Made by a program: the position numbers and the translations under genes. Below are positions 1-64,000 of a stretch of DNA of 64,000 nt, piece after piece. This DNA comes from Suicoccus acidiformans. GTDB taxonomy: Bacteria > Bacillota > Bacilli > Lactobacillales > Aerococcaceae. The stretch lies in assembly GCF_003546865.1 (NCBI RefSeq), contig NZ_CP023434.1:310001-374000 (forward strand), read 5' to 3'. The notes below the pieces were generated by a model. It had not been told where the DNA came from and did no database searches. It saw nothing but the letters and a program-made list of their open reading frames with translations. Every line of letters begins with the position of its first letter. Positions within the stretch are counted from its first letter, which is position 1.

Positions 1-45
1 GATGAAGCGGCGTTCCTTGAACGCTTAAATGGAGGAGAGCATTGA
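1..45 (+). CDS. ligA: C-terminal tail of NAD-dependent DNA ligase (partial)
   Basis: An open frame enters from the left edge and ends at TGA 43-45, giving a 14-residue tail (DEAAFLERLNGGEH). An acidic residue followed by a Phe and Leu helix fits the end of the BRCT domain of LigA. The position directly before camS matches the common Firmicutes order pcrA-ligA-camS-gatCAB. The stop overlaps the camS ATG (TGATG), which implies translational coupling. The identification rests mostly on context because so little sequence is present. Confidence 0.55.
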   Translation, partial: DEAAFLERLNGGEH

Positions 46-1358
46 TGAAAGAGCGGATCTTTAAATTAAGCACCTTGCTTGTAGCCGCGACGGTATTTCT
101 CACTGGCTGTTTAAATAGCGGTACGGGTGATGAAGAAGCCGAAAGTTTAGGGCCGAATGAAGCGACGGTGCAGACAACGTCTAGTCAGTTGTCGAATGAT
201 TATTACCGGGCGGTGATTGTAGATGGTCAGTATCAATTAGGCGCTTCGGCCAATGCTGATGCAAGTACCAGCTCAGCAGGTAATGTGGAAGCTTTTGAGG
301 AAGGGCTCTTACGTATTAGTAAGGAAGTCTTCCCGACAGATCAATATTATATGCAAGAAGGGCAAATTATTGATGAAGAGACGATGACGAGCTGGCTGTC
401 TCGGGAATCACCGACAAATCCGGAAGGATTGAACCCGGCAGCTCCTGATGAAGAAGAGATTCGCCAGCGTGCCAGTGAATCGGTCGCCCCTTCAGATGCA
501 CCAGAAGATCCAGAAAATCCGGAAAATATTGACAATCCCGAGCAAGAGGGCCTTGAATCTTCTGAAAGTAGTGTCAGTGACCCGGCAGAAAGTACCCAAG
601 ACGAGCCAGGTGAGGGGGAAGCCCTTATGGCACCACCGGGTAATGTGAGCAATACACCGATTTATATTTCACAAATTATGGAAAAAGATATTATGACAGA
701 GACAGATGATGGCTTTGCTATAAGCGGTATTGTTATCGGTCTGGCCATGAATAGTGTCTATGAATATACGGATGCCAATGGGGTTGTACACCAACAGGAA
801 ATTTCGGTAGGGGAAATGCGTGAACGCGGTAAGCAATATGCCAATATTATTGTCGGCCGCCTGCGTAACACTGAGGAGCTGCGTTCAGTGCCGATTGTCG
901 TAGGACTGTATAGCACAGCGCCTAATAATGCGGTTGTAGGGGGTACTTATATGGTTGATGGGATTTCCCGTGAGGGAAATGCTGTGACGGATTGGACCGA
1001 GCGCAATGAATACCGCGTTGCCCTACCACTAGTCTCTTCGGACCAACAAACCGATCAGTTTTTATATTTTGACAATTTCCAACAGGAAGTAGCTGGCTTC
1101 TTCCCGAATCTGAATGGTATTAGCGGGGAAGCACTTTATGCAGATGATCAGTTAGTGTCCTTGGAGATTGAAGTAGTAACCCAGTTCTATCAGAAATCAG
1201 AAATTACTGCCCTAGCCCAGCATATTAACGATGTAGCCCAGCGCACCTTGCCAAGTGAAGTGGCTATTGAAATTACCATTCGCTCAGCTAACGGCATTGA
1301 AGCTTATGTTGGTAGACCGGCCGGTGCAACTCAATTTGAAAATCATATCTTCAATTAG
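45..1358 (+). CDS. camS: CamS-family lipoprotein (sex pheromone cAM373-type precursor)
   Basis: A secreted lipoprotein of the CamS family. In enterococci and staphylococci the cleaved lipoprotein signal peptide of such proteins yields a pheromone peptide; the function of the mature domain is unclear. The N-terminus has charged residues, a hydrophobic core and a lipobox ending LTGC near residue 22. A long acidic, Pro/Ser/Glu-rich linker follows (about residues 110-190), and then the conserved CamS domain to the C-terminus. I chose ATG 45, which overlaps the upstream stop, with GGAGGAG at 31-37 as ribosome binding site; a TTG at 42 is in frame and possible. It lies between ligA and gatC, the usual neighbours. 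No separate promoter is evident before gatC. Confidence 0.9.
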   Translation: MKERIFKLSTLLVAATVFLTGCLNSGTGDEEAESLGPNEATVQTTSSQLSNDYYRAVIVDGQYQLGASANADASTSSAGNVEAFEEGLLRISKEVFPTDQYYMQEGQIIDEETMTSWLSRESPTNPEGLNPAAPDEEEIRQRASESVAPSDAPEDPENPENIDNPEQEGLESSESSVSDPAESTQDEPGEGEALMAPPGNVSNTPIYISQIMEKDIMTETDDGFAISGIVIGLAMNSVYEYTDANGVVHQQEISVGEMRERGKQYANIIVGRLRNTEELRSVPIVVGLYSTAPNNAVVGGTYMVDGISREGNAVTDWTERNEYRVALPLVSSDQQTDQFLYFDNFQQEVAGFFPNLNGISGEALYADDQLVSLEIEVVTQFYQKSEITALAQHINDVAQRTLPSEVAIEITIRSANGIEAYVGRPAGATQFENHIFN

Positions 1359-1399
1359 CTATAATGGATTAGAAAATTCAAAGGAAAGAAGGGATCAAT

Positions 1400-1696
1400 G
1401 TGATCAGTCGCGATAAAGTTCAACATATCGCTCACTTGGCCAAGTTGCATTTAACGGATGCAGACTTGGACCATATGGAGAAAGAAATTAACGATACCAT
1501 CGAAATGTTTGAAGCCTTACAAGCTGTGGATACAGAAGGTGTGGAGCCAACGTATTATGGTAACCGTAAACGCAATGTAATGCGCGACGATAAACCAATT
1601 GACAGTGGCAAGAAAGAAGCACTCTTAGCTAATGCCCCTGACGCACAAGATGGTTATATCCGTGTACCAGTGATTTTAGAGAAGGAGGACGCTTAA
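1400..1696 (+). CDS. gatC: Asp-tRNA(Asn)/Glu-tRNA(Gln) amidotransferase subunit C
   Basis: The small subunit of the GatCAB complex, which converts mischarged Glu-tRNA(Gln) and Asp-tRNA(Asn) to the correct amide forms. GatC wraps around GatA and GatB and stabilises them. The 98-residue length is normal, and the start ISRDKVQHIAHLAKL is the typical GatC helix. The start must be GTG 1400, because the overlapping ATG 1398 runs straight into TGA. A purine-rich site AAGGAAAGAAGGG lies just upstream. The stop TAA 1694-1696 overlaps the gatA ATG. Confidence 0.96.
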   Translation: MISRDKVQHIAHLAKLHLTDADLDHMEKEINDTIEMFEALQAVDTEGVEPTYYGNRKRNVMRDDKPIDSGKKEALLANAPDAQDGYIRVPVILEKEDA

Positions 1697-3156
1697 TGAG
1701 TTATCCAACAACAATTAAAGGCATTCAAGCGGGCCTGAAAGCAGGGGACTTTACTGCCGTTGAGTTGCTCGAGGGAATTTATGAACGAATTGCAGCCGTC
1801 GATGGAGATGTGAAAGCCTTTCTTGCTTTGAATAAAGAAGAAGCCTTGGCCGAAGCTAAAGCGGCCGATGAGCGGGGCTACGGGGATGATGCACCGAAAT
1901 TAAACGGGGTGCCAGTGGGGGTTAAAGACAATATTCTAACTAAAGGCTTAACCACTACCGCCTCTTCCAAGATGCTGGAAAACTTCGTGCCAACTTATGA
2001 CGCAACTGTTGTATGCAAATTACGCGAAGCAGGGGCAATTATTGTTGGAAAGTTAAATATGGATGAATTTGCCATGGGTGCTAGTTCAGAAACATCTTAC
2101 TTCCAAACAACGCATAACCCTTGGGACTTAAATCGTGTACCTGGCGGTTCTTCCAGTGGTTCTGGGGCAGCGGTCGGTAGTCGCCAAGTGCCAGCAACTT
2201 TAGGTAGTGATACTGGGGGAAGTATCCGTAACCCAGCAGCTTTTAACGGGGTTGTAGGTATGAAGCCAACCTACGGCGCGGTATCACGTTTAGGAGCCAT
2301 TGCGATGGCCTCTAGTCTAGATCAAATTGGGCCATTGACTATTACGGTCGAAGATAATGCCTTGCTTCTTGAAGTCCTAGCCGGGCATGATCCAATGGAT
2401 TCAACAAGCTTTACTGACGATGTCCTTGACACCAATTATTCTGCTAAATTAGGCCAATCTTTAGCAGGCTTGAAGATTGCTTATCCAGTAGAATACAAAT
2501 CAGATGTCATTGACCCAGAAATTCGGGCAGCTATTGACCAAGCGGCGCAATATTTTGAAGCGCAAGGGGCGATTGTGGAAGAAGTTTCCTTGCCAAATAC
2601 CGAGCATGGGGTGAACGCTTATTACGTCATTATGGCGGCGGAATCATCAGTGAATTTACAGCGTTTTGACGGAATCCGTTATGGTTACCGCTCACCGAAT
2701 GCCAAAGATTTAGATGATATTTATGTTATGAGCCGTTCAGAAGGCTTTGGCGATGAAGTGAAACGTCGGATTATGCTTGGAACTTATAGTTTAAGTTCAG
2801 AGTCTTATGACCTCTATTACAAGAAGGCCGCCCAAGTACGTACCCTAATTCGCGAAGACTTTGAGAAGGTCTTGGCTGATTACGACTTAATTATGGGCCC
2901 TACAACCACGACGGTTGCCTTTGAAATCGGTGAGCGCAGCGAGGATCCGATAGAGATGTATATGGCTGATCTGCTGACGGTTCCAGCTAACCTAGCGGGC
3001 AATCCAGCGATGTCGATTCCAGCGGGCTTAAACTCTGAAGGCATGCCGATTGGTATGCAATTGATTGGTCGCTCATTGGACGAGGCAACTTTATACCAAG
3101 TAGCGGACAATTTCGAAAAAGGTCACGATTTCGTTGACCAAGCACCAAACTTATAA
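1696..3156 (+). CDS. gatA: Asp-tRNA(Asn)/Glu-tRNA(Gln) amidotransferase subunit A (glutaminase)
   Basis: The amidase-signature subunit that hydrolyses glutamine and feeds ammonia to GatB. Its 486 residues are full length. The Ser-cisSer-Lys triad is visible: Lys in PVGVKDNI, the Ser-rich loop [10 protein letters not shown] and the nucleophile Ser in GSDTGGSIR. This glutaminase therefore looks catalytically intact, unlike the purine amidotransferases downstream. It shares one base with the gatC stop and is 11 bases from gatB, so the three are one operon. The ribosome binding site GAAGGAGG lies inside the gatC 3' end. Confidence 0.97.
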
Positions 3157-3167
3157 GGAGGAACGAG

Positions 3168-4598
3168 ATGAATTTTGAAACGGTTATCGGTTTGGAAGTT
3201 CACGTCGAATTAAAGACAGATTCCAAAATATTTAGCACGTCTCCTGCTCATTTCGGTGCAGAGCCTAATGCTAACACGAACGAGAAAGACTGGGCCTACC
3301 CAGGTGTCCTACCTGTAGCGAATAAGAAAGCGATGGAATACGGAATGCTTGCTTCCATGGCTTTAAACTGTGAGATTGCTGAGGTAATGAGCTTTGACCG
3401 CAAGAGTTACTTCTATCCGGACAACCCATCTGCTTATCAAATTACCCAAGACTTTGAACCAGTAGGTCGCAATGGCTATATTGATATTGAAGTGGAAGGT
3501 CAAACGAAACGTATTCGCATCAACCGTGTTCACTTGGAAGAAGACGCGGGTAAGAATACTCACGGTACGGACGGCTATTCATACGTAGACTTGAACCGCC
3601 AGGGAACGCCACTTATTGAGATTGTATCGGAAGCAGATTTACGCTCACCGGCTGAAGCATATGCTTACTTAGAAGCCTTACGTGAGAAGATTCTTTTTGC
3701 TGGGGTGTCGGATGTGCGTATGGAAGAAGGTTCCTTACGTTGTGACGCGAATATTTCCTTGCGCCCTTATGGCCAAGAGGAATTTGGGACTAAGACAGAG
3801 TTGAAGAATTTGAATAGTTTCAACTTTGTTCGCAAAGGACTTGAGCACGAAGAAGCGCGTCAAGCTAACGTCTTACGCGCGGGTGGCGAAATTCAACAAG
3901 AAACACGTCGTTATGACGATGCAAGTGGTGAGACAGTCTTAATGCGTGTCAAAGAAGAGGCGGCCGACTACCGCTACTTCCCAGACCCAGACGTACCACC
4001 AATTGAAATTAGCCAAGAGTGGATTGATGAAGTGCGCCAGCAAATGCCTGAGATGCCAGACGAACGTCGCAAACGTTACACGGATACTTATGAATTGCCT
4101 GAGTATGATGCGAAAGTCCTAACGCAAACGAAGGAAATGTCAGACTTCTTTGATGAAACGGTTGAACATGGGGCTGATCCTAAGCAAGTATCCAACTGGC
4201 TGATGGGTGAAGTGTCTGCTTACTTAAACAAAGAACAAATCGAATTAAGCGACACCGAATTGACACCAGAAAACCTCGGCGATATGATTCAATTGATTGA
4301 CAATGACACTATCTCTTCCAAAATTGCCAAGAAACTCTTCCAAATTCTAGTCAAAGAAGGTGGCAAGGCAGAAGAAGTCGTTGAAGCAAACGGCATGGCC
4401 CAGCTAAGTGACCCAGCCAAATTACAACCAATCATTGACGAAATCGTTGATGCGAATCCGCAATCCGTTGAAGACTACAAGAATGGTAAAGACCGTGCTT
4501 TAGGCTTCTTCGTCGGTCAAGTGATGAAGCAAACACGTGGTCAAGCGAACCCACAAGTTGTAAATGAATTGATTTTGAAGACCTTGGATGCGAAATAA
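3168..4598 (+). CDS. gatB: Asp-tRNA(Asn)/Glu-tRNA(Gln) amidotransferase subunit B
   Basis: The catalytic kinase and transamidase subunit of GatCAB. It phosphorylates the side-chain carboxylate of the mischarged tRNA and uses ammonia delivered by GatA. At 476 residues it is full length. It opens with [15 protein letters not shown] and carries [16 protein letters not shown], both hallmarks of the GatB cradle domain. The C-terminal helical YqeY-like tail ends in a typical way ([12 protein letters not shown]). The ribosome binding site AAGGAGG sits just before the ATG. A hairpin terminator follows 20 bases after the stop, closing the gatCAB unit. Confidence 0.97.
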
Positions 4599-4618
4599 TT
4601 GCATAAGTAAGCTTAAAG

Positions 4619-4649
4619 AGCACGCTACGTAAAGTGGTGTGCTTTTTTC
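4619..4649 (+). terminator. Rho-independent terminator after gatB
   Basis: AGCACGCTAC (4619-4628) pairs with GTGGTGTGCT (4634-4643) across a 5-base loop, with two G-U pairs, and runs into a T tract. Confidence 0.85.
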
Positions 4650-4695
4650 TTATATTGAGACAAAAGTTTGACATATGCAATTTAAATAAGACAAA

Positions 4696-4764
4696 ATTCC
4701 GTGGGAAAGGCGTCCGACGGAATCGAAATCGCGAAAAATTCCGTGAGGCCGGCTTCCCATGGAA
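4696..4764. repeat. 42-base-period palindromic repeat, array 1 (2 units)
   Basis: Two units start at 4696 and 4738, exactly 42 bases apart. Each is a 28-base imperfect palindrome of form ATTCCGTSGG, 7-8 variable bases, then CCSACGGAAT, with a 14-base spacer between units. The second unit is more diverged (ATTCCGTGAG ... CCCATGGAAG). The array lies between the gatB terminator and the purF PurBoxes. The same family recurs at about 23.45, 23.75, 36.2 and 47.4 kb. Confidence 0.85.
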
Positions 4765-4785
4765 GGCGCTGAAGGGTCTCGACAA

Positions 4786-4825
4786 AAATCCGAACATTTA
4801 AATTATTAACTCATTAGATGTTCGG
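4786..4825 (+). promoter_or_regulatory. Pair of inverted PurBoxes (PurR operator) upstream of purF
   Basis: AAATCCGAACATT (4786-4798) matches the Firmicutes PurBox consensus AWWWCCGAACWWT at every position. A second box lies in inverse orientation, with core ATGTTCGG at 4818-4825. Two inverted boxes of this kind form the PurR and PRPP-responsive control site in Bacillus and Lactococcus. PurR represses in B. subtilis and activates in L. lactis, and the sequence alone does not decide which applies here. Confidence 0.8.
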
Positions 4826-4854
4826 TAAATCCTGTTTATGATAGCAGGAATTTG

Positions 4855-4871
4855 TTACACTTATAGTGTAA
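4855..4871 (+). promoter_or_regulatory. Perfect inverted repeat over candidate purF -10
   Basis: TTACACT, 3 bases, AGTGTAA forms a perfect 7-base dyad. It contains TATAGT (4862-4867), the best -10 candidate before purF; I see no good -35 at normal spacing. The dyad could be a second operator or a stem at the transcript 5' end. Confidence 0.4.
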
Positions 4872-4893
4872 TGATGATAAAGGAGGGAGCTTC

Positions 4894-6402
4894 ATGTCAG
4901 CTCAAACGGACGGAACGCAAATGAAGCCGGACCGTCGTAAGACACTACAAAGTGTTAATGAATCAGGAGGACTTTTTGCCATTTGGAATCATCCGAATGC
5001 GCATCAGATAACGTACTTTGGCTTGCATGCCTTGCAGCATCGTGGGCAAACGAGTGTAGGGCTGGTCAGTTATGACGACGGTGAGTTTCATGGCTTGCAC
5101 GGCAACGGCTTGTTGACGCAAGTATTTAATCGACCAGAGAAATTGGAACGCCTGATAGGACGTCATGCGATTGGCCAAGTTAGATCAGCTACGCAGGCAG
5201 ACCGGGAGGACAATACGAATATTCAACCCCTGGTCTTTCATTTCAGTAATCAGACGATGGTGATTACCCATAATGGAAATATTACCAATGGACTTACCTT
5301 GCGTGAGCAGTTGGAGGCAGAAGGAGCGGTCTTATCGTCGAATTCTGCGGCAGAGTTACTAATTCATCTAATGCGACGCAAACCGGCGGAAGACTTTGAA
5401 GCAGCGTTCAAAGCGAGCTTGCGTGAACTACGGGGCGGCTTTAATTTCTGCTTATTGACAGAGTCTGGCTTGTACGGAGCGGTTGACCGCAACAGTTTCC
5501 GTCCATTGGTGCTAGGTCAGATGGCCAATGGAAGCTATCTCTTAGCAAGTGAGACGTGTGCTCTTCATACCATTGGGGCGAAATTTGTGACCGAAATTTT
5601 TGCCGGTCAGTATGTGGTGATTAATGATGAAGGATACCGGATTGGCGTATATGTTGAGGATACGCAAATTACGATTGAGCCGATGGAGTATATTTATTTC
5701 GCCAGACCAGATTCGGATATTGCAGGGGTGAATGTCCATAGTGCCCGTAAGGAGATGGGGCGGCGCTTGGCCTTGGAGCAGCCAGCACCGACAGCTGATT
5801 TAGTTATTGGTGTGCCGAATTCTTCCCTATCCGCTGCGAGTGGTTATGCCGAAGCGTCTGGTTTGCCTTATGAAATTGGTTTGATTAAGCATCAATATGT
5901 GGGCCGGACCTTTATTCAGCCAACTCAGGAATTGCGGGAGCAAGGGGTGCGCAGTAAATTATCCGTTGTGGTGAATTTAGTGCGTGACAAATCAGTTGTA
6001 CTTGTAGATGATTCCATTGTTCGTGGAACAACGATTCGCCGTCTGGCACAATTATTAAAGGAGAGTGGGGCGCGCGAGATTCATTTGCGAATCGCTAGTC
6101 CACCTTTAAGATTCCCGAATTTCTATGGCATCGATGTGTCGCATACGTCAGAAATGATTGCAGCAAATTATACCGTTAAAGAGTTGAACGAATTGTTCGG
6201 CAGTGATAGCCTGGGTTATTTATCTGTACAAGGTTTGATTGATAGCGTAGGCTTGCCAATTGAAAATGAGACGGGGGGCTTGAGTTTAGATGCCTTCACA
6301 GGAGCGTATCCTGCCGATATTGCGGATTGTCGTGAGTCTCTTGAAGCATCCCTTACCCCCCTCCAAGAAAAAATACGAAAAGGAGCCAGTTGCGATGAGT
6401 AA
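4894..6402 (+). CDS. purF: Amidophosphoribosyltransferase with inactivated glutaminase domain
   Basis: First committed step of purine synthesis: PRPP plus a nitrogen donor gives phosphoribosylamine. The N-terminal Ntn-type glutaminase domain (about residues 22-250) aligns well with the family ([19 protein letters not shown]), and the C-terminal phosphoribosyltransferase domain keeps the PRPP loop [13 protein letters not shown]. The catalytic N-terminal Cys, normally exposed by propeptide cleavage in the context NEECGVFGIWGH, is absent: here the sequence is [12 protein letters not shown], with Gly25 in its place. The glutamine-binding Asp (SSDTE in relatives) is Ala152. The four Fe-S cysteines of B. 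subtilis PurF are also missing. Glutamine use therefore seems impossible, while ammonia-dependent activity is plausible. Ribosome binding site AAAGGAGGG. The 3' end overlaps purM by 8 bases. Confidence 0.95.
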
Positions 6403-7423
6403 TGCTTATGAAGCGTCAGGCGTAAACATTCAAAAAGGCTATGAAGCCGTGGAGCGCATGAAGAAACATGTGGCTAAAACCCAAAGATCTGAGGTATTGA
6501 ATCAGTTAGGAAGTTTTGGTGCTTTATTCAGTCTTTCCGGAGAGTACGAAGAGCCTGTGTTGGTAAGTGGAACAGATGGGGTTGGGACGAAATTAATCAT
6601 CGCTCAACAAACCGGTCAATTAGATACGATTGGTATTGATGCGGTGGCAATGTGTGCGAATGATATCTTAGCCCAAGGGGCTGAGCCTTTATTCTTCTTA
6701 GATTACTTAGCTGTTGGTCAGAATGATCCAGAGAAGATTGAAGCGATTGTTGCGGGTGTCGCTGAAGGGTGTGTTCAAGCAGGGGCAGCCTTAATTGGCG
6801 GCGAAACGGCAGAAATGCCTGATATGTACGCAGCAGATGAATTTGATATAGCAGGCTTTTGCGTGGGAATTGTCGAAAAAGCGCAAATACTGGATGGTAG
6901 CCAAGTCGAAGATGGCGATGTGTTAATTGGCTTACCAAGTACGGGTGTGCATTCGAATGGCTTCTCTCTAGTGCGCAAGTTGTTCTTCAAAGACCATGAC
7001 TGGTCACTAGAAGACACCTTGGCTGACGGGCAAACCTTAGCGCAACATTTGTTAGCCCCGACCAAAATTTATGTTAAAGATGTCCTGCCTTTAGTACAAG
7101 CTCAACAAGTACACGGAATTGCTCATATTACGGGCGGTGGCTTCTATGAGAACGTCCCTCGGATGTTTAACGCAGACTTAACAGCAGTGATTGATGCGAC
7201 AGCGTGGGAGCGTCCGGTTATTTTCGACCAGTTGAAAGAATTGGGCAATTTAAGTGATGAAGAGATGTTCAATGTCTTCAATATGGGTATTGGAATGGTC
7301 TTAGCGGTTGCACCCGCTGAGGTTGAGGCGATTTTAGCCGCTTGCCCTGGCAGTGTCCAAATTGGACAGATGGAAGCAGGCGACGCACCTAGCGTCCGCT
7401 TAGAATATTTGGAGGGAGCATAA
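6395..7423 (+). CDS. purM: Phosphoribosylformylglycinamidine cyclo-ligase (AIR synthetase)
   Basis: Closes the imidazole ring by converting FGAM to AIR with ATP; cytosolic. The chosen start ATG 6395 gives 342 residues ([22 protein letters not shown]), the normal length and N-terminus. A longer frame reaches back into purF but has no support. The signatures GTDGVGTKL and [11 protein letters not shown] are present. The ribosome binding site AAAGGAG at 6379-6385 lies within the purF end, and the genes overlap by 8 bases, so they are probably translationally coupled. Confidence 0.96.
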
Positions 7424-7425
7424 TC

Positions 7426-8001
7426 ATGCGGTTAGCGCTGTTTGCTTCCGGAAGTGGAAGCAATGTGCAAGCAATCATCGATGCAGTCCAAGCCGGTAAG
7501 CTTAATGTAGAATTGGTTGCCTTATTCTGTGACCAAGCGGGTGCCCGAGTCATTGAACGGGCTGAGCAGGCAGGTATTGATACCCTTGTCTTGGCACCGC
7601 AAGACTGTCCAAGTCGACAAGCTTGGGAGGAAGCGATTGTTGCTTTTCTCAAAGAACGAAAGGTCGAACTGATTGTGCTGGCAGGTTTTATGCGAATCTT
7701 AGGTGAACCTTTGTTAGAAGCCTATCCCGAAGCGATTGTAAATATCCATCCGTCATTATTACCAGCCTTTCCTGGCCGTCAAGGTATTCAAGATGCCTAT
7801 GAAGCAGGAGTCGCTGAGACGGGTGTGACAATTCACTGGGTCGATGCGGGGATTGATACAGGCGAGATTATTGTTCAGGAGAAGGTTAGGATTGAAGCGG
7901 ACTGGTCACTTGACGATTTAGCTCAAGCAATTCATCAAGTGGAACACCGCCTTTACCCAGCGACACTCCAAGAAATTATCGAAGAAAGAAGAGAGGATTA
8001 A
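7426..8001 (+). CDS. purN: Phosphoribosylglycinamide formyltransferase
   Basis: Transfers a formyl group from 10-formyl-THF to GAR. Its 191 residues are normal. It shows the N-terminal ASGSGSNVQAI phosphate-binding loop, the catalytic segment NIHPSLLPAFPG (Asn and His) and the Asp in HWVDAGIDTGEII. It begins 2 bases after the purM stop, with GGAGGGAGCATAATC as ribosome binding region. All catalytic residues I can check are present. Confidence 0.96.
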   Translation: MRLALFASGSGSNVQAIIDAVQAGKLNVELVALFCDQAGARVIERAEQAGIDTLVLAPQDCPSRQAWEEAIVAFLKERKVELIVLAGFMRILGEPLLEAYPEAIVNIHPSLLPAFPGRQGIQDAYEAGVAETGVTIHWVDAGIDTGEIIVQEKVRIEADWSLDDLAQAIHQVEHRLYPATLQEIIEERRED

Positions 8002-8007
8002 GCTGAC

Positions 8008-9597
8008 ATGAAGAAAACGGCTCTATTAAGTGTGTCTGATAAGACAGGGATTATTGAATTGGCTCAGGTTTTAGTAGATCAAGGGATTGCTTTGTTATCC
8101 ACTGGTGGAACCTATGAAGCAATTAAAGCCGCTGGAATACCTGTGGAGACGGTGGACGCTTATACAGGTTTCCCGGAGATGATGGATGGTCGGGTAAAGA
8201 CCTTGCATCCGAAAGTTCATGGTGGCATCCTTGCCTTGCGGGATAATTCAGAACATCAAGCAGCTGTCCAAGCCCATGATATTCGCTGGATTGATTATGT
8301 TATCGTTAACTTGTATCCCTTTAAAGAAACGATTAGCCAGAAGGACGTAAGTTTAGAAACCGCTATTGAGAATATCGATATTGGTGGGCCAACTTTGTTA
8401 AGAAGTGCTGCGAAGAATTACCGCTTTGTAACTGTCGTTACCGATCCACGCGACTATGGGCGTTTGGAGGCAGAACTTAAAGCTGAAGGCGAGACCAGTC
8501 CAGAATTCCGAGCTTATTTAGCGAAGAAAGTCTTTGAGTTGACCTCACACTATGACACATTAATTGCCGATTACTTAAGCCAAGCAGCAGTTCAAGCCAA
8601 TGAAGCTGACCAAGCTTGGGAACATATCACTTTAACCTATGATCAGAAAGAAACCTTGCGCTACGGTGAGAATAGTCACCAAGCCGCAAGTTTCTACAAG
8701 GCAGTGAATCTACCAGCCTTCTCAATTGCAGCTGCCGAGCAGCATCATGGCAAGCAACTATCTTATAACAATTTAAAAGATGCTAATGCTGCCTTACAAA
8801 TTGCCGGAGAATTTGATGAGCCAGTTGCGGTAGCGGTGAAGCATATGAACCCATGCGGGGTTGGTCTGGGTGAGACAATTGAAGAAGCCTTTGATCGTTG
8901 CTATCAAGCTGATTCGATTTCGATTTTTGGTGGGATCGTCGTTGTAAACCGTCCAGTGACAGCAGCTTTAGCAGAGACTTTAGCAGGGATTTTCTTAGAG
9001 ATTATTATCGCCCCAAGTTTTGAAGAGGCGGCGATGGAACGTTTGACCAAGAAGAAGAACTTGCGCTTATTAACCGTTGACTTTAATAAGCGTCAGGAAC
9101 AACCGAAAGAAGAATTTGTGTCGATTCCTGGGGGCTTACTTGTTCAAGATACGGATCGCTCAGAGGAATTACCTCAGGAAGCAATTACGGCTCTACCAGA
9201 CGCATGGGAAGTTGCAACGGAGCGTGCCCCGGAAGCCAGTGAAGTGAAGGCAATGAATTTCGCAATGAAAATCGTCAAACACGTGAAAAGTAATGCCATT
9301 GTCGTAGCAAATGAATATATGACCCTTGGTGTGGGAGCGGGCCAAATGAACCGGGTCGGTTCAGCCGAAATCGCTCTAGACCAAGCTGCCGAAAAAGACG
9401 CCAGTTTACGGGAGACCTTCGTTATGGCTAGTGATGCCTTCTTCCCTATGGATGATACCGTCACCTTAGCACATGAGCGGGGGGTTACGGCGGTTATTCA
9501 ACCGGGAGGTTCAATTCGTGACGAGGATAGTGTGAAAGTATGTAATGATAAAGGAATGGCCATGGTTATGACCAACGTGCGCCACTTCCGCCACTAG
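8008..9597 (+). CDS. purH: Bifunctional AICAR transformylase / IMP cyclohydrolase
   Basis: Carries out the last two steps to IMP. The N-terminal MGS-like cyclohydrolase domain (about residues 1-200) has SVSDKTGIIELAQ, LLSTGGTYEAI and GRVKTLHPKVHGGILA. The C-terminal transformylase domain has LRYGENSHQ and the catalytic KHMNPCG. At 529 residues it is slightly longer than usual. It starts 6 bases after purN, with AGAGAGGA upstream, and its end is closely followed by purD. Confidence 0.96.
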   Translation: MKKTALLSVSDKTGIIELAQVLVDQGIALLSTGGTYEAIKAAGIPVETVDAYTGFPEMMDGRVKTLHPKVHGGILALRDNSEHQAAVQAHDIRWIDYVIVNLYPFKETISQKDVSLETAIENIDIGGPTLLRSAAKNYRFVTVVTDPRDYGRLEAELKAEGETSPEFRAYLAKKVFELTSHYDTLIADYLSQAAVQANEADQAWEHITLTYDQKETLRYGENSHQAASFYKAVNLPAFSIAAAEQHHGKQLSYNNLKDANAALQIAGEFDEPVAVAVKHMNPCGVGLGETIEEAFDRCYQADSISIFGGIVVVNRPVTAALAETLAGIFLEIIIAPSFEEAAMERLTKKKNLRLLTVDFNKRQEQPKEEFVSIPGGLLVQDTDRSEELPQEAITALPDAWEVATERAPEASEVKAMNFAMKIVKHVKSNAIVVANEYMTLGVGAGQMNRVGSAEIALDQAAEKDASLRETFVMASDAFFPMDDTVTLAHERGVTAVIQPGGSIRDEDSVKVCNDKGMAMVMTNVRHFRH

Positions 9598-9608
9598 GAG
9601 GGTTACCA

Positions 9609-10871
9609 TTGGAAAAAGTACTCATCGTCGGCTCAGGAGGCCGTGAGCATGCTCTAGCGCGTGCCTTTAGTCAAAGTCCGCAAGTTAGCACTGTATTCGT
9701 TGCTCCAGGTAATGCTGGTATGGTGTTTGACAAGATTCAAACCGTTGCCTTAGCCATGGATGATAGCGACGCTTTACTTTCATTTGCCCAAGAAGAAGGA
9801 ATTGCACTAACCTTTGTCGGTGCAGAGCGACCCCTTGAGGCTGGCCTGGTGGATGCCTTTCGTGCAGCTGGCCAAGCGATTGTGGGACCGACCAAATACG
9901 CCAGTCAATTGGAGTCATCGAAAGCCTTTGCTAAGGAAGTTATGCACGCGGCTCAAGTGCCCACATCTTCCTATGAATATTTCAATGCAGGTGATATGGA
10001 AGCAGCGTGGGCCTATTTGGAAGGCAAGGGCTTGCCGGCTGTTATTAAAATCGACGGCTTGTATGCTGGTAAAGGGGTAGTAATTCCTGAAAGCATGGCC
10101 GAAGCTCAGGCAACCTTGGAGCGCTTCCTAGTGGAGGAGAAATTACCGGTTATTATCGAAGACTTTATGGTAGGTCCAGAGTTTTCTTACTTCACTTTAA
10201 TCAACGGAACTTCAGTTATCCCAGTCGGGAGTGCCTGTGATTATAAGCGGGTGAGTGACAATGACCAAGGTTTGAATACTGGCGGTATGGGAGCTTTCTC
10301 TCCGGTACCTTGGTTTGATGAAGCCATGGAGACAGAAGTCTTGGATACGATTGTTCGTCCAGTTGCTGAAGAGATGGTGCGTCGCGGCGAACCATTTACC
10401 GGCGTATTATACAGTGGCTTAATGTTGACGGCAGAGGGGCTGAAGGTTGTCGAGTTTAATACACGTTTCGGTGATCCTGAGACACAAATTCTTTTGCCAC
10501 GGATTCAAGATGATTTCTATGATTTAATTCAAGCGCATTTAGCAGCGGAAGCTTATGAGGTAAACCTCAGTCCTGAAACCCACTTGGGCATTATTGTTGC
10601 CGCTGAAGGTTATCCGGAAGCTTATGCCAAAGGGATGCCAATCCGCTTTACTCAAGCAGCCAAGATGGAAGATATCTATTTCGCTGGGGTTCAAGCAGAG
10701 GAGAGTGGGACGGATCTAGTGGCTAATGGCGGTCGCATATTGATGGTGACGGCTGAAGGCGCGAATTTATCTAAGGCCCGTCAAGCCGCTTACGCACAAG
10801 TGGATCAAGTAAACTTACCGCAAAGTTTCTACCGTTCAGATATTGGTTTACACCGGGAAAGGAGCAATTAA
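9609..10871 (+). CDS. purD: Phosphoribosylamine-glycine ligase (GAR synthetase)
   Basis: An ATP-grasp enzyme that joins phosphoribosylamine, the PurF product, to glycine. The 420-residue length is normal. It opens [16 protein letters not shown], with [13 protein letters not shown] and [12 protein letters not shown] in the ATP-grasp core. The start is TTG 9609, set by the adjacent ribosome binding site AGGAGGG at the purH stop; no ATG or GTG fits the family N-terminus. Its 3' end supplies the ribosome binding site for purE. Confidence 0.95.
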
Positions 10872-10872
10872 A

Positions 10873-11370
10873 TTGACGAACCAGGCAGATGTCGCAGTAG
10901 TCATGGGAAGCACCTCCGATTGGGAGCAAATGCAAGGAGCTTGCGAGCTCTTAGACCAGTTAGGGGTGAGCTATACGAAAGCAGTTGTTTCTGCTCACCG
11001 TATGCCGGATGAGATGTTCAGCTTTGCTGAGGGTGCTCGTGACGCAGGCTATAAGGTGATTATTGCCGGAGCCGGGGGAGCAGCCCACTTACCGGGCATG
11101 ATTGCGGCTAAGACGACCTTGCCAGTGATTGGCGTGCCGATGAAGTCAAGTAACTTAAGCGGCATGGATTCCCTGTTATCCATCGTTCAAATGCCGGCAG
11201 GTGTGCCGGTCGCCACGATGGCTATTGGCCAAGCCGGCGCGAAGAATGCGGGCTTAATGGCAGCGCGAATTTTAAGCATTGAGAATGCCGAAGTGGCGGC
11301 TAACTTAGCCGAATACCGGGACAATGCCCGTCAAGCAGCCCAAGAAAGTAGTGAAACGCTCTATGACTAA
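10873..11370 (+). CDS. purE: N5-carboxyaminoimidazole ribonucleotide mutase
   Basis: A class I PurE that converts N5-CAIR made by PurK to CAIR. I place the start at TTG 10873, giving 165 residues ([19 protein letters not shown]), because GGAAAGGAGC sits just upstream and the family begins there; the frame extends ten codons further back inside purD. The catalytic region SAHRMPDEM and the [10 protein letters not shown] loop are present. It overlaps purK by 8 bases. Confidence 0.95.
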
Positions 11371-12508
11371 AACTTTACTACCAGGCGCTACGATTGGCAT
11401 CATTGGAGCAGGCCAACTAGGCAAGATGCTAGCCCAAGCTGCTCAGAAAATGGGCTATCGGATAGCCATGTACGATCCTAATCCTGATTCCTGTGGCTTT
11501 GGCGTAGCGCACGCCCATACGGTAGGGGATTTTAATGACCGGGATGCCTTGCTAGCTTTTGCCAAAGATGTGGACGTATTAACCTATGAATTCGAGAATA
11601 TCAATGGGGAACTATTGAAAGAACTGGAGCAAGTAGCTTACCTACCTCAAGGAAGTAAACTTCTCCTCGTTTCCCAAAACCGCTTGCGCGAGAAGACTTG
11701 GCTTAACGAAATCGGCTGTCCAACGGCAGCTTTTTGTGAAGTAAGTAGTCCAGAGGATTTGCAGGCTGCCCTAGCTAACTTCGGTTATCCAGCGATTCTA
11801 AAGACGAACCGCTTTGGCTATGATGGCAAGGGCCAGTATTTACTCAAAGCAGCTGAGGATATTGATGGGGTACCTTTCACCGATGATACGGATTATATTC
11901 TGGAAGCTTTCGTTCAGTTTACCTATGAAGCCTCGGTAATGGTGAGTCGCAGTATTGATGGTAGAATTGAATTCTTCCCGATTACTAAGAATCAGCATCG
12001 CCAAGGTATTCTCTACAGTAGCCTTGCGGGCTCAGAGGTAAGTGCAGATGTTATTGCCAAGATGCACGACGCTGCTAAGCGCCTGGCTGAAGCCGGCGAA
12101 TTGGTTGGTGTTTGTGGCGTTGAGTTCTTCATTGATGAAGCGGGCGGGGTAATGGTTAATGAAATTGCTCCCCGACCGCATAACAGTGGCCATTACAGTA
12201 TTGAAGCTTGTAATGTCTCGCAATATGACCAACATATTCTGGCAATTGCGGGTCGCTCAATCGTGCCTGTGCAACTGATGGAGCGGGCTTTAATGATTAA
12301 CATACTAGGCCAGCATATGGCAGACTTGCCGGAAGTATTTAGCCACTATCCGGAAGCAATGGTTCATATTTATGATAAAGGAGAAGCCAAAGCCCAACGC
12401 AAGATGGGCCACTTCACCTTATTAAGCCAGGGGCCAAAGCATTTAGAAGACATATTGGCAGAATCAGACTTCTTAAAAGCCTGGGAGGCGAAATTTGACC
12501 AAGTTTAA
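11363..12508 (+). CDS. purK: N5-carboxyaminoimidazole ribonucleotide synthase
   Basis: An ATP-grasp enzyme that makes N5-CAIR from AIR, bicarbonate and ATP. The start ATG 11363 gives 381 residues, with the nucleotide-fold opening [17 protein letters not shown]. The ATP-grasp motifs [11 protein letters not shown] and [13 protein letters not shown] are clear. No strong ribosome binding site precedes it, so expression probably depends on coupling to purE through the 8-base overlap. It is the last gene of the first purine block; a 266-base gap follows before purC. Confidence 0.95.
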
Positions 12509-12774
12509 TAATTTATCTCATGGGTGACTCAGCACCCATAAGTACAAGTCTAGGTATTCTCATTAGCAATGAAGCTGGCTTGTGTTGCTTGAAAAGATAC
12601 GCTTTAGAATGGCATTCATATCACTAGCCAGCACCATGGTTTTGCAGGTGTTTTCCTGCTAGGAAGGAACTATAATCCCTATAGCAGAAAAATACTTGTG
12701 AGACCTGCGGTCAGCGTTAGGGACGCATGTATCGATTGCTATATTGAATGAACAATTAGGTAAAGGAGACGGCG
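12509..12774 (+). other. Structured gap between purK and purC with possible internal promoter
   Basis: There is no convincing gene here. At least four stem-loops can be drawn: ATGGGTG/CACCCAT (12520-12539); GCTGGCTTGTG with CACTAGCCAGC (12574-12632, one mismatch); GCAGG/CCTGC (12644-12659); and TCCCTA/TAGGGA (12676-12723), enclosing GCAG/CTGC. TATAAT at 12671-12676 could be a -10 box for purCL, but the -35 (GTGTTT, 17 bases upstream) is poor. I do not recognise a known riboswitch; in particular the conserved core of the purine riboswitch is absent. No T-run terminator is obvious. Confidence 0.45.
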
Positions 12775-13461
12775 ATGGAATTAATCTACACAGGTAAAAC
12801 CAAAAATGTTTACCGCAATGATGCAGGGCAAACAGTCCTGGAATTTAAAGACGATGTCACCGGAGAAGATGGGAAATTCGATCCGGGCGCGAATCAAGTA
12901 GGCTTATCGATTGAAGGCGTTGGCCAAAAGAACCTCGGCATGTCTGCGTATTTCTTTGAGAAGTTGAATACTGAAGGCATTCTCACCCACTATATTTCAA
13001 GTGATTTAGACGGCAACTTTATGACCGTACGCGATGCACAAATCTTTGGCAAAGGCCTGGAAGTTATTACACGCTACCGTGCAGTAGGCTCTTTCTATCG
13101 CCGTTTCGGTGATTATATTGAAGAAGGTGCACCGCTAGATACTTACATGGAAGTTACCTTGAAAGACGATGAGCGTGGCGATCCCTTTATTAGTCAAGAT
13201 GCCTTAGACCAACTGGGCATCTTGTCTAAGGAGGACTATGAGACTTTGGAAAGCTTGAACGCTCAAATTGCTGACTTTATTCAGGCAGAGTTGGCCACTA
13301 AGGGCTTAGAGTTGTATGACTTGAAGTTAGAATTTGGCTTAGAGCAAGAGATGGGGCAAATTATGCTCATTGACGAGATTTCAGGCGGGAACATGCGGGT
13401 GTTTAAAGGCGACGAGAGCATTGAGCCTTTAGCATTAGCGGCGTACTTTATAGAAGGATAA
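12775..13461 (+). CDS. purC: SAICAR synthetase
   Basis: Condenses CAIR with aspartate using ATP. Its 228 residues are near the family length. It opens ELIYTGKTKNVYRN and shows RYRAVGSFYRRFG and LIDEISGGNMRV, matching the substrate and ATP-binding regions. The ribosome binding site AAAGGAGAC is strong. It lies 13 bases from purL and after the structured gap, so purCL may have some independent expression. purB, needed for the next reaction, is not in the window. Confidence 0.95.
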   Translation: MELIYTGKTKNVYRNDAGQTVLEFKDDVTGEDGKFDPGANQVGLSIEGVGQKNLGMSAYFFEKLNTEGILTHYISSDLDGNFMTVRDAQIFGKGLEVITRYRAVGSFYRRFGDYIEEGAPLDTYMEVTLKDDERGDPFISQDALDQLGILSKEDYETLESLNAQIADFIQAELATKGLELYDLKLEFGLEQEMGQIMLIDEISGGNMRVFKGDESIEPLALAAYFIEG

Positions 13462-13474
13462 AAGGAGGAAACCC

Positions 13475-16400
13475 ATGAGTCAATTTATCGTTGTGCTGAA
13501 AGGTGCATCAGCATTTCTTTTGAAAGAAGCACATAACTTTTTGAACTTGACGAATATCTCACAAATTACGGAATATCACGTCTTTGAATTTGAAGGTGGC
13601 GATGGGGCAGTCGTTGCTGAGGAATTATTTGACACGTATGAATTAGTGGATACTTTAGAGGCTTACGACACTCTAGAGAGCTTCCGCTACCGTCAAGTGT
13701 TAGGCCAATACGATGAAGTGTCTGAGATGACTAACCGCTTCGTCAGCAATATCTATGGCTATGATATGACCTTGCATCACTCTAATATCGTACGTCTTGA
13801 AGGTGCTTCTGAAGCTGATATGGCAGTCTTCAAAGACTACTTTATTAATGAAACCGAAAGTGAACTGGTTGACTTTGGTGCCTTGTCTTATGATATGGGT
13901 GTTTCTAGCGGGAAAGATTTACGTCAAGTTGAGGGCTTTATCGATTTCGATGAGAGTCAATTAGCTAAATTGCTCGAAGAGTATTCAATGGATATGAGCG
14001 ATATTCGCGTTGTTCAAGAATATTTCCGTGAGGAAGGCGTTGACCCGACAATCTTCCAATTGAAGATGATCGATACCTATTGGTCTGATCACTGCCGCCA
14101 TACAACCTTCTTAACAGAACTTAGCCAAATTGAAGTAGAAGATGGCCACTATAAAGAAGCGATTCTTACCGCTTTAGAAGAATACAATGCTGTACGCAGT
14201 GAAGTTTACGGCGAGCGTGAAAAGAAAGTAAGCTTAATGGATATGGCTACTATCAATGCTAAATATGCTAAGAAATTAGGCCTGTTGACGAATGTGGATG
14301 AATCTGACGAAGTGAACGCTTGCTGTATCAATATTAAAGTTGATGTGGACGGCGAAGAAGAAGATTACTTGTTGTACTTCAAGAATGAAACGCATAACCA
14401 CCCAACTGAGATTGAACCATTTGGCGGCGCAGCGACATGTATTGGTGGGGGAATTCGTGACCCTCTATCTGGACGTAGCTACGTGCATCAAGCTTTGAGA
14501 ATTACCGGGGCAGCGGATCCTACGAAAGCTTACGATGAAACCTTACCGAACAAATTACCTCAACGGGTTATTACCCAACGGGCAGCTGAAGGTTACAGTG
14601 ATTATGGCAACCAAATTGGCCAATCAGCTGGTTTCGTACAAGAGTTTTACCATCCAGGCTTTGAAGCCAAGCGTATGGAATTAGGGGCTTTAGTTGCCGC
14701 AGCGCCTAAGAGCTATGTCATTCGTAAAGACTCTGAACCTGGTGATAAAATCATCCTACTTGGTGGTCGCACTGGCCGTGACGGACTCGGGGCAGCGGTA
14801 GGTTCCTCTAAAGTTCAAACAGATAAATCGATGGAACTCCAAGGTGCGGAAGTACAGAAAGGAAATCCTGCGATTGAACGTAAGATTATCCGTTTATTCC
14901 GTCAAAGCGAGGCTACGCGTTTAATTAAGAAATGTAATGACTTTGGCGCCGGTGGGGTATCTGTAGCCATCGGTGAATTAGCAGATGGTCTGACGATTGA
15001 ATTGGATAAAGTGCCACAGAAATATGCAGGCATGGATCCAAGTGAAATCGCCCTATCTGAATCACAAGAGCGGATGGCCGTTGTTCTTGATGCGCAAGAT
15101 GTAGATGCCTTTGTTGCTTTAGCTGAAGCGGAAGATTTGGAAGCATCCATCGTTGCAGAAGTGACCGACTCACCGTACATGGTGATGACTTATGAGGGTG
15201 AAGAAGTACTGCGTTTGAAACGGGCATTCTTAGATTCTAACGGTGGTGCCAAAGAAACAATTGCTAATATCCAAGCAAGCAGTATTGCAGCTCATTATGA
15301 AGAAGATCGCTCTATTGAGCAGCAATTAACGGATATTCGCTATACAAGCCAAAGCGCCCTCGGCCAAAACTTTGACTTCTCCATCGGTAAAGGAACGGTG
15401 CTCGCTCCATTTGGTGGCGCAAGTCGTCTAACGACTCAAGAAGGAATGGTTGCTAAGATTCCTACTTTAGGTCATGAAACCGAAACCGTATCAGTTATGG
15501 CTGGTTCTTTCTTGCCGGATGTAGCTAGCGCCTCACCATTCCACGGTGCTTACTATGCTGTGTTGAATTCTGTCGCTAAGGCAGTAGCCTTAGGTGTGCC
15601 TTACCAAGAAGCTCGTTTAACCATGCAAGAATTCTTTGAATCAACAGAGACTCCTGAGAAGTGGGGTAAACCTGCTGGAGCCTTACTTGGAGCCTTTAAA
15701 GCGATGAAGCAACTAGGCTTAGGTGCTATTGGTGGGAAAGACAGTATGAGTGGTACGTATGAGGACTTAACGGTCCCACCTTCTGTCATTAGCTTTGCAG
15801 TGGCTGCGACTAAAGTGGATGCTGTAAACTCTCGTGAATTAAAAGCCACTGATTCAAAAGTTATCTTATTAGAAGTGGAACGCTTGGCAGACGATACCTT
15901 TGATGAAGCGGCTATGAAGGCTATGTTTGAACAAGTGACAGCCTTAATCGAAGCAGGTCAAGTGCGGGCTATTTCGACCTTAAATGAGAAGACGGTTGAA
16001 TTAAACTTAGTGGAAATGGCCCTAGGTAACCATATTGCCTTTGAAATGGAGCCAGAATTTGTCGGCCATAAAGGTGCTCTAGGCTTCTTAATTGAAGTAG
16101 CAAGCGACACTGACCTTGAAGGAGCTGTTGTGGTAGCAAAGACATGTGAAGGTTCCCAAGTCCAAATCGATCAAGCATACGACTTAGCTGATTTAGCTGA
16201 TGTGTATACGAAGCCACTTGCAGATGTCTTCACCGAAATTGAATTTCAAGCAGTTCAAGAGGTTAAAGCCCCACTTGCACCAGCTGAAGGCTTTACGTCT
16301 GACGTAAAGGTCTTAATTCCCGTGATGAACGGTGTAAATGGTGAGTATGATCTGTACGAAAGCTTTAAGCAATACACACCAAATGTTGATTTCTTCATTA

Positions 16401-17008
16401 TTAAAGAAGAATTGGCTTATCAAGCATCGATTGATGAATTGAAAGCACGTTTGGCTGACTATGATATTCTTGCTTTCCCTGATGGATCTATTCTGTCTAA
16501 CCGTATGCATTATGGTCAAGCAATTGCCCGCGTTATTCAAGACATGCAAGCAGAAATCGAAGCCTTTATCCAAGATAAGTACGTTCTTGCAATCGGTGCG
16601 TCGATGGCCGGCTTTGTTCGCAGTGGTCTTATAGAATTTGGCAAAGTCCAAGCAGGTACCCACTTAACTTACCGCGAGAATCCATACGGCAAATTTATCT
16701 CTGCGATTGTTCCAGCCAATGTTCATCAAACAACTGCCTTTGCTGAAGAAGGTAGCTACACCACTGCCCTTGCTTCATATACCTTAACTCTAGAAGCAGA
16801 TATGGCCAAAGTTGGTGAGCAAGTGCTTTCTACTTATGCTCATTACTTTGAAGACGTCCAAGCGATTGATGCTATGACAGATCCAAGTGGTCATATTCTT
16901 GGCGTCAATGCTAACTTTGAACGTTTCGGCCAAGGTCTATTGAAGAATATCGAAACTCACGAAGCGCCATTTGTAGCGAACATCGTACGTTTGGCTGAAG
17001 GAAACTAA
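13475..17008 (+). CDS. purL: Single-chain FGAM synthase with degenerate glutaminase domain
   Basis: Converts FGAR to FGAM. Its 1177 residues make it the large fused form, so no purS or purQ is needed. The synthetase halves look intact: YWSDHCRHTTF (about residue 205) and HNHPTEIEPFGG (about 307). The C-terminal class I glutaminase-like domain (about 945-1177) keeps the fold pattern but not the active site. The nucleophile motif, GICNG in relatives, reads AIGAS with Gly1041 in place of Cys. The MPHPER motif reads NANFER with Asn1147 in place of His, and Glu1149 remains. No Cys occurs anywhere in this domain. Ammonia-dependent synthesis is the likely mode. Ribosome binding site AAAGGAGGAA. The last gene of the operon, followed by a terminator. 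Confidence 0.93.
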   Translation: MSQFIVVLKGASAFLLKEAHNFLNLTNISQITEYHVFEFEGGDGAVVAEELFDTYELVDTLEAYDTLESFRYRQVLGQYDEVSEMTNRFVSNIYGYDMTLHHSNIVRLEGASEADMAVFKDYFINETESELVDFGALSYDMGVSSGKDLRQVEGFIDFDESQLAKLLEEYSMDMSDIRVVQEYFREEGVDPTIFQLKMIDTYWSDHCRHTTFLTELSQIEVEDGHYKEAILTALEEYNAVRSEVYGEREKKVSLMDMATINAKYAKKLGLLTNVDESDEVNACCINIKVDVDGEEEDYLLYFKNETHNHPTEIEPFGGAATCIGGGIRDPLSGRSYVHQALRITGAADPTKAYDETLPNKLPQRVITQRAAEGYSDYGNQIGQSAGFVQEFYHPGFEAKRMELGALVAAAPKSYVIRKDSEPGDKIILLGGRTGRDGLGAAVGSSKVQTDKSMELQGAEVQKGNPAIERKIIRLFRQSEATRLIKKCNDFGAGGVSVAIGELADGLTIELDKVPQKYAGMDPSEIALSESQERMAVVLDAQDVDAFVALAEAEDLEASIVAEVTDSPYMVMTYEGEEVLRLKRAFLDSNGGAKETIANIQASSIAAHYEEDRSIEQQLTDIRYTSQSALGQNFDFSIGKGTVLAPFGGASRLTTQEGMVAKIPTLGHETETVSVMAGSFLPDVASASPFHGAYYAVLNSVAKAVALGVPYQEARLTMQEFFESTETPEKWGKPAGALLGAFKAMKQLGLGAIGGKDSMSGTYEDLTVPPSVISFAVAATKVDAVNSRELKATDSKVILLEVERLADDTFDEAAMKAMFEQVTALIEAGQVRAISTLNEKTVELNLVEMALGNHIAFEMEPEFVGHKGALGFLIEVASDTDLEGAVVVAKTCEGSQVQIDQAYDLADLADVYTKPLADVFTEIEFQAVQEVKAPLAPAEGFTSDVKVLIPVMNGVNGEYDLYESFKQYTPNVDFFIIKEELAYQASIDELKARLADYDILAFPDGSILSNRMHYGQAIARVIQDMQAEIEAFIQDKYVLAIGASMAGFVRSGLIEFGKVQAGTHLTYRENPYGKFISAIVPANVHQTTAFAEEGSYTTALASYTLTLEADMAKVGEQVLSTYAHYFEDVQAIDAMTDPSGHILGVNANFERFGQGLLKNIETHEAPFVANIVRLAEGN

Positions 17009-17031
17009 TCTTTGTCACGATTGCCAACATA

Positions 17032-17062
17032 CCTCAGGAGCTATGAAGCTTCTGGGGTTTTT
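17032..17062 (+). terminator. Rho-independent terminator after purL
   Basis: CCTCAGGAGCT (17032-17042) and AGCTTCTGGGG (17047-17057) form an 11-base stem with two G-U pairs and an ATGA loop, followed by TTTTT. Confidence 0.9.
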
Positions 17063-17086
17063 AGGAATTATAATGTATATTCCCCC

Positions 17087-17262
17087 TTTTTATACAATAC
17101 AAGAAATAAACATAAATACTTTATTCCATCATTCGTTAATTAATGATTGGTGCAACTTTGTGAATATAAGGCGAAATTTACATGCTGATAATAAGCTCTT
17201 CTGAATAATGCAGTCGTATCAACGTTCAGCAATAATGATATTCATTGAGGTGTATATTTTTG
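17087..17262. repeat. Interspersed repeat, long copy (A)
   Basis: The left segment (TTTTATACA, then ACAAGAAATAAAC) and right segment (CTCTTCTGAA through ATCAACGTTCAG to TGTATATTTTTG) match the element at 59078-59168 with a few changes. Here the two segments are separated by about 85 bases that the other copy lacks. There is no coding potential and no clear terminal repeats. It may be a remnant of a small mobile or regulatory element. Confidence 0.65.
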
Positions 17263-17509
17263 GAGAAGTTTAGCTTATATCGCTGATTTTACCCAAGCTG
17301 TATAGGTAATTGTTTAGGAGGGGGAAGACTATGAGCATTTAATGGGAAGGCATTAAGAATATCCTTGAGCAAACGTATTCATCCACATAAACTCAAAAAA
17401 CTTTTTGAATTTATGAGCAAAGCCCTTTATTTTTTGCAGAATTATGGTAATCTATATAAGTGAGAAACTTTATAAATACTTAATAATTACTTGTTAAAGG
17501 AGTGGCAGA
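17263..17509 (+). promoter_or_regulatory. Upstream region of the L,D-transpeptidase gene
   Basis: Contains GGAGGGGGAAG just before a three-codon frame (ATG AGC ATT TAA at about 17331), possibly a decayed gene start. A near-perfect 30-base inverted repeat lies at 17386-17415 (CATAAACTCAAAAA against TTTTTGAATTTATG). An extended -10 candidate, TGGTAATCT, lies at 17445-17453. The inverted repeat lies upstream of the candidate promoter and could be an operator. Confidence 0.4.
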
Positions 17510-18892
17510 ATGAAGAAAGGGATTAAAGTTGCTTTAACAGGCGCACTTGTTCTTGGAGTGGGCTATATGGCAGGCGTCGGCTTTTATGCGGAGAAATTTA
17601 TGCCAAATACCAGCTTTACCTCTGTTAATATTAGCAATTTAACCTTAGATGAAGCACAAGCAAAGATAGAAAGTGATATTTCAAGCCGAGAAATTGTTCT
17701 TGAAGAAGGTGGCCAAGAAGTTGGTCGGGTCACCGTCGGAGATTTAGCTCCAGAATATAAAACCCAGTCGGCTTTAAAAGCGACATATTTAGCACAAAAT
17801 CCAGCGAATTGGTTAGGGAATATTGTCCAAGCAGAGAGTGCTGAGGCAACCTTAGCTGATCAAGTGGATATTGATGAGGCGAAACTCGCTGAAGATTTAT
17901 CTGCTCAAGGGATTACCAATGAGGGCCGTGAAGCAGCTCGCAATGCGGAGATTCTTTATTCTGAAGAAGATGGCTACTATGTTGAAGAAGCAGAGAGTGG
18001 CAATGCGATTGATTACGACCGGTTAGGGGACGCAATTTTTGACAGTATTCAAGCGAATGATGACTCGGTTGCCTTAGAAGATGCTTATGATGAGCCAACA
18101 GTATATGCCAATAGTGAAGAAGTAACAGGTCTTCTCCAAGAAATTGAAGACACCAAGCAAACGGAAGTAACCCTGCAATTCGAAGATGAAGATATTACCA
18201 TTCCAAGTGAGACGATTGAAGAGTGGATTCACTTTGCTGACAATAATGACATTGTCATTGATCGCTCACAAGTTATAGCCTACTTAGAAACGATTAACGA
18301 AGATGTTTCAACCTTTGGCAAAACGCGGCAATTCGAGTCCACCATGCAAGGTACCGTTGAGGTACCACCAGGAATCCTTGGTTGGGGCATTGACACTGAA
18401 GCAGAAGCAGAGAATATTGCATCAGCTCTTGAAAAGGGTGAAACTTTAGTTCACGAACCAGCAATCTATAGTACAGGTAACGTGGGTAGTACGACAGATG
18501 AAATTGGCGATACTTACATTGAAATTGACCTGACTTACCAAACAATGTGGTTATACTATGAAGGTCAACTGATTGTTGAAACGCCAATTGTCTCTGGAAA
18601 GATGGGCGCTGAAACCGTTCCAGGTGCCAATGCGGTCAACGAGATGTTAACCAATACAAACTTAGTTGGTTTCAATCCATTCTACAACGTGAACTATTCG
18701 ACACCTGTTAGCTATTGGATTCGCTTTGACGACCAAGCCCAAGGTATCCATGACGCCTCATGGCAAGGTGCCTTTGGTGGCGATATATGGGTAAACAGTG
18801 GCTCACTTGGCTGTATTAATACACCATTAGGTGCCGTTGCTACCATTTATGAATATGTTGAAATCGGAACACCGGTAATGGTCTTCCACTAA
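17510..18892 (+). CDS. L,D-transpeptidase (YkuD family) with peptidoglycan-binding repeat region
   Basis: A wall enzyme that cross-links peptidoglycan stem peptides through a Cys nucleophile. It has an N-terminal membrane anchor (about residues 7-27) and extracellular regions resembling the PG_binding_4 domains of enterococcal Ldt enzymes. The C-terminal YkuD domain starts near residue 340 (YIEIDLTYQTMWLYYEGQ). The catalytic His is in GIHDASW and the nucleophile Cys in GSLGCINTP. The usual motif is SHGC; the His after Ser is Leu here, while the presumed catalytic His, Ser and Cys remain. Ribosome binding site AAAGGAG; a terminator follows directly, so it is monocistronic. Confidence 0.9.
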   Translation: MKKGIKVALTGALVLGVGYMAGVGFYAEKFMPNTSFTSVNISNLTLDEAQAKIESDISSREIVLEEGGQEVGRVTVGDLAPEYKTQSALKATYLAQNPANWLGNIVQAESAEATLADQVDIDEAKLAEDLSAQGITNEGREAARNAEILYSEEDGYYVEEAESGNAIDYDRLGDAIFDSIQANDDSVALEDAYDEPTVYANSEEVTGLLQEIEDTKQTEVTLQFEDEDITIPSETIEEWIHFADNNDIVIDRSQVIAYLETINEDVSTFGKTRQFESTMQGTVEVPPGILGWGIDTEAEAENIASALEKGETLVHEPAIYSTGNVGSTTDEIGDTYIEIDLTYQTMWLYYEGQLIVETPIVSGKMGAETVPGANAVNEMLTNTNLVGFNPFYNVNYSTPVSYWIRFDDQAQGIHDASWQGAFGGDIWVNSGSLGCINTPLGAVATIYEYVEIGTPVMVFH

Positions 18893-18903
18893 GCGCTTTA
18901 ACG

Positions 18904-18935
18904 AACAGCATCTGCCTTGCAGGTGCTGTTTTTTT
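18904..18935 (+). terminator. Rho-independent terminator after the L,D-transpeptidase gene
   Basis: AACAGCATCTG and CAGGTGCTGTT form the stem around CCTTG, followed by seven T residues. Confidence 0.9.
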
Positions 18936-18975
18936 GAACTTTTAATGAGATTTCATTTGAATATAGTGAAATTAC

Positions 18976-19005
18976 TTGACGAATGTGTCCTGAAAGGCGT
19001 ATCAT
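18976..19005 (+). promoter_or_regulatory. Promoter of the carbamate kinase gene
   Basis: TTGACG (18976-18981), an 18-base spacer and TATCAT (19000-19005) make a good sigma-A promoter. Transcription would start about 40 bases before the ATG at 19051. Confidence 0.65.
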
Positions 19006-19050
19006 GCTGAAAGTTTAAGAATCTTTAGTTTATCAATGGGAGGGAATATT

Positions 19051-19987
19051 ATGAAGCGAATTGTTGTAGCACTGGGGTGGGAATGCTATTCTGACTGATG
19101 ATTCAACAGCACAAGGGCAAAAGGCTGCCTTAAGTCGTACGGCGCAGTATTTGGTCGAGTTTGTGAAGCAAGGCTACCAGATTATTATTAGCCACGGAAA
19201 TGGTCCCCAAGTAGGAAATGTACTGCTGCAACAAGCCGCAGCCGATTCACCTAAAAACCCAGCCATGCCTTTGGATACTTGTGTTGCCATGACCCAAGGC
19301 AGTATTGGCTACTGGTTACAAAATGAACTGCAAAAAGCGCTGAAAGAAGCGAAGATAGACCAACAGGTCGTCAGCTTAGTGACGCAAATCGTTGTCGACG
19401 CCAATGACCCAGCTTTTGATGAACCAACGAAACCCATTGGACCCTTCCTAACCCAAGAACAGGCCGCTTCAGAAGCTGCGGAAACGGGCCATATCTTTAA
19501 AGAAGACGCGGGCCGGGGCTACCGCCGTGTCGCTCCTTCACCGAAGCCACAAGATATTCTTGAGGCTGATGTTATTCGTACGCTTTTAGATAACAACTGC
19601 ATCGTCATTGCTGCTGGTGGCGGTGGCGTGCCAGTAGTAGCATCAGGTCAAGCCTATGAAGGGATTGAAGCGGTTATTGATAAGGATTTCGCGTCTGCCA
19701 AACTAGCTGAACTTGTTGAAGCTGACTCCTTAATTATTCTAACCGGTGTAGATCATGCTTATCTCGATTTCAATCAGCCGAATCAAACGGCCTTGAATGA
19801 CGTTACAGTAGCGCAAATGCGGGAATATATTTCAGCCGGAGAATTTGCCCCGGGCAGCATGCTGCCGAAAGTTGAAGCCTCGATTCAATTTGTTGAACAG
19901 ACAGAGGGTGCCCCTGCGGTAATCACTTCCCTTGATAATATTGAAAACTACCTCCACTATGGCACAGCGACCATTATCCGTCGTTAA
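19051..19987 (+). pseudogene. arcC: Carbamate kinase, frameshifted near the 5' end
   Basis: Carbamate kinase reversibly transfers phosphate between carbamoyl phosphate and ADP, releasing carbamate that breaks down to ammonia and CO2. ATG 19051 has a good ribosome binding site (GGGAGGG), and its frame reads KRIVVALG before reaching a stop at 19096. Removing one G from the GGGG at 19074-19077 restores [21 protein letters not shown], joined to the long open frame [10 protein letters not shown] ... to 19987. The body is otherwise complete, so this is a one-base insertion: a true mutation, a switchable tract or a sequencing error. The distal frame has a GTG at 19151, but that would omit the nucleotide-binding N-terminus. 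No other arginine deiminase genes lie nearby. Confidence 0.85.
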
Positions 19988-19991
19988 AATA

Positions 19992-20039
19992 AAAGCTCCC
20001 CAAAGCAGATATATCAAGCGTCTGCTTTGGAGAGTTTTT
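19992..20039. terminator. Bidirectional terminator between arcC and the converging gene
   Basis: CTCCCCAAAGCAGA (19995-20008) pairs with TCTGCTTTGGAGAG (20020-20033), a 14-base stem with one mismatch. A T run follows on the plus strand, and an A-rich stretch before it gives T residues on the minus strand. Confidence 0.85.
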
Positions 20040-20046
20040 TGATAGT

Positions 20047-20643
20047 TTAGACTTTACCTTCACGCACAATTTGCTCGCAGAAATTGCTTAGAATCCCTTG
20101 GGCAAGGGTATCTTCTTTAACGTTGAGTTCAAACTGGACGCCGTAAATTTTCTGAGCTTTATTCTCAATGGCACCGTATGGCCGATTTGGGCCGTTGGCG
20201 ACTACTACAAAGTCTTCCGGTAACTTAGATACTGCTGCATCGTAACCTAATTGAACTTCGTATTGATTCATGAGTCCTTTAAAAAGGCCAGACTCTAAGT
20301 TATGGACAGTCAGTTGTGCAGGACTAGGTTCGTGCACCTCACCGACAGGTGTTACTGTGCCACCGAGGATATGAATCATGGCTTGCATCCCACGGCCAGT
20401 TGCGAGAATTGGCAAGTTTAGTTTTTTAAATAAATTTGGGTCAATTTGATCGATATCGTCCGGGTAGACCGTTTCGTATCCTCCAAGTAAGACAACCGCC
20501 TGAGCTTCGGCATCCGCCAGAATGGATGCGGCTGTATAGCCTCGCTCTACTGTCTCTACCTGATAACCTGTCTGCTTAATATAGTCGACGATGTCACTTA
20601 AATACTGATTCCCAAAGTCTAGTACATAGATTTTATCCGCCAT
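20047..20643 (-). CDS. Stand-alone GuaA-type glutamine amidotransferase domain lacking catalytic residues
   Basis: The 198 residues align along their whole length with the N-terminal glutaminase domain of GMP synthetase: KIYVLDFGNQY at the start, IDPNLFKKLNLPIL, GMQAMIHILGG, YGAIEN and IYGVQF. There is no ATP pyrophosphatase domain. The active site is gone: the nucleophile motif ICYGMQ reads TGRGMQ with Gly83 in place of Cys, and FHPEV reads FELNV with Glu172 for His and Asn174 for Glu. It may bind a separate GuaA synthetase chain as a structural or GMP-sensing subunit, or have a new role. The ribosome binding site AAAGGAG precedes ATG 20643. Monocistronic, converging on arcC. Confidence 0.85.
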   Translation of the reverse strand: MADKIYVLDFGNQYLSDIVDYIKQTGYQVETVERGYTAASILADAEAQAVVLLGGYETVYPDDIDQIDPNLFKKLNLPILATGRGMQAMIHILGGTVTPVGEVHEPSPAQLTVHNLESGLFKGLMNQYEVQLGYDAAVSKLPEDFVVVANGPNRPYGAIENKAQKIYGVQFELNVKEDTLAQGILSNFCEQIVREGKV

Positions 20644-20674
20644 ATCCTTACTCCTTTATTGTATGTTTAATATG

Positions 20675-20683
20675 ATTATAGCA
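20675..20683 (-). promoter_or_regulatory. Extended -10 promoter for the GuaA-like gene
   Basis: On the minus strand TGCTATAAT (20683-20675) is an extended -10 with the perfect hexamer TATAAT, about 30 bases before the start codon. No clear -35 and no PurBox is seen here. Confidence 0.55.
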
Positions 20684-20724
20684 TGGAAGTTATATTTAAA
20701 CGAATAAAGCAATGTATCGTGAGA

Positions 20725-20762
20725 AACCACCTTCTCCTCAATATTGGCGGAGTAAGGTGGTT
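20725..20762 (-). terminator. Hairpin after the uvrC operon
   Basis: AACCACCTT (20725-20733) and AAGGTGGTT (20754-20762) form a 9-base stem, with a further CTCC/GGAG pairing inside. On the minus strand only TTT follows, so it is a weak terminator candidate for the uvrC unit. Confidence 0.45.
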
Positions 20763-20815
20763 CTAGTCTAAGGCTTCAGGCCTCTAGGTAACTAACTGCA
20801 GTAACTCGGTGAGTT

Positions 20816-20911
20816 TTAGGCTGTTTCGTCGTCTTTAACCCATTGGATAAAGGTAAAGGCGAGTGTGAGAAATGTTGCAACGGCAGTTGCTAAACGGAAG
20901 AAATCGCGCAT
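20816..20911 (-). CDS. Small single-span membrane protein (31 residues)
   Basis: A short frame beginning 14 bases after the uvrC stop. The ribosome binding site AAAGGAGCC is well placed before ATG 20911. The peptide begins MRDFFRLATAVATF and has one hydrophobic helix (about residues 7-23) and an acidic tail ending VKDDETA. I do not recognise a family. The ribosome binding site, sensible membrane topology and position in the uvrC transcript favour a real gene, but conservation is untested. Confidence 0.55.
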   Translation of the reverse strand: MRDFFRLATAVATFLTLAFTFIQWVKDDETA

Positions 20912-20925
20912 GATAAGGCTCCTTT

Positions 20926-22779
20926 CTATGATGTGGAGACGGTATTGGAATCAACAGTTGGTTCGCTTTCATTTAAACTTTCGATAATTCGTTCGGCGGT
21001 CGGCTTAGGAATACCAAGAGCAGTAATATCTTCAGTAGTCGCTTCACGAATACGTTTAAGCGATTTGAAGTGCTTGAGTAGTTTCGTCCGGGTCTTCGGT
21101 CCGACACCGGGAATGTCATCCAGAATGGAACCGAAAGTAGTCTTACTACGCAACGTTCTGTGATAGCTAATGGCGTAGCGGTGCACTTCTTCTTGAATTC
21201 TTTGCAATAAGTGGAAGGCTTCACTTCGGGGGTCTACCTCGACGAGTTCTTCGCTATATCCGTCCATAAGGGACGCAGTTTTATGGCGGTCGTCTTTGAC
21301 CATACCGGCAACAGGGATGGCAATGCCTAATTCATTTTCCAAGACATCGCGGGCTGCTCGGATTTGTATCTTGCCCCCGTCCATAAGAATTAAATCAGGC
21401 AAGGGTTTCTCTTCCCGAAGTAGGCGACTATAGCGGCGTCGGATAACTTCTTGGGTAGCAGCAAATTCATCAGCGCCTTCGAAAGATTTGATTTTAAATT
21501 TGCGGTAGTTTTTGCGTTCAGGCTTACCATGACGGTAGACTACCATGCCCGAAACGTTATTGCTCCCTTGGGTATTGGAATGGTCAAAGGCCTCGATATA
21601 TTCAGCTTGAGGGATGTATAGCAGCTCGGCCAGTTCTTGAACAGCGCCTTTGGTCTTTTTATCGCTCATTTCAATAAGGCGGAATTTCTCGTCGAGCTGA
21701 ATTTTACTGTTCTTCTCGGCTAATTCCAAGAGGCTGCGTTTTTTGCCCCGGAGGGGGGTGGATACGGGTAAATCTAAGAAGTCTTCCAAAAGTTCATGAT
21801 CAACATCGCTCGGCACGAGTATCGCCCGCGGCTTCAATTGGGCCTCCTCCTGGTAAAAGCGGGCAATAAAGGTCGTTACCTCGTCTTCAGGATTACCATA
21901 ACTTGGGAAGATGGCTGCCTTCCGTTTCAAAATCGAGCCTTGGCGCAACATAAATACTTGGATGGACAAGTAACCGCGATCCATGCTGTAGTTGAAGACG
22001 TCCATGTTGTCGTAGTCTTCGCTCATAATCGATTGGCGCTCAACGGTAGTTTCAATATAATTAATCTGGTCGCGGAAATCAGCTGCCTGCTCATACTCCA
22101 TATTCTCCGCTGCCCGGTGCATCTTCTCTTGCAGGGCTTGTTTAATCTCTGCCACATCACCATTGAGGAAACGGCGAATTTTGCTAATTTGCTCGGCATA
22201 TTCTTCCTGGCTCACTTCATGGTCGCAGCAGCCGATGCACTGGCCGAGGTGGTAGTAGAAGCAAGCCCGCTTCTCATTCTTCGGACACCGGCGCAATGGA
22301 TAGGCTCGGTGGAGGACTTGCTGGGTATTGGTGGCTGCATGGACATTCGGGAAGGGTCCGAAATACTGGCCACCATCTTTGACGACGTCACTAGTAATAA
22401 TGAGCTGTGGATCTTTCTCTTTCGTAATTTTCAAATAGGGGTACATCGTCCCGTTCTTAAGCTTAATATTATATTGAGGCTTATATTCTTGAATCAGATT
22501 AATCTCAAGAATCAGCGCTTCTTTATCACTGTTGGTAATAATTGTTTCAAAATGGTGAATCTCTGAGACGAGTTTGGTTGTTTTAGTATCATGAGCACCT
22601 CGGAAATAAGAGCGCACACGATTTTTCAAATTCTTGGCCTTGCCGACATAAATAATTTCATCTGCCTGGTTGTACATGATATAGCAACCGGGTAAATCAG
22701 GTAGGAGGGTCAGCTTGGCTTCGATATTGGCTTTAATTTCAGCGCGACTTTCGCGCGGTGTATTAGATTGGTCAGTCAA
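20926..22779 (-). CDS. uvrC: Excinuclease ABC subunit C
   Basis: The dual-incision nuclease of nucleotide excision repair, acting with UvrA and UvrB. Its 617 residues are full length. Domains in order: GIY-YIG nuclease (GCYIMYNQADEIIYVGKAKNLKNRV, about 30-95), the Cys-rich segment around 170-185 (CPKN, CFYYHLGQCIGCC), the UVR helix pair (about 205-235), the RNase H-like endonuclease domain (DLILMDGGKIQI, Asp residues visible) and the C-terminal HhH domain (DIPGVGPKTRTKLL). The Cys-rich segment is intact. Translation starts at ATG 22779, 12 bases after the upstream small gene, so the two are probably cotranscribed. Confidence 0.96.
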   Translation of the reverse strand: MTDQSNTPRESRAEIKANIEAKLTLLPDLPGCYIMYNQADEIIYVGKAKNLKNRVRSYFRGAHDTKTTKLVSEIHHFETIITNSDKEALILEINLIQEYKPQYNIKLKNGTMYPYLKITKEKDPQLIITSDVVKDGGQYFGPFPNVHAATNTQQVLHRAYPLRRCPKNEKRACFYYHLGQCIGCCDHEVSQEEYAEQISKIRRFLNGDVAEIKQALQEKMHRAAENMEYEQAADFRDQINYIETTVERQSIMSEDYDNMDVFNYSMDRGYLSIQVFMLRQGSILKRKAAIFPSYGNPEDEVTTFIARFYQEEAQLKPRAILVPSDVDHELLEDFLDLPVSTPLRGKKRSLLELAEKNSKIQLDEKFRLIEMSDKKTKGAVQELAELLYIPQAEYIEAFDHSNTQGSNNVSGMVVYRHGKPERKNYRKFKIKSFEGADEFAATQEVIRRRYSRLLREEKPLPDLILMDGGKIQIRAARDVLENELGIAIPVAGMVKDDRHKTASLMDGYSEELVEVDPRSEAFHLLQRIQEEVHRYAISYHRTLRSKTTFGSILDDIPGVGPKTRTKLLKHFKSLKRIREATTEDITALGIPKPTAERIIESLNESEPTVDSNTVSTS

Positions 22780-22791
22780 ATGAATCCTCCT

Positions 22792-23091
22792 TCAGTCTTT
22801 CTTGTGAGGGTATTCAAGATGGGCGGGGTAATCAGGTGCTTGGGCATATTTTGACGAAGATAAGTAGCGCTCAACGACAAACTGCTTCTGCTGATTGAAA
22901 TGGCCATACACGCTAATTTCATCATCTGCTTGCACTTCATAGAGAAAAGTTAACGGTTTCTTCGCTATTAGGCAGTGAAGGCTTTGATCACTATCAACCC
23001 TAATTTTCGCGTAGGCCAAGACCGGTTCTTCTGCTTGAATCAGCTTTGCTTTCTCAACGATCCCTCGAAATGCTTCCTTTTGCCGCTCCAA
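22792..23091 (-). CDS. Hypothetical protein, possible OB-like fold, upstream of uvrC
   Basis: A 99-residue protein that I do not recognise. I place the start at TTG 23091 (ERQKEAFRGIVEKAKL), because AAGGAGGGAGCAAG lies directly before it; an in-frame ATG further up would place the ribosome binding site inside the gene. An N-terminal helix is followed by alternating hydrophobic strands (LAYAKIRVD, LHCLIAKK, FLYEV, EISVYGHF, QFVVERYL), a pattern seen in OB-fold nucleic acid binding proteins. It is adjacent to uvrC in one transcript, so a DNA-related role is possible but unproven. Confidence 0.7.
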   Translation of the reverse strand: MERQKEAFRGIVEKAKLIQAEEPVLAYAKIRVDSDQSLHCLIAKKPLTFLYEVQADDEISVYGHFNQQKQFVVERYLSSSKYAQAPDYPAHLEYPHKKD

Positions 23092-23118
23092 CTTGCTCCC
23101 TCCTTCCTTTATGTTTCT

Positions 23119-23124
23119 ATTATA
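23119..23124 (-). promoter_or_regulatory. Candidate -10 for the uvrC transcript
   Basis: The minus strand carries TATAAT (23124-23119) after GCGG, about 30 bases before the TTG start of the small upstream gene. The -35 region is weak. Confidence 0.5.
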
Positions 23125-23323
23125 CCGCATTTCTTAGCAAAAATAAGCCTAAAAGCTCAAAGCGTTCGCCTTTTGTTCAGGGATTGCCTTAAGCGACTTA
23201 AACTTGTGGGCTTGTCTGAATGAGCTACGTCAGGCTAATCGGTTGTGGATTACTTCAATAATAGTCGGTAATACTAGAGTAGTTATGGTTACAGACCGAG
23301 ATTTCCTTAGCTATTGCTGATAG

Positions 23324-23352
23324 TAGCCTAAAGCAAGGGCCGCTTTAGGCTA
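23324..23352. repeat. TAGCCTAAAGC hairpin, copy 1
   Basis: TAGCCTAAAGC (23324-23334) and GCTTTAGGCTA (23342-23352) form a perfect 11-base stem with a 7-base loop. A homologous hairpin lies at 23645-23673, in the same orientation and followed by similar bases (ATTCGAT and ATCTGAT). Confidence 0.75.
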
Positions 23353-23444
23353 TTCGATTCAATCCGACGAATTGCTTGTCTACTGGGTGGGTAGACGGCG
23401 AGGGACTATGAAAGGACGACGGTAGACAGGATTTGTTGAGCTGG

Positions 23445-23556
23445 ATTCCGTCGGAAACGGTCTCCACGGAATTTAGCGAGGATTTTATTCCGTGGGACCA
23501 CTGCTCCACGACATTTTCACCCAATTTTATTCCGTCGGACCACTTTCCCACGGAAT
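23445..23556. repeat. 42-base-period palindromic repeat, array 2 (3 units)
   Basis: Units start at 23445, 23487 and 23529, exactly 42 bases apart. Each has ATTCCGTSGG on the left and an inverted ACGGAAT-type right arm (the middle unit ends CACGACAT). Spacers are 14 bases. The region between arms varies while the arms are conserved. Confidence 0.9.
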
Positions 23557-23600
23557 CCCGCCGCATATATAAGGCAGAAACGGCGAATAAGAAGGGGCTC

Positions 23601-23623
23601 AGCCACGGCCCACAGCCGTGGCT
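23601..23623. repeat. AGCCACGG hairpin next to array 2
   Basis: AGCCACGG (23601-23608) pairs with CCGTGGCT (23616-23623). A similar hairpin (GCCACGG/CCGTGGC) lies beside array 5 at 47372-47392, on the opposite side, as expected if that array is inverted. Confidence 0.65.
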
Positions 23624-23644
23624 TCCCTATTGCTAATTGAAAGG

Positions 23645-23673
23645 TAGCTTAAAGCCACACTTGCTTTAGGCTA
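23645..23673. repeat. TAGCYTAAAGC hairpin, copy 2
   Basis: TAGCTTAAAGC (23645-23655) and GCTTTAGGCTA (23663-23673) form an 11-base stem with one G-U pair. It is homologous to copy 1 at 23324, and the two copies bracket array 2. Confidence 0.75.
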
Positions 23674-23749
23674 TCTGATGCGCCGGTGTGATGACGAACG
23701 CAATAAGTAAGTAAAACGACGTTCCAGAAACGCTTCTCTGCTCATCTCG

Positions 23750-23861
23750 ATTCAGTGGGAAACAGCTCCCGCTGAATAATTTTCGCTATTTATTCCGTGG
23801 GAGCACTTTTCCACGGAATTTTTCCCGCAATTTATTCCGTGGGGACACTCTTCCACGGAAT
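23750..23861. repeat. 42-base-period palindromic repeat, array 3 (3 units)
   Basis: Units start at 23750, 23792 and 23834, again exactly 42 bases apart. The first unit reads ATTCAGTGGG ... CCCGCTGAAT. Both arms have changed together relative to ATTCCG/CGGAAT, so pairing is kept. The other two are near-perfect 28-base palindromes (ATTCCGTGGG ... CCACGGAAT). Confidence 0.9.
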
Positions 23862-24199
23862 GTTGCCAATTTTATTCGACAGTACCTCAGATTATTTAAG
23901 CTACTCGCTGTAGCTACGTTAGAATTTGTACAGCTATTAGGATTGGTGTTGGTTGGGAAGCATCAGGCGCAAAGTTCCGCCAACACCTTTGAGAAATGAG
24001 CCCAGTCAGACCGCAATTCTTAGCAATTAGAGCGCGTTAGAGCCAACCCTTGAGCTATTTTCAAGCGATTCTAGTAGGGGCGATGTTTTTTATTATATCC
24101 ACTGGTTTCCTGCAGAATTCGCTTGATTAAGAAACTATGTGATATAAGTATTTTGGGTAAATTTAAGGGTATAAGATGTTCGTCTCAGGGGTTTTAGGC

Positions 24200-24205
24200 T
24201 ATAAT
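24200..24205 (+). promoter_or_regulatory. Candidate -10 of pepF
   Basis: TATAAT at 24200-24205 lies 31 bases before the ATG. The -35 candidate TGTTCG, 17 bases upstream, is poor. Confidence 0.5.
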
Positions 24206-24236
24206 TAAGAAGAATGAATTAGAAAGAAGGGATCAC

Positions 24237-25961
24237 ATGAATTTTACGGATTTCCCCTATATAAGACCAGATTTGGCAGCGCAAGAAACTACCTTTCAAA
24301 TAGCGCTGCAAAAGCTTAAGGATGCAGCCAATTTAGATGAGGCGCGCTTGGCTGTTGCGGATATTCAGGGCCAGCAGCGTCATCTGGAAAGTATGCGGAT
24401 GTTAGCAAGTATTCGGCATTCGATTGATACGAAAGATGCATTCTATGCCGAGGAGGCGGCTTTCTGGGATGAACATCAACCGCTTGTGGAGGGCTGGTAT
24501 AGCCAGTATTATCAAGCGATTCTAGCCTCGCCTTACCACCAGGATATGCCTGATTTATTGCCAGATACCTTCTTCAAAATGGCACAACAACATTTGCGCA
24601 CTTACAGTGATGAGATTGTGCCACTACTACAAGAGGAGAATCAGCTGGTAACAGCGTATGAGCGTTTAATTGCAGCTGCGGAGATTCCTTTTCAAGGGCA
24701 AATGTATAATTTATCAGGCTTAGGGCCGCATATGCAAAGTACGGACCGGGCTGAGCGTCAGGAAAGTTCACAGGCCTTCTGGGGTTATTACGCAAAGCAC
24801 CGGGATGAACTAGCGGATATTTATGACCGTTTAGTAAATGTGCGTCATACAATGGCCCAGCAATTAGGCTATGCTGATTTTGTCGAGATGGGCTATGATC
24901 GGATGAACCGATTGGACTATGACCGACAGGATGTGGAGGTATATCGTCAAGAGGTGCTAGCTCATGTTGTACCCCTAGCGTCCAAGGTGTATGCAGCCCA
25001 GGCGGAGCGCTTAGCGGTAGACCAGTTAGCTTACTATGACCTAGCCTTGGAGTTTCCTGAGGGCAATGCCGTGCCTGAAGGTACGGCGGAAGAAATCGTC
25101 GCCAAAGCGCGGCAAATGTATCAGGAAATGTCACCTGAGACAGCTGAATTCTTTGACTTTATGTTGCAACATGGCTTGATGGACTTGGAAACTAAACCGG
25201 GCAAGCAAGGTGGGGGCTACTGCGAGTATTTGCCGGAATTCCAGTCACCCTTTATCTTCTCCAACTTTAACGGAACTTCAGCGGACGTGGATGTCTTAAC
25301 CCATGAAGTCGGCCACGCCTTTCAAGTCTATTCTTCAAGGCATATCACAGCACCTGAGTTGATTTTCCCAACGTCAGAAGCAGCGGAAATTCACTCGATG
25401 AGTATGGAGTTTCTGGCCTGGCCTTGGATGGAGAACTTCTTCGGCGAAGGGGTTGAGCGTTACAAATATAGTCATTTAGCTAGTGCAATTACCTTTATTC
25501 CTTATGGGGTGCTGGTGGATCATTTCCAACATGAAGTGTACGAGCATCCCCAGTGGACGCCTGAAGAGCGTGAGGCAGCTTGGCGCCGTTTAGAAAAGCA
25601 GTACACACCTTGGCGGGATTATACGGAGTCAGCTTTTCTCGATGTGGGTGGCTATTGGTACCGCCAGCTACATATCTTCTCCGACCCTTTCTACTATATT
25701 GACTACACCTTAGCCCAAATGGTTGCCCTACAATTCTGGCAAAAAAGTTTTGTGGAAGAAAGTCCAGCAACCTGGTCGCAATATTTAGCCATTTGCCAAG
25801 TGGGTGGGACTAAGTCCTTCTTAGAGCTCGTGACTTTAGCAGATATGCAGTCACCTTTTGAGAAGGGGAGTTTGCAAGAAGTGATTAGAGTTTGCGCTGA
25901 TTATTTAAAGACCGCGCATGAAGGCTTTATGGGGCAAGAGGGAGGTGAAGGGAATGCTTAA
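24237..25961 (+). CDS. M3-family oligoendopeptidase
   Basis: A cytosolic zinc metallopeptidase that degrades short peptides, of the PepF / M3 oligoendopeptidase group. Its 574 residues are normal for the shorter M3 subgroup. The zinc motif HEVGH lies near residue 356, with a downstream Glu in the helix SEAAEIHSMSMEF as third ligand. The C-terminal catalytic core has FYYIDYTLAQMVALQ. The ribosome binding site AGAAAGAAGGG precedes ATG 24237. The last codons overlap the following oxidoreductase by 8 bases, so the two are cotranscribed. Confidence 0.92.
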   Translation: MNFTDFPYIRPDLAAQETTFQIALQKLKDAANLDEARLAVADIQGQQRHLESMRMLASIRHSIDTKDAFYAEEAAFWDEHQPLVEGWYSQYYQAILASPYHQDMPDLLPDTFFKMAQQHLRTYSDEIVPLLQEENQLVTAYERLIAAAEIPFQGQMYNLSGLGPHMQSTDRAERQESSQAFWGYYAKHRDELADIYDRLVNVRHTMAQQLGYADFVEMGYDRMNRLDYDRQDVEVYRQEVLAHVVPLASKVYAAQAERLAVDQLAYYDLALEFPEGNAVPEGTAEEIVAKARQMYQEMSPETAEFFDFMLQHGLMDLETKPGKQGGGYCEYLPEFQSPFIFSNFNGTSADVDVLTHEVGHAFQVYSSRHITAPELIFPTSEAAEIHSMSMEFLAWPWMENFFGEGVERYKYSHLASAITFIPYGVLVDHFQHEVYEHPQWTPEEREAAWRRLEKQYTPWRDYTESAFLDVGGYWYRQLHIFSDPFYYIDYTLAQMVALQFWQKSFVEESPATWSQYLAICQVGGTKSFLELVTLADMQSPFEKGSLQEVIRVCADYLKTAHEGFMGQEGGEGNA

Positions 25962-26979
25962 TGTTGGAACGATTGGAACATCGATGATTACCGAGCAATT
26001 TATTGAAGCGTGTCAGTTGAGTAATTTATATCACGTCAAAGGTATTTATTCGCGTAGTGAAGCCAATGGCAAGGACTTGGCGACGATTTATCAAGCAGAT
26101 TACTACACGAACGAGTTGAATAATATGCTGTATGATCCGGAGATTGATGTGGTTTATATTGCCAGCCCGAACAGCTTGCATTTCGAACAGGCCATGCGAG
26201 CTATTCAAGCAGGCAAGCACTGCATTATTGAAAAGCCCATGTTCACTTCAGTAGAAGAGTGGCACGAAGCCCATGAACAGGCCAAGAAGATGGGGGTCTA
26301 TATCTTCGAAGCAGCCAAGCACATCCATAACCGGAACTACCGCCGTTTGAAAGATCTTGTCAAGCATAAAATGGAAGAACGCGAGCAACCCTTTCTAGGC
26401 GCCAATTTCAACTTGGGTCAATATTCCTCCCGCTATGTTTCCTATAACCATGCGATGGAGAAAGAAGAAAAACCGGAAAATATCTTTAACTTGGAATTTG
26501 CCGGAGGAAGCCTGATGGACTTGGGTGTTTATCCGATTTATGTGGCAGTAGACTTATTCGGCTTACCTCAGACGGTCCGCTATAATGCAATGAAAGGGCC
26601 TAATGGGGTGGATTTGCTCGGGACGATTGTCTTGACCTATCCGGATTTCCAAGTGCCGATTTTCTTATCGAAGGCAGTGCATTCGATTCTGCCAAGTGAG
26701 ATATACATTGATGATGAAACGATTGTTATTTATGACATGACCACCATTGCCAAAGTTGATTTAATCAACCGGCAAGGGGATGAGGCGACAATTATTAGCT
26801 ACCGCCCAGAAAATCAGCTCTACGATCAAATTGTTACTTTCTATGAAGTCTTAACGAAACCTGATGATTTGCGCTTGCAACTTATGTATGAAGATTGGAA
26901 GCAATTAAGTCTGTCAGTAGCCCAGACAATGGAGCTCTTACGCAAATCAGCTAAGATTCGTTTCCCTTTTGAAAAGTAA
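25954..26979 (+). CDS. Gfo/Idh/MocA family oxidoreductase
   Basis: An NAD(P)-dependent sugar or polyol dehydrogenase-like protein; the substrate is unknown. I start it at ATG 25954 (LNVGTIGTSMITEQF), where GGGAGGTGAAGGG provides the ribosome binding site inside the pepF end. This gives 341 residues with the Rossmann GTIGTS loop at the N-terminus, the family EKP motif (HCIIEKPMF, about 94-102) and a C-terminal alpha/beta domain with LMDLGVYPIYVA. Coupling to the peptidase gene by overlap does not explain its substrate. Confidence 0.9.
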   Translation: MLNVGTIGTSMITEQFIEACQLSNLYHVKGIYSRSEANGKDLATIYQADYYTNELNNMLYDPEIDVVYIASPNSLHFEQAMRAIQAGKHCIIEKPMFTSVEEWHEAHEQAKKMGVYIFEAAKHIHNRNYRRLKDLVKHKMEEREQPFLGANFNLGQYSSRYVSYNHAMEKEEKPENIFNLEFAGGSLMDLGVYPIYVAVDLFGLPQTVRYNAMKGPNGVDLLGTIVLTYPDFQVPIFLSKAVHSILPSEIYIDDETIVIYDMTTIAKVDLINRQGDEATIISYRPENQLYDQIVTFYEVLTKPDDLRLQLMYEDWKQLSLSVAQTMELLRKSAKIRFPFEK

Positions 26980-27077
26980 GTTTTTGAAGTTTTCGAGGGG
27001 ATAACTTAAGCAATCTAGTTTGTCCCTTAAACAATCTATAGTAGACTTAGGGTGACAGGGCAAGGAGGGAAGATTCG

Positions 27078-27635
27078 GTGAAAAGACGTAAGAATAAATA
27101 CCCAGTTCACCTACAGCCGAAAACTTGGTACGGGTTGGATCCGAAGTTCTTCCAGCCCTATCGCAAATATGTCAACCGTGAGAAACCGGGCATTTGTGGA
27201 ACCTATGTGAGTGCAGCTCTCTTACATAGTGTCATCCGTTTGGACCGTGATTACGAATTAGATATGGATAAGCTTATTCAAGCCTTGCGCCCACTTGTCG
27301 ATGGCCGGCATTTCTATCCGGGAACTTACTATTGGGATTTGGTGGGCGGCTTGAATGAATTACTTGAAACTGACGGCCATTACCGGGCTCGCTGGCATTG
27401 GCTGAGTGATCCAATTGTGCTGAAGATGTTGAATGATGAGCGACCTTTGCCTGTGATTGTTGGCGGGCTGAAGCCTTTAGGTAATCATTACGGCAACCAT
27501 TGGTTGCTAGCTTATCGTTATGGCTATAATGCTGAAGGTAAGTTATTTTATCGCTGTTATGACAACCATGGCCGAATTCATGCAGTAGTGGCAGCTAGTC
27601 AGACTTTGCCAGCCGTTTGGCTAGAGCGTATATAG
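27078..27635 (+). CDS. C39-like (papain-fold) cysteine peptidase family protein
   Basis: A 185-residue protein starting at GTG 27078, with AAGGAGGGA upstream. It has no signal peptide. A Cys at the start of a helix in the context PGICGTYVSAALLH (about residue 41) and a His in HYGNHWLLAYRYG (about 145), followed by CYDNHGR, give the Cys-His-Asp/Asn pattern of C39-like peptidases or transglutaminase-fold proteins. The absence of an export signal suggests a cytosolic role. It lies 13 bases before glutathione reductase and probably shares its transcript. The family assignment is by pattern only. Confidence 0.6.
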   Translation: MKRRKNKYPVHLQPKTWYGLDPKFFQPYRKYVNREKPGICGTYVSAALLHSVIRLDRDYELDMDKLIQALRPLVDGRHFYPGTYYWDLVGGLNELLETDGHYRARWHWLSDPIVLKMLNDERPLPVIVGGLKPLGNHYGNHWLLAYRYGYNAEGKLFYRCYDNHGRIHAVVAASQTLPAVWLERI

Positions 27636-27648
27636 AAAGAGGGATACG

Positions 27649-28998
27649 ATGAAGAAATATGATTTAATCACGATTGGTGGCGGCAGTGGCGGTAGTGGCG
27701 CAGCTAACCGCGCTGGGGAATATGGTAAGAAAGTGGCCATCATTGAGAATTGGGATATTGGTGGAACCTGTGTGAATCGTGGTTGTGTGCCTAAGAAGGT
27801 GAGTTGGTACGCAGCGACAATAGCAGATGCTATTGAGAAATATGGACCTAATTATGGCTTTACCGCCGAAGACGTTCATTTCAATTACCAAACCTTTCTA
27901 GAAGCCCGAGATGGCTATGTAGGACGCTCTCGTACGGGCTATGAGAATAACTTTAACAAGAATGGCATCGATTTATATCGGGGTCATGCCCGCTTCGTCT
28001 CCAATCATGAGATTGAAATCAATGGTGAATGTATCTATGGTGAGCATATTATTATTGCAACTGGCCGTCGACCACGTCCCTTGGACGTTGAAGGCGCAGA
28101 GTTAGTAGAATATTCTGATGATGTCTTCAATTGGACAGAGCTTCCGCAATCAGTACTCTTCTATGGCGCAGGTTATATTGCCGTTGAATTAGCGCAAGTG
28201 TATAACAGTCTCGGTGTAGATACTTCCTTAGCCTTCCGCTATGATCGTCCTTTACGTAGCTTTGACCGCATGTTAACTGATAATCTAATGGTGGCCATGG
28301 AGTCCAGTGGTTTAGGACTTCATCCCTATACGCATATTGACTCCTTCCGCCGTAACCAAGACGGCCAGATTGAGTGTCTAATGAACGGTCAAGTGTGTAT
28401 TACCGTAGATAAGGTGGTTGCAGGCATCGGTCGTGTACCAAACACAGAAGACCTTGGCTTAGAGAATACGGACGTTAAACTCGATGAAGCAGGGCTAGTT
28501 GTTGTCAACGACAAGCACGAGACAGATGCCGCGGGCGTCTATGCTATTGGGGATGTGATTGATCGGCCGAATTTGACACCTGTAGCGATACGGGCAGGGC
28601 GCCAAATTTCAGAATATCTCTTTAATGACGCGCCAACTTCGGCTATTGAATATGATAATATTCCAACGGTTATCTTCAGTCATCCTCCAATTGGCACAAT
28701 TGGCTTAACCGAAGAGCAGGCCATTGAAGAATACGGTGAAGGCAACATTAAAGTCTATACCAACCGTTTCTTCTCCATGTACGCCTCTGCAGGCGGTTAC
28801 CGGGAAGCGTGTGACTTTAAATTAGTCTGTTTAGGTGAGGAAGAGAAAATCATCGGCTTGCACGGGATTGGCCAAGGTGTCGATGAGATGATTCAAGGCT
28901 TTGGGGTTGCCATGAAGATGGGCGCTACTAAGAAAGACTTTGACTCAGTTATAGCCATTCATCCAACGGGAGCCGAAGAATTTGTAACAATGCGTTAG
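27649..28998 (+). CDS. gor: Glutathione-disulfide reductase
   Basis: An NADPH-dependent flavoenzyme that reduces oxidised glutathione. Its 449 residues are full length. The FAD loop is GGGSGGSGAANRAG (10-23), the redox disulfide Cys41 and Cys46 lie in GGTCVNRGCVPKK, the NADPH domain begins near VLFYGAGYIAVELAQ, and the C-terminal active-site His-Glu is in IHPTGAEEF. The normal motif TCVNxGCVPKK supports glutathione reductase over dihydrolipoamide dehydrogenase. Its presence implies that the cell makes or imports glutathione. A terminator follows. Confidence 0.92.
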   Translation: MKKYDLITIGGGSGGSGAANRAGEYGKKVAIIENWDIGGTCVNRGCVPKKVSWYAATIADAIEKYGPNYGFTAEDVHFNYQTFLEARDGYVGRSRTGYENNFNKNGIDLYRGHARFVSNHEIEINGECIYGEHIIIATGRRPRPLDVEGAELVEYSDDVFNWTELPQSVLFYGAGYIAVELAQVYNSLGVDTSLAFRYDRPLRSFDRMLTDNLMVAMESSGLGLHPYTHIDSFRRNQDGQIECLMNGQVCITVDKVVAGIGRVPNTEDLGLENTDVKLDEAGLVVVNDKHETDAAGVYAIGDVIDRPNLTPVAIRAGRQISEYLFNDAPTSAIEYDNIPTVIFSHPPIGTIGLTEEQAIEEYGEGNIKVYTNRFFSMYASAGGYREACDFKLVCLGEEEKIIGLHGIGQGVDEMIQGFGVAMKMGATKKDFDSVIAIHPTGAEEFVTMR

Positions 28999-29050
28999 GG
29001 TGAGATTATTGAGCGATTATGCTCTTTGAAAATATAGCGTGTCTACAGTA

Positions 29051-29096
29051 GCTGCTAAGAGGGTGTTGCAAAAGCATCCTCTGGCAGTTGTTTTTT
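29051..29096 (+). terminator. Terminator after gor
   Basis: An imperfect stem (AGAGGGTGTTGC with GCATCCTCT, plus outer CTGC/GCAG) is followed by TTGTTTTTT. Confidence 0.7.
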
Positions 29097-29264
29097 AGTT
29101 TAGCTAGTAAAGGAGATTGCTATCCTGTCTGGAAGATTTCTGTAAGGGTTGGAATATCCTAAGATGGTTTTGAGGAAAGACTATCTGACGCGCACCTTTC
29201 AAGGCCATGGTTGACAGTATCTAGTGTTGGGTTAGTGCGAATAATATAGGCGAAAGGCATATCA

Positions 29265-29294
29265 TTGGGAATCCCCTCATTTTTGTTGTATAAT
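29265..29294 (+). promoter_or_regulatory. Promoter of the GlsB-like gene
   Basis: TTGGGA (29265-29270), an 18-base spacer and TATAAT (29289-29294) lie about 55 bases before the ATG. A small stem, AAGATA/TATCTT, falls in the leader. The bases from 29097 to 29264 hold nothing I can name. Confidence 0.6.
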
Positions 29295-29348
29295 AATGCT
29301 AACAAGATATGAGTATCTTGATTAAATAAAAGAGAAGAGGTGGCAATT

Positions 29349-29594
29349 ATGGGATGGTTATGGTCTTTAATTGTCGGTGGTGTAATCGGATGGGCAGCTG
29401 GAGCAATTATGGGACGCGATATTCCTGGTGGAGTAATCGGTAATATTGTTGCTGGTTTCCTAGGTTCATGGATTGGTAACACATTCATGGCTGGCTTTGG
29501 CCCACAAATCGGCGGATTCTTTATTATCCCGTCAATTCTAGGCGCCGTGATTCTCATCGCGATTGTAAGTTTCGTATTGAAACAAATGAATTAG
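29349..29594 (+). CDS. GlsB/YeaQ/YmgE-family stress membrane protein
   Basis: An 81-residue, Gly-rich integral membrane protein of the transglycosylase-associated (GlsB/YeaQ) family, usually induced by general stress. Three hydrophobic spans are visible: the N-terminal WLWSLIVGGVIGWAAGAIMG, a middle glycine-zipper helix and the C-terminal IPSILGAVILIAIVSFVL. I start at ATG 29349, with AGAGGTGG as ribosome binding site; the GTG 29340 inside that site is less likely. It has its own promoter and terminator. Confidence 0.88.
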   Translation: MGWLWSLIVGGVIGWAAGAIMGRDIPGGVIGNIVAGFLGSWIGNTFMAGFGPQIGGFFIIPSILGAVILIAIVSFVLKQMN

Positions 29595-29613
29595 TGGACT
29601 TATATTTATACTT

Positions 29614-29640
29614 AGAGAGCTCCTTCGGGGGCTCTTTTTT
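29614..29640 (+). terminator. Terminator after the GlsB-like gene
   Basis: The stem AGAGAGCTCC/GGGGGCTCT with loop TTC is followed by a run of T. Confidence 0.9.
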
Positions 29641-29689
29641 AGCTTGGCCGAAAAACATTATGCCATATGTGACGAATACCATAAAACTA

Positions 29690-29698
29690 TGTTACAAT
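29690..29698 (+). promoter_or_regulatory. Extended -10 promoter of the thioesterase gene
   Basis: TGTTACAAT is an extended -10 (TGn plus TACAAT). Transcription would start near 29705, which makes the ATG at 29714 nearly leaderless and favours the TTG at 29732. Confidence 0.55.
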
Positions 29699-29731
29699 AG
29701 GGTGAGCTTATTTATGAAAGAGGGATGCAGG

Positions 29732-30517
29732 TTGGCAGTGGTAGATTTATCGGACATGCGTGTATATTCGATGCCTTTTACGGTTGATGAATCATATATT
29801 TTAGCAGAGAGTGGCCGCATTGACTTGGCTAAATTAATTCACAATGCCCTTGTGGTCTCCGGGGCACATGATCAAGCTGTCCATGAGAAGCTGGATGATC
29901 AGGTGAAAGGTGAAGCGGATATTTGGGTAATTACCCAGTATTTAATTCATGTATATAAGGCGCCGAAAGTGGGCGATGAGCTGCAAATTACCACGCGGGT
30001 AACGGATGGGAACCGCTTCTTGATTCGACGTTATTTCGAAGTATTATGTGATGGGGAATTGCTGATGGATATTCATACGCAATATGCTGCGATTAATTTC
30101 CAGACCCGTCAGATGAGTAAAGTGAATGCTGATTTGGTGAGGCAGACGGATTTATTGGATGATAGTTTGCCAATGCCGGCTTTTGAGAAGTTGCAACGGG
30201 TGCCTGATGTAGAGGGCTTGTCACGCTTTGACTATCTACCCCAAGCAGACGATATTGATGAGAATCAACATGTGAATAATCTAGTCTATTTGCGTTGGTG
30301 CTACGCTTCATTGGCAGCTGATTTTACCGCAACACATACACCTATAAAAGTAGAGGTCAAATACGGTAAGGAGATTCTGCCGGAAGACTATATTCACATC
30401 GATACCCTTATGCAAAGTTCGGCCAGTGAAGTGGTGACCCAGCATACGATTCATAATACAAGTAAAGAGACCGTGGCCTGTGATGTGCGTATCACTTGGC
30501 AAGAAATAAATGAATAA
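29732..30517 (+). CDS. Acyl-ACP thioesterase (FatA/FatB family)
   Basis: Releases fatty acids from acyl-ACP; cytosolic, double hot-dog fold. The first domain opens YSMPFTVDESYIL, and the second holds the conserved segment ADDIDENQHVNNLVYLRW with the Asn and His of the active site. I choose TTG 29732 because AGAGGGA lies 6-12 bases upstream and the promoter is very close; this gives 261 residues. ATG 29714 and GTG 29738 are in-frame alternatives. It is followed within 15 bases by map. Confidence 0.88.
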   Translation: MAVVDLSDMRVYSMPFTVDESYILAESGRIDLAKLIHNALVVSGAHDQAVHEKLDDQVKGEADIWVITQYLIHVYKAPKVGDELQITTRVTDGNRFLIRRYFEVLCDGELLMDIHTQYAAINFQTRQMSKVNADLVRQTDLLDDSLPMPAFEKLQRVPDVEGLSRFDYLPQADDIDENQHVNNLVYLRWCYASLAADFTATHTPIKVEVKYGKEILPEDYIHIDTLMQSSASEVVTQHTIHNTSKETVACDVRITWQEINE

Positions 30518-30532
30518 AGATTGGAGATTGAT

Positions 30533-31306
30533 ATGATAACCTTAAAATCAGAACGTGAAATTCAAACGATGGATGAATCTGGCCAATTGTTAGCCAGTAT
30601 TCATATTGCCTTGCGTGATTTTATTAAGCCTGGTGTAACAACGAAGGAGATTGATCAATTCGTACAAGAACGTATTGAAGCTGGCGGTGGAATTGCTGCC
30701 CAGATTGGCTATGAAGGCTACAAGTATGCTACATGTACGAGTGTCAACGATGAGATTTGCCACGGCTTCCCGTCAGACCGGGTATTAAAGTCAGGAGACA
30801 TTGTTAAAGTGGACTTCTGTATTGATTATAACGGCGGAATTTCAGACAGTTGCTGGTGTTATGCAGTCGGTGAGATTGATCCCGAACATCAACGTCTCAT
30901 GGACGTTACTTTAAAAGCTCTCTACATTGGTATTGAACAGGCCAAAGTTGGTAACCGCATCGGCGATATTGGGCATGCTATTCAAACCTATGTGGAAGGC
31001 GAAGGTTTCGGCGTTGTGCGCGACTTTATTGGCCACGGTATTGGCCCAAGTATTCACGAAGAGCCGGCCGTTCCTCATTATGGCTTAGCTGGAAAAGGCC
31101 TTCGTCTGAAGAAGGGCATGACCATTACTATTGAACCGATGGTTACAACTGGAACCTGGCAAATGCAAATGGACAATAATGGCTGGACTGCCCGTACCCG
31201 CGATGGGGGATACTGTGCTCAGTATGAACATAGCCTTGTGATTACCGACGATGGACCGTACATTATGACGGACCAAGATCGGGCTGAAGCGAATTTAGCA
31301 CAGTAA
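30533..31306 (+). CDS. map: Type I methionine aminopeptidase
   Basis: Removes the initiator methionine from new proteins. The dinuclear metal ligands are visible in KVDFCIDYNGGISDSCW (Asp pair), GHGIGPSIHEEP (His), TIEPM (Glu) and AQYEHSLV (Glu). The start ATG 30533 (ITLKSEREIQTMDES), with TTGGAGATT upstream, gives 257 residues, a normal size; TTG 30521 in the same frame overlaps the ribosome binding site. The thioesterase gene upstream is probably cotranscribed. Confidence 0.95.
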   Translation: MITLKSEREIQTMDESGQLLASIHIALRDFIKPGVTTKEIDQFVQERIEAGGGIAAQIGYEGYKYATCTSVNDEICHGFPSDRVLKSGDIVKVDFCIDYNGGISDSCWCYAVGEIDPEHQRLMDVTLKALYIGIEQAKVGNRIGDIGHAIQTYVEGEGFGVVRDFIGHGIGPSIHEEPAVPHYGLAGKGLRLKKGMTITIEPMVTTGTWQMQMDNNGWTARTRDGGYCAQYEHSLVITDDGPYIMTDQDRAEANLAQ

Positions 31307-31330
31307 CTTGGTAATTTTAAAGCACGCAAT

Positions 31331-31371
31331 GCATCAAACTAACCTTAGGTTGAGTTAGTTTGATGCGTTTT
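31331..31371 (+). terminator. Terminator after map
   Basis: GCATCAAACTAAC (31331-31343) and GTTAGTTTGATGC form a perfect 13-base stem, followed by GTTTTCC. Confidence 0.85.
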
Positions 31372-31512
31372 CCTATTTATTCGAGGGAGGAGCAAGTTTG
31401 GGTGTGGAATTATGTGGGGCACTTATGCGTGGGTGCTTTGCATGAGCTTAAAGAGAACCAGGTCAAAGATATATCGCATGAGGATGCGCTTTGGTAATCC
31501 TCAATGACAAAT

Positions 31513-31558
31513 AACAACGCATCGTATGACTATAGAAAAGTGGATACGATGCGTTGTT
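31513..31558 (-). terminator. Terminator of the DUF697 gene
   Basis: AACAACGCATCGTAT (31513-31527) and ATACGATGCGTTGTT (31544-31558) form a perfect 15-base stem. On the minus strand it sits 18 bases after the stop and is followed by ATTTGTC, a weak T tract. Confidence 0.7.
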
Positions 31559-31575
31559 CATTAAGTTGTTGTGCG

Positions 31576-32535
31576 TTATTTTTGAGGTAGGCTGAACCAT
31601 CGTTTAGCTGTGGAAGTACTGGCGTTTTTGGCGGCCGAGGCGGCTTTCTTGATGATGGATTTGCTGTTATCTTTAATGATGGTGCCGAGATATTTCAAGG
31701 CTTCGGTAGAAGCCGAGCGACGCACCTTCTGGCGGTTCAAGTCTTGATTACTACTTAAATAGGCTTGGGTGATGAAACCAACGCGTAGGGTTAAGAAGGC
31801 ATTGACCGCTCCTTCCATAATGGAGCTGACAATGAGGTTCGCAATAGGCACCATGCCAGGGATTGCTGAAGCGATGCTTTCACCGAGGACACCAGCAATC
31901 AGAGGCTCCAGTTGGTCTTCAATTAAATCGGCGTCTTCTATGGTTCGAGCCATAAAGACGACGCTCCCCACTTGGCTGTATAGCTTCAAAAAACTGCCAA
32001 GACTTGGCCGAGTTTGGTAGATGCTGGCCAGTTGCCATACTAAGCGAATAAGGGTAAAGAGTACAATAAAGCTATCTAGGGAACCATTCTGGGAGATGGC
32101 GGTGGTGAGAAAGATAGCATTCGCATTCTCCTTAATGATCGGTAATGTTATGTCGTTTAATTGGGCAAAGGCTTCAGAAATATAGGCTTCTTTGCCTTCT
32201 TGCTCTGTTTCATTGCAAGGGTCGACGATATAAGGATTTTGGTCAAGTTGGCTAATAATAACGTCGAGATAAGCCATATAAGCATCTTCATCAGCATCTT
32301 CTGCTAGCGTTAAGGTTGGCTGGTTATGCCGCAACAATTGCCCCAGTTTAACCAAGGCCCAGAGTAGTAGCCCTGCTAGCATAACAACGCCACCGATGGC
32401 AACATAAGGATGCACTTGCCTCAAGGCTTGATAAAGGCCGAGGAATTGATTGATAATAAAGACAGTAAAGACAATGGCCAGAATGCCGACAAGAAGCTTA
32501 CCGATTCGCTTCAAATCATTCCACCATGATTGCAT
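31576..32535 (-). CDS. DUF697-type membrane protein
   Basis: A 319-residue membrane protein. Two hydrophobic segments lie at the N-terminus (about 12-32 and 42-62). A soluble stretch follows, and then a C-terminal domain with IASAIPGMVPIANLIVSSIMEGAVNAFLTLRVG that resembles DUF697, seen in YcjF-type proteins and fused to some GTPases. No GTPase motifs are present. The tail is Ser/Lys/Ala-rich. The start ATG 32535 has GGAAGTGGGC upstream. Function unknown; monocistronic. Confidence 0.65.
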   Translation of the reverse strand: MQSWWNDLKRIGKLLVGILAIVFTVFIINQFLGLYQALRQVHPYVAIGGVVMLAGLLLWALVKLGQLLRHNQPTLTLAEDADEDAYMAYLDVIISQLDQNPYIVDPCNETEQEGKEAYISEAFAQLNDITLPIIKENANAIFLTTAISQNGSLDSFIVLFTLIRLVWQLASIYQTRPSLGSFLKLYSQVGSVVFMARTIEDADLIEDQLEPLIAGVLGESIASAIPGMVPIANLIVSSIMEGAVNAFLTLRVGFITQAYLSSNQDLNRQKVRRSASTEALKYLGTIIKDNSKSIIKKAASAAKNASTSTAKRWFSLPQK

Positions 32536-32600
32536 AAGCCCACTTCCTTCCTTTCAAGATTCCTCTATAAGTATAACGCCAAGAAAGCTTGATATAAAGC

Positions 32601-32638
32601 AAAAAAGCCTCAGACTGGCCAAAATCAGTCTAAAGGCT
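32601..32638 (-). terminator. Terminator after the GT4 gene
   Basis: Read on the minus strand, AGCCTTTAGACTG pairs with CAGTCTGAGGCT and ends in TTTTTT. Confidence 0.85.
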
Positions 32639-32707
32639 GAAGGTGAATTTGCCTGGTGGCTTATTGAGGCTACCGATGAAGCGACGCTTACTAGCTGTCT
32701 CAATTCG

Positions 32708-33832
32708 TCATACGATTTCCCGATACAAAGACAAATACTGCTCGTGAATTTCATTCCAGCGAAAGTTGCCACTGGCTTGGACGGCCTGGCTCGATAGCTT
32801 ATCATAATGGCTTTGGATGTAATCGAGTGCTTGGTGCAGGCCGGCTTCATCGGCCTTATCCACACTTACCCCGACAGTATGGTTAGGGTAGAAGCTGTCG
32901 AATCCTTCCCCGGCTGTGTATATGACAGGTAGGCCTTGGCTCATTGCTTCAACGTATACTAAACCAAAGGTTTCCGGAGAGGATAACATGGCGTAAATAT
33001 CCATTGTACGGTAGAGTTCGCGAAGCTCTTGTGGATTTTTGGCGCCGTGGTAGGTGACATGGGGGTATGCTTGCAAATTTGCCAGAATACCGTCTTCCCA
33101 TTCGGGACCAACAATATGCAACTCTACCGGCTTAGGGTAGTTAGCCGTCATCTCAGCGAGTTGCGGGAAACGCTTAAGTTTCATTACTTTCCCCACAGAG
33201 ATGATGCGCAAAGGCTCATGCAAATCATCCCTCGTCTGCACATGAGTTTCTTCATGCCAGAAATCACCAATGCCGTTAGGAATTACCAAAGTTTTGGCAG
33301 CTAGTTGAGCCTGGTCAGCTTCAGGGATATAAGTACCGAAGACTTCCTGATAAGTTTTGCGCGAGATAAAGACGATTCGCTCAGCTTCTCTAAGAATATT
33401 TAGCCCAATCGGACGCATCCAGGGCATTCTACGGAAGAAAGTGCGGACATCTGTATTTCGCACAGCTACAACGTATGGTAAGCCTGCATGTTGTTTTACT
33501 TTCCACGCCAGCCAGCCATTGGAGAACAGGGAATGAGCATGGACTAGGCCATAGTCTTCAAAGTGATAGCGCTGTTTCAAATCACGCCAAATTTTCTGAT
33601 GTTTGAGGTGGAAGATGTAACGATCGCGCTCTTTAAAAGGGCGTACCACTTGGCTATAGTCCCCTTTGGCAGCCAGCCGGTCTTCGGGGTATTCTTCAGC
33701 AATGGGCACGTAGACAGATATGGGTAAGCCATAAGCTTCTTGCCGGTCATAGAGTTCTTTAAATAGGCCTGATGTGGAGAAATAAGAATTCAGGTGAAGC
33801 AGGCCTTTGGGTTTAGAATTCACGGGGTTCAC
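32708..33832 (-). CDS. Family 4 glycosyltransferase
   Basis: A GT-B fold retaining glycosyltransferase of 374 residues, probably acting on surface glycans or glycolipids at the membrane inner face. The N-terminal domain has HAHSLFSNGWLAWK. The C-terminal donor domain has VIPNGIGDF, ISVGKVMKLKRFPQL, and the GT4 motif AMLSSPETFGLVYVEAMSQGLPVIYT with the conserved Glu residues. The GTG start 33832 overlaps the stop of the upstream gene (GTGA). It lies outside the main polysaccharide cluster and on the opposite strand, so its substrate cannot be inferred. Confidence 0.9.
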   Translation of the reverse strand: MNPVNSKPKGLLHLNSYFSTSGLFKELYDRQEAYGLPISVYVPIAEEYPEDRLAAKGDYSQVVRPFKERDRYIFHLKHQKIWRDLKQRYHFEDYGLVHAHSLFSNGWLAWKVKQHAGLPYVVAVRNTDVRTFFRRMPWMRPIGLNILREAERIVFISRKTYQEVFGTYIPEADQAQLAAKTLVIPNGIGDFWHEETHVQTRDDLHEPLRIISVGKVMKLKRFPQLAEMTANYPKPVELHIVGPEWEDGILANLQAYPHVTYHGAKNPQELRELYRTMDIYAMLSSPETFGLVYVEAMSQGLPVIYTAGEGFDSFYPNHTVGVSVDKADEAGLHQALDYIQSHYDKLSSQAVQASGNFRWNEIHEQYLSLYREIV

Positions 33833-34089
33833 TCTTGGCCACCTTCTAAGACTTCCACACGCGATTCTAACGCTTCAATACGCTCTAAAAGCTCAGCTTG
33901 CTGGCTCGCTTGATCAAGCGTTAGCTCCTGACTGCCGAAGATATTCGTGACGAAATAAATCGTCACAAAAACAAACACCAGTAAAACAACAAGAAACAGC
34001 CAATTATTCCGGTCTAGTCGCTGGTCAAGCTGATCAACCTGCTTGGCAATCTCATCTTCCAAATAGCTTCGTTTCGGCTCCTGGCTCAT
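33829..34089 (-). CDS. Small membrane protein with coiled-coil tail
   Basis: An 86-residue protein. I place the start at ATG 34089 (SQEPKRSYLEDEIAKQVDQ), because GAGGAGG lies 6 bases upstream; an ATG two codons earlier abuts that site. A charged N-terminal helix is followed by one membrane span (LFLVVLLVFVFVTIYFV, about 37-53), then a Gln/Glu/Leu heptad region to the end. Topology predicts a cytoplasmic N-terminus. It is translationally coupled to the glycosyltransferase, so a partner or scaffold role for that enzyme is possible. Confidence 0.7.
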   Translation of the reverse strand: MSQEPKRSYLEDEIAKQVDQLDQRLDRNNWLFLVVLLVFVFVTIYFVTNIFGSQELTLDQASQQAELLERIEALESRVEVLEGGQE

Positions 34090-34296
34090 GTTCATCCTCC
34101 TCAAAAATACAATCAATACTAAATCTCTGCGATGCTTTGGGCTAATACTAAGGCAAATGACCATCCTGTTGACTAATCACGTCAATTTCCGGTAATTTGC
34201 CTTCCTTTAGGCCAAAGAGGGCGTTATTGAACTATTACCGCCGTCCCTTCCACTTAAGGCGATTATTTTTCGCGCACCTGTTATATATTGGGCATA

Positions 34297-35532
34297 TTAA
34301 ATGACCCAGGCTCCTTGGCGGAAAATAGGGATTCTTTGCCCGTCTTGGGTAATGCCATCAATGTCCATCTCGGCGGACCCAATCATAAAGTCAACATGGA
34401 CGGTTGAGCGGTTCAAGCCAGCTGCTTCCAATTCCTCTTGGCTCATTTCGGTCCCCCCTTTAACAGACGTTGCGTAGGCTTGGCCGATGGCTAAGTGATT
34501 TGAAGCATTCTCGTCAAACAGGGTATTGTAGAAAATAATTCCTGATTGAGAAATCGGTGATGCATGCGGCACTAAAGCAACCTCACCGAGAGCTTTGGCA
34601 CCCTTGTTGTTTTCAATCAGACGGTGTAAGGTTTCCTCGCCTTCCTTAGCACTTGCTTGGACAATCTGCCCATCTTCGAAATGGAATACCATGCCATCGA
34701 TGACGGTCCCCCCGTAGCTAAGGGGCTTGGTGCTAGAGACTACGCCTGAAGCTTGGCGGAAGTCTGGAGCGGTGAAGACTTCTTCTGTAGGCATATTAGC
34801 GATAAAACTTTCGCCTTGCTGGTTCACGCTACCGGCACTTTCCCAGACATGGTTGTCAGGTAAGCCGAGGGTAAAGTCAGTGCCTGGCGCTGTATAATGT
34901 AGCTGGGCGAATTGCTGTTTATTTAAATAGTCTGCCTTGGCTTGTAAAGTTGCTTCATGTTCATCCCAGGCTTGAATAGGGTCAGCTTGGTCAACCCGGC
35001 AAGCTTTAAAGATATGTTCCCACAGAGCGTCTAAGGCTGCTTCCGGGGCTAAGTCTGGAAAGACGAGTTCGGCCCAGGCTTGGCCAGCCCCTGCGACAAC
35101 GAGCCAGCTAACTTGATTGGCTTGGGTTGCCAGACGAATCTCTTGCATGGCTTTGGCGTTGGCTAGGTTAGCTGCGCTAATTTTGTCAGGATCAATGCCG
35201 TTGAGAGCATTAGGGTTCGATGAGCGCAAGGCAATACGCTTCGCGCGCTTATTCAAGAGGTCATGCGCTTCGTCCACCTTATATTGAGGAATGTCAACCA
35301 GAGTCTCAGTATCTTGATAAGTATAGTGGGTCCGAGTAATCGCATCATCGTTCCAAAAAACGACGACTTGCTTCGCACCAGCTTTGTAGGCCGCTTCAGT
35401 CATGAGTCGGGTGAGCGGGGCTTGCTCAAGGTCGGCGGAGATTTGTACATAATCACCGGCTTGGACGTTGACCCCTTTTTGGATAATTAGTTGGGCGTAT
35501 TTGCTGAGTAATTCATTAAAGTTGTCTAACAT
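34297..35532 (-). CDS. M29-family aminopeptidase (AmpS/PepS type)
   Basis: A cytosolic metallo-aminopeptidase. Its 411 residues fit the family. It opens FNELLSKYAQLIIQKGVNVQAGDYV and carries the expected metal-site segments: GGTVIDGMVFHFEDGQIV, LGEVALVPHASPIS, FDENASNHLAIGQAY and the C-terminal STVHVDFMIGSAEMDIDG with its His and Asp. The ribosome binding site AAGGGATG lies in the end of the flavodoxin gene 8 bases upstream, so the two form an operon. Confidence 0.93.
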   Translation of the reverse strand: MLDNFNELLSKYAQLIIQKGVNVQAGDYVQISADLEQAPLTRLMTEAAYKAGAKQVVVFWNDDAITRTHYTYQDTETLVDIPQYKVDEAHDLLNKRAKRIALRSSNPNALNGIDPDKISAANLANAKAMQEIRLATQANQVSWLVVAGAGQAWAELVFPDLAPEAALDALWEHIFKACRVDQADPIQAWDEHEATLQAKADYLNKQQFAQLHYTAPGTDFTLGLPDNHVWESAGSVNQQGESFIANMPTEEVFTAPDFRQASGVVSSTKPLSYGGTVIDGMVFHFEDGQIVQASAKEGEETLHRLIENNKGAKALGEVALVPHASPISQSGIIFYNTLFDENASNHLAIGQAYATSVKGGTEMSQEELEAAGLNRSTVHVDFMIGSAEMDIDGITQDGQRIPIFRQGAWVI

Positions 35533-35540
35533 AGCTGACT

Positions 35541-35993
35541 CTACATCCCTTCGAAAGTTTTGACAATATTATCGGCTAACGTGCGTAAGTTCTCCTCATC
35601 CTCATCTTCGGGGTAAAGGTTCACTTTAACACCCGTGCCACCTTTAGTTGCGCCGGCTGCTTCAAAAGCCGCTTCGAAATCATCAACGGCAGTACAGAAC
35701 ACCGGATAGAAATCATCACCCGAACCGAAGGCACCGTACACTTTGCCTGAAAGGTCCAACTCCTGCATCTCTTCGTGGAAGTCTTCCATCTCGTCTGGTA
35801 GTACACCGTCAACTCCATAAGTATAGCTACCAACTAGGACGATGTCATAATCGAGAAAGTCCTCAGGGTCGGCGTCCATAACGTCATACATGGTAACGTC
35901 AATATTATGTGATTCTAATTGTTCTTGCACGATATCGCAGCAAGCCTCGGTATTTCCGGTCAAACTGGTATATATAATTAAAGCTTCAGCCAT
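35541..35993 (-). CDS. Flavodoxin
   Basis: A small FMN electron carrier of 150 residues. The phosphate loop YTSLTGNTEACCD starts at residue 8, VLVGSYTYGVDGVLPDEM and GAFGSGDDFYPVFC are the two isoalloxazine-contacting loops, and the protein is strongly acidic, as usual. ATG 35993 follows AAAGGAGG, while the open frame extends upstream without support. A transcriptional unit with the downstream aminopeptidase gene is likely. Confidence 0.92.
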   Translation of the reverse strand: MAEALIIYTSLTGNTEACCDIVQEQLESHNIDVTMYDVMDADPEDFLDYDIVLVGSYTYGVDGVLPDEMEDFHEEMQELDLSGKVYGAFGSGDDFYPVFCTAVDDFEAAFEAAGATKGGTGVKVNLYPEDEDEENLRTLADNIVKTFEGM

Positions 35994-35999
35994 AAAGCT

Positions 36000-36216
36000 G
36001 CCTCCTTTGAGTATTATTTCTTTTATTATAGCAAAACTTAGGAAGCTTGGGAATGATGCGTTTGGCTGAGGTGTTGTCCTAATAGGAGGATAGTTATTAG
36101 AAGGTGGGCTAGGTGTTTGGACGCTAAGCTTTCTCTTGTCGCTTTGTGACCGTTCAGGCAAAAAGGTGAATCTTTGTGTACGCTGGATGTAAATTTATGT
36201 ATGATTTGTCGCTGGG
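36000..36216. other. Intergenic region before repeat array 4
   Basis: I see no gene. The flavodoxin promoter should lie here on the minus strand; TTATAATAAAAG-like A/T-rich sequence at about 36020-36035 is a possible -10 region. The stretch 36371-36600, beyond the array, also holds nothing recognisable. Confidence 0.4.
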
Positions 36217-36370
36217 ATTCCTTGGGGAGTGTCTCCCACGGCATAAATTTCGCCGTTTATTCCGTGGAGATTGCTCCCGACGGAATTTTGGCAAATTTTT
36301 ATTCCGCGGGACCACTTCTCAACGGAATTTTTCAAGGATTATATTCCGTCGGACGTCTTTCTCGCGTAAT
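36217..36370. repeat. 42-base-period palindromic repeat, array 4 (4 units)
   Basis: Units start at 36217, 36259, 36301 and 36343, each 42 bases apart. The outer units are the most diverged (ATTCCTTGGG ... CCACGGCAT and ATTCCGTCGG ... TCGCGTAAT). The inner two retain ATTCCG/CGGAAT arms. This is the longest array in the window. Confidence 0.88.
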
Positions 36371-36610
36371 CTAATCTAGATAATGCCAGAGCTGTCCAAA
36401 TAATGTACAGTATAATATACGATTACAGTTTGAAACTTGTGCTAACATTGTCTTTAGTTTATAGGATTTATGTATTCTTAGTGTAGATTGCAAACCAAGA
36501 ATAGGCTTCCTTCACCCTTATAGGCTTATAGAGTAGTTACTTAAGCAGGATTTCTAGTTTCGCATTTTTATAGAATCTTCATAGAAATCTCATCAATTTC
36601 CTTCAAGGTA

Positions 36611-36619
36611 TGATATAAT
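36611..36619 (+). promoter_or_regulatory. Extended -10 promoter of galE and the polysaccharide cluster
   Basis: TGATATAAT is an extended -10 with a perfect TATAAT hexamer, about 43 bases before the GTG start. The -35 is weak (CATCAA). Confidence 0.6.
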
Positions 36620-36661
36620 AAGCCGAACTATACTAGAAATGAAAAGGGGCGTAGATCCAGA

Positions 36662-37675
36662 GTGAAATTACTAATCACAGGTGGCGCAGGTTATATTGGC
36701 AGTCATACTGCGGTGGAACTGCTGGCGGATGGACACGATGTGGTCATTGTTGATGATTTGTCTAATAGCAGTCGTGAAGTACTTCGCCGCATTGAAGCAA
36801 TTTCTGGCCGGAAAGTTACCTTCTACCAAAGGAATATACTTGATACGGACGCGATGCGCGACATCTTTGCTAAAGAAGTTGTGGATGGGGTGATTCACTT
36901 TGCGGCCTTTAAAGCAGTAGGTGAATCGGTTGAAAAACCATTGGAGTATTACCACAACAACATTACAGGAACGATTCAGCTGTTGCATTTAATGCGGCAA
37001 TTTGACGTGAAACGCTTTATTCTCAGCTCATCTGCGACAGTGTACGGTATGGAGAACCCGTCCCCATTGAACGAGAGCATGCCGATTGGCCAAGCGACGA
37101 ATCCATATGGCTATACGAAGATTGTGAACGAGCAACTCTTACAGGACTTATACCGGGCGGAACCGGATTGGTCGATTGTTCTTTTGCGCTACTTTAACCC
37201 AATTGGAGCGCATGAGTCGGGCCAAATTGGCGAGAATCCTAATGGGGTGCCGAATAATTTGATGCCTTACGTTACCCAAGTAGCCATTGGCAAGCTGGAA
37301 CAGGTGCATGTCTATGGGGATGATTATCCAACCCCAGATGGTACAGGTGTCCGCGATTATATTCATGTTGTTGACTTAGCCAAGGGACACATGGCTGCTT
37401 TGCGTGATTTTGACAAGGCGGGACTTACGACATATAACTTAGGCACTGGCGAAGGCTATAGTGTTTTGGATTTAATTCATGCTTTTGAGAAGGCGAATGA
37501 TATTAAGATTCCTTATCAAATCGATGGCCGCCGGGCAGGCGACGTAGCCGTGTGTTACGCCGACCCTAGCAAGGCGCAAGAGGAATTAGCCTGGACGGCT
37601 CAATACGACTTAGAGGATATGTGCCGGGATAGCTGGCGCTGGCAAAGTCAGAATCCGAACGGATATGAGGCTTAA
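36662..37675 (+). CDS. galE: UDP-glucose 4-epimerase
   Basis: Interconverts UDP-glucose and UDP-galactose, supplying galactose residues for surface polysaccharide. Its 337 residues are full length. The NAD loop is TGGAGYIGSHTAVELL, the catalytic Ser lies in SSSATVYG and the Tyr-Lys pair in NPYGYTKIVNEQ. The start is GTG 36662; AAAGGGGC lies about 13 bases upstream, slightly far. It is the first gene of the cluster and is followed after 2 bases by the LCP-like gene. Confidence 0.95.
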   Translation: MKLLITGGAGYIGSHTAVELLADGHDVVIVDDLSNSSREVLRRIEAISGRKVTFYQRNILDTDAMRDIFAKEVVDGVIHFAAFKAVGESVEKPLEYYHNNITGTIQLLHLMRQFDVKRFILSSSATVYGMENPSPLNESMPIGQATNPYGYTKIVNEQLLQDLYRAEPDWSIVLLRYFNPIGAHESGQIGENPNGVPNNLMPYVTQVAIGKLEQVHVYGDDYPTPDGTGVRDYIHVVDLAKGHMAALRDFDKAGLTTYNLGTGEGYSVLDLIHAFEKANDIKIPYQIDGRRAGDVAVCYADPSKAQEELAWTAQYDLEDMCRDSWRWQSQNPNGYEA

Positions 37676-37677
37676 AG

Positions 37678-38625
37678 ATGAGTCGGAATCGTCGTCCTAG
37701 AGCAACAGCTTATCAAACAATCCAAACAAACCGACGGCGTAAACTACGTAAAATTCCGATTCTCCTCTTTATTATGATGGTTGCATTGGTCATTATTTGC
37801 TCTGTTGCCTTGAGGCAATACACGAATATCCAGAATGCTTATTATGAATATATCTATGAAGACGATTTGGAGATTCTACCGCATGAACCCCTTACCCATA
37901 ATCAGGCAGTGAATGTATTGATTGCTGGCATTGATTACTTGGAAAGCGGCCGAATTGGTCCGGAAGAAGTGGATATTATTGACATTATCTCGGTGGATCC
38001 TGCGAATGCGCACAGTGCGCATATCCAATTTAGTAATCAACTGAAAGTTGACTCGAATCCTGATGCCTTAACTTTAGGTAGTGTTTATACCAATCAGGGG
38101 GTTAAGGCGGTCACTAATGTAGTCGATGGATTCACCCAAGTGGAGTCCGATTATTATGTAATGCTTCGCCTGTCAGAATTACGCACCGTGGTGGATGTAC
38201 TGGGTGAAGTGGACATCCAATTAGATGAAGCGATTGATGTCGCTGATGTTTCCATGCGACCGGGGGAGACTAAGCAGTTGAATGGTCGCCAGATTGAGCT
38301 ACTTAATCAGCGTCAAGTTGATGAGGCTGAAGCTGATTTTATCCACCGGCAACGGCAACTCCTAATCCAGGTAATGCAGGCCTTCTTCTCCTGGGAGCAT
38401 GTCTGGGATTACCCGGCTTATCTCAAAGAATTGGAAACAGTGGTTCAGTCAGATGTCCCTTTCTGGCAATGGGTGTATCTCATCCGTCCTTCTTGCCAGG
38501 AAGCGTTACAGAACACGACGCAACTGCAAGTTGACGAGACAAATGTGGCTGATTTATCGAAGAATGACGCGGCCATTAGTGAAGAAGTACGTAAGCTTTT
38601 AGTTCCAACGGATTATGAGAATTAG
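37678..38625 (+). CDS. LCP-fold protein lacking catalytic motifs
   Basis: A 315-residue protein with one N-terminal membrane span (about 27-47) and an extracellular domain related to the LytR-CpsA-Psr family: VNVLIAGIDYL corresponds to the usual VNVLLxGxD strand, and the domain order follows the next gene. The catalytic residues are absent. The GRSDT segment reads PEEVDIIDI, the SIPRDT segment reads IQFSNQLKV, and the RxRxxDxxxxxR helix reads RQVDEAEADFIHRQRQ. A non-enzymatic partner of the adjacent LCP enzyme is my inference. Clustered with galE and the canonical LCP gene. Confidence 0.75.
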   Translation: MSRNRRPRATAYQTIQTNRRRKLRKIPILLFIMMVALVIICSVALRQYTNIQNAYYEYIYEDDLEILPHEPLTHNQAVNVLIAGIDYLESGRIGPEEVDIIDIISVDPANAHSAHIQFSNQLKVDSNPDALTLGSVYTNQGVKAVTNVVDGFTQVESDYYVMLRLSELRTVVDVLGEVDIQLDEAIDVADVSMRPGETKQLNGRQIELLNQRQVDEAEADFIHRQRQLLIQVMQAFFSWEHVWDYPAYLKELETVVQSDVPFWQWVYLIRPSCQEALQNTTQLQVDETNVADLSKNDAAISEEVRKLLVPTDYEN

Positions 38626-38636
38626 GTTGTGATTGA

Positions 38637-40019
38637 TTGAAGAAGTTGTTTAGAAAAGAGAGAAGTAACGTTAATTATTGGCAAATATTACGTAGATTGC
38701 TTGTGTTGGTATTGGTTGTCTTAGCGGCCGTAGCCGGGAAAGTGACCCGCGATTTGAAAACCGCCGTCGACACAATGAGCCAGGAAGTGGCAGTTGATCC
38801 GATGCGAGAGCAGGACGTTGAATTGACTCAAGGTCATCCAATTAATGTCCTGTTAGTCGGCTTAGATGGAGATGCACGTGAAAATGATCCGAAACGATCG
38901 GACACATTGATTTTAGTGAATGTTAACCCGGAAAACCAAAGTATGAAGATGCTCAGCATTCCCCGGGATACCTTAGTCGATATTCCTGGCCAAAGTGAAC
39001 CAGACAAGGTGAACCATGCCTTCGCCTTTGGGGGCATTGAGCTGACGATTGAGACCTTGCAGAATTACCTACAGGTGCCGATTGATTACTATGCGGTCAT
39101 TAATATGCAAAGTTTAATCGAGGTGATTGACGCAATTGGTGGTATTGAGGTGACGAGTCCTTTGAGCTTTGAATATCGGGGGACGGAGTTTCATGAAGGA
39201 GAGACCCGCCAGGTGGACGGTGTCAAGGCAATGAATTTTGCTCGGATGCGTTACGATGATCCAGAGGGTGAAATCGGCCGGCAAAATCGCCAGAAAATTG
39301 TCATCAAAGCGATGATTGATAAGGTGCTAAGTATGGATGGCGTTGCGGCCTATCCGCGTCTCCTGCAGGTCGTTTCACGCAATGTCCAGACGAATGTGAA
39401 CCTGGGTGAATTATTGTCCATTTACCAGTATTATTTACCTGCTTTGAATCACATTAGCTCCATTAAATTTGAGCAATTAGAAGAGGTCTTTATGGATGAA
39501 GTATTTTACTTCAATATTCCCCTTAGCTCGCGGGTGAAAGTGTCTAACGAATACCGCCTGCTGTCCGGCCTGCGCCCGATTACGCAAAGTGCCTTAGCTG
39601 ACCCATTGGGAACTGGAGAAGCTGGCCAAGAAGGGGAAGAAGAGCAGGGAATGAGCGCCACTCGAACGGATTTAGTGATTATTAATCAGTATCCTTCCGG
39701 CTTGACTGAAGAGGACTACCAAGAAGTGATGGACGAGCAGAGCAGTATCGAAACGATTCGACAACATCGCCATCAAGCACCGGCTGAACCTGCTCAGCTA
39801 CCAACCTATGAGTCCTATAGTGGCTATAGTACCAGCCCGTCTTATTCAGAAGGTGCTGGGTCGGGTGGAAATAGCCAAAGTTACCAAAATCCAGGTGAGC
39901 CAGCGGGAAGCCAGGCGGTCAATTATGAAGAAGCGCCGGTTTATGAGGAGCCCCCTTTTTACTACTCATACAACACACCGGCTACTGAGGAACCAATCGA
40001 GCCGGCTGCGGTGGAATGA
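38637..40019 (+). CDS. LCP-family glycopolymer transferase (LytR-CpsA-Psr)
   Basis: Attaches undecaprenyl-linked glycopolymers to peptidoglycan at the outer membrane face. There is an N-terminal membrane span (about 14-33). The LCP domain (about 65-260) has the catalytic set KRSDTLILVNV, LSIPRDTLVDIPG and FARMRYDDPEGEIGRQNRQK. A long C-terminal tail (about 330-460) is rich in Ser, Tyr, Pro, Gln and Glu and probably lies in the wall. The start is TTG 38637, since no ATG or GTG in frame fits the family start KKLFRKERS. It sits 11 bases after the LCP-like gene and before the sugar-polymer genes it probably serves. Confidence 0.92.
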   Translation: MKKLFRKERSNVNYWQILRRLLVLVLVVLAAVAGKVTRDLKTAVDTMSQEVAVDPMREQDVELTQGHPINVLLVGLDGDARENDPKRSDTLILVNVNPENQSMKMLSIPRDTLVDIPGQSEPDKVNHAFAFGGIELTIETLQNYLQVPIDYYAVINMQSLIEVIDAIGGIEVTSPLSFEYRGTEFHEGETRQVDGVKAMNFARMRYDDPEGEIGRQNRQKIVIKAMIDKVLSMDGVAAYPRLLQVVSRNVQTNVNLGELLSIYQYYLPALNHISSIKFEQLEEVFMDEVFYFNIPLSSRVKVSNEYRLLSGLRPITQSALADPLGTGEAGQEGEEEQGMSATRTDLVIINQYPSGLTEEDYQEVMDEQSSIETIRQHRHQAPAEPAQLPTYESYSGYSTSPSYSEGAGSGGNSQSYQNPGEPAGSQAVNYEEAPVYEEPPFYYSYNTPATEEPIEPAAVE

Positions 40020-40039
40020 TTTTGGAATGTGAACGAACT

Positions 40040-40078
40040 AGGAGCTATAGTGCAGCGGACACGTAGCTCCTCTCTTTG
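40040..40078 (+). terminator. Weak terminator between the LCP and GT4 genes
   Basis: AGGAGCTA (40040-40047) pairs with TAGCTCCT (40064-40071), followed by CTCTTTG. The T tract is poor, so read-through is likely. Confidence 0.45.
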
Positions 40079-40192
40079 TGAGAAGATATAGAGCAATGTG
40101 CCGTGAAGTAAAAGATAAAATTCGACAGGAAATGTTGATAAGACGTAATCTCGCTCGCCACACAAAGTTTGGTCGCCGGAAGGCAACATTTA

Positions 40193-40201
40193 TGGTATAC
40201 T
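40193..40201 (+). promoter_or_regulatory. Extended -10 promoter before the GT4-flippase block
   Basis: TGGTATACT is an extended -10, with hexamer TATACT at 40196-40201. It gives the distal polysaccharide genes a possible promoter of their own. Confidence 0.5.
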
Positions 40202-40263
40202 GTTGCAATGTATTACAGAAGAAATGAGGGATGTCAATGTACATAGGTCGCAAGGGGCCTGTG

Positions 40264-41406
40264 ATGCGTGTGCTTCATATAATGAGTGGTTACGGTGGAG
40301 GAATCTCGACCTTTATTCATAATATCGCCAGTTCAATTCAAGCTTATGGCATTCTCTTTGACGTAGTGACCTATGACGAGGTGCCTGAGAGCTTTCGCCA
40401 GGTGATTCAAGTAACCGGCGGAGATGTCTATCAATTAAACAACCCCAAAAAACATGGTTGGCGCAGTTTCAAAGCGTCTTTCACCCGAGTGATGGATTTA
40501 TATCAGTACGACTTGGTGCATTGTCATATAGCGGGCTACCGGGCTTATATTTATAAGCAGCTTGCACAAGCGAAGGGGATTCAGCGCTTTGTTGTCCATG
40601 CGCATTATAGCGTGAATGAGAGCCAATTACATCCTCTTGAGCGCTTAAGGCATCAAATTGATCAGCAGGTAAATCGCTATGTGTCTGATGCTTACATTGG
40701 TTGCAGTCGTATGGCAATCAAATCCCTATACGGCTACGCTATTCCCAATCAGCAGATGATGGTCATTCCCAACAGTATCGATCCGGATGAATACCTACTA
40801 GATGCCGCAACCTTCCAAGCTAAACGAGATACTTTCCGGCAGAATCACGGTCTAACAGACGATGATTTTGTAATTGGTCAAATAGGCCGTTTAGCCCCAG
40901 GCAAAAATCATCGACTCACCCTAGAGGTTGCCAGCCATGCACGCCTTCAAGGCTTGGCTGGTCGCTTCTTTATTGCCGGAGCAGGTGCCTTAGAAGCTGA
41001 TTTACAGCAAGAGATACGTAGTCGATCCTTAGAAGGTCGCGTCGTTATGCTAGGGCGAGTATCGCCTATTGCGGATTTCTTCCCAGCCCTGGATTGCCTG
41101 ATTTTCCCTTCGAAAAGTGAAGGCTTAGGGACCGTCGCAATTGAAAGTCAGGCTGCTGGGATTCCCGTGGTCATGTCCAATACGATTCCCCGGGAAGCCG
41201 ATTTAGGCTTAGGTTTAGTAAAGCGAACGCCCTTAACAGCAGATGCTGAAACGTTGTACAAGGCCCTCAAAGAAGCTAAGCAACGTAATATCCCAAGCGT
41301 TGACCAGCGCATGGAAGCCTTAGAGAAACATAATTATACGAACGATGAAGCGGCCCGTCTATATACCTTGTATTTGCGCGAAGCTTTGCCTTCGGCCATG
41401 AAATAG
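40264..41406 (+). CDS. Family 4 glycosyltransferase (EpsF-like)
   Basis: Adds a sugar to a lipid-linked intermediate of the surface polysaccharide. I start at ATG 40264, where AAGGGG lies just upstream and the protein opens RVLHIMSGYGGGISTF, the usual GT4 start; ATG 40231 in frame adds 11 residues. The 380-residue protein has HCHIAGYRAYIYKQLA in the acceptor domain, then VIGQIGRLAPGKNH and the donor motif CLIFPSKSEGLGTVAIESQAAGIPVV. It leads a five-gene block of polysaccharide assembly. Confidence 0.9.
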   Translation: MRVLHIMSGYGGGISTFIHNIASSIQAYGILFDVVTYDEVPESFRQVIQVTGGDVYQLNNPKKHGWRSFKASFTRVMDLYQYDLVHCHIAGYRAYIYKQLAQAKGIQRFVVHAHYSVNESQLHPLERLRHQIDQQVNRYVSDAYIGCSRMAIKSLYGYAIPNQQMMVIPNSIDPDEYLLDAATFQAKRDTFRQNHGLTDDDFVIGQIGRLAPGKNHRLTLEVASHARLQGLAGRFFIAGAGALEADLQQEIRSRSLEGRVVMLGRVSPIADFFPALDCLIFPSKSEGLGTVAIESQAAGIPVVMSNTIPREADLGLGLVKRTPLTADAETLYKALKEAKQRNIPSVDQRMEALEKHNYTNDEAARLYTLYLREALPSAMK

Positions 41407-41419
41407 GAGTGATTGCAGC

Positions 41420-42847
41420 TTGGAAAAGTTTTTGAAGCGATTTTTTGGATTTTCTTTGGGGCCGGTCTTAGGGGCACTCATATCCTTTGTTCAAGTGCCG
41501 GTTCTAACTTACTTCTTAACGGTTGATGAATACGGCTTGGCCGGGGCTTTTCAAACCTTATTGGTGCAAATCCCCAACTTTATTTACATTGGGCTTGACC
41601 AAGCCTATACACGAGAGTATCACCGATTTAAAGATAAACGTTATTTAGCCCAGCAGGCCATGTTAGTGCCAATGTTGGCTGGTGTCTTACTTTTTGTATG
41701 CTTTATTGTCTTTGACGAGCAATTGTCTCTATGGCTATTCGACTCGCCTCATTACCAATATATTGCGTGGTATGCTGGGGTATGGGTGTTGGCCACGGTA
41801 ATTGAGCGCTTTATGCTGTTGACGATTCGCATGGAAGAGCGAGCGTTTGAATATTCCCTATTTAATTTGACTTTGAAGCTCGGTGTTTTTCTCTTCTCGA
41901 TGCTCTGTATTGCAGCGGGTATGCGAGATTTTCGCGTGATTGTCTATGGTTTAATCTTCGGACAACTATTGGTTGACTTAATTCTATTCTGGCGTTATCG
42001 CTATTTGCTGAAATATGATCATTTCCGAGTTGACCAGACACTAATCCAAGGGATGTTGAAATTTGGGGTACCCGTCATGGTTGCGGCGTCGTTAACGTCG
42101 GTTTTGAATAGTGTAGACATGTTGTTTTTGACCGAATTTAGTACGCCAGTCGACCGGGGGATTTATAGTGTGGCCTTTAAGATTTCCAGTGTTATCGGTA
42201 TTTTAAAGACAGCTTTTGCCAGTTTTTGGACACCGACGGCTTACCGGTGGCATGAGGAAGGGAAGTCATTAAATCATTATAAATTTATTAGTGACGCCTT
42301 GCTCATGTTGTTAACGGCTGTATTTTTTGCCCTGCTTCTGGTGAAGAAGCCTATTGGCTGGATTCTTGATTTGGCCTATGATGAGGTTATGTATGGGGAA
42401 GTAATATACATTGTCGGCTTACTCTGTTTGCCACATATTATGTACACTTTATCGGAGACAACCACGTTAGGTATCGTCTTCTCCCGTAAGACCCACTACA
42501 ATATTGTCGTCAGTATCTTAGCTCTACTGCCGAGTTTAATCTTGAATTACATATTGACACCAACTTGGGGCTACCGAGGGGCGGCCTTAGCTTCAGCAGT
42601 CGCTTATATTATCTTTTATTTTGCGCGAACGCTTTTCTCGCGCAGTACCGGCTTTTACTTTCAACAGAAGAAGCAGGTTGTTGTTACTTTGTTAATGTTT
42701 CTGGCAGCATTTATTAACGCCTTTAAGGTGGAGTATATTGAGTGGATTACGCTAGGTTTTACTATTATGGCTTTTGTGTGCCAATTATCCACCTTCAAAG
42801 ACATTGCATCTATTCGCAACAATTCGGATGAGTGGGACTTCTCCTAG
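41420..42847 (+). CDS. Oligosaccharide flippase (Wzx / MATE-like)
   Basis: A membrane protein of 475 residues with about 12-14 hydrophobic spans, resembling the polysaccharide biosynthesis (Wzx) branch of the MOP superfamily. It opens FLKRFFGFSLGPVLGALISFVQVPVLTYFLTVDEYG, the typical first two helices with an amphipathic start. It would move lipid-linked repeat units to the outer face. The start is TTG 41420, preceded by AGGAGTGATTGCAGC. It is 13 bases after the GT4 gene and 9 bases before the polymerase. Confidence 0.9.
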   Translation: MEKFLKRFFGFSLGPVLGALISFVQVPVLTYFLTVDEYGLAGAFQTLLVQIPNFIYIGLDQAYTREYHRFKDKRYLAQQAMLVPMLAGVLLFVCFIVFDEQLSLWLFDSPHYQYIAWYAGVWVLATVIERFMLLTIRMEERAFEYSLFNLTLKLGVFLFSMLCIAAGMRDFRVIVYGLIFGQLLVDLILFWRYRYLLKYDHFRVDQTLIQGMLKFGVPVMVAASLTSVLNSVDMLFLTEFSTPVDRGIYSVAFKISSVIGILKTAFASFWTPTAYRWHEEGKSLNHYKFISDALLMLLTAVFFALLLVKKPIGWILDLAYDEVMYGEVIYIVGLLCLPHIMYTLSETTTLGIVFSRKTHYNIVVSILALLPSLILNYILTPTWGYRGAALASAVAYIIFYFARTLFSRSTGFYFQQKKQVVVTLLMFLAAFINAFKVEYIEWITLGFTIMAFVCQLSTFKDIASIRNNSDEWDFS

Positions 42848-42856
42848 GAGGTATGT

Positions 42857-44170
42857 ATGTTGATTTATCTCATGTTACTGGTTGGATCGGTCTGCCTAGG
42901 CACGGAACTGTTCGCCCTGGAGACCCCTTTCCTACAAATTACCTTATACCGTGTCTTATCTCTCGGCTTTGTGCCCTTGTTCCTATATAGAATCTATCAA
43001 AAAGATCCTCGACTTACATTTGACCGACGCAATATGGCGACAGGTGTGGTTGGTGTCTATGTTTTCTGGCTCCTCTGGGCCTTTATATCAGGAGCTTGGG
43101 CCTGGCAATTCCGTCAATGGTTTCAAAGTACCTTCCTAATTGCCCTAGGCGTCTTCAGTATACTGGCTTTATATTTCTGGTTGCGGGATACCCGTAGTTG
43201 GCAACGCGTTATGCAAGTTTTCTGGCTCATGCAATGTCTCCTCATCCTTTGGGGGTTGTATGAGATTTTGACTAATCATTATGTTTTTGCTGACTTAGCT
43301 AAGTTGGATAAGCACAATATCTTTGCCAGTAATCCGTGGAATCGGATACCCATAACAGTCTTTGAGAATCAGAATGATTATGCAACTTTTCTCTTAGCGG
43401 GCTTTCCAGTGTCCTTTATCCTAGCCGGTTTAAGTCAAAGCTTTGGTAAGAAAGTTCTGTATTTACTGCCATCGCTGTTGAGTGTCTTCTTAATTTTCCG
43501 CAGTGAGTCGCGGATGATCTTATTAAGCGTGCTCTTATTCTTCGTGATTTACTTGGCCTTTCAAGTACGCTGGGATTTGAGACGTCAAACGCTTTTGAAG
43601 GTAGGGGGGATTGCTTTAATCGTCCTGTTAGCTCTTGTGGTCTTCCTGCCGCCATTGCGCGCAAAAGTTGCATCCTTAGTGTACATTGGTGGCAACTTGC
43701 TACTTACAGGTGACGTCGTGCGCTTGAACCTCTGGCGCAATGGTTTAATCTTTCTAGCTGCAAGCTTAGGCTTGGGCGTTGGGGCGGGTAACATTGAACC
43801 GTGGATGCGCTGGACGGATTTACTTCCGATTAAGGAAATTACAAATATGCATAATTGGTGGTTAGAAATATTGGTAGCCTACGGGATGGTAGTGTTCATC
43901 CTGTATGTCATGGCTTATTGCGCCTTACTATATAAGCTGTGGACGAGCCGTTACGCAGTGCCGGCCCGTTACCGCAATGTGAATCATTGCTTTATTGCCT
44001 TTTTGTTAGTTTTTATTCCAGCGAGTATTACCAGCGCCAATAATATTCTGATTGAATGGCACTGGGTCTTCTTTGGCCTACTAATTAGTTACGTTAATAT
44101 TATGGAAACGGCTCTGCGGCAAGACCTGCCTGAGCCCGTTTATTTCGACAAAATGGAGGTTAGCCCATGA
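42857..44170 (+). CDS. O-antigen ligase / Wzy-like polymerase
   Basis: A polytopic membrane protein of 437 residues with about 10-12 spans and a larger outer loop after residue 200, fitting the Wzy/O-antigen ligase (PF04932-type) pattern. GVGAGNIEPWMRWTD and the following MHNWWLEILVAYGMVVF match the conserved GxGxGN and HNxxLE motifs of that family. It would polymerise flipped repeat units. AGGAGG precedes ATG 42857. The stop overlaps the next gene by 4 bases (ATGA). Confidence 0.88.
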   Translation: MLIYLMLLVGSVCLGTELFALETPFLQITLYRVLSLGFVPLFLYRIYQKDPRLTFDRRNMATGVVGVYVFWLLWAFISGAWAWQFRQWFQSTFLIALGVFSILALYFWLRDTRSWQRVMQVFWLMQCLLILWGLYEILTNHYVFADLAKLDKHNIFASNPWNRIPITVFENQNDYATFLLAGFPVSFILAGLSQSFGKKVLYLLPSLLSVFLIFRSESRMILLSVLLFFVIYLAFQVRWDLRRQTLLKVGGIALIVLLALVVFLPPLRAKVASLVYIGGNLLLTGDVVRLNLWRNGLIFLAASLGLGVGAGNIEPWMRWTDLLPIKEITNMHNWWLEILVAYGMVVFILYVMAYCALLYKLWTSRYAVPARYRNVNHCFIAFLLVFIPASITSANNILIEWHWVFFGLLISYVNIMETALRQDLPEPVYFDKMEVSP

Positions 44171-45219
44171 GTTTAGTGACAATTATTCAAGAATTATGGC
44201 GCTTCGTTAAAGATAATCGCTTTCGTATTCTACTAGGTACCCTGTTAGGGGCGGTCTTGGTTGTTGGCTTGCGCTACGCCATCACCAATTACGTCTTGCG
44301 CGATTCTCGTGAAGCCTTTAATGAATTGCGGGAAGTCTATAGCCAAGAACCTGCTGAATTTCAAATATTGGTGACAATCGAAGATGGCCAGCTCTTCTCC
44401 AACGCCTTTGCTTACGAAGAATACATGGCTTCTGAACCGGTTGTGCGCCAGATTGAAGCAGAGACGGGAATTGAATTTTACGATTGGTATAAGAATGAGC
44501 AGACACTCGAACTTTACAAGACGACCAATTACCGGGGCGGCTTAGCTGGTATTCGCAATTCTGATTCGGGGGTATTTACCTTCCGCTTTGCTGTTGCAGA
44601 TTCACCGGAGGCGAACTTGGCTATCGCCCAGGCTTATGCGGATTTAATTTTACGGGGTGATGCTCAGTTTATGGAAGGGCATACGGTGCAAATGGTTACC
44701 GAACCGGCCATCCAGGAATTGCTGCCGGAAGAATTGCTCCCGAATGTCGGTACACCAGAATCTCTAAGCACCTTTGGTGTCATGAATCCGCTAAAGACTA
44801 TGCTATACACGATAATTGGGGCTATTATTGGGTTAATTCTTTCCCTAACGGTGTTATTTTTGCGGTCTGTTTTTGGAGCTAAAATTACTTATGCCTTTGA
44901 TTATACTTGGGACGTGGAGGATCAGCATCTGCTCTTTGAAGCAGGGAAAGCTGGTCGTCAGACGGATTTGGCGGATTTATTATTAATTCCTCGGGTACCA
45001 GAACGCTTAGTGGTGAGTCAACAGACAGCGCATTTGAGCGAATGTGAAGCCGATGGCCTGCTCTTTCTCAACCATGTGCAAGCCTTGCCCGAAACAGCTG
45101 CACCGACGGATATCGTTCTAATAATCTATTCACACCAGACGGACAAGCAATGGTATCAAGAACAGTTCAATTTGCTTAAATTATATCGCCTCCCAGTCAA
45201 GATTATTCATGTTTACTAA
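44167..45219 (+). CDS. Wzz/CpsC-like chain-length protein with extra cytoplasmic domain
   Basis: A polysaccharide co-polymerase-like protein of 350 residues. It has two membrane spans (about 20-40 and 215-240) flanking an extracellular domain, as in Wzz/CpsC proteins. After the second span comes an additional cytoplasmic region of about 105 residues (DLADLLLIPRVPERLVVS ... TDIVLIIYSH ... VKIIHVY). Its strand pattern resembles the end of a BY-kinase, but it has no Walker A motif or Tyr cluster. No CpsD kinase gene is present in the cluster. It starts within the polymerase stop codon. Confidence 0.7.
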   Translation: MSLVTIIQELWRFVKDNRFRILLGTLLGAVLVVGLRYAITNYVLRDSREAFNELREVYSQEPAEFQILVTIEDGQLFSNAFAYEEYMASEPVVRQIEAETGIEFYDWYKNEQTLELYKTTNYRGGLAGIRNSDSGVFTFRFAVADSPEANLAIAQAYADLILRGDAQFMEGHTVQMVTEPAIQELLPEELLPNVGTPESLSTFGVMNPLKTMLYTIIGAIIGLILSLTVLFLRSVFGAKITYAFDYTWDVEDQHLLFEAGKAGRQTDLADLLLIPRVPERLVVSQQTAHLSECEADGLLFLNHVQALPETAAPTDIVLIIYSHQTDKQWYQEQFNLLKLYRLPVKIIHVY

Positions 45220-45230
45220 GGAGGGTGGGG

Positions 45231-45989
45231 ATGACAGACCAACCATTTGTTTCAATCATTACTCCGGTTTATAATGCCGAAGCGTTTCTGGCCGAGACAG
45301 TGGCGAGTGTCCTCGGCCAAAGCTTCACCAATTGGGAACTGATTCTCATTGATGACTGCAGCACTGACAGCAGTACTTCACTTATGAGGAAATTTAGCGC
45401 TGAAGATAGCCGTATTCACAGCCATAGCTTAGAGACCAATCAAGGAGCGGCGGTTGCACGAAATACTGGTTTGGCATTAGCACGAGGCCGCTACATCGCC
45501 TTTATCGACAGTGATGACTGCTGGCTCCCCGATAAGCTATCGGAGCAACTTGCCTTCATGCAGGAGCATGGCCACGCCTTTACATACACTGACCTAGCCT
45601 ACGTAGACGAGGCAGGCAACATCTTGAAAGCGGAGTCAGGCATACCGAACCGTTTAGACTATGCAAGTCTCTTAAAAAATACGGCCATTGCCTGTTCGAC
45701 CGTAATCATTGACCGTGAACAAGTTGGTGACTTCCGCATGCCCTTAGTGCGCAAAGGCCAAGACACCGCCACCTGGCTCATGCTCATGCGCGAACGTGGA
45801 GTAGTAGCCTATGGCCTGCCTAAGGTACTAAATCATTACCGCCAAGTTGCCGGTTCCATCTCCAGTAACCGCTTAGGTGCTTTGCGCCGAACCTGGCATA
45901 CTTACCGGCATTTGGAGCAGTTGCCCCTGCCTAAGGCACTGTACTACTTTGCCTGCTATGTGTGGAATGCGATAAAACGGCGTTTGTAG
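45231..45989 (+). CDS. Family 2 glycosyltransferase
   Basis: An inverting GT-A enzyme of 252 residues. It opens FVSIITPVYNAEAFLAETV, with LILIDDCSTDSS (nucleotide site), NQGAAVARNTGLALARGRYIAFIDSDD (DxD-type metal site) and GQDTATWL further on. ATG 45231 is chosen, with AAGGAGGGTGG upstream; the GTG at 45225 lies within that site. It is the last gene of the polysaccharide block, and a terminator follows. Confidence 0.92.
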   Translation: MTDQPFVSIITPVYNAEAFLAETVASVLGQSFTNWELILIDDCSTDSSTSLMRKFSAEDSRIHSHSLETNQGAAVARNTGLALARGRYIAFIDSDDCWLPDKLSEQLAFMQEHGHAFTYTDLAYVDEAGNILKAESGIPNRLDYASLLKNTAIACSTVIIDREQVGDFRMPLVRKGQDTATWLMLMRERGVVAYGLPKVLNHYRQVAGSISSNRLGALRRTWHTYRHLEQLPLPKALYYFACYVWNAIKRRL

Positions 45990-46020
45990 ATAGGCGCCGG
46001 GGATAAGAAAGAATAGCGCT

Positions 46021-46051
46021 AAAAAGCTAAGGCCTTGGACCTTGGCTTTTT
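46021..46051 (+). terminator. Terminator after the polysaccharide cluster
   Basis: AAAAAGCTAAGG and CCTTGGCTTTTT form a 12-base stem around a short loop, with the T run at the 3' end. Confidence 0.85.
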
Positions 46052-46119
46052 GAGCGGTTTTGGTGTCGGGCAATGATTGAGTTGTTGAGAGTTATGGGTT
46101 TGAAGTTTGAGAAAAGACA

Positions 46120-46133
46120 AATCTGTACAGATT
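46120..46133. promoter_or_regulatory. Perfect 14-base palindrome before the 2-hydroxyacid dehydrogenase gene
   Basis: AATCTGTACAGATT is self-complementary and overlaps TTGACG (46132-46137), a possible -35. No clear -10 follows at 17 bases. It may be an operator. The rest of 46052-46303 shows nothing further. Confidence 0.4.
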
Positions 46134-46303
46134 GACGGTTCAGATTTACTTAGCTTGCGAGTGAGCAAGAATCATCTTTTCGAGCCTTTGCGATAATTTA
46201 ATGCTTTGACTACAAAGCAATTTACTAGGGTCACTCAAAGCCTTTGGCTTGTCAAATCGCTTTAAATTGCTTAAGCTAAGTTTAGAAGAAGGAGGCGTTT
46301 ACC

Positions 46304-47263
46304 ATGAAAATTGCTCTGTTAGAACCTTTGCGTGTGCCGGACTCGTTGATTGAAGAGTTAGCTGCTCCCTTGGAGGAGGCCGGCCACGAATTCGTATATT
46401 ACCCTGAGAAGACTACTGATCCTGAAGAGTTGTACCAACGCAGTCAAGACGCAGAAATTGTCATTATTGCGAATAACCCTTATCCCGCTGAGGTGATTGA
46501 GCGACTGGAACAAACCAAACTTATCAATGTCGCGTTCACCGGTGTTGACCATGTTGACCAAGCGGCAGCCAAAGCCAAAGGTATTCAAATTGCGAATGCA
46601 TCTGGCTATTCTGCGCATGCCGTGCCGGAGCTTGTTATCGGGCTCACCTTAGCCCTTTACCGCCAAATCATAGCGGGCGACCAGGATACCCGTCTAGGCA
46701 GTCAGTTTGAAGCACCCATTCAAGGCCAAGAAATTCATGGCAAAAAAGTCGGCATCATCGGCACCGGCTCACTCGGAATTGAAGCAGCCCGACTTTACAA
46801 GGCTTTTGGCGCAGAATTAATTGGCTACAATCGCAGCCAAAAAGAAGCGGCCCTTGACCTAGGCTTGGAGTACAAATCCTTAGAAGAAGTCATGGCGGAA
46901 AGTGATATTATTAGCATCCATCTACCGCAAACTGAAGAAACTAAAGGGCTCATTTCCAAAGAACAAATTGCCCGAATGAAAGAAACAGCGATTCTAATTA
47001 ATGTGGCAAGGGGACCGATTGTTGATAATGAAGCCTTAGCAGAAGCGCTCAATGCTGGTGCCATTGCCGGAGCGGGCATAGACGTCTATGACAGCGAGCC
47101 ACCGCTTGCGGATGATTACCCGCTACTGCATAGTAAAAATACGGTCTTAACACCCCATGTCGGTTACTTGACCGATGAAGCGATGGTGGACCGGGCACGG
47201 ATTGCCTTTGATAATGCACTGAAATTTAGCCAAGGTAACCCGCAGAACATTGTGAATAATTAA
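46304..47263 (+). CDS. D-2-hydroxyacid dehydrogenase family protein
   Basis: An NAD-dependent reductase of 2-keto acids; 319 residues. The Rossmann loop is GIIGTGSLGIEAARL (about 150-164). The catalytic Arg lies in INVARGPIVDNEAL, the Glu in DVYDSEPPL and the His in LTPHVGYLT. Family signatures do not separate lactate-, glycerate- or phosphoglycerate-type activity; there is no ACT domain. The ribosome binding site GAAGGAGG lies before ATG 46304. Monocistronic, with a palindrome upstream. Confidence 0.92.
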   Translation: MKIALLEPLRVPDSLIEELAAPLEEAGHEFVYYPEKTTDPEELYQRSQDAEIVIIANNPYPAEVIERLEQTKLINVAFTGVDHVDQAAAKAKGIQIANASGYSAHAVPELVIGLTLALYRQIIAGDQDTRLGSQFEAPIQGQEIHGKKVGIIGTGSLGIEAARLYKAFGAELIGYNRSQKEAALDLGLEYKSLEEVMAESDIISIHLPQTEETKGLISKEQIARMKETAILINVARGPIVDNEALAEALNAGAIAGAGIDVYDSEPPLADDYPLLHSKNTVLTPHVGYLTDEAMVDRARIAFDNALKFSQGNPQNIVNN

Positions 47264-47276
47264 TTTATTAGAAAAA

Positions 47277-47320
47277 CCCCGCCGCGGAGTATGGTGATCC
47301 TTGGCGGGGATTTCTGTTTT
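47277..47320 (+). terminator. Probable terminator after the dehydrogenase gene
   Basis: CCCCGCC (47277-47283) pairs with GGCGGGG (47303-47309), followed by ATTTCTGTTTTG. The loop is long (19 bases). Confidence 0.6.
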
Positions 47321-47371
47321 GTAGTCTGTACCAAATAACCAAAACAAACCCTGCTTTTGACAAATTAAGAA

Positions 47372-47392
47372 GCCACGGTAGCCGGCCGTGGC
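47372..47392. repeat. GCCACGG hairpin next to array 5
   Basis: GCCACGG (47372-47378) and CCGTGGC (47386-47392). It resembles the hairpin at 23601-23623 when read on the opposite strand, including the flanking GGCTTC. Confidence 0.6.
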
Positions 47393-47441
47393 ACACTCTA
47401 ATCATTTCTTGTTTTCCGCCCTGCCGTATAAACGTGTCAAG

Positions 47442-47553
47442 ATTCCGTGGGGATGTCCTCCGACGGAATAAAATCGGCGCAAAGTTCCGTCGGACAGAGC
47501 TTCCACGGAATAGAAAATGCACAAAGTTCCGTCGGAACATCTCCCCACGGAAT
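47442..47553. repeat. 42-base-period palindromic repeat, array 5 (3 units)
   Basis: Units start at 47442, 47484 and 47526, exactly 42 bases apart, with well-kept TTCCGTSGG/CGGAAT arms. The last two begin with G instead of A. The remaining bases to 47640 hold no gene. Confidence 0.9.
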
Positions 47554-47640
47554 CCAAGTGCTGAATTAAACTGTACAATTTAAAATACTTTTCAACTAGC
47601 TCAACGCACCGGCCACAAAAGTAGGGCGACGCACCAACAT

Positions 47641-48138
47641 TTACGCCTTTTCCTTCATGCGCTTTTGGGCGAGCTTGCGTCGGACGGTATTGTATATTTC
47701 TATGGTCGAATCAGCGATAAATACACCTAGAGCAATCGCGCCAGCTATTTGAAAGGTGGTTACCAAGTAATGGCCGGCTAACTGAACGTTGCCGTCGATA
47801 AAGTTAAAGGCTGTTTGGTAAATGGCTGATCCAGGCACAAAGGGAAAGAAAGCTGGAATATAGAAAATTGTAACCGGTGCTTTAAAGCGTCGGGCTGCCC
47901 AGTGGGAAATTAGCGATACAATTAAACATGCTGTAAAGGTTGCTAAGGTATCTTCTAGGCGTAGGCCCATAATAATGTAAATTGCATAGCCAATTGCACC
48001 GATAGTCCCCGCTTTGACAACCAAACTTCGCGGCGCCTCCAAAGAAATTGAAGCAAAGTAGGATGCTAAGTAAGCTCCGATAACTTGAATGATTGCGGAT
48101 AGAACCGGGTAATCAGTCACATGTGTCATTAAATCCAT
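47641..48138 (-). CDS. Threonine/serine exporter, small subunit (ThrE C-terminal half)
   Basis: A membrane protein of 165 residues with about five spans, matching the ThrE_2 (DUF3815) half of threonine/serine exporters: IPAFFPFVPGSAIYQTAFNFIDG is the conserved central segment. In many Firmicutes the exporter is split into two genes, as here. ATG 48138 has GGGAGGATTCTAGC upstream, inside the end of the partner gene, with a 10-base overlap. Confidence 0.88.
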   Translation of the reverse strand: MDLMTHVTDYPVLSAIIQVIGAYLASYFASISLEAPRSLVVKAGTIGAIGYAIYIIMGLRLEDTLATFTACLIVSLISHWAARRFKAPVTIFYIPAFFPFVPGSAIYQTAFNFIDGNVQLAGHYLVTTFQIAGAIALGVFIADSTIEIYNTVRRKLAQKRMKEKA

Positions 48139-48908
48139 GCTAGAATCCTCCCTGCTACATATAAACCAATCGCAACCCCAATAGCTAAACTGAGGGCGAT
48201 AACAATCGCATCAGCAATCCGGGCAATACCCGAGACGTAGTCGCCTTTCAAAGTATCTCGAATTCCATTGGTAAAGGCGGTTCCTGGATATAAAGGCATT
48301 AAAGCGGCAATGGTAACGATATGGCTATTGATATTACCCGGCAATAAACTGGCCCCTAAAGTAATAAAGAGGGATGTAAGAAAGGTTGAGAAGATTCCGT
48401 TAATGAAGCCATTCAAGTCCAACCATTCTTGGCCAAAACGTGAAATCGCAACAACCATGCCTGCAAGAAAAGAAAAGAGCACGTCCCAAATACTCCCATT
48501 CAATAGAATGGTAAAAGATACCACAATCATAATCGTGGCAATATCTTTACGATAGGCAGTATATTCGCTCTCATCAACCACTTGTAATCTCTCATAAGCC
48601 TCGTCTGGCGTGATTTCACCAGAGGTAAGCATGCGGGAAATGTTATTTACGCGGTATATCTTATTCAAGTGGTTCCCGCGCTCAGAAATGCGTCGCACTA
48701 AGGTCACTGGCTCAACACTGTCATCTTCATCGTCCAGGGTTAGAAATAACCCCGTAGTTGTCGATACCGCTTCGGTAATGGACAGGCCCGATGTCTTCAT
48801 AATACGCACTACCGTATCCTCAACCCGGTAACTCTCAGCGTGAGATTCCAGCATGATGCGCCCTGCCAGAGCAGCCACTTCAGCAATTTTCTTATTCTTC
48901 TGTTTCAA
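48129..48908 (-). CDS. Threonine/serine exporter, large subunit (ThrE N-terminal half)
   Basis: The partner subunit of 259 residues, with a cytosolic N-terminal domain (AEVAALAGRIMLESHAESYRVEDTV) followed by about five spans. ALMPLYPGTAFTNGIRDTLKGDYVSGIARIADA is the conserved ThrE_1 (DUF1212) segment. The start is TTG 48908, set by GAGGTGATGAT just upstream. Both subunits are in one transcript, and the pair would export threonine and serine. Confidence 0.9.
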   Translation of the reverse strand: MKQKNKKIAEVAALAGRIMLESHAESYRVEDTVVRIMKTSGLSITEAVSTTTGLFLTLDDEDDSVEPVTLVRRISERGNHLNKIYRVNNISRMLTSGEITPDEAYERLQVVDESEYTAYRKDIATIMIVVSFTILLNGSIWDVLFSFLAGMVVAISRFGQEWLDLNGFINGIFSTFLTSLFITLGASLLPGNINSHIVTIAALMPLYPGTAFTNGIRDTLKGDYVSGIARIADAIVIALSLAIGVAIGLYVAGRILAWI

Positions 48909-49032
48909 ATCATCACCTCATTAATTATCGATTGTTTGGAAACATGAACGGATTCATGGTAACATATTAACGAACGAAACTCGAATCGATTTTTGGCTAA
49001 AACGTTTTCCTAAGCGGCTAAGGAGGTGCCTT

Positions 49033-49308
49033 ATGGGTGTCGAATTTATTTATGATGTGTTTACATACACCGAAATAGAACCATATGTTATTCATCTAGA
49101 ATTTGTCTATGACGACACAGTGCAATACATTATTGAATTTGGCACATTTACGGAGTGTCAACAATTCTTGCAAGAATTACATGAATTTGCCCTATCGATA
49201 GAAGGAGATGATATTGAAGACCAGGAACTTCTGATTGAAGAATTCCTCTTGTCCAAGGCGCCTTACTTTACCAATGTCGTCCACCGGATTAACCCAACGG
49301 AGTGGTAG
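49033..49308 (+). CDS. Small acidic protein cotranscribed with recX
   Basis: A 91-residue protein that I do not recognise. It starts at ATG 49033 with TAAGGAGGTGCC upstream. Aromatic-rich beta segments (EFIYDVFTYTEIEPYVIHLEFVY, IIEFGTF) are followed by an acidic helical half (FLQELHEFALSIEGDDIEDQELLIEEFLL). There is no membrane span or signal peptide. It ends 1 base before recX, so it is coupled to recX; a role linked to RecX or RecA control is only a guess. Confidence 0.75.
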   Translation: MGVEFIYDVFTYTEIEPYVIHLEFVYDDTVQYIIEFGTFTECQQFLQELHEFALSIEGDDIEDQELLIEEFLLSKAPYFTNVVHRINPTEW

Positions 49309-49309
49309 T

Positions 49310-50161
49310 ATGCAGATTACGAGAATAGAACGGCAGCAGAAGAATAAAGCCCGTTACTCCATCTACCTCGATGATACCTTCTGGCTAGGTGTTGACGAGA
49401 CGGTCCTTATGCGTTTCGCTCTTCATAAGGGGCAAGAAATTACATCGGATCAACAAACCGCCATAAAAGAAGCGGAAGCTCGGGCCAAGGTCTTCACCCA
49501 AGCGCTGAATTACTTATCTTACGGCTTGCGTTCAAGCCAAGAGATGGCCGACTACTTAGCCAAGCAACGGGTACAAAATCCGCAAGACCCTGACGGTAAA
49601 GACATCCCTATCCAAACTAAAGTTATCCACGAAGTGCTCGGGAAGTTGACCGACTTGGGCTACTTAAACGACTTGGTCTATGCCCAAAGTTACGTGCGAA
49701 CGGCCGCAAACATTAACCGCAAGGGTCCTATTGTCATTGAACGCGAATTAAACCTTAAAGGGGTTCCCAACGCAGATATTCTCACAGCCATGGATGAATA
49801 TAGCGACAGCATGCTGCAAGAGAATTTAACCGAACTCGGTCGCAAATATATTAAACGCAAGCAGAAATTGCCACCCAAACGCCTGAAGCAACAATTACAG
49901 GCTTATCTATTGACCAAAGGCTATCCGCAAGAAGACGTTGCTGAAGTGGTGGCGCATTTGGATATGTCTGCAAGTCAGGACCAAGAAACCGTCAGCTTAG
50001 ATCGGGAAGCCCTCAAGCAAGTCAAGCGTCGCCAGCGGAAATATTCCGGCTATGAATTGAAGCAACGGGTAAGCCAAAGTTTATTCCAGAAAGGCTTTGC
50101 CTATGATTTAATCCAAGACTGGTTGACAGCTCATGAGGAGTTATTTGAACATGAAGATTAG
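49310..50161 (+). CDS. recX: Regulatory protein RecX
   Basis: Modulates RecA filaments. Its 283 residues are long but typical for Lactobacillales RecX. It begins QITRIERQQKNKARYSIYLDD, a characteristic N-terminus, followed by repeated three-helix units (LNYLSYGLRSSQEMADYL, KLTDLGYLNDLVYAQSYVR, GPIVIERELNLKGV, LKQRVSQSLFQKGFAYDLI). ATG 49310 is one base after the upstream stop; the open frame continues upstream but lies over the previous gene. A strong terminator follows. Confidence 0.93.
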   Translation: MQITRIERQQKNKARYSIYLDDTFWLGVDETVLMRFALHKGQEITSDQQTAIKEAEARAKVFTQALNYLSYGLRSSQEMADYLAKQRVQNPQDPDGKDIPIQTKVIHEVLGKLTDLGYLNDLVYAQSYVRTAANINRKGPIVIERELNLKGVPNADILTAMDEYSDSMLQENLTELGRKYIKRKQKLPPKRLKQQLQAYLLTKGYPQEDVAEVVAHLDMSASQDQETVSLDREALKQVKRRQRKYSGYELKQRVSQSLFQKGFAYDLIQDWLTAHEELFEHED

Positions 50162-50201
50162 CTAAGTTTGCCAAAGAAGTGCATAGGATAGAAATAAAGT
50201 C

Positions 50202-50227
50202 GCCACAGTAAGTGCTGTGGCTTTTTT
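50202..50227 (+). terminator. Terminator after recX
   Basis: GCCACAG and CTGTGGC form the stem around TAAGTG, followed by TTTTTT. Confidence 0.9.
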
Positions 50228-50381
50228 CAATTTTGTCAAGCCTTATGGCGCTGGAATGAAGCGTCTGTTACCTCTATAAAGTGGCGACGGTTTATTTTAA
50301 GCAGGTTTTGTAGTAAAGTAGAGTGACTTTGGATTGATAACTATCTTTTGAAAGCAAAATGATATAGGAAAGGGGATGCGC

Positions 50382-51569
50382 ATGAAACGAGTGAAAATAA
50401 TTGAAGAATTTCCGATTCCGTGGTCTGAGGCGACCATTCAGGCTTTTCGGGAGACATTGTTGGCTTGGTATGACCAGGAGAAGCGGGATTTGCCTTGGCG
50501 CCAGACGAAAGATCCTTACAAAATCTGGGTGAGTGAAATTATGTTGCAACAAACCCAGGTCAATACGGTGATACCGTATTATGAGCGCTTTATTGAGGCC
50601 TTACCGAATATTCAAGCCTTGGCAGAAGCGGAAGAAGAGACGCTTTTGAATTTGTGGCAAGGCTTGGGCTACTATTCCAGGGTACGCAATATGCAGACAG
50701 CGGCCCAGCAGGTGATGGGCGAATATGGCGGTCAGCTGCCGAAGACGGCCGAGGCTTTGCGGACGCTGAAAGGGATTGGTCCTTACACGGCGGGGGCAAT
50801 CGCAAGCATTGCTTTTGGCGAACCAGAACCAGCAGTAGACGGTAATTTAATGCGGATTGTGACCCGGCTTTTTGAAATTGGGGAGGATATTGGCAAGGCC
50901 TCGACCAAGCGCCAAATTACGGCTTACCTGTATCAAATGATAGACCCGAAGCGTCCGGGGGATTTTAATCAGGCGCTGATGGATTTGGGGGCGACGATTA
51001 TGACGCCAGCGAATTTAACTCCTGAGCTGAGTCCGCTAAAGGCCTTTGACCAGTCTTACCAACACGGGACGGCAGAATTATATCCGGTCAAAAAAAGTAA
51101 AGTCACCGTTACCGAGCATAGCTTCCTAGCTTATATTCTTATGAATCCAAATGGAGAGGTCCTCTTTCGCAAGCACGGCGAGGGTGAATTATTGACAGGT
51201 CTGTGGCACTTCCCGCTAATTGAGCAAACTTTAGTGATGGATGAGGCAACCGAGCAAGAGATGTTGGAGCCTTTGACAGATTGGTTGACAGGAACAGATT
51301 TGGCATTCTCGAAGGAACAGTTCCATCTCAGTCTGCCTCAGGCATATCGTTATGACCGGGAGCAACTCCTGCGGCATTTGCCCTTGGTTAAGCATCAATT
51401 CTCGCATCGATTGTGGTACGTGCAATTAGTACCCGTTCAAGTTAACCAGTCAAGCAACTCTCTGTCAGGTCAATTGGAATGGCTTACTCTAGAGGAGTTG
51501 AAGACTTATCCTATGTCAACTTTGCAAACCAAGCTTCTACAAAGATGGTTGCCCGACCTGGGAGTTTAA
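50382..51569 (+). CDS. mutY: A/G-specific adenine glycosylase without Fe-S cluster
   Basis: Removes adenine mispaired with 8-oxoguanine. The 395-residue protein has the six-helix barrel and HhH domain (LRTLKGIGPYTAGAIASIAFG), the catalytic Glu in EIMLQQTQV, the Asp in PAVDGNLMRIVTR and a C-terminal NUDIX-like 8-oxoG recognition domain (about 250-390). The normal [4Fe-4S] loop C-x6-C-x2-C-x5-C after NQALMDLGA is replaced by TIMTPANLTPELSPLKAFDQ, with no Cys. I choose ATG 50382, with AAAGGGG six bases upstream; ATG 50376 abuts that site. Clusterless MutY forms are known from lactic acid bacteria, as I recall. Confidence 0.93.
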   Translation: MKRVKIIEEFPIPWSEATIQAFRETLLAWYDQEKRDLPWRQTKDPYKIWVSEIMLQQTQVNTVIPYYERFIEALPNIQALAEAEEETLLNLWQGLGYYSRVRNMQTAAQQVMGEYGGQLPKTAEALRTLKGIGPYTAGAIASIAFGEPEPAVDGNLMRIVTRLFEIGEDIGKASTKRQITAYLYQMIDPKRPGDFNQALMDLGATIMTPANLTPELSPLKAFDQSYQHGTAELYPVKKSKVTVTEHSFLAYILMNPNGEVLFRKHGEGELLTGLWHFPLIEQTLVMDEATEQEMLEPLTDWLTGTDLAFSKEQFHLSLPQAYRYDREQLLRHLPLVKHQFSHRLWYVQLVPVQVNQSSNSLSGQLEWLTLEELKTYPMSTLQTKLLQRWLPDLGV

Positions 51570-51720
51570 AGCGAACTGTGATAAAATTGAGAAGACGCAT
51601 CTTTGGAAAATGGTAGTGAATCAGCGATTTTCCAGATTGTGTGCCAGCAAATAGCGTCTCTTTGTCATAAAATAAACGATATTTAGCTGAATACTTAATA
51701 GAATTGAGGTGGCGAATTCA

Positions 51721-53487
51721 ATGAAACGACTCTGGCAATACTTCGAAGGTTACCGCTTTCAAAGTGTTCTTGGGCCTTTATTTAAATTAACCGAAGCAAT
51801 TATGGAGCTTTTTGTACCTATCTTTGTGGCGCGAATTATCGATGAAGCCATTCCGACCGGGGATATAATGCAAGTCTTACCGAACATCGCTTGGATGTTT
51901 GGGATTGCTTTGGCGGGCCTACTCTTCGCGATTACGGCTCAATATTTCGCGGCTCGGGCAGCGGTAGGCTTTACCCGAAATTTAAGTGTGGATTTATTTG
52001 AGAAGGTAACGAAATTGGGCCGGGGGACGCGTGATACCTTGAGTGATGCCAGTCTTTTGACGCGTTTGACGAGTGATACCTTCCAAGTCCAAAGTGGCTT
52101 GAATACTTTCTTCCGCTTATTTATGCGGTCGCCTTTTATTGTCTTTGGCTCGCTGATTATGGCGATGCAAATTGATTTAAGCATGACGGGTATTTTCCTG
52201 GAAATGATTATTCTCTTGATGGCGATAGTGATGGGGCTTATTTACATTGCCAATCCTGTCATCGCCAAAATACGTACAGCTTTCGATCGACTGACCGTCT
52301 TAACACGTGAGCAGATGCAAGGCTTGCGGGTTATTCGTGCCTTTCGGCAGGAGTCGCGGGAAGTGGGCGCCTTTGGCGAGCAGAATGCTGATTTGACCGA
52401 GCAACAAGTTAAAGTTGGTGACATCAATGCTTGGATGAACCCACTCACCTACGTTACAGTGAATGTAGCCCTTATTTTAGTTATTTGGCGGGGTGGCTGG
52501 AATATTCAAGTAGGTAGTCTGACCCAAGGAGAATTATTGGCCTTGGTGAATTACTTGCTATCAATTTTGACGGAGCTTGTTAAGTTGGCGACAACCATTA
52601 TGAATATGAATCGATCCTGGGCGAGTGCAAAGCGTTTAGTGGGCATTCTGGCCTTGCCGGATGAGACGCTAAGCTTTGTCAATGAACCGAATACCTTTGA
52701 TACACCAGACATTGCCTTTGCCTTTGAAGATGTAACGTTTCAATATCCGGACGCAGAAGCCCCATCTTTGGAGGAAATTGCTTTTGCGGTTAAGCAGGGA
52801 AGTTTCTTTGGGATTATTGGGAGTACGGGTTCCGGAAAGTCGACTTTGTTGAAGTTGGTGACCAAGAGTTTCGATCCTAGTGAGGGCCACGTGCACTTTA
52901 ATGACCAATATATGGATACGACTAGTCGCTTGGCCCTTCGCGAAGATATTAGCGTAGTGCCCGGACAAGTATCTTTATTTAAAGGGACGATTCGTTCGAA
53001 TTTAGCCATGGGCAAAATGGACGCGACTGACGCTGAAATGTGGCAGGCCCTGGCAGATGCCCAGGCCAAGGATTTCGTGGAGGCTTTGCCGGAGGGGCTA
53101 GATGCACCCGTGGCGGCCTTTGGACGCAATTTCTCAGGGGGTCAGCGTCAACGATTGACGATTGCCCGAGCTTTGATTAAGCCGGCCAAATTATTAATCT
53201 TCGATGATTCGACCTCAGCCTTGGACTATGTGACCGAGGCTAATTTCCAGCAGGTGTTGCATGAGAAGTATCCGGAGAAGACGATTCTGATGATTTCCCA
53301 GCGGACCCACAGTTTGAAGCGGGCCGATCAGATTCTGGTTCTAGAAGCGGGGCGTCAAGTTGGCCTGGGTACGCATGCAGAGCTGCTGGCGGATAATCAA
53401 GTTTACCAGGAAATTTACGCATCGCAACACGTGGAGGAGGGGAAGCAAGATGAAGCAGTCGAACACGCTCAGCCGGCTCATTCGTGA
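51721..53487 (+). CDS. ABC exporter half-transporter, first subunit
   Basis: A fused membrane-ATPase half-transporter of 588 residues, with six spans in the first 310 residues. The ATPase domain has Walker A GSTGSGKST, signature FSGGQRQRLT and Walker B LLIFDDSTSALD. The residue after the Walker B Asp is Asp rather than the catalytic Glu, which marks the degenerate site of heterodimeric exporters. ATG 51721 follows AGGTGG; the in-frame GTG 51709 lies within that site. It overlaps the second subunit by 38 bases. Substrate unknown; LmrC/BmrC-like drug efflux is likely. Confidence 0.92.
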   Translation: MKRLWQYFEGYRFQSVLGPLFKLTEAIMELFVPIFVARIIDEAIPTGDIMQVLPNIAWMFGIALAGLLFAITAQYFAARAAVGFTRNLSVDLFEKVTKLGRGTRDTLSDASLLTRLTSDTFQVQSGLNTFFRLFMRSPFIVFGSLIMAMQIDLSMTGIFLEMIILLMAIVMGLIYIANPVIAKIRTAFDRLTVLTREQMQGLRVIRAFRQESREVGAFGEQNADLTEQQVKVGDINAWMNPLTYVTVNVALILVIWRGGWNIQVGSLTQGELLALVNYLLSILTELVKLATTIMNMNRSWASAKRLVGILALPDETLSFVNEPNTFDTPDIAFAFEDVTFQYPDAEAPSLEEIAFAVKQGSFFGIIGSTGSGKSTLLKLVTKSFDPSEGHVHFNDQYMDTTSRLALREDISVVPGQVSLFKGTIRSNLAMGKMDATDAEMWQALADAQAKDFVEALPEGLDAPVAAFGRNFSGGQRQRLTIARALIKPAKLLIFDDSTSALDYVTEANFQQVLHEKYPEKTILMISQRTHSLKRADQILVLEAGRQVGLGTHAELLADNQVYQEIYASQHVEEGKQDEAVEHAQPAHS

Positions 53488-55189
53488 TGTGAGCCAACCG
53501 CTTTGGTCGGTCTGCTTGGCGCTTTTAGGCACGGGCTTACAAGTGGGTCTTACCATTTACATGCCCGTTCTGATTGGCCGGGCTTTGGACCAGACAATTG
53601 CTGCTGGTCAGGTGAATTTCACGGCTTTGGTGGCTATCCTCCAAGAGATGGCGCTAGTCATGCTGGCTAATGCCTTGGTACAGTTGTTGAATCCACTTAT
53701 ATATAACCGGCTTGTCTACCGGGCCATCGAGCGCCTGCGCAATCAAGTTCTAAGCAAGATACATCGCTTGCCGCTGAGTTATTTGGATCAGCGCGCAACG
53801 GGTGAACTAGTCAGTCGCGTGACGACTGATACGGAGCAGTTAGCTGATGGCTTATTGATGGTTTTTAACCAATTTTTCGTGGGGATTTTGACGATTCTGG
53901 TGACGATTGTGACGATGGCGCGTTTGGATTGGCTCATGATGCTTTTAGTCGTACTTTTGACGCCGATTTCCCTTTTCGTCTCGCGCTTTATCGCCAATCG
54001 CAGTTATCAGTACTTCCAGCTGCAAACCCAATATCGGGGGGAGCATGCGAGTTTTGTCGAAGAGACGATTCAGCAAGGCGAGATTATCCGTCTGTTTAAC
54101 CAGCAAGCGGTAATGAATGAACGCTTCCGGCAAGTTAATACAGATTATCTGGATGCATCTCAGTCGGCGATTTTTTACTCGTCGACGGTGAATCCGACTA
54201 CCCGCTTTATCAATGCACTAATTTATGCCTTGTTGGCCCTTTTTGGAGTGTGGCGGATAATGAAGGGTAGCTTCACCGTGGGTCAGTTGGCGACTTTCCT
54301 TAACTATGCCAACCAATACACGAAGCCCTTTAATGACATATCTAATGTTCTGGCTGAGATTCAAAGTGCTCTAGCCTGCGCTGAGCGCCTGTATGCGATT
54401 ATTGACCAGCCGGATGAAGCAGAAACCGGCTACTACCTCTACCAAGATGGGGATGTGGATGGCGCGGTGGCCTTTAACCAAGCTAGTTTCAGCTATCAGC
54501 CGGATAAGCCTCTGATTGAGCGTTTGACCTTGTCAATTCAACCCGGTCAAACCGTGGCCATTGTTGGGCCTACCGGAGCCGGCAAATCGACGATGATTAA
54601 CTTATTGATGCGCTTTTATGACTTGGATGGTGGCCAAATTCTTATTGACGGTGAGCCGGCCACGGATTATACGCGTGACGCTGTACGTAGTCAGTTCGGC
54701 ATGGTTCTGCAAGAAACGTGGCTTAAGACAGGAACCATCCACGAGAATATTGCCTACGGCTATCCGCAAGCAAGTCGCGAAGAAGTGGTCGCTGCGGCTC
54801 GCTCAGCCCACGCTGACCACTTTATTAGCCTCCTTCCAGAGGGCTATGATACTAAGGTGGGTGAGGGTGGCGTGCAACTATCCACGGGTCAAGAACAACT
54901 TCTGGCGATTGCCCGCATCTTCGTCCGCTTGCCGAATATGCTAATTCTGGACGAGGCCACGTCGTCGATTGATACGCGGACGGAAATTTTCATCCAAGAT
55001 GCCTTTGATGCTTTAATGGAAGGGCGGACTAGCTTTATCATTGCCCACCGCCTCTCAACGATTCAGAATGCAGACGTCATCCTCGTGATGAATCAAGGTC
55101 GTATTGTTGAACAGGGCAATCATGAAGCATTAATGCAATCGCGTGGTTTCTACTACCGCATGCAAGTGGCCCAGGATGCAATTGCTTAG
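53450..55189 (+). CDS. ABC exporter half-transporter, second subunit
   Basis: The partner half-transporter of 579 residues. Six membrane spans are followed by an ATPase domain with Walker A GPTGAGKST, Walker B MLILDEATSSID with the catalytic Glu, and switch His in AHRLST. Its signature is LSTGQ rather than LSGGQ. Together with the Asp in the first subunit this gives one consensus and one degenerate ATP site, the normal design of heterodimeric exporters such as LmrCD or TM287/288. ATG 53450 has GGAGGAGGGG upstream; the longer open frame is a shadow. Confidence 0.92.
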   Translation: MKQSNTLSRLIRDVSQPLWSVCLALLGTGLQVGLTIYMPVLIGRALDQTIAAGQVNFTALVAILQEMALVMLANALVQLLNPLIYNRLVYRAIERLRNQVLSKIHRLPLSYLDQRATGELVSRVTTDTEQLADGLLMVFNQFFVGILTILVTIVTMARLDWLMMLLVVLLTPISLFVSRFIANRSYQYFQLQTQYRGEHASFVEETIQQGEIIRLFNQQAVMNERFRQVNTDYLDASQSAIFYSSTVNPTTRFINALIYALLALFGVWRIMKGSFTVGQLATFLNYANQYTKPFNDISNVLAEIQSALACAERLYAIIDQPDEAETGYYLYQDGDVDGAVAFNQASFSYQPDKPLIERLTLSIQPGQTVAIVGPTGAGKSTMINLLMRFYDLDGGQILIDGEPATDYTRDAVRSQFGMVLQETWLKTGTIHENIAYGYPQASREEVVAAARSAHADHFISLLPEGYDTKVGEGGVQLSTGQEQLLAIARIFVRLPNMLILDEATSSIDTRTEIFIQDAFDALMEGRTSFIIAHRLSTIQNADVILVMNQGRIVEQGNHEALMQSRGFYYRMQVAQDAIA

Positions 55190-55210
55190 GCATTGGAGGG
55201 GGGGTCTGCT

Positions 55211-55282
55211 ATGCTTTATTTGCAGATGCTCCCTATAGCGGTGACAGATGAGAATATTTTTTTGCTAGAAGTTTGCAAGTGA
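55211..55282 (+). CDS. Possible 23-residue small ORF
   Basis: ATG 55211 follows a very strong purine tract (GGAGGGGGGG at 55195-55204). The frame reads MLYLQMLPIAVTD and ends LEVCK. It lies between the ABC exporter and the PH-domain gene. It could be a small peptide or a chance frame; only the ribosome binding site supports it. Confidence 0.25.
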   Translation: MLYLQMLPIAVTDENIFLLEVCK

Positions 55283-55301
55283 GAATTTAGGAGGAATCGA
55301 T

Positions 55302-55670
55302 ATGGCAATTAGTAATGCACTCGGCTGGACTTTTACGAGCGAATTGAACAAGGTGCCCCAGGAATTGACCGAGCTTCTTATTGAAGGTGAAAGAATTCAT
55401 GCTGCTTATAAGACTGTCCGCGATATTGCAGTCTTTACGAACAAACGGCTTATTGTGATGGACTCTCAAGGCTTAACCGGTCGCAAAAAAGAGATTTACA
55501 GCTTGCCCTATAGTGCCATTAATATGTGGTCGACTGAAAACGCTGGGACGATAGACTTAAACTCTGAAGTGCAACTTTGGACCCGGGCCGGTGAGGTGAA
55601 GATTAATCTGCACCGTGGCGTTGATCCGCGTAAACTTGACCGGGTACTGGCGGAAGCCTGCCTGAAATAA
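55302..55670 (+). CDS. Bacterial PH-domain protein (PF08000-like)
   Basis: A 122-residue single-domain protein resembling the bacterial pleckstrin-homology-like family. The strand-rich pattern EGERIHAAYKTVRDIAVFTNKRLIVMD is the family hallmark, followed by SLPYSAINMWSTE and a C-terminal helix DPRKLDRVLAEAC. There is no membrane span. Function unknown; related proteins are common near transport or stress genes. AGGAGG precedes ATG 55302, and a terminator follows. Confidence 0.88.
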   Translation: MAISNALGWTFTSELNKVPQELTELLIEGERIHAAYKTVRDIAVFTNKRLIVMDSQGLTGRKKEIYSLPYSAINMWSTENAGTIDLNSEVQLWTRAGEVKINLHRGVDPRKLDRVLAEACLK

Positions 55671-55692
55671 ATAGATGAATTGACTGGAATAA

Positions 55693-55718
55693 AGAGACTC
55701 CCTTGAGGAGTCTTTTTT
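55693..55718 (+). terminator. Terminator after the PH-domain gene
   Basis: AGACTCC and GGAGTCT form a perfect stem around CTTGA, followed by a T run. Confidence 0.9.
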
Positions 55719-56041
55719 GCATGGAGTGGCTTGTTCTTTGAGCGGAGCTAGAATGGCGCTGGTGGCAGCTGGGCAGTCGTGAAATGTGTGCATGCACGGT
55801 TTTAAAACTCAACCTAAAGCGGAACAGGAGACTACCGGAATAGTTAGGTAGTCCGTGCTATGCTAGCGACTTTACGCACTCCTTGTTGGTAGTTAGCGCC
55901 TTGTACTGCATAGGTTATAAGGCTTTTGGGGGAAAGTGGGAAATTGAGATTTTGGCGTGTTATATTGGGGTGAGGTGTGTTATAATGGTGAGGTGTTTAA
56001 AATGACCTTTGGGTCTTAGTAGAAAGAAAGTAGGTTAAGTG
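55719..56041 (+). promoter_or_regulatory. Leader of the DUF402 gene, with tandem TATA-containing repeat
   Basis: Two adjacent copies of GTGTTATAWTGG followed by GTGAGGT or TGAGGT lie at 55957-55976 and 55977-55994. The second contains TATAAT (55981-55986), a likely -10. A stem GACTACC/GGTAGTC lies further up at about 55830-55853. No gene is seen. Confidence 0.4.
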
Positions 56042-56593
56042 ATGAAACAACCGAAAGAGGGTGAATTCATCACTATTAAGGGTTATAAGCATGATGGCTC
56101 TTTGCATCGGACTTGGAAGGATAATATGGTCCTGAAGACGAGCGAGCAATCGATTATTGCCTGTAACGACCATACCTTAGTCACAGAATCGGATGGACGA
56201 CGCTGGGTGACACGTGAAGTGGCCTTGCTGTACTATCATAAGCATTTCTGGTTTAATGTGGTCTGCATGTTGCGTAAGCGGGGAGTTACCTATTATTGTA
56301 ACTTAGCTTCGCCATATGTAATGGACCAGGAAGCTTTGAAATATATCGATTATGACTTGGATATTAAAGTGTTTCCAGATGGTGAGAAGCGTTTGTTAGA
56401 TTTGGATGAGTATGAAATTCATGGACGGCGTTATCATTATTCTGATGAAATTGATCGAATTATTAAGTATCAAATCCAAGAACTCGTTCGTTGGATTGAA
56501 GAGGAGAAAGGGCCTTTCTCGCCTCATTTCATTGATATTTGGTATGAGCGTTATTGTCAATTGAGCCATCAATATAAGCAAAAGCATAACTAA
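56042..56593 (+). CDS. DUF402 nucleoside tri/diphosphate phosphatase-like protein
   Basis: A 183-residue protein of the DUF402 / NtdP group, whose staphylococcal member hydrolyses nucleoside tri- and diphosphates. It opens [21 protein letters not shown]. The metal and phosphate-binding core [36 protein letters not shown] and [10 protein letters not shown] keeps its Asp residues. ATG 56042 is preferred; GTG 56039 is the adjacent in-frame codon. Monocistronic, with a terminator downstream. Confidence 0.88.
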
Positions 56594-56673
56594 ATAGTAG
56601 TGAATTCGCTAACGGCTATCAAGCAACTGAGAGCCTCGCGTCTCATCCAGCTTATGGCCATGCTTTTTTTGAG

Positions 56674-56706
56674 GGACAACCATTCTTTGGTTGTGCCTTT
56701 TTATTT
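56674..56706 (+). terminator. Terminator after the DUF402 gene
   Basis: ACAACCA and TGGTTGT pair around TTCT, with outer GG/CC, followed by TTTTTATTTT. Confidence 0.8.
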
Positions 56707-56733
56707 TGACGTTAACATAATATTATGAAAAAA

Positions 56734-56761
56734 TTGACATTGCATTCATGTCTAGTTTAAA
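56734..56761 (+). promoter_or_regulatory. Promoter candidate upstream of pullulanase
   Basis: TTGACA (56734-56739), a 16-base spacer and TTTAAA (56756-56761). A second candidate, the extended -10 TGATACAAT, lies at about 56814-56822. The remaining bases to 57052 carry no gene. Confidence 0.5.
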
Positions 56762-57052
56762 GGTGAGAGTTCGCTTAAAAATACGTGAATATGCCCACAA
56801 CTGATTATAGGTATGATACAATACTTTAGATGAACAAGAGTATATATAGCGATGTGATATGCAATTTTTGTCTCGGTAATGAAATATTTAGGACGAGTGC
56901 ATCGCTAGCGTTACAAGAAGCAGAATGGAAATGAGCCATCCAAAGTAGATGAAGGGCTATGCTTGGTTTAGCAGGTAGAAATGTTAAACTATGCATAAGG
57001 GTGCCCGGCAAACAAGCATATGCGCGTTATAGAGGGAGAAGGGGAGCTATTC

Positions 57053-59002
57053 ATGCGTTATCAACAACCAGAAGTCCTGCCCAATCATCGGCGGATTATA
57101 CGAAATAGAGAAGTGATTGAACGCTATAGTCGCGAGGATTATGTTACTTTATTTAAGCAATATCATGGGCAACTCGGCGCTATTTACACAGAGGAAGGCA
57201 CCGAGTTCAAGCTATGGGCACCGACGGCTTCACAGGTGGAATTATTAATTTATGAAAGCAATTATGGTCCCTTGGTTGAAAGCTATGTTATGGAAAAATC
57301 AGAAACCGAAGCGCTTTGGAGTTATTATTTACCCGGTGATCAACACGGTCTGACTTATCGTTACCGCTTGATTTTTGTTGGGGGGATGGTTAATACTTCA
57401 GTCGATCCTTATAGTAAGGCTGTTACCGTTAATGGGGCGCGCTCAGTGGTTTTAAATCTTGAGAAGACGAATCCTGAAGGTTGGGGCGAGCGGATGGCCC
57501 CGTTTGAAGATCAGTCTCAAGCAATCATTTATGAAGCCCATGTGCGGGACTTTACGGTGTCCAATTCGAGCTCCATTATTAATAAGGGGAAATTCCTTGG
57601 TGTCATTGAAGAAGGGGCTGTGAACGATTACGGATCGCCAGCAGGCTTGGATTACTTGAAGGAGTTAGGTGTAACCCACGTTGAGTTCTTGCCAATGTTT
57701 GACTTTCAGACAGTTGATGAGACCGTCTATAAGCCGACCCAGTATAATTGGGGCTATGATCCGCTGAATTACAATGCGCCGGAAGGCTCCTATGCAACGG
57801 ATGCCTATAATCCTGAAGTGCGTATTCGTGAATTGAAGGCAATGATTAAGAAACTCCATGATGCGGGTATTCGGGTCATAATGGATGTGGTCTACAATCA
57901 TGTCTATGAAGTTGAACAACATAGCCTGCACTTAACGGTACCGGGTTATTTCTTCCGCTACAATGAGGAGGGTGAATTTACCAATGGTACTGGTGTTGGT
58001 AATGATACCGCTTCTGAACGACCGATGTTCCGCAAATATATTGTCGACAGTGTGACGTATTGGGCAGAAGAGTTCCATATTGACGGTTTTCGTTTCGACC
58101 TTATGGGCATTCACGACATTGTGACCATGAATGAGGTACGTAAGTCCTTGGATGAAATTGATCCAACGATTATGCTTTTTGGTGAGGGCTGGAATTTATA
58201 TACGCCGCTAGCTGAACATGAAGTTGCCAATCAGAATAATGCTCATGTCATGCCACGGATTGGCCAATTTAATGATGGCATCCGTGAGGCCTTGAAGGGG
58301 AATGACTTCGACCCGCAAGCACGTGGCTTTATTAACGGTGCTTGGTATATGGAGCAGAGTTTGATATCCAACTTCATGGCGGCTTTGGACTTGCGGAGTT
58401 ACATTGAGCCGACCCAGCTGATTCAATACGTTGAAGCGCACGATAACTATACGCTTTATGACCGACTGAAGGCGGCCGATCCAGGCTTAGATGAGGAGAC
58501 TATTGTTAAACGTCACGAGCTGGCTAGTACCATTATTCTTCTAGCCCAGGGCATTCCTTTCATTCATGCCGGCCAGGAGTTTCTCCGGAGTAAACAAGGC
58601 GTCCGCGACAGCTACAATTCGCCGGACCATATTAACGAAATCGACTGGAATCGCCAGGAGACTTATCGCCATTCGGTTAACTTGGTCAAAAATTTGATTC
58701 AGTTACGTAAGCAAGAGCCGCTCTTGCATCTATCAAGCTATGAAGATATTCGCCAAGTTATGGATGTGAAGAACAATGCTTTCCAACTAGTCGTTTTGAC
58801 CTACCGAAGTGAGGATTATAATTTGTTGATTGCCTTTAATGCGCGCGAATCAGCTGCCCCGGTACACTTGGAAGAAGGTCGCTATATTTATAAATTGTAT
58901 GATGGGCAGGTTTTCTTGGACGATGAACACGAAGTGGAGGATAGCCATACGATTTACGTGCCGCCGTATACCGGTATGGTCTTGAAACAATTTACACATT
59001 AA
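57053..59002 (+). CDS. pulA: Type I pullulanase
   Basis: Debranches alpha-1,6 links of pullulan, glycogen or starch oligosaccharides. No signal peptide is seen, so it is likely cytosolic and acts on glycogen or imported maltodextrins. The 649-residue protein has an N-terminal CBM48-like domain (EGTEFKLWAPTASQVELLIYE) and a GH13 catalytic core with the pullulanase motif YNWGYDPLNYNAPEGSY, then VIMDVVYNHVYE, DGFRFDLMGIHD (nucleophile Asp), GEGWN (acid Glu) and EAHDNYTLYD. ATG 57053 follows AAGGGGAGC; the open frame begins 11 codons earlier. No other glycogen genes are adjacent. Confidence 0.94.
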   Translation: MRYQQPEVLPNHRRIIRNREVIERYSREDYVTLFKQYHGQLGAIYTEEGTEFKLWAPTASQVELLIYESNYGPLVESYVMEKSETEALWSYYLPGDQHGLTYRYRLIFVGGMVNTSVDPYSKAVTVNGARSVVLNLEKTNPEGWGERMAPFEDQSQAIIYEAHVRDFTVSNSSSIINKGKFLGVIEEGAVNDYGSPAGLDYLKELGVTHVEFLPMFDFQTVDETVYKPTQYNWGYDPLNYNAPEGSYATDAYNPEVRIRELKAMIKKLHDAGIRVIMDVVYNHVYEVEQHSLHLTVPGYFFRYNEEGEFTNGTGVGNDTASERPMFRKYIVDSVTYWAEEFHIDGFRFDLMGIHDIVTMNEVRKSLDEIDPTIMLFGEGWNLYTPLAEHEVANQNNAHVMPRIGQFNDGIREALKGNDFDPQARGFINGAWYMEQSLISNFMAALDLRSYIEPTQLIQYVEAHDNYTLYDRLKAADPGLDEETIVKRHELASTIILLAQGIPFIHAGQEFLRSKQGVRDSYNSPDHINEIDWNRQETYRHSVNLVKNLIQLRKQEPLLHLSSYEDIRQVMDVKNNAFQLVVLTYRSEDYNLLIAFNARESAAPVHLEEGRYIYKLYDGQVFLDDEHEVEDSHTIYVPPYTGMVLKQFTH

Positions 59003-59015
59003 GCGAAGAATCTAC

Positions 59016-59053
59016 AGCAGGTTGGTGAGGGATTTCACGGACCTGCTTTTTTT
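59016..59053 (+). terminator. Terminator after pulA
   Basis: AGCAGGT and ACCTGCT form the stem with a long loop, followed by eight T residues. Confidence 0.8.
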
Positions 59054-59077
59054 CTTACTACAACATAAAGCTCCCTG

Positions 59078-59168
59078 TTTTATACAGCACAAGAAATAAA
59101 CTCTCCTGAAAAATGGGTCGCATCAACGTTCAGTCATAATTATATTCATTGAGATGTATATTTTTGAG
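59078..59168. repeat. Interspersed repeat, short copy (B)
   Basis: TTTTATACAGCACAAGAAAT joins directly to CTCTCCTGAA, ATCAACGTTCAG, TATTCATTGAGATGTATA and TTTTTG. It matches both ends of the element at 17087-17262 but lacks its middle of about 85 bases. The rest of 59169-59349 has no gene. Confidence 0.65.
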
Positions 59169-59349
59169 GGGAGACGAGTATAAAAGCAGCTTAGGTGGGG
59201 GCAGATTGACCTTGGTAGCTAGATAGCGTGAGAAGTGGGTTATTTGTGGGTGTGCCGTTCACTGATATGACCGCAGTATATTCATACATTTCTTTATCGC
59301 ATAATTCAGTTACCCAGCGAGTTTATTCGAATAGCGTTCGTTGATTTTT

Positions 59350-59360
59350 TGGTATATAAT
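59350..59360 (+). promoter_or_regulatory. Promoter -10 of the thiolase gene
   Basis: TGGTATATAAT contains an extended -10 (TGG then TATATA) overlapping TATAAT (59355-59360), about 42 bases before the ATG. Confidence 0.55.
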
Positions 59361-59401
59361 AGGTGAACTTACGCGCAAGTAATTGAGAAAGGAGTCGTTC
59401 G

Positions 59402-60583
59402 ATGAATGATGTAGTGATTGTGGCGGCCCAGCGTACGGCGATTGGGGCGTTTGGAGGCATGTTTAAGGAGAAGAGTGCCGTCGATTTGGGGGCAGATTTG
59501 CTCCGAGCAACCCTAGGTCAAATAGAGCTAGATCCGGAACAGGTCGATGAAGTCATTATCGGCAACGTCTTAGGTGCAGGCCTAGGTCAGAATGTCGCTC
59601 GTCAAGTGGCGGTAAAGGCGGGCTTGCCGGTGCATGTGCCTGCTTTTACGGTGAATAAGGTGTGCGGTTCAGGTTTGAAGGCGGTAACCTTAGCTGCCCA
59701 AGCAATTAAAGCGGGAGATGCTGAGGTTGTCGTGGCAGGTGGTACGGAGAATATGTCCCAAGCACCTTATATTCAAACAGGAGCCCGCTGGGGGCAGCGT
59801 ATGGGAGACGCCCGTCTAGTGGATACCTTGCTAAAGGACGGCTTGACCGATGCCTTTAGTCAGGAGCATATGGGGCTGACTGCCGAATACTTGGCTGAGG
59901 CTCATGATATTACGCGCGAGCAGCAAGATACTTTAGCCGCACAAAGTCAGCAGAAAGCCGAAGCAGCCATCCAAGCGGGGAAATTTAAGGCTGAAATTCT
60001 GCCCATTGAAGTACCGCAAGCCCGTGGTGAGAGCCAGATTGTTGACCAAGACGAATATCCCCGGGCTGGTACAACTTTAGAGCGACTCGCCCAACTCAAA
60101 CCCGCTTTCAAAAAAGAAGCCGGTACAGTCACCGCCGGCTCGTCTTCTGGTATTAACGACGGGGCAGCGATTCTTATTTTGATGCGGGAGGCTAAGGCAG
60201 TTGAATTAGGTTTGCCGGTCCTTGCCCGTATTCGCGCTTATGCTAGCGCTGGGGTAGAGCCTCAATTAATGGGCGCTGGACCGATTCCTGCCACACAAAA
60301 AGCATTGGCTAAGGCTGGCTTGAGTGTTGCGGACTTAGGTCGGGTCGAAGCGAATGAAGCTTTCGCCTCTCAAGCTTTTCATGTCATCCAAACTTTAGGT
60401 ATTGACCCCGATATTGTGAATGTTAACGGTGGTTCTATTGCTCTCGGCCATCCAATCGGGGCCAGCGGAGCACGTATTCTGGTAACTTTAGTCCATGAAA
60501 TGCGTAGATCTAAAGTGCAGTACGGCCTGGCTACCCTGTGTATTGGTGGTGGTCAAGGGATTGCTATGGTCGTGGAGCAGTAA
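59402..60583 (+). CDS. Acetyl-CoA C-acetyltransferase (thiolase)
   Basis: Condenses two acetyl-CoA to acetoacetyl-CoA, or the reverse; in Lactobacillales it commonly feeds the mevalonate pathway. Its 393 residues are full length. The nucleophile Cys lies in [16 protein letters not shown] (about residue 88), the catalytic His in [16 protein letters not shown] (about 349) and the second Cys in [14 protein letters not shown] (about 379). All active-site cysteines are retained. AAAGGAG precedes ATG 59402. No mevalonate genes lie adjacent. Confidence 0.95.
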
Positions 60584-61087
60584 GGGTTTATGTAAGGTTA
60601 GTTAAGATTAGCGTGAAAATTCAGTTAGTATCATATCGCTACAGGAGTAGTTATTTGAATCGGTTTTTGTGCCGATTGCACGATATTTTAGTCTTTAAAG
60701 TAGAGCTTATTAAGGCCTGAGCGGGAGCTTGGGTTCTTTTTTAGTGGGAGGGTATTTAGTGCGAGCGGTTAGTTTGAGCAACGACCAAGTTGCATGAATC
60801 CTGCTACAGCAAGGGACGAATTATATTTAGGCTGATGCTGTGATGCATGTAAGATATTGGGTTCTCAAATATTTCAAACAAATTAGTGTGACTCATTCAT
60901 TAACGGAATTTTTTGTCGATTTTGCCGATCTAAATGTGTGTGAATTCAAAAGATTTTAAGGGCGGAGTGAACCTCTACCAAGTCTCGTAGCTCTTCTAAG
61001 GCTTTTGCTTATTCACTTGCTAGTGCATCTCAAAAAGGATACTATTAAAAAAGAATTAAAAAACTGTGCAATATAAGTGTAAGATAT
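60584..61087. other. Intergenic region between thiolase and oppA
   Basis: No gene is seen. A weak hairpin with T run (about 60710-60742, AGCGGGAGCT then TTCTTTTTT) may end the thiolase transcript. The remainder is A/T-rich and shows no repeat of the families found elsewhere in the window. Confidence 0.5.
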
Positions 61088-61131
61088 TTGACTTTTCTTA
61101 AGAAAAGCTTTACATTAACGGTACCATTAAT
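61088..61131 (+). promoter_or_regulatory. oppA promoter with two palindromes
   Basis: TTGACT (61088-61093), a 17-base spacer and TACATT (61111-61116) form a promoter. The spacer contains the perfect 16-base palindrome CTTTTCTTAAGAAAAG (61092-61107). A second dyad, ATTAACGGTACCATTAAT (61114-61131, one mismatched pair), overlaps the -10 and start site. Both are plausible repressor sites. The first resembles a widened CodY-like motif but does not match it. Confidence 0.55.
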
Positions 61132-61147
61132 TAAGGAGTGTGATTCC

Positions 61148-62755
61148 ATGAAGAAGTTATTTAAAGGCTTATTGGTCACTATTTTGGCTGTATTAAGTCT
61201 ATCAGTCTTTTCATCGTGGCAAACAGTTGGTGCGCAGGGGCAGGTGATTAACTTGTCGATTAATACGGAGCCACCAACAATCGACCCAGGCTTAGCAACC
61301 GATTCAACTTCCGGAGCAATTATTCTGAACGTATTCGAGGGCTTAACGGCTAAAGATGCCGAAGGGAACGTCGTTCCTGGTATGGCGGAGTCTTGGGATA
61401 TGAGTGATGATGAGTTAACTTACACCTTCCATTTACGGGATGCCCAATGGAATAACGGTGATCCAGTGACAGCTGGAGACTTTGAGTATGCATGGAAACG
61501 TGTTTTGAATCCTGAGACTGCTTCACAATATGCTTCAATTATGTACTTTATTGAAGGAGCAGAAGCTTATAATACTGGCGAAGGTGAAGCTGACGGTGTC
61601 GGTGTGAAAGCAGTCGACGACAAGACCTTAGAAGTGAAGTTGGCTCATCCAACCCCATTCTTCACTGAATTAACAGCTTTCTATACTTATATGCCAGTGC
61701 ATCAAGCATCTGTTGATGGCAATGATGCGTGGGCAGCAGATGCTGGGGAGAGCTATGTGACGAACGGTGCCTTTAGTTTAGCTCAGTGGAACCACAATGC
61801 GGATTACCAGTTAGTCGCTAATGAGAATTATTGGGACGCAGAGAATGTGGCTTTTGATGAAGTAAATGTTCAAATTATCGAATCTGAAGCAACCTCTAAT
61901 GCTGAGTATCAAGCAGGCAGCTTAGATTACCTTGGTTCACCATACGGAACAGTATCACTTGACTACATCGATCAATTCCGCAGCAATGGTGAGTTGAATA
62001 CGAATCCATACGCAGCAATTTATTGGTATAAAGTCAACACAACTGATGAAGTGTTACAGAATGCGAATATCCGCAAGGCTTTAGCTTTAGCAATTAACCG
62101 CCAAGAATTGATTGACAACGTTACAAAAGGGGAGCAAACAGCTGCCTTGGGAATTATTCCGCCAACGATGGAAGGTTTTGAAGAAGACCGCGGTTATATG
62201 AGTGACTTTGACGTTGAAGGTGCTAAAGCGGCTTTACAAGCAGGTATGGACGAATTAGGTATTAAAGACCCTAGTGAAATTACCGTGGCTCTATCAATTA
62301 ACGATAGTGAAGCCCACTCAGCTATCGCGCAATTCATTCAAGCTAACTGGACAGATAACTTAGGTATTAACGTTTCAATCGATAGTACAGAGTGGCAAGT
62401 ATATCTTGATAAATTGAATCAATTAGATTACCAAGTAGGCCGCATGGGCTGGATTGCTGACTATAACGATCCGATTACTTTCTTAGATATGTACCGCACT
62501 GCCGAAACGGGTAATAACGATACCGGTTGGGAAAATGAAGACTATAAGAACTTAATTGACCAAGCGAACCAAGAAACTGACGAAGCAACGCGTACGCAAT
62601 ACTTACTCGATGCTGAAGCAATTCTTATGGAAGAAATGCCAGTTATCCCGGTTTACTACTACACAAGTAACTTCGTCAAGAACGACCGTGTTCAAGGTAT
62701 GCAACCAGACCCACTAGGAAACATCAACTTGAAATATGTATCGATGGCTGAATAA
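61148..62755 (+). CDS. oppA: Oligopeptide ABC transporter substrate-binding protein, no lipobox
   Basis: A family 5 solute-binding protein of 535 residues, close to OppA. The mature part opens QVINLSINTEPPTIDPGLATDSTSG, followed by the family motifs LTYTFHLRDAQWNNGDPVTAGDFEYAWKRVL and the C-terminal lobe with NANIRKALALAINRQEL. The signal peptide (LFKGLLVTILAVLSLSVFSS, ending near VGAQG) contains no Cys, and the whole protein has none, so it cannot be lipid-anchored in the usual way. AAGGAGTG precedes ATG 61148. A terminator separates it from oppB. Confidence 0.93.
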   Translation: MKKLFKGLLVTILAVLSLSVFSSWQTVGAQGQVINLSINTEPPTIDPGLATDSTSGAIILNVFEGLTAKDAEGNVVPGMAESWDMSDDELTYTFHLRDAQWNNGDPVTAGDFEYAWKRVLNPETASQYASIMYFIEGAEAYNTGEGEADGVGVKAVDDKTLEVKLAHPTPFFTELTAFYTYMPVHQASVDGNDAWAADAGESYVTNGAFSLAQWNHNADYQLVANENYWDAENVAFDEVNVQIIESEATSNAEYQAGSLDYLGSPYGTVSLDYIDQFRSNGELNTNPYAAIYWYKVNTTDEVLQNANIRKALALAINRQELIDNVTKGEQTAALGIIPPTMEGFEEDRGYMSDFDVEGAKAALQAGMDELGIKDPSEITVALSINDSEAHSAIAQFIQANWTDNLGINVSIDSTEWQVYLDKLNQLDYQVGRMGWIADYNDPITFLDMYRTAETGNNDTGWENEDYKNLIDQANQETDEATRTQYLLDAEAILMEEMPVIPVYYYTSNFVKNDRVQGMQPDPLGNINLKYVSMAE

Positions 62756-62786
62756 GTACACATTTGAAAAGCCCCATGCAAGGACT

Positions 62787-62826
62787 CTGCCTACAAACCG
62801 GGCAGAACCCCTTCGGGGGTTTTTCT
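62787..62826 (+). terminator. Double hairpin terminator after oppA
   Basis: TCTGCC/GGGCAGA forms one stem. AACCCC/GGGGGTT around TTC forms a second, followed by TTTTCTT. Confidence 0.85.
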
Positions 62827-63216
62827 TATCTAGTGGCGAAAATCAGCTTATACTGTTCAAATGTGTATGAATATAAAAGCGTCGGCTTGTATATAGAGGG
62901 ATGAACCTCATTGATGCCCATTTGAAGAGAAATCCAATAATGGCAAATCAATGGCTGAATCCTTGCAGGTTGATTTGAATACCTAACCCATCTCAAGGAC
63001 CGGCGTAGTGGATGCTTCTAGGCAAAGCGCTTACCTTGTTCGAACTTTCGTACAATTCGTAAAAGCTAGCCTAGTGTTTTTCAAGCGGGTAAGGTATAAT
63101 AAACGCATATTGTTTTATGGCGTGAACTGAGCAGAAGTGTCCGGTTACCATACGTAATCATTAGCTTTTGAAAGTTATCTCGCTGAGTAATTTAGTTTTT
63201 TATGGAGGAGTTTTAC
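62827..63216 (+). promoter_or_regulatory. oppA-oppB intergenic region with promoter candidate
   Basis: TATAAT at 63095-63100 is the best -10; the -35 is weak. No gene is seen. The separate promoter and upstream terminator suggest that oppA is made at a different level from the permease genes. Confidence 0.45.
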
Positions 63217-64000
63217 ATGGCTAAATATATAGGCAAGCGATTGCTGTATGCCTTGCTAGCACTATTGGCAATTGTGACAGTGACATTCTTTCTGATGCGG
63301 ATAGCACCGGGGAATCCTTTTGCTGCCGAAAATCAGCAAATGACGCCGGCGATTCAAGAGCAGTTGAATGCAGCGTATGGCTTGGACGATCCGTGGTATG
63401 TGCAGTATTTCAATTATGTCAAGAATGTCTTCACCTTTGATTTCGGTGAGTCGATGAAGTATCGGGGACGTTCGGTGAATGATATGATTGGTGAAAGTTT
63501 CCCAGTATCGGTGCAACTTGGGGCTCAAGCCCTGCTGATTGCAGTAGGGGGCGGGGTGCTCCTTGGCGTTATCTCCGCCATGTACCATAACCGTACAGGG
63601 GACTATATCGCATCGATTATTGCGGTACTTGGTATTTCGGTACCATCTTTCGTACTAGCCGGTTTATCTCAGTATTTCTTCGGCTTGAAGCTTGGTTGGT
63701 TCCCGATTAGTGGTTGGCAATCTTTCGCCCATACTATCTTACCGACCTTTTCACTCGGTTTGACCTACATGGGGAGTATCGCCAAGATGACCCGATCTGG
63801 GCTTTTGGAAGAGAATACGTCTGAATATGTCAAGCTCGCCCGGGCCAAAGGTCTCAAGAAATGGGGCGTAGTATTCAAGCATTCATTGCGGAATGCCCTC
63901 TTGCCAGTGGTTACCTATTTAGGGCCAATGACGGCAGGTGTCTTGACGGGGTCTTTTGTAATTGAGAATATTTTTGCGATTCCTGGCTTGGGACGACATT
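63217..64000 (+). CDS. oppB: Oligopeptide ABC transporter permease OppB (partial, runs off the window)
   Basis: An open frame from ATG 63217 (ribosome binding site ATGGAGGAG) with no stop before the window end, about 261 codons. It opens AKYIGKRLLYALLALLAIVTVTFFLMRIAPGNPF, the standard DppB/OppB first span. APGNPF, LDDPWYVQYFNYVKNV and the permease EAA loop EYVKLARAKGLKKWGVVFKHSLRNA are clear, and five membrane spans are visible so far. The remaining opp genes would lie to the right of the window. Confidence 0.93.
   Translation, partial: MAKYIGKRLLYALLALLAIVTVTFFLMRIAPGNPFAAENQQMTPAIQEQLNAAYGLDDPWYVQYFNYVKNVFTFDFGESMKYRGRSVNDMIGESFPVSVQLGAQALLIAVGGGVLLGVISAMYHNRTGDYIASIIAVLGISVPSFVLAGLSQYFFGLKLGWFPISGWQSFAHTILPTFSLGLTYMGSIAKMTRSGLLEENTSEYVKLARAKGLKKWGVVFKHSLRNALLPVVTYLGPMTAGVLTGSFVIENIFAIPGLGRH

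Follow-up and report, generated by a model that had tools for sequence, protein, structure and literature searches.

Apparent loss of glutaminase active sites from PurL and PurF of Suicoccus acidiformans suggests purine synthesis from free ammonia

Two nitrogens of the purine ring are drawn from glutamine via the enzymes PurF and PurL. Can such enzymes work without glutamine? In Escherichia coli PurF, replacement of the N-terminal Cys1 by alanine or serine abolishes the use of glutamine and leaves the use of ammonia, as described in PMC3261824. For the archaeal PurF homologue PurF', ammonia-dependent activity was put forward by the authors as an untested possibility (PMC3261824). The single-domain form of NadE, which also catalyses amide transfer, is considered to draw on free ammonia in vivo, glutamine use in NadE being dependent on lineage, according to PMC3376133. 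Among the matches listed from open-licence PMC papers, no report was found of a Cys-less PurL or of a joint loss of glutamine use by PurF and PurL. Here, we describe a purine operon in a 64,000-nucleotide stretch of the Suicoccus acidiformans genome (hereafter the window), in which both enzymes appear to have lost this function.

Purine operon and the glutaminase sites of PurL and PurF

The purL gene (13475..17008; all features lie on the plus strand unless stated otherwise) encodes a long-form FGAM synthase homologue of 1177 residues without an internal stop, as indicated by TIGR01857 and by the overlay of an AlphaFold2 (AF2) model on Salmonella PurL (1t3t). Its class-I glutaminase domain is retained at residues 944-1177 (16304..17005), as delimited by PF13507, which matches residues 944-1086, and by aligned PurL columns. 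The first-pass annotation, made from the letters of the window, had described this domain as dead and attached to an intact synthetase in an open frame, and each of its particulars agrees with our reading. The nucleophile elbow is AIGAS (residues 1039-1043), with Gly1041 (codon GGT, 16595..16597) in place of the cysteine; the MPHPER site is NANFER (residues 1145-1150), with Asn1147 (16913..16915) in place of the catalytic histidine; the oxyanion loop is altered to FPDGS; and residues 942-1177, which include the 230 C-terminal residues named in that annotation, contain no cysteine at all. Only Glu1149 of the Cys-His-Glu triad is present. The adjacent Arg1150 (16922..16924) aligns with Arg1263 of the Salmonella enzyme, which is located at the ammonia exit. 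In the synthetase part, YWSDHCRHTTF and HNHPTEIEPFGG are present, and Cys-less PurLs keep most of the conserved columns.

The window PurL has the synthetase motifs, domain order and fold of a long-form PurL and scores 1048.5 bits against TIGR01857, narrowly below the cut-off of 1057.05. However, a Cys-less PurL from Miniphocaeibacter exceeds this cut-off (1393.8 bits), and thus TIGR01857 does not separate live from dead PurL. Judged by its sequence, the window PurL should be a homologue that works like FGAM synthase and not a glutamine-hydrolysing member of the family.

The purF gene (4894..6402) encodes an amidophosphoribosyltransferase homologue that scores 398.7 bits against TIGR01134 (cut-off 350) and contains a PRPP-binding phosphoribosyltransferase (PRTase) domain with an intact motif. 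Residue 26 of the window PurF aligns with residue 2 of the Bacillus subtilis PurF chain (1ao0). Therefore, Gly25 (codon GGA, 4966..4968), also placed by alignments to relatives, occupies the position of residue 1, which we take to be the mature Cys1. The first cysteine of the window PurF is residue 186, and no N-terminal cysteine nucleophile is found. This cysteine loss, in the same operon as purL, had escaped the first-pass annotation. A single PurF gene was found in the genome, and neither the PurL chain nor the PurF chain has a glutaminase active site recognizable in its sequence.

Between purF and purL lie purM (6290..7423, TIGR00878), purN (7426..8001, TIGR00639), purH (8008..9597, TIGR00355), purD (9609..10871, TIGR00877), purE (10843..11370, TIGR01162) and purK (11324..12508, TIGR01161), followed by purC (12775..13461), which was assigned by inspection of its sequence and operon position because no family fell within the limit of 1e-60 used for family calls on operon genes. 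The true start of purM is probably downstream of 6290, given that the profile match begins at residue 39. Beyond purL lies arcC (19151..19987), which encodes a carbamate kinase (TIGR00746, 379.2 bits, above the cut-off); its open reading frame begins at profile position 35, and the true start is thus probably upstream. ArcC is possibly a nearby source of ammonia. A Rfam scan of the window at gathering scores gave no match. The window also contains a stand-alone GuaA-type glutaminase domain (20047..20643, minus strand), absent from the first-pass annotation, that reads ATGRGMQ instead of G[IV]CYGMQ, scores 109 bits against TIGR00888 (cut-off 172.15) and finds its best match outside its own genome in a Cys-less GuaA of genome G021 (44%).

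Distribution and origins of the Cys-less enzymes

Loci were read from 70 of 142 genomes with a match, comprising the 30 best-scoring and 40 picked further down the list, and this selection means that no prevalence is claimed. The 51 Cys-less long PurLs that were read come from the family of the window's organism and from the order of Miniphocaeibacter, in which Miniphocaeibacter massiliensis is a cultured species whose PurL and PurF are both Cys-less. They were compared by column with 50 Cys-bearing PurLs, a set of 101 that includes only 9 of 77 live named PurLs, those with a readable PurF. The nucleophile column is glycine in 51 of 51 Cys-less and cysteine in 50 of 50 Cys-bearing proteins; the catalytic histidine persists in 1 of 51 versus 50 of 50; and Arg1150 is arginine in all 101. 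We defined a conserved column as one common to at least 96% of the Cys-bearing proteins and a kept column as one shared by at least 90% of the Cys-less proteins. By this measure, Cys-less PurLs keep 151 of 184 conserved columns in residues 160-900 and only 9 of 62 in residues 946-1165. A frame error or a local mutation behind the cysteine loss is rejected given the open frames and the number of loci, and the identical Cys-to-Gly change in all 51 of them shows that neither chance nor a sequencing error is responsible.

In quick trees with SH-aLRT support only, in which L131 and L341 are long branches and long branches meet among the live rows, 50 of the 51 Cys-less PurLs form a single clade; the remaining protein represents a separate recent loss. 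The 14 Cys-less PurLs of the window's family form one group within the 50-member clade. These observations suggest that the Cys-less PurL had one old origin and entered the window's family by gene transfer. The dead domain noticed at first pass stands, and the age and breadth of the trait went unseen there. The sister clade contains two intermediates: L349, with a live PurL and a Cys-to-Gly change in PurF, and L350, with a fresh Cys-to-Gly change in PurL and its histidine kept. For Cys-less PurF, a one-origin topology appears in 0 of 200 bootstrap trees, which include the Cys-less paralogs L115, L141 and L159 in the outgroup, and at least two origins are indicated; one lies inside ordinary Lactobacillales-type PurF and covers the window clade and G005. 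The motif of L140 PurF is DECGIMG.

The Cys/Arg/Asn site of PurF is broken in all 50 readable loci with a Cys-less PurL and intact in 33 of 38 loci with a Cys-bearing PurL, with the L335 fragment scored as Cys-less and not intact and L295, the same gene as L094, left out. Row L096, a wrong open reading frame, enters neither this count nor the tree with the 50-member clade. Strict coupling of the two losses is nonetheless disfavoured because the PurF site is altered in four loci whose PurL is live (L349, L347, L119 and L357) and because the PurQ that accompanies the Cys-less PurF of G005 bears its cysteine. The prediction that the PurQ of G005 would also lack its cysteine failed, as the motif reads GACNGFQ. 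A phylogenetic test of the link is without power since the rows are related and provide only two independent pairs. In genome G016, which is 9% contaminated, a different contig from that of the Cys-less pair carries an additional PurF and a short PurL.

Nitrogen supply and the retained glutaminase domain

Purines are probably made from free ammonia in this organism and a set of its relatives because PurL and PurF have lost their glutaminase machinery and kept the rest. The glutaminase loss itself is near-certain from the residues replaced, and we consider it very likely that both proteins, whose counterparts normally depend on glutamine, depend on ammonia instead. The suggestion made for PurL at first pass, that free ammonia is the probable donor, fits these findings. 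A loss of all glutaminases is rejected since the organism's own GuaA (GVCYGMQ) and GlmS (MCGIVG) keep their cysteines. GlnA is also present, and the organism should therefore still make and use glutamine.

Could glutamine or another amide still be the nitrogen source, with a separate glutaminase or other ammonia-making protein docking on PurL and PurF and feeding them in trans? The retained domain could offer a docking surface, and the genome keeps GlnA and a small number of further proteins that resemble class-I glutaminases. However, a PF00117 search of the one-contig 2.57-Mb genome, a check for a separate purQ that the first-pass annotation had proposed, found no PurQ-like protein among its four matches, namely GuaA, the Cys-less stand-alone domain, a PuuD-type hydrolase-like protein and a DJ-1/PfpI-type-like protein (the last two by inspection); the same profile recovered the genuine PurQ of G005 with a score of 24.4 bits. 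Moreover, inspection of the purine loci in 7 of 13 fetched relatives revealed no shared extra gene, and the one extra domain near purL (20047..20643) is itself Cys-less. The search covered the class-I fold, and we regard such a partner as unlikely.

What does the dead domain contribute? The dead domains of both enzymes are full length and folded in models, and the AF2 model of the window PurL (residues 1-1175) overlays on 1t3t with a Z score of 31.3 and an rmsd of 3.3 over 1063 residues at 17% identity, an overlay that had been proposed as a check at first pass. A phmmer search of the PDB with the Cys-less PurL domain alone gave no credible relative, but the whole-chain model does match. Purifying selection acts on both domains (dN/dS 0.025-0.10), with values of 0.040-0.097 for PurL (the three of five pairs with usable dS) and 0.025-0.100 for PurF (four of four pairs). 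The strength of this selection and the columns fixed in Cys-less PurLs (Gly1041, Arg1150 and Asn1158) would suit a new job of the PurL domain, such as a sensor that shuts PurL upon glutamine or nucleotide binding, besides or instead of a structural role. However, the glutamine-side residues vary among Cys-less PurLs, and live PurLs preserve Arg1150 and Asn1158 just as well, so that these two residues point to fold and interface, making a new job improbable. A decaying operon with unused de novo purine synthesis, as might be guessed from two steps having lost catalytic residues, is hardly credible given that the genes of the operon have open frames and agree with their families, dN/dS is far below 1 in both domains and the same state recurs in 51 loci of two groups.

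By sequence, the glutaminase sites of PurL and PurF have lost the nucleophile, and that of PurL also the histidine and oxyanion residues, with the synthetase and phosphoribosyltransferase parts staying conserved. In the ammonia-based mechanism that we propose, free ammonia would supply the nitrogen at both steps in vivo, and the retained PurL domain may act as a structural lid, perhaps a gate, around the invariant Arg1150. A life rich in ammonia would have made glutamine dispensable for both reactions.

Stepwise abandonment of glutamine and comparison with known systems

The loss may extend beyond purines. GuaA and PyrG lack the cysteine in G002 and G021 (genus g3 of the window's family) and in the distant G047, which has a short PurL and a Cys-less PurQ; GlnA was not found in these three genomes, nor GlmS in G002 and G021. 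GlnA absence is not significantly associated with Cys-less PurL (5 of 17 versus 3 of 32, Fisher p 0.11), in a comparison that omits G005 and scores G047 as live by its short PurL despite its Cys-less PurQ. Only three of the purine loci contain GuaA and PyrG, and in none of the three is PurL Cys-less. The chances seem even that cells living in ammonia abandon glutamine as a nitrogen carrier stepwise, first at PurF and PurL, then through loss of the GuaA and PyrG nucleophiles with the domains kept as structural shells, then GlmS and finally glutamine synthetase; genus g3 and G047 would have almost completed this path, and the window's genome would have gone part of the way.

These natural PurF-PurL pairs, joined locally by GuaA and PyrG, seem to have switched from glutamine and allow one to ask whether free ammonia can carry cellular nucleotide synthesis, which non-catalytic roles a glutaminase domain has and which habitats permit the switch. 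Annotation by domain and family models assigns to the Cys-less proteins glutamine hydrolysis, a reaction that is probably beyond them.

The window PurL resembles Salmonella PurL (1t3t) in domain order, synthetase motifs, fold and the ammonia-exit arginine and differs from the long-form PurL family (TIGR01857) in a glutaminase domain that lacks the cysteine and histidine and in which few conserved columns survive. The window PurF aligns with B. subtilis PurF (1ao0) over chain residues 2-449 and shares its PRTase motif, but Cys1 is replaced by glycine; in the short MSG type, serine takes this position, and the asparagine of HNGN is also lost. Single-domain NadE has no glutaminase domain at all in the account of PMC3376133, whereas the window enzymes keep the domain and lose only its active site. 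The archaeal PurF' is likewise a Cys-less PurF, but, as far as PMC3261824 describes it, PurF' adjoins a Cys-bearing PurF and the PurL/PurQ cysteine is fully conserved, whereas the S. acidiformans PurF is the only one found in its genome and is accompanied by a PurL that is Cys-less too.

Glutaminase sites in the purine operon of Suicoccus acidiformans

PurL is encoded by an open frame of 1177 residues (13475-17008, + strand), the last gene of the operon purF-purM-purN-purH-purD-purE-purK-purC-purL (purC by inspection). The window covers positions 310001-374000 of a one-contig genome of 2,572,159 bases. The fold and synthetase motifs of PurL mark it as a long-form homologue. The first-pass annotation claimed that its glutaminase domain lacks the catalytic Cys and His, and the claim was borne out in the details tested. 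The sequence at the nucleophile elbow is AIGAS, which includes Gly1041 (codon GGT at 16595-16597); NANFER, with Asn1147, stands for the MPHPER-type motif, FPDGS forms the oxyanion loop, and residues 942-1177 contain no cysteine.

PurF (4894-6402, + strand) aligns ESGGLFAIW with EECGVFGIW of its relatives. In the alignment with Bacillus subtilis PurF (1ao0), residue 26 pairs with residue 2 of the chain, and Gly25 thus occupies residue 1, which we take to be the mature cysteine. The RYST segment is RSAT, and the 13-residue PRTase motif is present. Furthermore, the C-terminal cysteines of the B. subtilis chain, which presumably serve its iron-sulfur cluster, are missing (TGGLSLDAF vs NCGQCLACF), and the window PurF therefore probably lacks the cluster. 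Judged from the triad residues, PurL is not a glutamine-hydrolysing member of its family, and the same holds for PurF.

A stand-alone GuaA-type glutaminase domain (20047-20643, - strand) reads ATGRGMQ vs G[IV]CYGMQ in GuaA. It is closest to the Cys-less GuaA of the related genome G021 (44%; own GuaA, 34%), and no GuaA synthetase part was seen among the ORFs listed around it. The true GuaA and GlmS of the genome retain their cysteine, CTP synthase (PF06418) was not found in the one-contig genome, and the glutaminase-domain search of this genome gave no CarA-like match. Therefore, among the readable glutaminases, the loss affects only the purine operon and the stand-alone domain. CTP synthase was likewise not found in 9 of 28 other genomes searched; CTP in such genomes may derive from cytidine salvage or something else.

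Joint loss in PurL and PurF

Full-length long PurL occurs in 20 of 60 related genomes (own included), with the cysteine gone in 14 and GICNG kept in 6. All 14 genomes with Cys-less PurL carry a Cys-less PurF at the locus, either of the long ESGG type found in the window (5 genomes) or of the shorter MSG type (9). One of the 14, G016 (9% contaminated), carries an additional PurF together with a short PurL on another contig. Another related genome, G005, combines an ESGG PurF with a Cys-bearing PurQ. In short-PurL genomes, PurQ has the cysteine in 9 of 10 read; PurQ of G047, from another family within the order, reads GIGNGFQ and lacks it.

Among the matches listed in one genome scan, 77 of 80 named long PurLs read G[IV]CNGFQ. 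The three that differ, from Miniphocaeibacter massiliensis (L094), a Tepidimicrobium MAG (L095) and a Clostridiaceae MAG (L131), share their locus with a Cys-less PurF in every case (3/3). Miniphocaeibacter and Tepidimicrobium belong to the Tissierellales (NCBI taxonomy). The order of Miniphocaeibacter gave a match in 142 of 150 genomes, and 70 of its loci were read (30 best-scoring and 40 of our choice). A set of 101 PurLs combines the 20 from related genomes, 12 named loci (the 3 Cys-less and those 9 of the 77 live ones with a readable PurF) and 69 of the 70 order loci, L295 being dropped as a repeat of L094.

The set holds 51 Cys-less and 50 Cys-bearing PurLs. The nucleophile column is Gly in 51/51 of the former and Cys in 50/50 of the latter, and His is kept in 1/51 vs 50/50; the Glu column of Cys-less PurLs contains Glu (16/51) or Asp (35/51). 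The following residue, Arg1150, which aligns with Arg1263 at the ammonia exit of Salmonella PurL, is Arg in 101/101. Thus, the glutamine side is gone, while the ammonia-exit residue is retained.

PurF is readable at 88 of the 101 loci. By cysteine only, both are absent in 44, PurL's alone in 6, PurF's alone in 2 (one being the fragment L335), and both are present in 36. A broader PurF test added the RYST Arg and the HNGN Asn, which we take to be glutamine-site residues of class-II glutaminases. This site is broken at 50/50 Cys-less-PurL loci, including the six PurFs that keep Cys and carry Asp for the HNGN Asn (6/6), and is intact at 33/38 Cys-PurL loci (the others being L335, L119, L347, L349 and L357). 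The two losses mostly go together. On raw counts, which ignore kinship, the link is strong (Fisher p 3e-19), but a phylogenetic test of the link has no power, because the rows are related and offer only 2 independent pairs.

Two other locus types were observed. Of the 80 named loci among the matches listed, 8 (L115, L141, L142, L151, L159, L162, L163 and L168; three placed on the PurF tree) have, close to a Cys-bearing purL, a member of a deep PurF-like family that starts MG[GA]FFG and lacks the Cys. At L325-L332 (genomes of 1.3-2.1 Mb), Cys-bearing PurL lies within open frames of ~1640-1650 residues; the frame that was read, that of L325, has an N-terminal part that is PurD-like by inspection.

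Origins and spread of the losses

A PurL tree restricted to synthetase columns unites 50 of the 51 Cys-less PurLs in a single clade (SH-aLRT 99). Nested within this clade, the 14 members from the window's family group together (SH-aLRT 97.1), adjoining L094 and L131, and the family's Cys-bearing PurLs fall elsewhere, in agreement with an earlier 42-row tree. This placement points to a single old origin and a transfer into the window's family, on quick trees that carry long-branch warnings. A sister clade holds three intermediates: L349 (live PurL, PurF Cys to Gly), L347 (live PurL, PurF Arg and Asn changed) and L350, a second PurL loss (Cys to Gly, His kept).

The PurF tree (PRTase columns) requires two Cys-less origins, with one origin in 0/200 bootstrap trees: the MSG type, common to L094, L095 and L131, and the ESGG type, which arose within ordinary Lactobacillales-type PurF. 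In the window's clade, therefore, a native PurF independently became Cys-less beside a PurL of the Cys-less kind, and a shared cause finds its strongest support in this independent pairing.

GuaA, read in 35 genomes and G047, carries the cysteine in 33 of them; the exceptions are G021 (GIGRGMQ), G002 (GIGTGMQ) and G047 (AIGYGLE). PyrG turned up in 19 of 29 genomes searched, and it is again these three that have a Cys-less form (GISLGIQ, GLGLGMQ and GIGLGMQ). With GuaA and PyrG also lacking Cys, these genomes would stand further along the same road. Full-length GlmS was found in 22 of the 29, with N-terminal MCG in 22/22, and not in G001, G002, G003, G021, G022, G032 or G047. GlnA was found in 25 of the 29 and not in G001, G002, G021 or G047; because G002 and G021 are fragmented draft assemblies (97 and 95% complete), a single gene missing from either of them is weak evidence, unlike the residue changes. 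In 21 named genomes, no GlnA was detected for Miniphocaeibacter, Tepidimicrobium and two MAGs with live PurL; the genome of L131 has one. GlnA absence has no significant tie to Cys-less PurL (5/17 vs 3/32, p 0.11).

G047 (1.4 Mb; loci L048, L089, L267 and L274) is a parallel to the window finding: PurQ, GuaA and PyrG are Cys-less and GlnA was not found. Its PurF keeps Cys and has SYTL for RYST.

Probable ammonia use and known systems

The Cys-less glutaminase domain is a maintained part rather than debris, as judged from dN/dS and predicted fold. In three PurL pairs with usable dS (two further pairs were saturated), dN/dS (NG86) is 0.097, 0.040 and 0.040 for this domain and 0.063, 0.057 and 0.079 for the synthetase part; live PurL domains give 0.089 and 0.032, and Cys-less PurF domains 0.052, 0.100, 0.059 and 0.025. 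The AlphaFold2 model of PurL, run with 32 relatives, has a mean pLDDT of 80.7 and a pTM of 0.88, with very low confidence at 1099-1120 and 1122-1125. Its residues 1-1175 overlay Salmonella PurL (1t3t; Z 31.3, rmsd 3.3, 1063 aligned), and the model likewise matches the human enzyme (9nb3; Z 33.0, rmsd 3.3, 1086 aligned).

Since PurL and PurF have no nucleophile, the thioester route from glutamine is closed. We propose that both enzymes would take ammonia from solution and that the PurL shell domain would hold the synthetase in shape, perhaps gated. Candidate ammonia sources are circumstantial: the window has a carbamate kinase gene 2.1 kb downstream of purL, and G021 has ureG (above cut-off) and a ureE-like gene (below cut-offs) ~5 kb upstream of purC. 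Fermentation of amino acids by Tissierellales yields ammonia. If ammonia use is true, the consequences for cell physiology would be unusual.

Escherichia coli PurF in which Ala or Ser replaces Cys1 is stated to retain ammonia use (PMC3261824), and NadE provides an ammonia-using precedent (PMC3376133). Among the literature matches listed, there was no report of Cys-less PurL or of a joint loss of glutamine use in PurF and PurL. Archaeal PurF' is Cys-less, accompanies a Cys-bearing PurF and was suggested in 2011, as a possibility only, to be ammonia-dependent (PMC3261824). The window PurL and PurF are variants of known enzymes.
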